Of a DNA stretch of 11,443 nucleotides, positions 1 to 11,443 are shown piece after piece. A program made the translations under genes and the position numbers. Position 1 is the stretch's first letter, and every line of letters starts with the position of its first letter. The notes beneath the pieces are model-generated. The model saw only the letters and a program-made list of their open reading frames with translations, was not told the DNA's origin and did not search any database. The stretch comes from Kiritimatiellales bacterium (GTDB taxonomy: Bacteria; Verrucomicrobiota; Kiritimatiellia; Kiritimatiellales; Tichowtungiaceae). The stretch lies in contig JAQUXG010000031.1 in the NCBI GenBank assembly GCA_028692515.1, positions 1 to 11,443 on the forward strand, written 5' to 3'.

Positions 1-281
1 CAACGGCCGCCGACGGGAGTGAAGGCCTGCGCATGATGAAAAAGCAGAAACCGGATCTACTCATCACCGACATCATGATGCCGGAAATGGACGGCCTCGA
101 AGTTCTTCAGAAAATCCGGGAGGATTTCCCCGGCCTGCCGGTGATCGCCGTCTCCGGCGGGATGCGAAACGGCACCATCAACTTTCTACCCGTCGCCGAA
201 AAAATCGGTGCCTGCTGCGCACTGTACAAACCGGTTAAACTGCCGGCGCTGCTCCGCGCGGTACAAGCCGCTCTGGCCTGA
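1..281 (+). CDS. Response regulator receiver domain, C-terminal part (partial, 5' end outside window)
   Basis: The reading frame is open from base 3 and has no start that needs to lie in the window. An internal ATG at 33 would cut into the conserved fold, so the gene most likely begins upstream. About 92 residues are visible. They show the DGSEGL helix typical of the end of alpha 1/beta 2, the phosphoacceptor aspartate in LLITDIMMPEMDG, the VIAVSGG strand carrying the conserved Ser/Thr-type position, and the KPV lysine near the end. These are the hallmark residues of a CheY-like receiver phosphorylated by a sensor histidine kinase. The protein stops soon after the last helix, with no DNA-binding or enzymatic output domain. 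It is therefore either a single-domain response regulator or the terminal receiver of a hybrid kinase; the missing 5' end would decide. No link to the downstream genes is visible beyond shared strand. Confidence 0.9.
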   Translation, partial: TAADGSEGLRMMKKQKPDLLITDIMMPEMDGLEVLQKIREDFPGLPVIAVSGGMRNGTINFLPVAEKIGACCALYKPVKLPALLRAVQAALA

Positions 282-338
282 ACACCGCCATTCAGGAACT
301 GCTCACCGGCGCAGTGCCGAACTGACCCGCGATCATTC

Positions 339-353
339 TTCCAAACATTGGAA
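339..353. repeat. Dispersed palindrome TTCCAANNNTTGGAA, perfect copy
   Basis: The sequence reads TTCCAA ACA TTGGAA, two perfect 6-nt arms with a 3-nt centre, followed by ACCCC. It lies in the gap between the receiver gene and the radical SAM gene and ends 7 nt before the 18-bp promoter box at 361. It is one of eight copies in this window. There is no T-run after it, so it does not look like an intrinsic terminator. Confidence 0.75.
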
Positions 354-360
354 ACCCCAC

Positions 361-406
361 GGTAGGGTTTTACCCCATGGCAGGTTTTTCGTCGGCCTTC
401 TATCCT
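361..406 (+). promoter_or_regulatory. Putative activator box plus -10 hexamer, promoter of the radical SAM gene
   Basis: The box GGTAGGGTTTTACCCCAT spans 361-378 and contains an inverted GGGT-NNN-ACCC core. A -10-like TATCCT lies at 401-406, 40 nt from box start to hexamer start. The same box with identical spacing recurs at 1986 and 4675. If the -10 is real, the box spans about -52 to -35, so it would replace a -35 element, as class II activator sites do; no good TTGACA is present. Transcription would begin around 412-414, at or next to the ATG at 414. Promoter function is inferred from the conserved spacing; the regulator is unknown. Confidence 0.65.
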
Positions 407-413
407 GAAGACG

Positions 414-1910
414 ATGAACGTTCTTCTAATATACCCCGAGTTCCCAGACACGTTCTGGAGCTTTAAGCATGCACTGGAATTCATCGGAAAACGTTCGTCG
501 CTGCCGCCGCTGGGTTTGCTGACGGTCGCAGCCATGCTCCCGCCGGAATGGCCGGTGCGACTCGTAGATACAAACGTCCAAAAACTGACCGACAAAGATC
601 TGTCGTGGGCCGACTGCGCCTTTATCAGTGCGATGGTGATTCAACGCGACCCCGCGCGGAAAATTGCCGAACGATGCAAGGCCGCAGGTCTTCTGGTGGT
701 TGCCGGCGGTCCGTTGTTCAGCACCGAAGCCGAGCAGTTGCCGGACGTGGATCATTTTATCCTGAACGAGGCCGAGCTGACCCTTCCGCCCTTTCTCAAG
801 GATCTGGCGCAGGGCTGCGCGAAGCGGCTCTATTCCTCTTCTGAGTTCGCAGATATCCAACAGACCCCGGTTCCCCGCTGGGATCTGCTGAAGCTTAAAC
901 GCTATGCCAGCATGAGCATTCAGTTTTCGCGCGGATGCCCGTTCAACTGCGATTTTTGTAACGTCACCGCGCTGCTCGGTCACCGGGTGCGCACCAAGAC
1001 CTCGGCGCAAATCATCGCCGAGCTCGACGGCCTGTATGCGGCGGGGTGGCGCAGCCAGGTGTTTTTTGTCGACGATAACTTCATCGGCAACAAACCTTTT
1101 CTGAAAACCGATCTGCTGCCCGCCCTGATTGCGTGGAGACAAGGCAAGGCCGGAAATATTTTCTGCACCGAAGCCTCAATTAATCTGGCGGACGATCCGG
1201 CACTGATGGAGCTGATGGTTCAAGCCGGGTTCACCACCGTATTTATCGGCATCGAAACGCCGGATGATGCCTGCCTGGTCGAGTGCAGCAAGATTCAGAA
1301 CAAAAACCGGAATCTGATCGAAGATGTGAAACGAATTCAGCGCGCGGGCCTTCAGGTGCAGGGAGGGTTCATCGTCGGCTTCGACAGCGACCAGCCATCC
1401 ATCTTTCAACGGCAGATCGACTTCATCCAGAAGAGCGGAATCGTCACGGCAATGGTCGGCCTGCTGCAGGCACCGCCCGGCACCCGGCTCTACGAGCGTA
1501 TGAAAACAGAGGGGCGGCTTTGCGCAGAAGCCACGGGCGACAATGCGGACGGAACGACCAACATTGTTCCGGCCATGAATATCGGAACACTCAAAGCAGG
1601 CTACCGACGGATTTTGGAAACCATCTATTCTCCGGGTCCATACTATCAGCGCATCCGCACCTTCCTGCGCGAATACCCGCCGCCGCGTGTGCGCGAAAAA
1701 CTCCAGCTCTCACACATCCTCGCATTCGTGCGCGCCTTTTTCCGGCTGGGCATTCTGGGCCGGGAGCGCGTTTATTACTGGAAGCTTATGCTTTGGACTC
1801 AGTTCCGCCATCCCCGACTGATTCCTCATGCCGTCCTGTTCGCCATTTACGGCTATCACTTCCGCAAGATCTGCGAACAGCAGGTGCTGCAAGAAGGTTT
1901 TAGGCCATAG
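414..1910 (+). CDS. B12-binding domain-containing radical SAM protein (DUF4070-type C-terminus)
   Basis: This 498-residue protein is a class B-type radical SAM enzyme. Residues 1-150 form a Rossmann-like B12-binding region starting MNVLLIYPEFPDTFWS, with the PPLGLLTVAAMLP and VVAGGPLF segments seen in this family; the DxHxxG cobalamin-ligand motif is absent. The 4Fe-4S-binding cysteines are Cys175, Cys179 and Cys182 in RGCPFNCDFCN. Further core features are FFVDDNFIGNK, TEASINLADD, FIGIETP and GGFIVGFD. The last ~130 residues match the DUF4070 type of tail. Members use S-adenosylmethionine to make a radical, often for methyl transfer or ring chemistry, but the substrate here cannot be read from sequence, and no substrate-pathway gene sits beside it. 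The start at 414 gives the expected N-terminus. It has no convincing Shine-Dalgarno and lies only 7 nt past the putative -10 box, so the message may be leaderless. No clear terminator follows. Confidence 0.93.
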   Translation: MNVLLIYPEFPDTFWSFKHALEFIGKRSSLPPLGLLTVAAMLPPEWPVRLVDTNVQKLTDKDLSWADCAFISAMVIQRDPARKIAERCKAAGLLVVAGGPLFSTEAEQLPDVDHFILNEAELTLPPFLKDLAQGCAKRLYSSSEFADIQQTPVPRWDLLKLKRYASMSIQFSRGCPFNCDFCNVTALLGHRVRTKTSAQIIAELDGLYAAGWRSQVFFVDDNFIGNKPFLKTDLLPALIAWRQGKAGNIFCTEASINLADDPALMELMVQAGFTTVFIGIETPDDACLVECSKIQNKNRNLIEDVKRIQRAGLQVQGGFIVGFDSDQPSIFQRQIDFIQKSGIVTAMVGLLQAPPGTRLYERMKTEGRLCAEATGDNADGTTNIVPAMNIGTLKAGYRRILETIYSPGPYYQRIRTFLREYPPPRVREKLQLSHILAFVRAFFRLGILGRERVYYWKLMLWTQFRHPRLIPHAVLFAIYGYHFRKICEQQVLQEGFRP

Positions 1911-1937
1911 GCTTTATGGTGGATCGCTTCCAGCCTG

Positions 1938-1978
1938 GTTCAAGTTTCCAATTTCCAGTTTCAAGTTTCACGTTTCAG
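1938..1978 (+). repeat. Degenerate 7-nt tandem repeat (TTTCAAG-like units)
   Basis: Six consecutive units keep a strict 7-nt period: GTTCAAG, TTTCCAA, TTTCCAG, TTTCAAG, TTTCACG and a final TTTCAG. The tract lies in the gap after the radical SAM gene and stops 7 nt before the promoter box at 1986. It could be neutral slippage-derived DNA or an upstream element for the adjacent promoter; nothing in the sequence decides between these. Confidence 0.7.
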
Positions 1979-1985
1979 CCCCCCC

Positions 1986-2031
1986 GGTAGGGTTACACCC
2001 CATATCCGAAAGAGACCGTCGCGCGTAGTCT
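1986..2031 (+). promoter_or_regulatory. Putative activator box plus -10 hexamer, promoter of the small membrane protein operon
   Basis: The box GGTAGGGTTACACCCCAT spans 1986-2003 and a -10-like TAGTCT lies at 2026-2031, again 40 nt from box start. The intervening bases differ from the other two copies. The predicted start of transcription is about 2038, giving a leader of roughly 33 nt with a strong AAAAGGAG ribosome-binding site before the ATG at 2071. This copy has the weakest -10 of the three, consistent with dependence on an activator. Confidence 0.65.
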
Positions 2032-2070
2032 GTTTTCAGAAAAGGGAACCACGCAACAAAAGGAGATCTT

Positions 2071-2259
2071 ATGCCTCTTATTAACATCATTATCACACTG
2101 GTCGTCGCCGGTGTCGGGCTGTGGGCGATTAACAAATACATCCCGATGGCCAAGCCGATTAAAAACATCATCAACATCGTGGTGGTGCTGGTTCTCGTCC
2201 TGTGGCTGCTGCAGGTCTTCGGCATCATCGGCAGCGTCAACAGCATCCGGGTCAGATAA
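2071..2259 (+). CDS. Small two-helix membrane protein, Thivi_2564 family
   Basis: This 62-residue protein is almost wholly hydrophobic. Residues 3-20 and about 33-54 form two membrane segments, joined by the short polar turn NKYIPMAKPIKN, and the C-terminus is basic (SIRVR). Its length, the PLINIIIT opening and the NKYIPM turn match the small Thivi_2564-type membrane proteins, whose biochemical role is unknown to me. It has a strong AAAGGAG ribosome-binding site. It is the first gene after the promoter box at 1986 and is followed after 20 nt by the secreted repeat protein, so the two are probably co-transcribed. An inner-membrane location is likely. Family assignment is from recognition, not a search. 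Confidence 0.85.
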   Translation: MPLINIIITLVVAGVGLWAINKYIPMAKPIKNIINIVVVLVLVLWLLQVFGIIGSVNSIRVR

Positions 2260-2279
2260 ACAAAAAGGAGAAATGAATC

Positions 2280-2816
2280 ATGAAAAAACTATGGATCAGT
2301 TTAGCAACTCTGCTCATCGCAGGCGGAGCGATGGCCGTCACCAGACCGTTCAATGCCAGCATCACGCCGAATGTCGCAGTTTACGACCGAACCGACCGCA
2401 TTGAAGGTCTGACCCTCAGCATCTGGGGCGAAAACGAACAGACATCGCTGGCTCTGGGTATCGTCAATGGAACGACAGGAAACAGCGCCGGCTTGAGCTG
2501 GGGGTATATCCTGAACTATGCCGAAAACTATAAAGGCATCCAGTGGGCGCCGATTAACTATGTGACAGGCGACTTCCTCGGATGGCAGGGCGCACTCGTC
2601 AACTACACCGGCGGCTCCATGAAAGGTCTGCAAACCGGGGTTGTCAACTGCGCGGGACTTCTGACCGGATTACAGCTCGGCCTGGTCAACTATGCTCAGG
2701 ACGGGCAAACCGGCGTGCAGATCGGTCTCGTCAACCTGATTCCTTCGAACCAGTGGTTCAGCGGACTTCCGGACGAACTGGCACCGGGAATGATCTTCGT
2801 TAACTGGTGCTTCTAA
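2280..2816 (+). CDS. Secreted protein with glycine/GLVN-type surface repeats
   Basis: This 178-residue protein begins with a clear Sec signal peptide: a KK n-region, a hydrophobic core, and a probable cut after AMA at residue 19. The mature part consists of degenerate repeats of about 20-25 residues with the pattern G-x-Q-x-G-[LIV]-[VI]-N-[YL], for example GLQLGLVNYA and GVQIGLVNLI. Earlier, more divergent copies read ALGIVNG and GALVNYTGG. Such alternating small/hydrophobic repeats are typical of beta-rich surface or outer-membrane-associated proteins (LA_2272-like surface repeat proteins). There is no lipobox cysteine and no large C-terminal domain. The ribosome-binding site is AAAAAGGAG, and the gene lies 20 nt after the small membrane protein, under the same promoter. 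A hairpin terminator follows. Its function is unknown; a role in the cell envelope is an inference from the signal peptide and repeats. Confidence 0.8.
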   Translation: MKKLWISLATLLIAGGAMAVTRPFNASITPNVAVYDRTDRIEGLTLSIWGENEQTSLALGIVNGTTGNSAGLSWGYILNYAENYKGIQWAPINYVTGDFLGWQGALVNYTGGSMKGLQTGVVNCAGLLTGLQLGLVNYAQDGQTGVQIGLVNLIPSNQWFSGLPDELAPGMIFVNWCF

Positions 2817-2835
2817 TCCCCGGTTTCGGAGCGTC

Positions 2836-2875
2836 GGTCGCAGAGCCCCCTCTGCGGCCGCTTTTCGTGTCTTTA
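2836..2875 (+). terminator. Putative intrinsic terminator after the surface-repeat gene
   Basis: Arms GGTCGCAGAG (2836-2845) and CTCTGCGGCC (2850-2859) enclose a CCCC loop and pair over 10 positions with a single G-U. A broken T-rich stretch follows (GCTTTTCGTGTCTTT). It lies 20 nt after the stop of the preceding gene. The interrupted T-tract means termination may be partial, allowing some read-through into transaldolase. Confidence 0.7.
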
Positions 2876-2969
2876 AGGTGTAAACGATGTGATGAAGATT
2901 GAACACAACAAAGGCGCGGGTGACAAAACAAGCAATTTGACTTTCCTGACCCGCAAGGAGAAAGGAAAT

Positions 2970-4094
2970 ATGAAAACGAATTCTCTGAAACAACTGGGAA
3001 CTCTCGGCCAATCCATCTGGCTGGACTACATCCGGAGAGACTTGATCACCAATGGTGAGCTCAAGCGTCTGATCGAAGAGGACGGATTGCGGGGAATGAC
3101 CTCAAACCCGGCGATTTTTGAAAAGGCCATTGATGAGAGCCATGATTACGACAAGGACATCCGCGCTCAGACGCTGGCGGGAAAAGATGCCGAATCGATT
3201 TACGAAACCATCAGCCAGCGCGATGTGCAAAGTGCCGCCGATGTATTCCGCCCTCTTTATGACCGGACAGACGGTGGCGACGGGTATGTCAGCCTGGAGG
3301 TAAATCCTCATCTGGCGCGCAACACCGATGGAACCATCGAAGAAGCCCGCCGGTTATGGAAAGCCCTCAACCGGCCCAACGTCTTCATCAAAGTTCCCGC
3401 CACGCGCGAGGGATTGCCTGCAATTCAGCAGCTCATCAGCGAAGGCATCAACATCAACGTGACGCTGATCTTCGGACTGCCGCGCTACCGGCAGGTGGCG
3501 GAAGCTTTCATCGCCGGACTTGAAGCGCGGGCGGCGCAGGGAAACCCTGTGACCCGCATTGCTTCCGTCGCCAGTTTTTTTGTCAGCCGCATTGATGCGC
3601 TCATTGATCCTCTGCTGGAAAAAATCGTTACGCAGGGCGGCGGGCCGGCAGACCTCGCGCAAAAGGTGCGCGGTCAAACTGCCATCGCCAGCGCTAAGAA
3701 GGCTTATCAAATCTACAAAGAGATCTTCGGCAGCGACCGGTTTAAAAAACTGTCGGATCAGGGCGCGCGCCCCCAGCGCCTGCTGTGGGCCAGCACCGGC
3801 ACCAAGAATCCGGAATACAGCGATGTGAAATATATCGACGCGCTGATCGGGCCGGACACGGTGAACACGGCTCCGCTGGAAACGATCAATGCTTATCGCG
3901 ATCACGGTGAACCGCTCGCCCGGCTTGAACAAAACGTTGGCGAAGCGGCGCGCCGGCTGGCACTGCTTCCAGTCCTTGGAATTGACATCGACCAGCTAAC
4001 GCAGCAGCTCGAAGATGAAGGGGTCGAAAAATTTAACAAGCCGTTCGACGCACTGATGACGGCTCTGGCACAGGATAAATCACCAAGAGGCTGA
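2970..4094 (+). CDS. tal: Transaldolase
   Basis: This protein transfers a dihydroxyacetone unit between sugar phosphates in the non-oxidative pentose phosphate pathway (sedoheptulose 7-phosphate and glyceraldehyde 3-phosphate to erythrose 4-phosphate and fructose 6-phosphate). It has 374 residues, the length of the longer bacterial Tal subgroup. Visible landmarks are LGQSIWLDYIRRDLI near the start, GMTSNPAIFEKAI (residues 42-54), SLEVNPHLA, and NVFIKVPAT, whose Lys141 should be the Schiff-base lysine. INVTLIFGLPRY, SVASFFVSRID and LLWASTGTKNP follow in the usual order. The start at 2970 is preferred over an in-frame ATG at 2889 because it has AAGGAG upstream and gives the family N-terminus. 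No copy of the 18-bp promoter box is found upstream, so expression may come from its own unseen promoter or from read-through of the terminator at 2836. A 41-residue membrane peptide follows after 14 nt. Confidence 0.95.
   Translation: MKTNSLKQLGTLGQSIWLDYIRRDLITNGELKRLIEEDGLRGMTSNPAIFEKAIDESHDYDKDIRAQTLAGKDAESIYETISQRDVQSAADVFRPLYDRTDGGDGYVSLEVNPHLARNTDGTIEEARRLWKALNRPNVFIKVPATREGLPAIQQLISEGININVTLIFGLPRYRQVAEAFIAGLEARAAQGNPVTRIASVASFFVSRIDALIDPLLEKIVTQGGGPADLAQKVRGQTAIASAKKAYQIYKEIFGSDRFKKLSDQGARPQRLLWASTGTKNPEYSDVKYIDALIGPDTVNTAPLETINAYRDHGEPLARLEQNVGEAARRLALLPVLGIDIDQLTQQLEDEGVEKFNKPFDALMTALAQDKSPRG
3967..3981. repeat. TTCCAANNNTTGGAA palindrome, one mismatch, inside tal
   Basis: The sequence reads TTCCAG TCC TTGGAA, with one arm base changed. 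It lies inside the transaldolase frame and encodes part of LPVLGI, near the C-terminus. Because ordinary transaldolases have a similar hydrophobic-LGID stretch here, the protein does not look disrupted. Confidence 0.6.
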
Positions 4095-4108
4095 AAAGGA
4101 GGATCGTT

Positions 4109-4234
4109 ATGATGCCTCATCTGAACGGATGGATGGGCGGATGGGCCGGCCGCGGAATGTGGATTTGGCCGATACTCGTCGTGCTGGTAGTCGTTGTGCT
4201 GATCGTGGGGATTGAAAAGCTGTTCAGGAAATAA
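4109..4234 (+). CDS. 41-residue single-pass membrane peptide
   Basis: The frame starts with MMPHLNGWMGGWAGRG, a Gly/Trp/Met-rich head. It continues into one strongly hydrophobic helix (WIWPILVVLVVVVLIVGI, residues 18-35) and a basic end (EKLFRK), and stops at 4234. A near-perfect ribosome-binding site, AAAGGAGG at 4095-4102, sits 6 nt before the ATG and 14 nt downstream of tal, which strongly supports translation and co-transcription with tal. The Gly/Trp-rich head followed by a membrane helix recalls many tiny bacterial membrane proteins, but I recognise no named family. It is the second tiny membrane protein in this neighbourhood. Too small for an enzyme; it may modulate or anchor a partner, but this is not shown by the sequence. 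Confidence 0.75.
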   Translation: MMPHLNGWMGGWAGRGMWIWPILVVLVVVVLIVGIEKLFRK

Positions 4235-4325
4235 TCATCTGTTCGCTACCCGCCCACGAAATGAACTGCTACACGAGAAAGGAATTGCCCGCGCTGAAAG
4301 CGTAAAGCGCGGCGCAATAGAGATT

Positions 4326-4340
4326 TACCAAACATTGGAA
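4326..4340. repeat. TTCCAANNNTTGGAA palindrome, one mismatch
   Basis: The sequence reads TACCAA ACA TTGGAA and has the same ACA centre as the copy at 339. It is followed by GAACCC. It lies in the gene-free region downstream of the tal operon. Confidence 0.6.
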
Positions 4341-4447
4341 GAACCCGCCTTGGCTCTGAATGATTTTGTTGACCCCTCTTTTTGTGATTTTTTGTGGCCA
4401 AAACCTGATCCGCACTGAATGTCTCCCTCGGAGAGGTCGCCCTACCT

Positions 4448-4462
4448 TTCCAACCCTTGGAA
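4448..4462. repeat. TTCCAANNNTTGGAA palindrome, perfect copy
   Basis: The sequence reads TTCCAA CCC TTGGAA and is followed by ACCC, as at 339. It lies in the gene-free region upstream of phosphoketolase, about 225 nt before the promoter box. Confidence 0.75.
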
Positions 4463-4572
4463 ACCCACCCCGGCCTACGGCGGACGCGGACGGCCACCCG
4501 ATGGAGGGGGTTTTCCTTGCGTTCTCTGCGCTCTTTCGCGGCTAAACATCTTTCTCCTCGGAGCCCCTGGTA

Positions 4573-4594
4573 AAAGAACTGTACATTGTTCTTT
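4573..4594. repeat. Inverted repeat AAAGAAC-N8-GTTCTTT
   Basis: Two perfect 7-nt arms (4573-4579 and 4588-4594) flank an 8-nt centre that contains TGTACA. It lies about 80 nt upstream of the phosphoketolase activator box. It could be an operator for a dimeric regulator or a weak hairpin; there is no other copy in this window to support either. Confidence 0.45.
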
Positions 4595-4674
4595 ATGAAT
4601 GTTTTGGCGGCAAGAGGCACTAAACAGGCACGTGAGCGCGTCGGCTTTTCGCTATAGGTTTTTTTAACCTCCCT

Positions 4675-4720
4675 GGTAGGGTTTCACCCCATGGAGTGCT
4701 GACACCTCGCGGCATATACT
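4675..4720 (+). promoter_or_regulatory. Putative activator box plus -10 hexamer, promoter of phosphoketolase
   Basis: The box GGTAGGGTTTCACCCCAT spans 4675-4692 and a good -10, TATACT, lies at 4715-4720. The offset is 40 nt, exactly as in the copies at 361 and 1986. The leader is about 22 nt and carries AAGGAG 8 nt before the ATG at 4749. No -35 hexamer of the TTGACA type is seen at the right distance. This is the best of the three promoters by -10 match. Confidence 0.7.
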
Positions 4721-4748
4721 CACTATCCAAATATAAGGAGACGTCAAA

Positions 4749-7106
4749 ATGATCACACCGGAACTGCTCCATAAAATGGATGCCTACTGGCGCGCCGCGA
4801 ATTATCTGTCGGTCGGCCAGCTCTATCTCCGCGACAATCCGCTGCTGCGCGAGCCTCTAAAGCCGGAGCATGTGAAATCGATGCTGCTCGGACATTGGGG
4901 TACCACGCCCGGTCAGAATTTTATTTACGTCCACTTGAACCGCGTCATCAAAAAATTCGATCTGGATATGATCTATATTTCCGGCCCCGGCCACGGCGGC
5001 CCGGCACTGGTCGGCAATACCTATCTCGAAGGCACCTACAGCGAAATCTATCCGGAGATCACGCAGGATGAGAGCGGACTGAAAAAACTGTTCAAGCAGT
5101 TTTCTTTTCCCGGCGGGATTCCCAGCCATGTTTCGCCGGAATGTCCGGGATCGATTCACGAAGGCGGCGAGCTGGGCTATTCGCTCAGCCATGCCTTTGG
5201 TGCCGCATTCGATAATCCGGAATTGATCGTCGCCTGCGTCGTCGGCGACGGCGAAGCCGAAACGGGCCCGCTGGCCACGGCCTGGCACTCCAATAAATTC
5301 CTCAACCCGATCGCCGACGGCGCGGTTTTGCCGATTTTGCACCTCAACGGCTACAAGATCGCCAATCCGGCGGTGCTCGCACGCATTGAACCCGAAGAGC
5401 TCGATCAGCTTCTTCGCGGCTACGGCTGGACGCCTTACTTTGTGGAGGGCGACGATCCGGAAACCATGCACCAGCTCATGGCCGAAGTGTTGGAAAGGAC
5501 CATTGTCGAAATCCGGCAGATTCAAAACAACGCCCGGACGAATCATGCCCCCGACCGTCCGCGCTGGCCGATGATTGTCCTGCGCTCTCCCAAAGGGTGG
5601 ACCGGCCCGAAAGAAGTCGACGGGGTGCCCAACGAAGGGACCTTCCGCTCTCATCAGATTCCTGTTCTGGTGGACGCGGATCATCCCGGGCATCTCCAAC
5701 TGCTGGAAACCTGGCTGAAAAGCTACAGACCCGAAGAGCTCTTCGATGAGAGCGGACGACTCCTTCCCGAACTGGCCGAGCTCGCGCCGCACGGCGAGCG
5801 CCGGATGGGCGCCAATCCGCACGCGAACGGCGGATTGCTGTTACAAGATCTGGTTCTGCCTGACTTCCGGAACTATGCCGTGGATGTACCGTCGCCGGGA
5901 TCCGTGCAGGCCGCCGATACACACGAGCTGGGCGAATTCCTGCGTGAAGTGGTTACACTCAATAAGGAACAGCGCAACTTCCGGATTTTCGGCCCCGACG
6001 AAACGCTGTCCAACCGGCTGAATGCCGTGTTTGAAGTCACCGACCGGCAGTGGGACGCGCGAGCGCAGGTGAACGATGAGTTTCTGAAAACAGACGGTCG
6101 CGTTATGGAAATGCTGAGCGAGCATCAATGTGAAGGCTGGCTTGAAGGCTATCTGCTGACCGGCAGGCACGGACTCTTCAACTGCTACGAGGCATTCATC
6201 CACATCATTGACTCCATGTTCAATCAGCACGCCAAGTGGCTGAAGGTCAGCGCGGAGCTTCCGTGGCGCAGAAAGATTGCCTCGCTGAATTACCTGCTTG
6301 CTTCGCACGTCTGGCAGCAGGCGCACAACGGATTTACGCATCAGGACCCCGGCTTCATCGACCACGTCGTGAACAAGAAGGCGTCGGTCGTGCGCGTCTA
6401 TCTGCCGCCAGACGCCAACAGCCTTCTCTCCGTTTGGGATCATTGCCTGCGGAGCCGCCACTACGTCAACGTCGTCATCGCGGGCAAATACCAGGCCCCG
6501 CAATGGTTGTCCATGGATGAGGCGGTTGGGCACTGCACGAAAGGGATCGGTATCTGGGAATGGGCCGGCTGCAATCGAGATATTGAACCGGATGTCGTCA
6601 TGGCCTGCTGCGGCGACGTGCCCACTCTGGAAACGCTCGCCGCCGTTTCCATCCTTCGGAAACATCTGCCCGAACTGAAAGTCCGCGTGATCAATGTCGT
6701 TGATCTCATGAAGCTTCAACCGCAATCCGAGCACCCGCACGGATTGAGCGACAAGGAATTCGATGCCTTGTTTACCAAAGATAAACCGATCGTCTTCGCG
6801 TTCCACGGCTATCCGTGGCTGGTGCACCGGCTGACCTATCGCCGCACGAATCACGACGGCATGCACGTGCGCGGCTACAAGGAAGAAGGAACCATCACCA
6901 CCTATTTCGATATGACCGTGCTCAACGATCTGGATCGTTTCCATTTGGTCATGGACGTCATCCACCGGCTTCCAAAGCTTGGAACCCAAGGTGCCAAGCT
7001 GAAAAAAATGATGGAGAACAAACTCATCGAGCATAAACAGTACATCGACGAACACGGTCAGGACATGCCGGAGATCCGCAATTGGAAATGGAGCCGCCCG
7101 ACGTAA
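4749..7106 (+). CDS. xfp: Phosphoketolase (xylulose 5-phosphate / fructose 6-phosphate)
   Basis: This 785-residue thiamine-diphosphate enzyme splits xylulose 5-phosphate, and often fructose 6-phosphate, with inorganic phosphate. The products are acetyl phosphate plus glyceraldehyde 3-phosphate or erythrose 4-phosphate. Length and order of motifs are those of the full-length family: [18 protein letters not shown] (residues 48-65), GPGHGGPA (79-86), [41 protein letters not shown], and the cofactor-binding GDGEAETGP (167-173 core). [10 protein letters not shown] and, near the end, [10 protein letters not shown] follow. The enzyme is cytoplasmic and provides a route from sugar phosphates to acetyl phosphate without pyruvate. 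It shares intermediates with transaldolase encoded just upstream. Acetate kinase or phosphotransacetylase, the usual consumers of acetyl phosphate, are not in the window. The start is supported by AAGGAG and the family N-terminus. Regulation is probably through the box at 4675. Whether it prefers xylulose or fructose phosphate cannot be read reliably here. Confidence 0.97.
6970..6984. repeat. TTCCAANNNTTGGAA palindrome, perfect copy, inside xfp
   Basis: The sequence reads TTCCAA AGC TTGGAA within the phosphoketolase frame, encoding LPKLG in the conserved region before the C-terminus, and is followed by CCC. Ordinary phosphoketolases have a similar P-x-LG stretch here, so the copy may reflect codon choice on an existing peptide, not an insertion. 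Confidence 0.65.
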
Positions 7107-7142
7107 GGATGAATTCAGGGTTTCTGATTTCCCGGGATCCGC

Positions 7143-7148
7143 TATACT
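7143..7148 (+). promoter_or_regulatory. Possible -10 hexamer for a leaderless ogt transcript
   Basis: TATACT lies 8 nt before the ATG at 7157, so transcription from it would start at or next to the start codon. No ribosome-binding site is visible between the hexamer and the ATG. A -35 element at the usual distance is poor (TTTCTG at best) and the 18-bp activator box is absent, so this call is tentative. Confidence 0.4.
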
Positions 7149-7156
7149 GCGCGGCA

Positions 7157-7588
7157 ATGAAACCGGTTGAATTCAAAACGACGTGGGGAACGATCCGGCT
7201 GACGCTGAAAGACGGCAAAGTGGTCGCTCTTGATCTGCCGCATCTGAAAAACATGCCGCGCCAACCTTTCTCAATTGAAAAGTTCCAGACCTTGGAAAAA
7301 TTAATCGGGAACTTTCCAATGTTTGGAAAACCCGAAGGAACAGATTTTCAAAAAGCGGTCTGGAGCGAGATGCAAAAAATTCCGCGCGGTCAAACGCGCA
7401 CCTACAGCGAAATCGCCGCAGCCATCGGACGACCGAAAGCGGTGCGCGCGGTCGGCACTGCCTGCGGCGCGAATCCTCTGCCGCTCTTTATTCCCTGCCA
7501 CCGCGTCACCGCCAAAAACGGTCTCGGCGGCTTCGGCAGCGGTCTGCCGTGGAAAAAGCTCCTGCTGGAAATGGAAGGTGCGTTATGA
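7157..7588 (+). CDS. ogt: Methylated-DNA--[protein]-cysteine S-methyltransferase
   Basis: This 143-residue DNA-repair protein removes alkyl groups from O6-alkylguanine by transferring them irreversibly to its own cysteine. The C-terminal catalytic domain is complete: GTDFQKAVWSEMQKIPRGQT, TYSEIAAAIGRPKAVRAVG with the DNA-binding helix-turn-helix and arginine finger, then PCHRV with acceptor Cys114 and the GLGGFGSGLPWKKLLLEMEG tail. The N-terminal domain is short, and the linker to the catalytic domain (about residues 43-59) is encoded by DNA carrying two copies of the TTCCAANNNTTGGAA palindrome. The start at 7157 fits the family; an in-frame upstream ATG at 7082 overlaps phosphoketolase and adds unrelated residues. 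The gene starts 50 nt after phosphoketolase and its stop overlaps the next start by 4 nt (ATGA), implying translational coupling with the ferredoxin gene. No N-terminal Ada regulatory domain is present. Confidence 0.93.
   Translation: MKPVEFKTTWGTIRLTLKDGKVVALDLPHLKNMPRQPFSIEKFQTLEKLIGNFPMFGKPEGTDFQKAVWSEMQKIPRGQTRTYSEIAAAIGRPKAVRAVGTACGANPLPLFIPCHRVTAKNGLGGFGSGLPWKKLLLEMEGAL
7283..7297. repeat. TTCCAANNNTTGGAA palindrome, one mismatch, inside ogt
   Basis: The sequence reads TTCCAG ACC TTGGAA, with the same arm substitution as the copy in tal at 3967. It encodes FQTLE in the linker of the alkyltransferase. It lies 16 nt from a second, perfect copy. Confidence 0.6.
7314..7328. repeat. TTCCAANNNTTGGAA palindrome, perfect copy, inside ogt
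   Basis: The sequence reads TTCCAA TGT TTGGAA, followed by AACCC. It encodes FPMFG at residues 53-57 of the alkyltransferase, in the variable linker before the catalytic domain. Unlike the copy in xfp, this peptide is not one I expect from the family, so it could be an inserted element tolerated in a loop. Confidence 0.75.
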
Positions 7589-8121
7589 AACAACAGATGA
7601 CCCCTTATGTGTGTCATATTTTTGTCTGCACCAACGTGCGCGAAAATAATCCGGAAAACCCCGGGTGCGGATCCAAAGGCGGCGGTGAGCTGAAAGACCT
7701 TCTGAAAAAGGCCGTAAACGAGCGCGGCTGGAAAGGCAAAGTCCGCGTTTCCACCTCCAGCTGTATGGGCCTCTGCGGAACCGGGCCAAACGTTGTGCTC
7801 TATCCGCAGGGCATCCATTTTTCCGCCGTCACAGAGAATGACGTTCCATTGATTATGGATGCTCTACATAAGTTGTTGCCAGAAAACAGAAAAATCTGGT
7901 TTCCGGCGAAGACGTTTGGCTGGGGCTGGGGGCCGCCCTGCAGCTGGCAGGGCTGGGTGGTTCTGCTGATTTACATCGCTCTGCTTGCATCCGCGTCATG
8001 GCTGATGCCGCTTAACGAGTCGCCAGCCCTCTACACCGCCTGTGTGACCGGCTTAACTATAGTGCTCATCATCATCTGCATTTGGAAAGGCGGACGCCCG
8101 CGCTGGCGCTGGGGAAAATAG
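7585..8121 (+). CDS. Thioredoxin-like 2Fe-2S ferredoxin fused to a two-helix membrane anchor
   Basis: Residues 1-100 form a thioredoxin-like 2Fe-2S ferredoxin. The four likely cluster ligands are Cys15 (FVCTN), Cys28 (PGCGSKGG), Cys60 and Cys64 (SCMGLCGTGPNVVLYPQG), a pattern shared with the small Clostridium/Aquifex-type ferredoxins and NuoE. After a short linker comes FGWGWGPPCSWQGW (residues 111-124), then two membrane helices at about 123-141 and 149-167 and a basic end (RPRWRWGK). The redox head should therefore be held at the cytoplasmic face of the membrane. The ATG at 7585 overlaps the ogt stop (ATGA) and has GGAAGG upstream; this start avoids the ogt-overlapping ATG at 7549. The aromatic GWGWG-P-x-x-WQGW block looks like a conserved membrane-entry module joined to a ferredoxin. 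The electron-transfer partner is unknown and no obvious redox enzyme is encoded alongside. Confidence 0.85.
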   Translation: MKQQMTPYVCHIFVCTNVRENNPENPGCGSKGGGELKDLLKKAVNERGWKGKVRVSTSSCMGLCGTGPNVVLYPQGIHFSAVTENDVPLIMDALHKLLPENRKIWFPAKTFGWGWGPPCSWQGWVVLLIYIALLASASWLMPLNESPALYTACVTGLTIVLIIICIWKGGRPRWRWGK

Positions 8122-8124
8122 TTT

Positions 8125-8139
8125 TTCCAATGTCTGGAA
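8125..8139. repeat. TTCCAANNNTTGGAA palindrome, one mismatch
   Basis: The sequence reads TTCCAA TGT CTGGAA, followed by CCC, with the same TGT centre as the copy at 7314. It begins 4 nt after the stop codon of the ferredoxin gene, at a place where a terminator would be expected, but no T-run follows the arms directly. Confidence 0.6.
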
Positions 8140-8176
8140 CCCGGCGCGGCCGGATTTCATGATTTTTTCAAGGGGC

Positions 8177-8227
8177 TGTAGCCGCGATCCATGATCGCAG
8201 AGGCGGGGTCACGGCCCCCGCCCTACA
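8177..8227. repeat. REP-like element with potential three-way junction fold
   Basis: An outer stem TGTAG (8177-8181) and CTACA (8223-8227) encloses two perfect hairpins. These are GCGATC-CAT-GATCGC (8184-8198) and GGCGGGG-N7-CCCCGCC (8202-8222). The nested arrangement would fold into a cloverleaf-like structure in single-stranded DNA or RNA. It lies between the convergent ferredoxin and zinc-ribbon/EIIA genes, a typical site for REP/BIME-type dispersed elements. Only one copy is in this window. Confidence 0.6.
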
Positions 8228-8305
8228 AACCACGCCGTTCGATCACGGGTGGAGTTGGTTGCAGATGCACCTGCCCGCAGTGCTACAACGTTGCAGGCGG
8301 GAGGC

Positions 8306-8346
8306 GCGGAGAATGCCGCTGTATTTTCATACCGCAAACTCTCCGC
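8306..8346. other. Inverted repeat between convergent genes
   Basis: Arms GCGGAGA (8306-8312) and TCTCCGC (8340-8346) enclose a 27-nt loop. A smaller hairpin, GCCGC-AGAC-GCGGC, lies at 8350-8363. Both are downstream of the minus-strand zinc-ribbon/EIIA gene and could help end its transcript, but neither is followed by a T-run on that strand. The rest of 8228-8378 shows no coding frame. Confidence 0.35.
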
Positions 8347-8378
8347 AACGCCGCAGACGCGGCCAAATCCGTCCGGGA

Positions 8379-9221
8379 TCAGATGATGTGTTTCTTGGTG
8401 GCTTTAACGAGGATCTTCCAGAGCTCTTCCTGCGTTTTGGCAGCCAGCAGGGCGTCGCGCGCTTCTTTCTTGGCGAAGCTCTGCGTGAGGCCGGAGAGCA
8501 ACTTGAGGTAGAAGGCGCTGGCGGCGGTCGGAATGACCATGTAGAAGAAGATTTTGGTTTTCGTGGTTCCGCCAAAATCGACTCCCTTTTTGCTGATGCC
8601 CAGCGTGAGCGTCAGCCCGCCGCCTTCGACCCCGCGAACGTGCGGAAAGGCAATGCCGTGTTCGACGGCGGTGGAAACGATCGCTTCACGGCGCAGAGCG
8701 GCATCATGCAGATCGTCACAGCTTTCAATATAGCCCTGCTCGCGCAGGTTGTTGCACATTTCGAGCAACACGTCTTCGCGCGTGGTTCCTTTGAGAGACA
8801 CCACCATCAGTTCCGGCGCGGAAAAGCGTTCGATGCCGCGTTTGACGGGGTCTCCCCAGCGGCGGCGCGGCGAGTTGCGCGTGAGCGGAACATCCGGCGA
8901 ATAAAGAATGCGGGTGCAGTTGGGGCAGCGGTTGAGTTCGTCGCCGCCGTGGATGCTGTTGACCATGGTTTTGGTCAGGGCATAGCCGCATCCGGAACAG
9001 TTGTCGCCGGTGATCGGAACAATCGCTTCAATGCTCTTTTGGAGCAGGCGGTTGAAGTGCGATTTGAGTTCGACCGGGAGTTCGCCCGCGAGAGTTGAGA
9101 TGCTCTTGTCGAGCTGCTCGAGACGGGCTTTGGGCATCGAGGCCTGCTGCTGCGCGCGGGCAACAATGAGATCCTGTAACTGGATCAGGTGTTTAATCGT
9201 GTGGGTTTCTTTGCGGACCAT
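8379..9221 (-). CDS. Zinc-ribbon / PTS EIIA (type 2) fusion protein
   Basis: This 280-residue protein has two parts. Residues 1-70 are helical and probably a short coiled coil, leading to a C4 zinc ribbon with Cys75, Cys78, Cys99 and Cys102 (CSGCGY and CPNCTRILY), like the CT398/HP0958-type ribbon that normally ends long coiled coils. Residues about 133-280 match the fructose/mannitol-type EIIA domain, with the phosphorylatable His194 in HGIAFPHVRG. In this family EIIA accepts phosphate from HPr and passes it to EIIB, or serves as a regulatory sensor (PtsN-like). No EIIB/EIIC permease is nearby, so a regulatory role is more likely than sugar uptake; this is inference. The start has AAGGAG 8 nt upstream. 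It follows thrH by 19 nt on the same strand, suggesting an operon. Confidence 0.85.
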   Translation of the reverse strand: MVRKETHTIKHLIQLQDLIVARAQQQASMPKARLEQLDKSISTLAGELPVELKSHFNRLLQKSIEAIVPITGDNCSGCGYALTKTMVNSIHGGDELNRCPNCTRILYSPDVPLTRNSPRRRWGDPVKRGIERFSAPELMVVSLKGTTREDVLLEMCNNLREQGYIESCDDLHDAALRREAIVSTAVEHGIAFPHVRGVEGGGLTLTLGISKKGVDFGGTTKTKIFFYMVIPTAASAFYLKLLSGLTQSFAKKEARDALLAAKTQEELWKILVKATKKHII

Positions 9222-9240
9222 GGGGCTTTCTCCTTAAACT

Positions 9241-9849
9241 TCAAACTCTGACACTCGCATCAATGAATGCGCTCAATAATTCTTCGTAGGACGTTGTGAC
9301 TGGAAATTGCGGAAATTCATCGATTACGTTCTGCGGCGGGCAGAAAAGGATGCCTGCGTCGGCTTCGGCGAGCATGGACGTGTCGTTATAGGAATCGCCG
9401 GCGGCGATGACCTTGAATTTCAAATGGTGGAGGGCCTTGACCCCTTCGCGCTTCTGGTCGGGCATGCGCAGGTGGTAGTCGGCGACGCGGCCGTCGCCGT
9501 CGATGTGCAGGCGGTGGCACAGCAGGGTCGGATGGCCGAGTTGCTTCATTAGCGGCGCGGCGAAGTCGTAGAAGGTGTCCGAAAGGATGATGACCTGAAA
9601 TTTTTCGCGCAACTGGTTGAGGAAGTCGTGCGCGCCGGGTAGCGGACCCATTCCGGCGATAACGGCCTGAATATCGGCGAGCTTCAGGCGATGTTCGTCC
9701 AGAATGCGCAAACGCTGGCGCATCAACACGTCATAATCGGGAATATCGCGGGTGGTAGCGCGTAATTCCTCGATTCCGGTGCGTTCGGCCACGTTGATCC
9801 AAATCTCCGGAACCAGCACCCCTTCCAAATCTAAACAGGCAATCTGCAT
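9241..9849 (-). CDS. thrH: ThrH-type phosphoserine phosphatase / homoserine phosphotransferase
   Basis: This 202-residue HAD-superfamily protein matches ThrH in size and motifs. Motif I is DLEGVLVPEIW, with the nucleophile Asp7 and Glu9 in place of the usual second aspartate, the signature of ThrH. Motif II is ILSDTFYDF with Ser90. Motif IV is GDSYNDTSML with Asp152 and Asp156 for magnesium. Known ThrH proteins dephosphorylate phosphoserine and can move its phosphate to homoserine, linking serine and threonine synthesis. The start at 9849 is chosen over an in-frame ATG at 9870 because AAAGGA lies about 6 nt upstream and the protein then begins MQIACLDLEG as in the family. It is the first gene of a minus-strand pair with the zinc-ribbon/EIIA gene 19 nt downstream. 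It diverges from the DEAD-box helicase across an AT-rich gap (9850-10015) that should hold both promoters, though I cannot fix them with confidence. Confidence 0.92.
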   Translation of the reverse strand: MQIACLDLEGVLVPEIWINVAERTGIEELRATTRDIPDYDVLMRQRLRILDEHRLKLADIQAVIAGMGPLPGAHDFLNQLREKFQVIILSDTFYDFAAPLMKQLGHPTLLCHRLHIDGDGRVADYHLRMPDQKREGVKALHHLKFKVIAAGDSYNDTSMLAEADAGILFCPPQNVIDEFPQFPVTTSYEELLSAFIDASVRV

Positions 9850-10015
9850 GAAAATCCTTTCAGCCCCCAAAGCGCCTGATTTTAAATTCCAATTTATTTA
9901 TAGCAAAATAATTAGGAAACCTTTTTAATTCCCACCCTCTTAATGGATTTGCCGGTTCCGGTCGCACTTTTGCCCTTCAACCAGCAAACGGAAATCAGAA
10001 ATCGGAAAATTGTTC

Positions 10016-11443
10016 ATGCCTTCTTTTATCGAAAAAATCGGAAAACTGTTCAAAAAGCAGGAAGTTTATCGTCCCTCGCAGACCCAAGCCGCCACCAAAC
10101 CAGCCGGCGACGCAAAGAAACCGGCGCAAAAACCGCAGCCTAAAGCCGACGCGCCCCGCAAGCACACCACCCCCCGCGGCGGAAAAAAACGCACCCCGGA
10201 GCAGGCAAACCGTCCGGCACCGGAAACCGCACAACGCCCCGCCCCGCCCCGCAAACCGGTCGAGCCGTGGGATCCCGCCACCTTTAGCGTCGAACCCAAA
10301 GAAGGCAAAACCCGCTTTCAGGATATGAACCTGCCGGATGATGTGCTCCACGCCATCGCCGATTTGAACTTTCAGTACTGCACCCCGATTCAGGCCGAAA
10401 TCCTGCCGTTGACGCTTCAAGGCAAGGATATGGCCGGCAAAGCGCAGACCGGAACCGGCAAAACCGCCGCTTTCCTGCTCGGCATCCTCACCCGCTTTAT
10501 TAACAACAAACAGGAAGCGCCGACCCCCGGATGTCCCCGTGCACTGATTCTCGCGCCGACCCGCGAACTCGCCATGCAGATTCGCGATGACGCCGAAAAA
10601 CTCAGCAAATACACTCCGATCAAAACCGTCGCCATCTACGGCGGCATCGACTATGACAAACAGCGCCGCGTGCTCGAAGAACCCGTCGACATCATCGTCG
10701 CCACTCCGGGCCGCCTGATCGACTTCGCCAGCCAGGGCGTCATCAATCTGCGCGAAGTCGAAGTCCTCGTCATCGACGAAGCCGACCGCATGCTCGACAT
10801 GGGCTTCATCCCCGACGTCCGAAAAATCATCTACAAAACCCCGCCCAAAGAAAACCGCCAGACCCTGCTCTTCAGCGCCACGCTCGACGACGCCGTCATG
10901 CGCCTCTCCGCCGCCTGGATGACCGATCCCGGTAAAATTGAAATTGAGCCCGACAAAAACGCCACCAAGCTCATCGACCAGCAGGTCTACATCGTCACCG
11001 ACGACCAGAAATTCGCCCTGCTCTACAACATCCTCAAAAAAGAGGTCGGCGACAGTTCCGCGCTCATCTTCACCAACCGCCGCGACCAGACCGAACGCCT
11101 CTCGGACGCCCTATTCCGTTATGGCATCGACTGCGAAATCCTCTCCGGCGCTGTTGCCCAGAACAAACGCCAGCGCATTCTGTCCGACTTTAAAGAAGGC
11201 CGCTGCAAACTCGTCGTCGCCACCGACGTCGCCGGTCGCGGCATCCACGTCGACGACATCACCCACGTCATCAACTTCAACATCCCCTCGCAGCCCGACG
11301 ATTATGTTCACCGCATCGGCCGCACCGGCCGCGCCGGAAAAAAAGGTATCTCCGTCACCTTCGCCTGCGAAAAAGAATCCTTTGAACTGCCCGCCATTGA
11401 AGAACTCATCGGCAAACGCCTCCCCTGCATCCAGCCGGAAGAA
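10016..11443 (+). CDS. DEAD-box ATP-dependent RNA helicase (partial, 3' end outside window)
   Basis: The frame is open from the ATG at 10016 to the last base, giving 476 residues. Residues 1-90 are a basic, Lys/Pro/Ala-rich, probably disordered extension. The helicase core follows with a Q motif (YCTPIQAEILP), motif I AQTGTGKT (143-150), Ia PTRELA, Ib TPGR, and II DEAD (254-257). Motif III is SAT (287-289), then IV IFTNR, V ATDVAGRGIH and VI HRIGRTGRAG. It should use ATP to open short RNA duplexes, as RhlE/RhlB-like proteins do in RNA decay, ribosome assembly or cold adaptation. The C-terminal tail, which would separate subfamilies, is cut off. The ribosome-binding site is weak (CGGAAAA at best). 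The upstream 166 bp contains an AT-rich block around 9880-9940 that may be a promoter or a long leader. Confidence 0.95.
   Translation, partial: MPSFIEKIGKLFKKQEVYRPSQTQAATKPAGDAKKPAQKPQPKADAPRKHTTPRGGKKRTPEQANRPAPETAQRPAPPRKPVEPWDPATFSVEPKEGKTRFQDMNLPDDVLHAIADLNFQYCTPIQAEILPLTLQGKDMAGKAQTGTGKTAAFLLGILTRFINNKQEAPTPGCPRALILAPTRELAMQIRDDAEKLSKYTPIKTVAIYGGIDYDKQRRVLEEPVDIIVATPGRLIDFASQGVINLREVEVLVIDEADRMLDMGFIPDVRKIIYKTPPKENRQTLLFSATLDDAVMRLSAAWMTDPGKIEIEPDKNATKLIDQQVYIVTDDQKFALLYNILKKEVGDSSALIFTNRRDQTERLSDALFRYGIDCEILSGAVAQNKRQRILSDFKEGRCKLVVATDVAGRGIHVDDITHVINFNIPSQPDDYVHRIGRTGRAGKKGISVTFACEKESFELPAIEELIGKRLPCIQPEE

Follow-up and report, generated by a model that had tools for sequence, protein, structure and literature searches.

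A recurrent inverted repeat at a fixed distance from the -10 hexamer, predicted to bind a NarL/FixJ-type response regulator ahead of stress-like genes in Verrucomicrobiota and related bacteria

The window analysed herein is the whole of an 11,443 nt stretch of contig JAQUXG010000031.1, from a Kiritimatiellales bacterium. A scan of its sequence locates three copies of an 18-bp box, each followed by a -10-like hexamer and one or more genes, as follows:

361..378, + strand: box 1, GGTAGGGTTTTACCCCAT, a predicted response-regulator binding site
401..406, + strand: -10 hexamer TATCCT, starting 40 nt after the start of box 1
414..1910, + strand: B12-binding/radical SAM enzyme with DUF4070, target of box 1
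1986..2003, + strand: box 2, GGTAGGGTTACACCCCAT
2026..2031, + strand: -10 hexamer TAGTCT, starting 40 nt after the start of box 2
2071..2259, + strand: small membrane protein of the Thivi_2564 family (NF041949, 3.7e-20), first gene after box 2
2280..2816, + strand: protein with LA_2272-type surface repeats (NF047436, 4.4e-16)
2970..4094, + strand: transaldolase (PF00923 and NF002881)
4109..4234, + strand: 41-aa membrane peptide, MMPHLNGW...KLFRK by translation
4675..4692, + strand: box 3, GGTAGGGTTTCACCCCAT
4715..4720, + strand: -10 hexamer TATACT, starting 40 nt after the start of box 3
4749..7106, + strand: phosphoketolase (XFP_N/XFP/XFP_C, 2e-183), target of box 3

All three copies of GGTAGGGTTWYACCCCAT that the initial annotation had placed at 361, 1986 and 4675 were recovered, and 16 of the 18 box positions are indeed invariant, with variation confined to positions 10 and 11. 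The box forms an imperfect 18-bp inverted repeat, TRGGGT-N3-ACCCYA, centred at -43. For the window, the chance expectation is 0.01 matches with ≤ 3 mismatches, and none of 200 shuffles reached three; together with the lack of any reversed-pattern match in the phylum (see below), these shuffles rule out a chance repeat.

With regard to the genes behind the boxes, the radical SAM enzyme, the small membrane protein operon and phosphoketolase had already been named as targets; these assignments stand, with the refinement that the gene run behind box 2 is longer, comprising the Thivi_2564 protein, the LA_2272-repeat protein, the transaldolase and the 41-aa membrane peptide. These four genes probably constitute one operon. 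The transaldolase appears to start at the ATG at 2970, which has a ribosome-binding site, the listed reading frame opening at 2889. A homologue of the LA_2272-repeat protein occupies the same place in the relative G008, where the phosphoketolase orthologue likewise lies directly after a box. The membrane peptide has a relative at locus L271 (1e-07), and a peptide similar to it by eye follows a box at locus L156. Across 80 phylum stretches, 12 fetched loci and the window, the DUF4070 radical SAM family is the first gene after a box in four loci and the Thivi_2564 family in five, the window being included in both counts.

The spacing of exactly 40 nt from box start to -10-like hexamer is true of all three boxes in the window, and extends well beyond it. 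For 30 boxes from five genomes, which were found by box sequence alone and none of which was chosen for a -10, TANNNT occurs at +40 in 23 and at +41 in two (p ~1e-41), and any other offset within 20–89 is represented by at most two of the 30. A further 38 boxes, not picked for their offset and drawn from 80 of 111 phylum stretches, display TANNNT at +40 in 13 cases, at +41 in eight, and at any other position in no more than three. The absence of TTGACA-like -35 elements was similarly upheld, as 28 of the 30 boxes match at most 3 of 6 bases at a spacing of 15–18; the best match is 4/6 in two boxes, 3/6 in 21 and lower in seven. A site near -41/-43 at a fixed distance from the -10 (23/30 at +40 and 2/30 at +41), combined with a poor or absent -35 hexamer, is the arrangement of class II activator promoters. 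The fixed offset and the comparative data bear out the proposed placement of the box, around -52 to -35, and these sequence features support a class II activator type of architecture for the box promoters.

Comparison of the three promoters with their G008 orthologues reveals where conservation resides. The box is 16/18 identical for box 1, 17/18 for box 2 and 16/18 for box 3, and the -10 is kept at 6/6, 5/6 and 4/6 positions, respectively. The 30 bases preceding the box are only 5–10/30 identical across the pairs (5/30 for box 1), and the spacer between box and hexamer 10–13/22.

A scan of the genome for boxes and their offset had been suggested in the initial annotation, with boxes scattered without the 40-nt offset named as a possible refutation, and the outcome favoured the proposal. 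The window's own genome holds three further boxes, each with one mismatch, giving a total of six; five of these have TANNNT at +40, and the sixth has CAGAAT there. Two additional matches at three mismatches are at the level of noise, since the reversed control gives one. A scan of 40 relatives at two mismatches was noisy, with the reversed control matching in several order-level genomes, and due to this later counts use ≤ 1 mismatch unless stated. At that threshold the box with its offset is present in 44 of 387 phylum genomes (a count in which the first copy of a tandem box pair may match TA via the second copy), and the reversed pattern with the same offset in none of the 387. The tally of stretches from the phylum contig scan is a sample, among the matches listed, in which several stretches come from one genome. 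Copy number reaches 22 in G133 and 18 in G286, and one relative harbours 13 boxes on a single contig, all on the same strand. In G394 and G339 the boxes are arranged in tandem with a 23-bp period, the extra copies lying upstream rather than over the start site, and G187 contains a pair of boxes in back-to-back arrangement on opposite strands. Genes behind boxes run on the box strand. The recurrence of the box ahead of similar genes is therefore apparent in sequences from across the PVC group, by which we mean here Verrucomicrobiota with Kiritimatiellae and Lentisphaerae, and some Phycisphaerae. The suggestion that the boxes mark a regulon gains support from the fixed offset, the promoter conservation, the same-strand genes and this phylum-wide recurrence.

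A candidate for the protein that reads the box is found in G008, in an operon with the order box, lmo0937-family protein, CheB/CheR-PAS protein, PAS-HisKA_3 kinase and NarL-type regulator. The regulator consists of a receiver domain (PF00072, 4e-27) followed by a GerE/LuxR-type helix–turn–helix (PF00196, 9e-21); by eye, its receiver possesses the phospho-acceptor Asp as well as the conserved acidic, Ser/Thr and Lys residues (LLAEDH, VVMDVAMP, ILSAY and FLLKQ). The adjoining gene encodes the partner kinase (HisKA_3, 1.6e-14), and a kinase homologue lies in the regulator's gene run in 10 of 11 mapped loci, the exception being G053. In 10 of the 15 loci that were mapped, a box precedes the regulator operon on its own strand, and the first elements of the operon are often a box and a gene for an lmo0937-family membrane protein. 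Within the window, a receiver-domain fragment at 33–281 was considered as the regulator and rejected, having no GerE domain and a similarity of only 6e-06.

Amongst the 387 genomes, the regulator (E ≤ 1e-55) is present in 48, and in 33 of the 44 that have boxes, compared with 5.5 expected (Fisher p 7e-27, phylogeny not taken into account). Boxes with ≤ 2 mismatches lie within ~1.5 kb of 17 of 32 regulator loci, these being the subset of all regulator matches fetched by then, and of none of 46 loci for other NarL-type regulators. Because many of these 46 control loci derive from genomes in which boxes are few or absent, a stricter within-genome control was added. It covered ten genomes carrying the box as well as the regulator: a box was present at 7 of 14 regulator loci, the other seven having none within 1.5 kb, and at 0 of 16 other NarL-type loci. 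Of 92 regulators left after de-duplication and removal of rows covering < 185 residues, the recognition helix contains EKHR in each of the 43 closest (≥ 205 bits) and in not one of the remaining 49. In a receiver-domain tree these 43 form one side of a branch with SH-aLRT support of 97, and their C-terminal tail is mostly IES-VQ-TI. On this sequence evidence we assign the role of probable activator, with good confidence, to a NarL/FixJ response regulator from this one EKHR clade. It falls below the NCBIfam cut-offs in all 25 models listed of the 104 matched, the best being MctR (195.3 versus 300 bits), and so none of the named regulators among the 25 (MctR, GacA/UvrY, NarL, UhpA and others) reaches its curated cut-off.

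The correspondence between box and regulator is incomplete in both directions. Fifteen of the 48 regulator genomes are without strict boxes, nine of them belonging to one family. With a relaxed box, no match is found in 10 of these 15 genomes, and the other five give seven matches versus three for the reversed control, so that most of the seven may be noise. Conversely, 11 of the 44 box genomes, that of the window included, have no regulator at E ≤ 1e-55. In the window's genome the regulator was not found in the assembly because its operon runs off a contig end first: contigs C53 and C30, which share 127 identical end bases, carry the box, lmo0937, the CheB/CheR-PAS gene and the start of the kinase gene before the contig ends.

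These 11 genomes speak for an alternative in which the class II site is read by another transcription factor, the EKHR regulator being merely a further target or a cluster neighbour. In the same direction, G303, G169 and G386 have boxes with only ~42% identical NarL-type homologues, which in G303 (five boxes, 95% complete) are without EKHR, and an association of box and regulator loci would be expected too if the regulator gene were a mere target. Set against this are the excess of co-occurrence over expectation, the lack of boxes at both control sets of other NarL-type loci, a comparison that covers NarL-type regulators, and the common habit of such regulators of binding short inverted repeats near -42. 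Another reader of the box is accordingly improbable in our estimation, albeit the most credible of the alternatives.

The remaining explanations concern what kind of element the box is. Operators, too, can take the form of inverted repeats close to a promoter, and the back-to-back boxes of G187 (L233) would suit a repressor bound just upstream of the promoter. A repressor does not, however, require the loss of a usable -35, and both the box to -10 distance, fixed within one or two bases, and the upstream placement of the tandem copies in G394 and G339 further argue that an operator is very unlikely. A conserved upstream element at a fixed distance from a conserved hexamer would also be expected if an alternative sigma factor of the ECF type recognised these promoters. 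In ECF-type promoters, however, the -35 element lies 15–19 nt from the -10 and has no dyad, whereas the box is an 18-bp dyad-symmetric element whose end is separated from the hexamer by 22 nt, a gap too wide for a -35, and the TANNNT hexamer is of sigma-70 type; we regard this reading as even more doubtful than the operator. Finally, the many copies in G133 and G286 could suggest a small repeat or mobile element with no regulatory role, but an origin of this kind was rejected, as identity in the three orthologous promoters is mostly restricted to box and -10, with flanks and spacer diverged, which leaves it barely credible.

On the sequence data, the reading in which a NarL/FixJ-type response regulator binds the box and activates class II promoters is hence very probably the correct one. 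The class II regulators NarL, FixJ, DosR/DevR and VraR are alike in having a receiver and GerE domain, an inverted-repeat site near -42 and a HisKA_3 partner kinase, and the best solved relatives of the regulator by sequence are VraR, DesR, NarL and DevR. The sites of NarL (TACYYMT) and DosR differ from TRGGGT-N3-ACCCYA, and the EKHR recognition helix, mostly with the IES-VQ-TI tail, sets the present clade apart from its NarL/FixJ relatives. The mycobacterial DosRS system, which controls the dormancy/hypoxia regulon, offers a parallel for one NarL-type two-component system commanding a set of stress genes. It differs in its site and its input proteins (here CheB/CheR-PAS, RsbU_N-like or KaiC), and in contrast to DosRS a domain search found no GAF domain in the G008 kinase.

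As to the function of the targets, BON proteins account for 15 of 181 first genes behind boxes and ice-binding-like proteins for 11, with neither family found in more than one of the 90 control genes. Entericidin is found at least three times amongst these first genes, and CsbD, OsmC and superoxide dismutase at least twice each, the tallies giving the 25 commonest families and the counts of rarer ones being lower bounds. First genes were called heuristically from 111 stretches, 12 fetched loci and the window. A weak ElaB match was found in the NCBIfam profile search. CsbD, OsmC, BON, entericidin, superoxide dismutase and ElaB have links to sigma-B or sigma-S. With BON, CsbD, OsmC, entericidin and superoxide dismutase among the first genes, and phosphoketolase in addition, the predicted targets resemble a general stress regulon; the inducing condition is a guess from these genes only. 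The likeness to the sigma-B, sigma-S and PhyR-sigma-EcfG responses resides in the kinds of target (CsbD, OsmC, BON, entericidin and superoxide dismutase), and the difference in the predicted use of a DNA-bound activator at sigma-70-type promoters instead of a sigma-factor switch. In a study of a Listeria sigma-B mutant, lmo0937 is tabulated with negative log2 changes (PMC7690807).

From these elements a putative pathway can be assembled. Input proteins of the PAS/CheB-CheR or RsbU_N-like kind (KaiC in one genome) would feed the sensor kinase, which would phosphorylate the NarL/FixJ-type regulator; a regulator dimer would then bind the box, roughly between -52 and -35, and recruit RNA polymerase to a promoter whose sole hexamer is the -10. 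Positive autoregulation would follow where a box precedes the kinase–regulator operon. As the least certain step, BON, CsbD, OsmC, entericidin, lmo0937 and Thivi_2564 proteins, superoxide dismutase, phosphoketolase and transaldolase may together provide a general or envelope stress response and a metabolic switch. A search of largely open-access literature turned up no description of the box or its regulator, nor of such a regulon in these phyla, and exact 15–17-base box strings gave no match in the open-access papers searched.

To our knowledge, the switching of stress genes is little known in most Verrucomicrobiota, Lentisphaerae and Kiritimatiellae, which are known mainly from metagenomes. 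A wider reading, to which we give no more weight than to its opposite, is that much of the PVC group relies for its general stress response on one self-amplifying two-component system, not on an alternative sigma factor, with exchangeable inputs (CheB/CheR-PAS, RsbU_N-like or KaiC) and, in some species, with the regulon brought together in a single island. The box provides a readable DNA sign and comes with a candidate regulator and a target list, and any assembled genome can be scored for these. It would also place the B12/radical SAM DUF4070 enzymes, as well as the functionally uncharacterised small membrane proteins lmo0937 and Thivi_2564, in a common response, and it would make the stress response of these phyla directly testable.

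The 18-bp box begins at positions 361, 1986 and 4675 of the window, on the forward strand, and the places first given for all three boxes and their downstream hexamers are exact. With 0.01 sites expected in the window at ≤3 mismatches against the three present, the box is a repeat beyond chance. The initial annotation also claimed a fixed 40-nt offset from box start to a TANNNT hexamer. As circularity was to be avoided, only boxes found by box sequence alone were counted for this, giving a set of 30 (six from the genome of the window, 13 from the relative G008, and five, five and one from G005, G033 and G003, respectively). The offset holds in this set, with the hexamer at +40 in 23 boxes, at +41 in two, and in two at most for each remaining offset between 20 and 89 (p about 1e-41). 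The reported lack of a −35 element extends to 28 of the 30, in which no TTGACA-like sequence occurs (best match ≤3 of 6 bases). Across the named genomes (80 of 111 stretches), 38 boxes not chosen for the hexamer have it at +40 in 13 cases and at +41 in eight.

Aligned sites approximate to GGTAGGGTTWYACCCCATRGY, with the symmetry TRGGGT-N3-ACCCYA, and taking the hexamer as the −10 element would put the box centre at −43; the predicted action of the system would be like that of known NarL-type class II systems. Three promoters orthologous between the window and G008 have retained the box at 16, 17 and 16 of its 18 positions and the hexamer at 6, 5 and 4 of its 6, respectively; the 30 bases upstream of the box keep only 5, 8 and 10, and the 22-base spacer 10, 13 and 10. 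Judged from sequence, the box is a genuine regulatory site, and the regulon it belongs to was not met in the papers searched. Tandem arrays of at least two boxes or box-like copies, repeating every 23 bp, occur in G394, G339, G119, G250 and G257, an arrangement that would suit adjacent binding by several regulator dimers.

The genome scan suggested initially was performed on the window's own genome (1.81 Mb, 288 contigs, 86 % complete), where three more boxes lie outside the window, with TANNNT at +40 in two of them:

Contig C53: box with one mismatch, 5′ of an lmo0937-family membrane protein gene
Contig C238, minus strand: box with one mismatch, 5′ of a 764-codon ORF, taken for a glycosyltransferase
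Contig C238, plus strand: box with one mismatch, 5′ of a small uncharacterised ORF

A separate palindrome, TTCCA-N4-TTGGAA, has 672 forward matches in the same 1.81 Mb, versus none for its reversed control. Seven copies of TTCCA-N5-TGGAA are found in the window (at 339, 3967, 4448, 6970, 7283, 7314 and 8125), several listed pairs are exactly 31 bp apart, 7283/7314 included, and in fetched stretches of relatives the frequency of the palindrome is five to ten times lower.

Amongst 40 relatives scanned for the box at ≤2 mismatches, G005 has five and G033 six, and in many others matches are hardly above the frequency of the reversed control. The regulon of G008 is gathered in one stretch, its 13 boxes lying on one strand of one contig within 62 kb (G008:C7:11815-74213; L038-L041) that also harbours sulfur-transport, DnaJ, GH1, MGDG-synthase-like and sensor-kinase genes. 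Box+22+TA at ≤1 mismatch is present in 44 of 387 phylum genomes, with up to 22 copies per genome, and the reversed pattern at ≤1 mismatch has no match in any of the 387. The named collection contains at least 111 box stretches; among the matches listed, 63 belong to Verrucomicrobiota, 14 to Lentisphaerota, 12 to Kiritimatiellota, five to Planctomycetota and three to Wallbacteria (one genome); one more bears the label Acetobacteraceae, and for 13 the taxonomy used gives no phylum.

Co-occurrence and gene order make it very likely that the box is read by a NarL/FixJ regulator of the EKHR type. Comparison of 92 regulators finds EKHR in the recognition helix of all 43 best-scoring members and in none of the other 49, with scores stepping from 205 to 184 bits at this border. 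In a receiver-domain tree, which excludes the recognition helix and comes from a short search on few columns, a branch sets the 43 apart (SH-aLRT 97). G008 has a box at 74213 that precedes an operon for a 49 aa lmo0937-family protein (NF033488), a CheB-CheR-PAS protein, a PAS-HisKA_3 kinase and a receiver-GerE response regulator. This regulator occurs (E ≤ 1e-55) in 48 of 387 genomes, and in 33 of the 44 box genomes versus 5.5 expected, uncorrected for shared descent. Loci picked by regulator similarity alone have a box (≤2 mismatches) in 17 of 32 cases around this family and in 0 of 46 around other NarL-type regulators. Because many of the 46 controls came from box-poor genomes, the test was repeated within ten genomes holding both box and regulator (G008, G005, G133, G172, G191, G194, G206, G286, G150 and G178); here a box lies within about 1.5 kb in 7 of 14 fetched regulator-family loci, which overlap in part with the earlier 32, and in 0 of 16 fetched loci of other NarL-type regulators. 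A box stands 5′ of the regulator operon in 10 of 15 mapped loci:

G008, G005, G033, G172, G191, G194, G286, G133, G206: box-headed regulator operon, same strand
G094: box-headed regulator operon, same strand, box with two mismatches

No box was seen ahead of the operon in four loci (G175, G112, G178 and G003), and one (G053) has no clear box assignment. Input proteins differ by genome, being CheB/CheR-PAS, RsbU_N-like (Pfam match only 2e-05) or KaiC (G206). G133, with 22 boxes, has five regulators within the EKHR-family score range, and a box at three of four regulator loci (L227, L300, L308 and L315).

No EKHR-family regulator was found in the window's own genome, probably owing to its assembly. 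Contig C53, with its box and lmo0937 gene, stops within the start of CheB/CheR-PAS and has 127 identical end bases in common with C30, which carries a CheB/CheR-PAS gene 79 % identical to its G008 counterpart, then a 298-codon open frame matching the kinase (7e-103), and ends where the regulator comes next in G008. At 33-281 the window holds the C-terminal part of a receiver domain (PF00072), entering from the contig edge; having no GerE domain, it was rejected as the box regulator. Overall, 11 box genomes have no EKHR family at E ≤ 1e-55; at E ≤ 1e-25, eight have more distant homologues only and three (the own genome, G147 and G119) have none. For G303, G169 and G386, whose nearest regulators show about 42 % identity and no EKHR, either the regulator is missing from the assemblies or a different one reads the box; their NarL-type regulators with VETHR in place of EKHR (L249-L251) are candidates for another box reader. 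There are also 15 genomes with the EKHR-type regulator and no strict box, nine belonging to family f46. A relaxed box gives seven matches in five of these and nothing in ten, which is close to noise, as the reversed control gives three in the same 15. The exceptions are G154 and G189, which carry GGTAGGGTTTTACCTTAT on the same strand as the regulator gene, 1.3 kb and 4.9 kb upstream; this suggests a drifted box site.

The 181 non-redundant first genes, from 200 distinct sites, include 15 with BON and 11 with ice-binding-like domains; among 90 control genes taken from these loci, each of the two occurs once at most. Entericidin, OsmC, CsbD, superoxide dismutase, PRC-barrel, HisKA_3, CheB/CheR, RsbU_N, KaiC, dodecin, phosphoketolase and transaldolase families follow with 1-4 each among the matches listed. 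Transaldolase, GH1 and KaiC, with two each in the controls, are thus regulon neighbours as much as targets. In a Lentisphaerae genome (L116:869-2008) a KaiC-like gene immediately follows a box, and in G206 (L275) one lies between kinase genes ahead of the regulator; its product is possibly a clock-type ATPase feeding the two-component system. For lmo0937, negative log2 changes are tabulated in a study of a Listeria sigma-B mutant (PMC7690807). From the names of the target families we infer a stress role for the regulon, whose targets resemble a general stress response.
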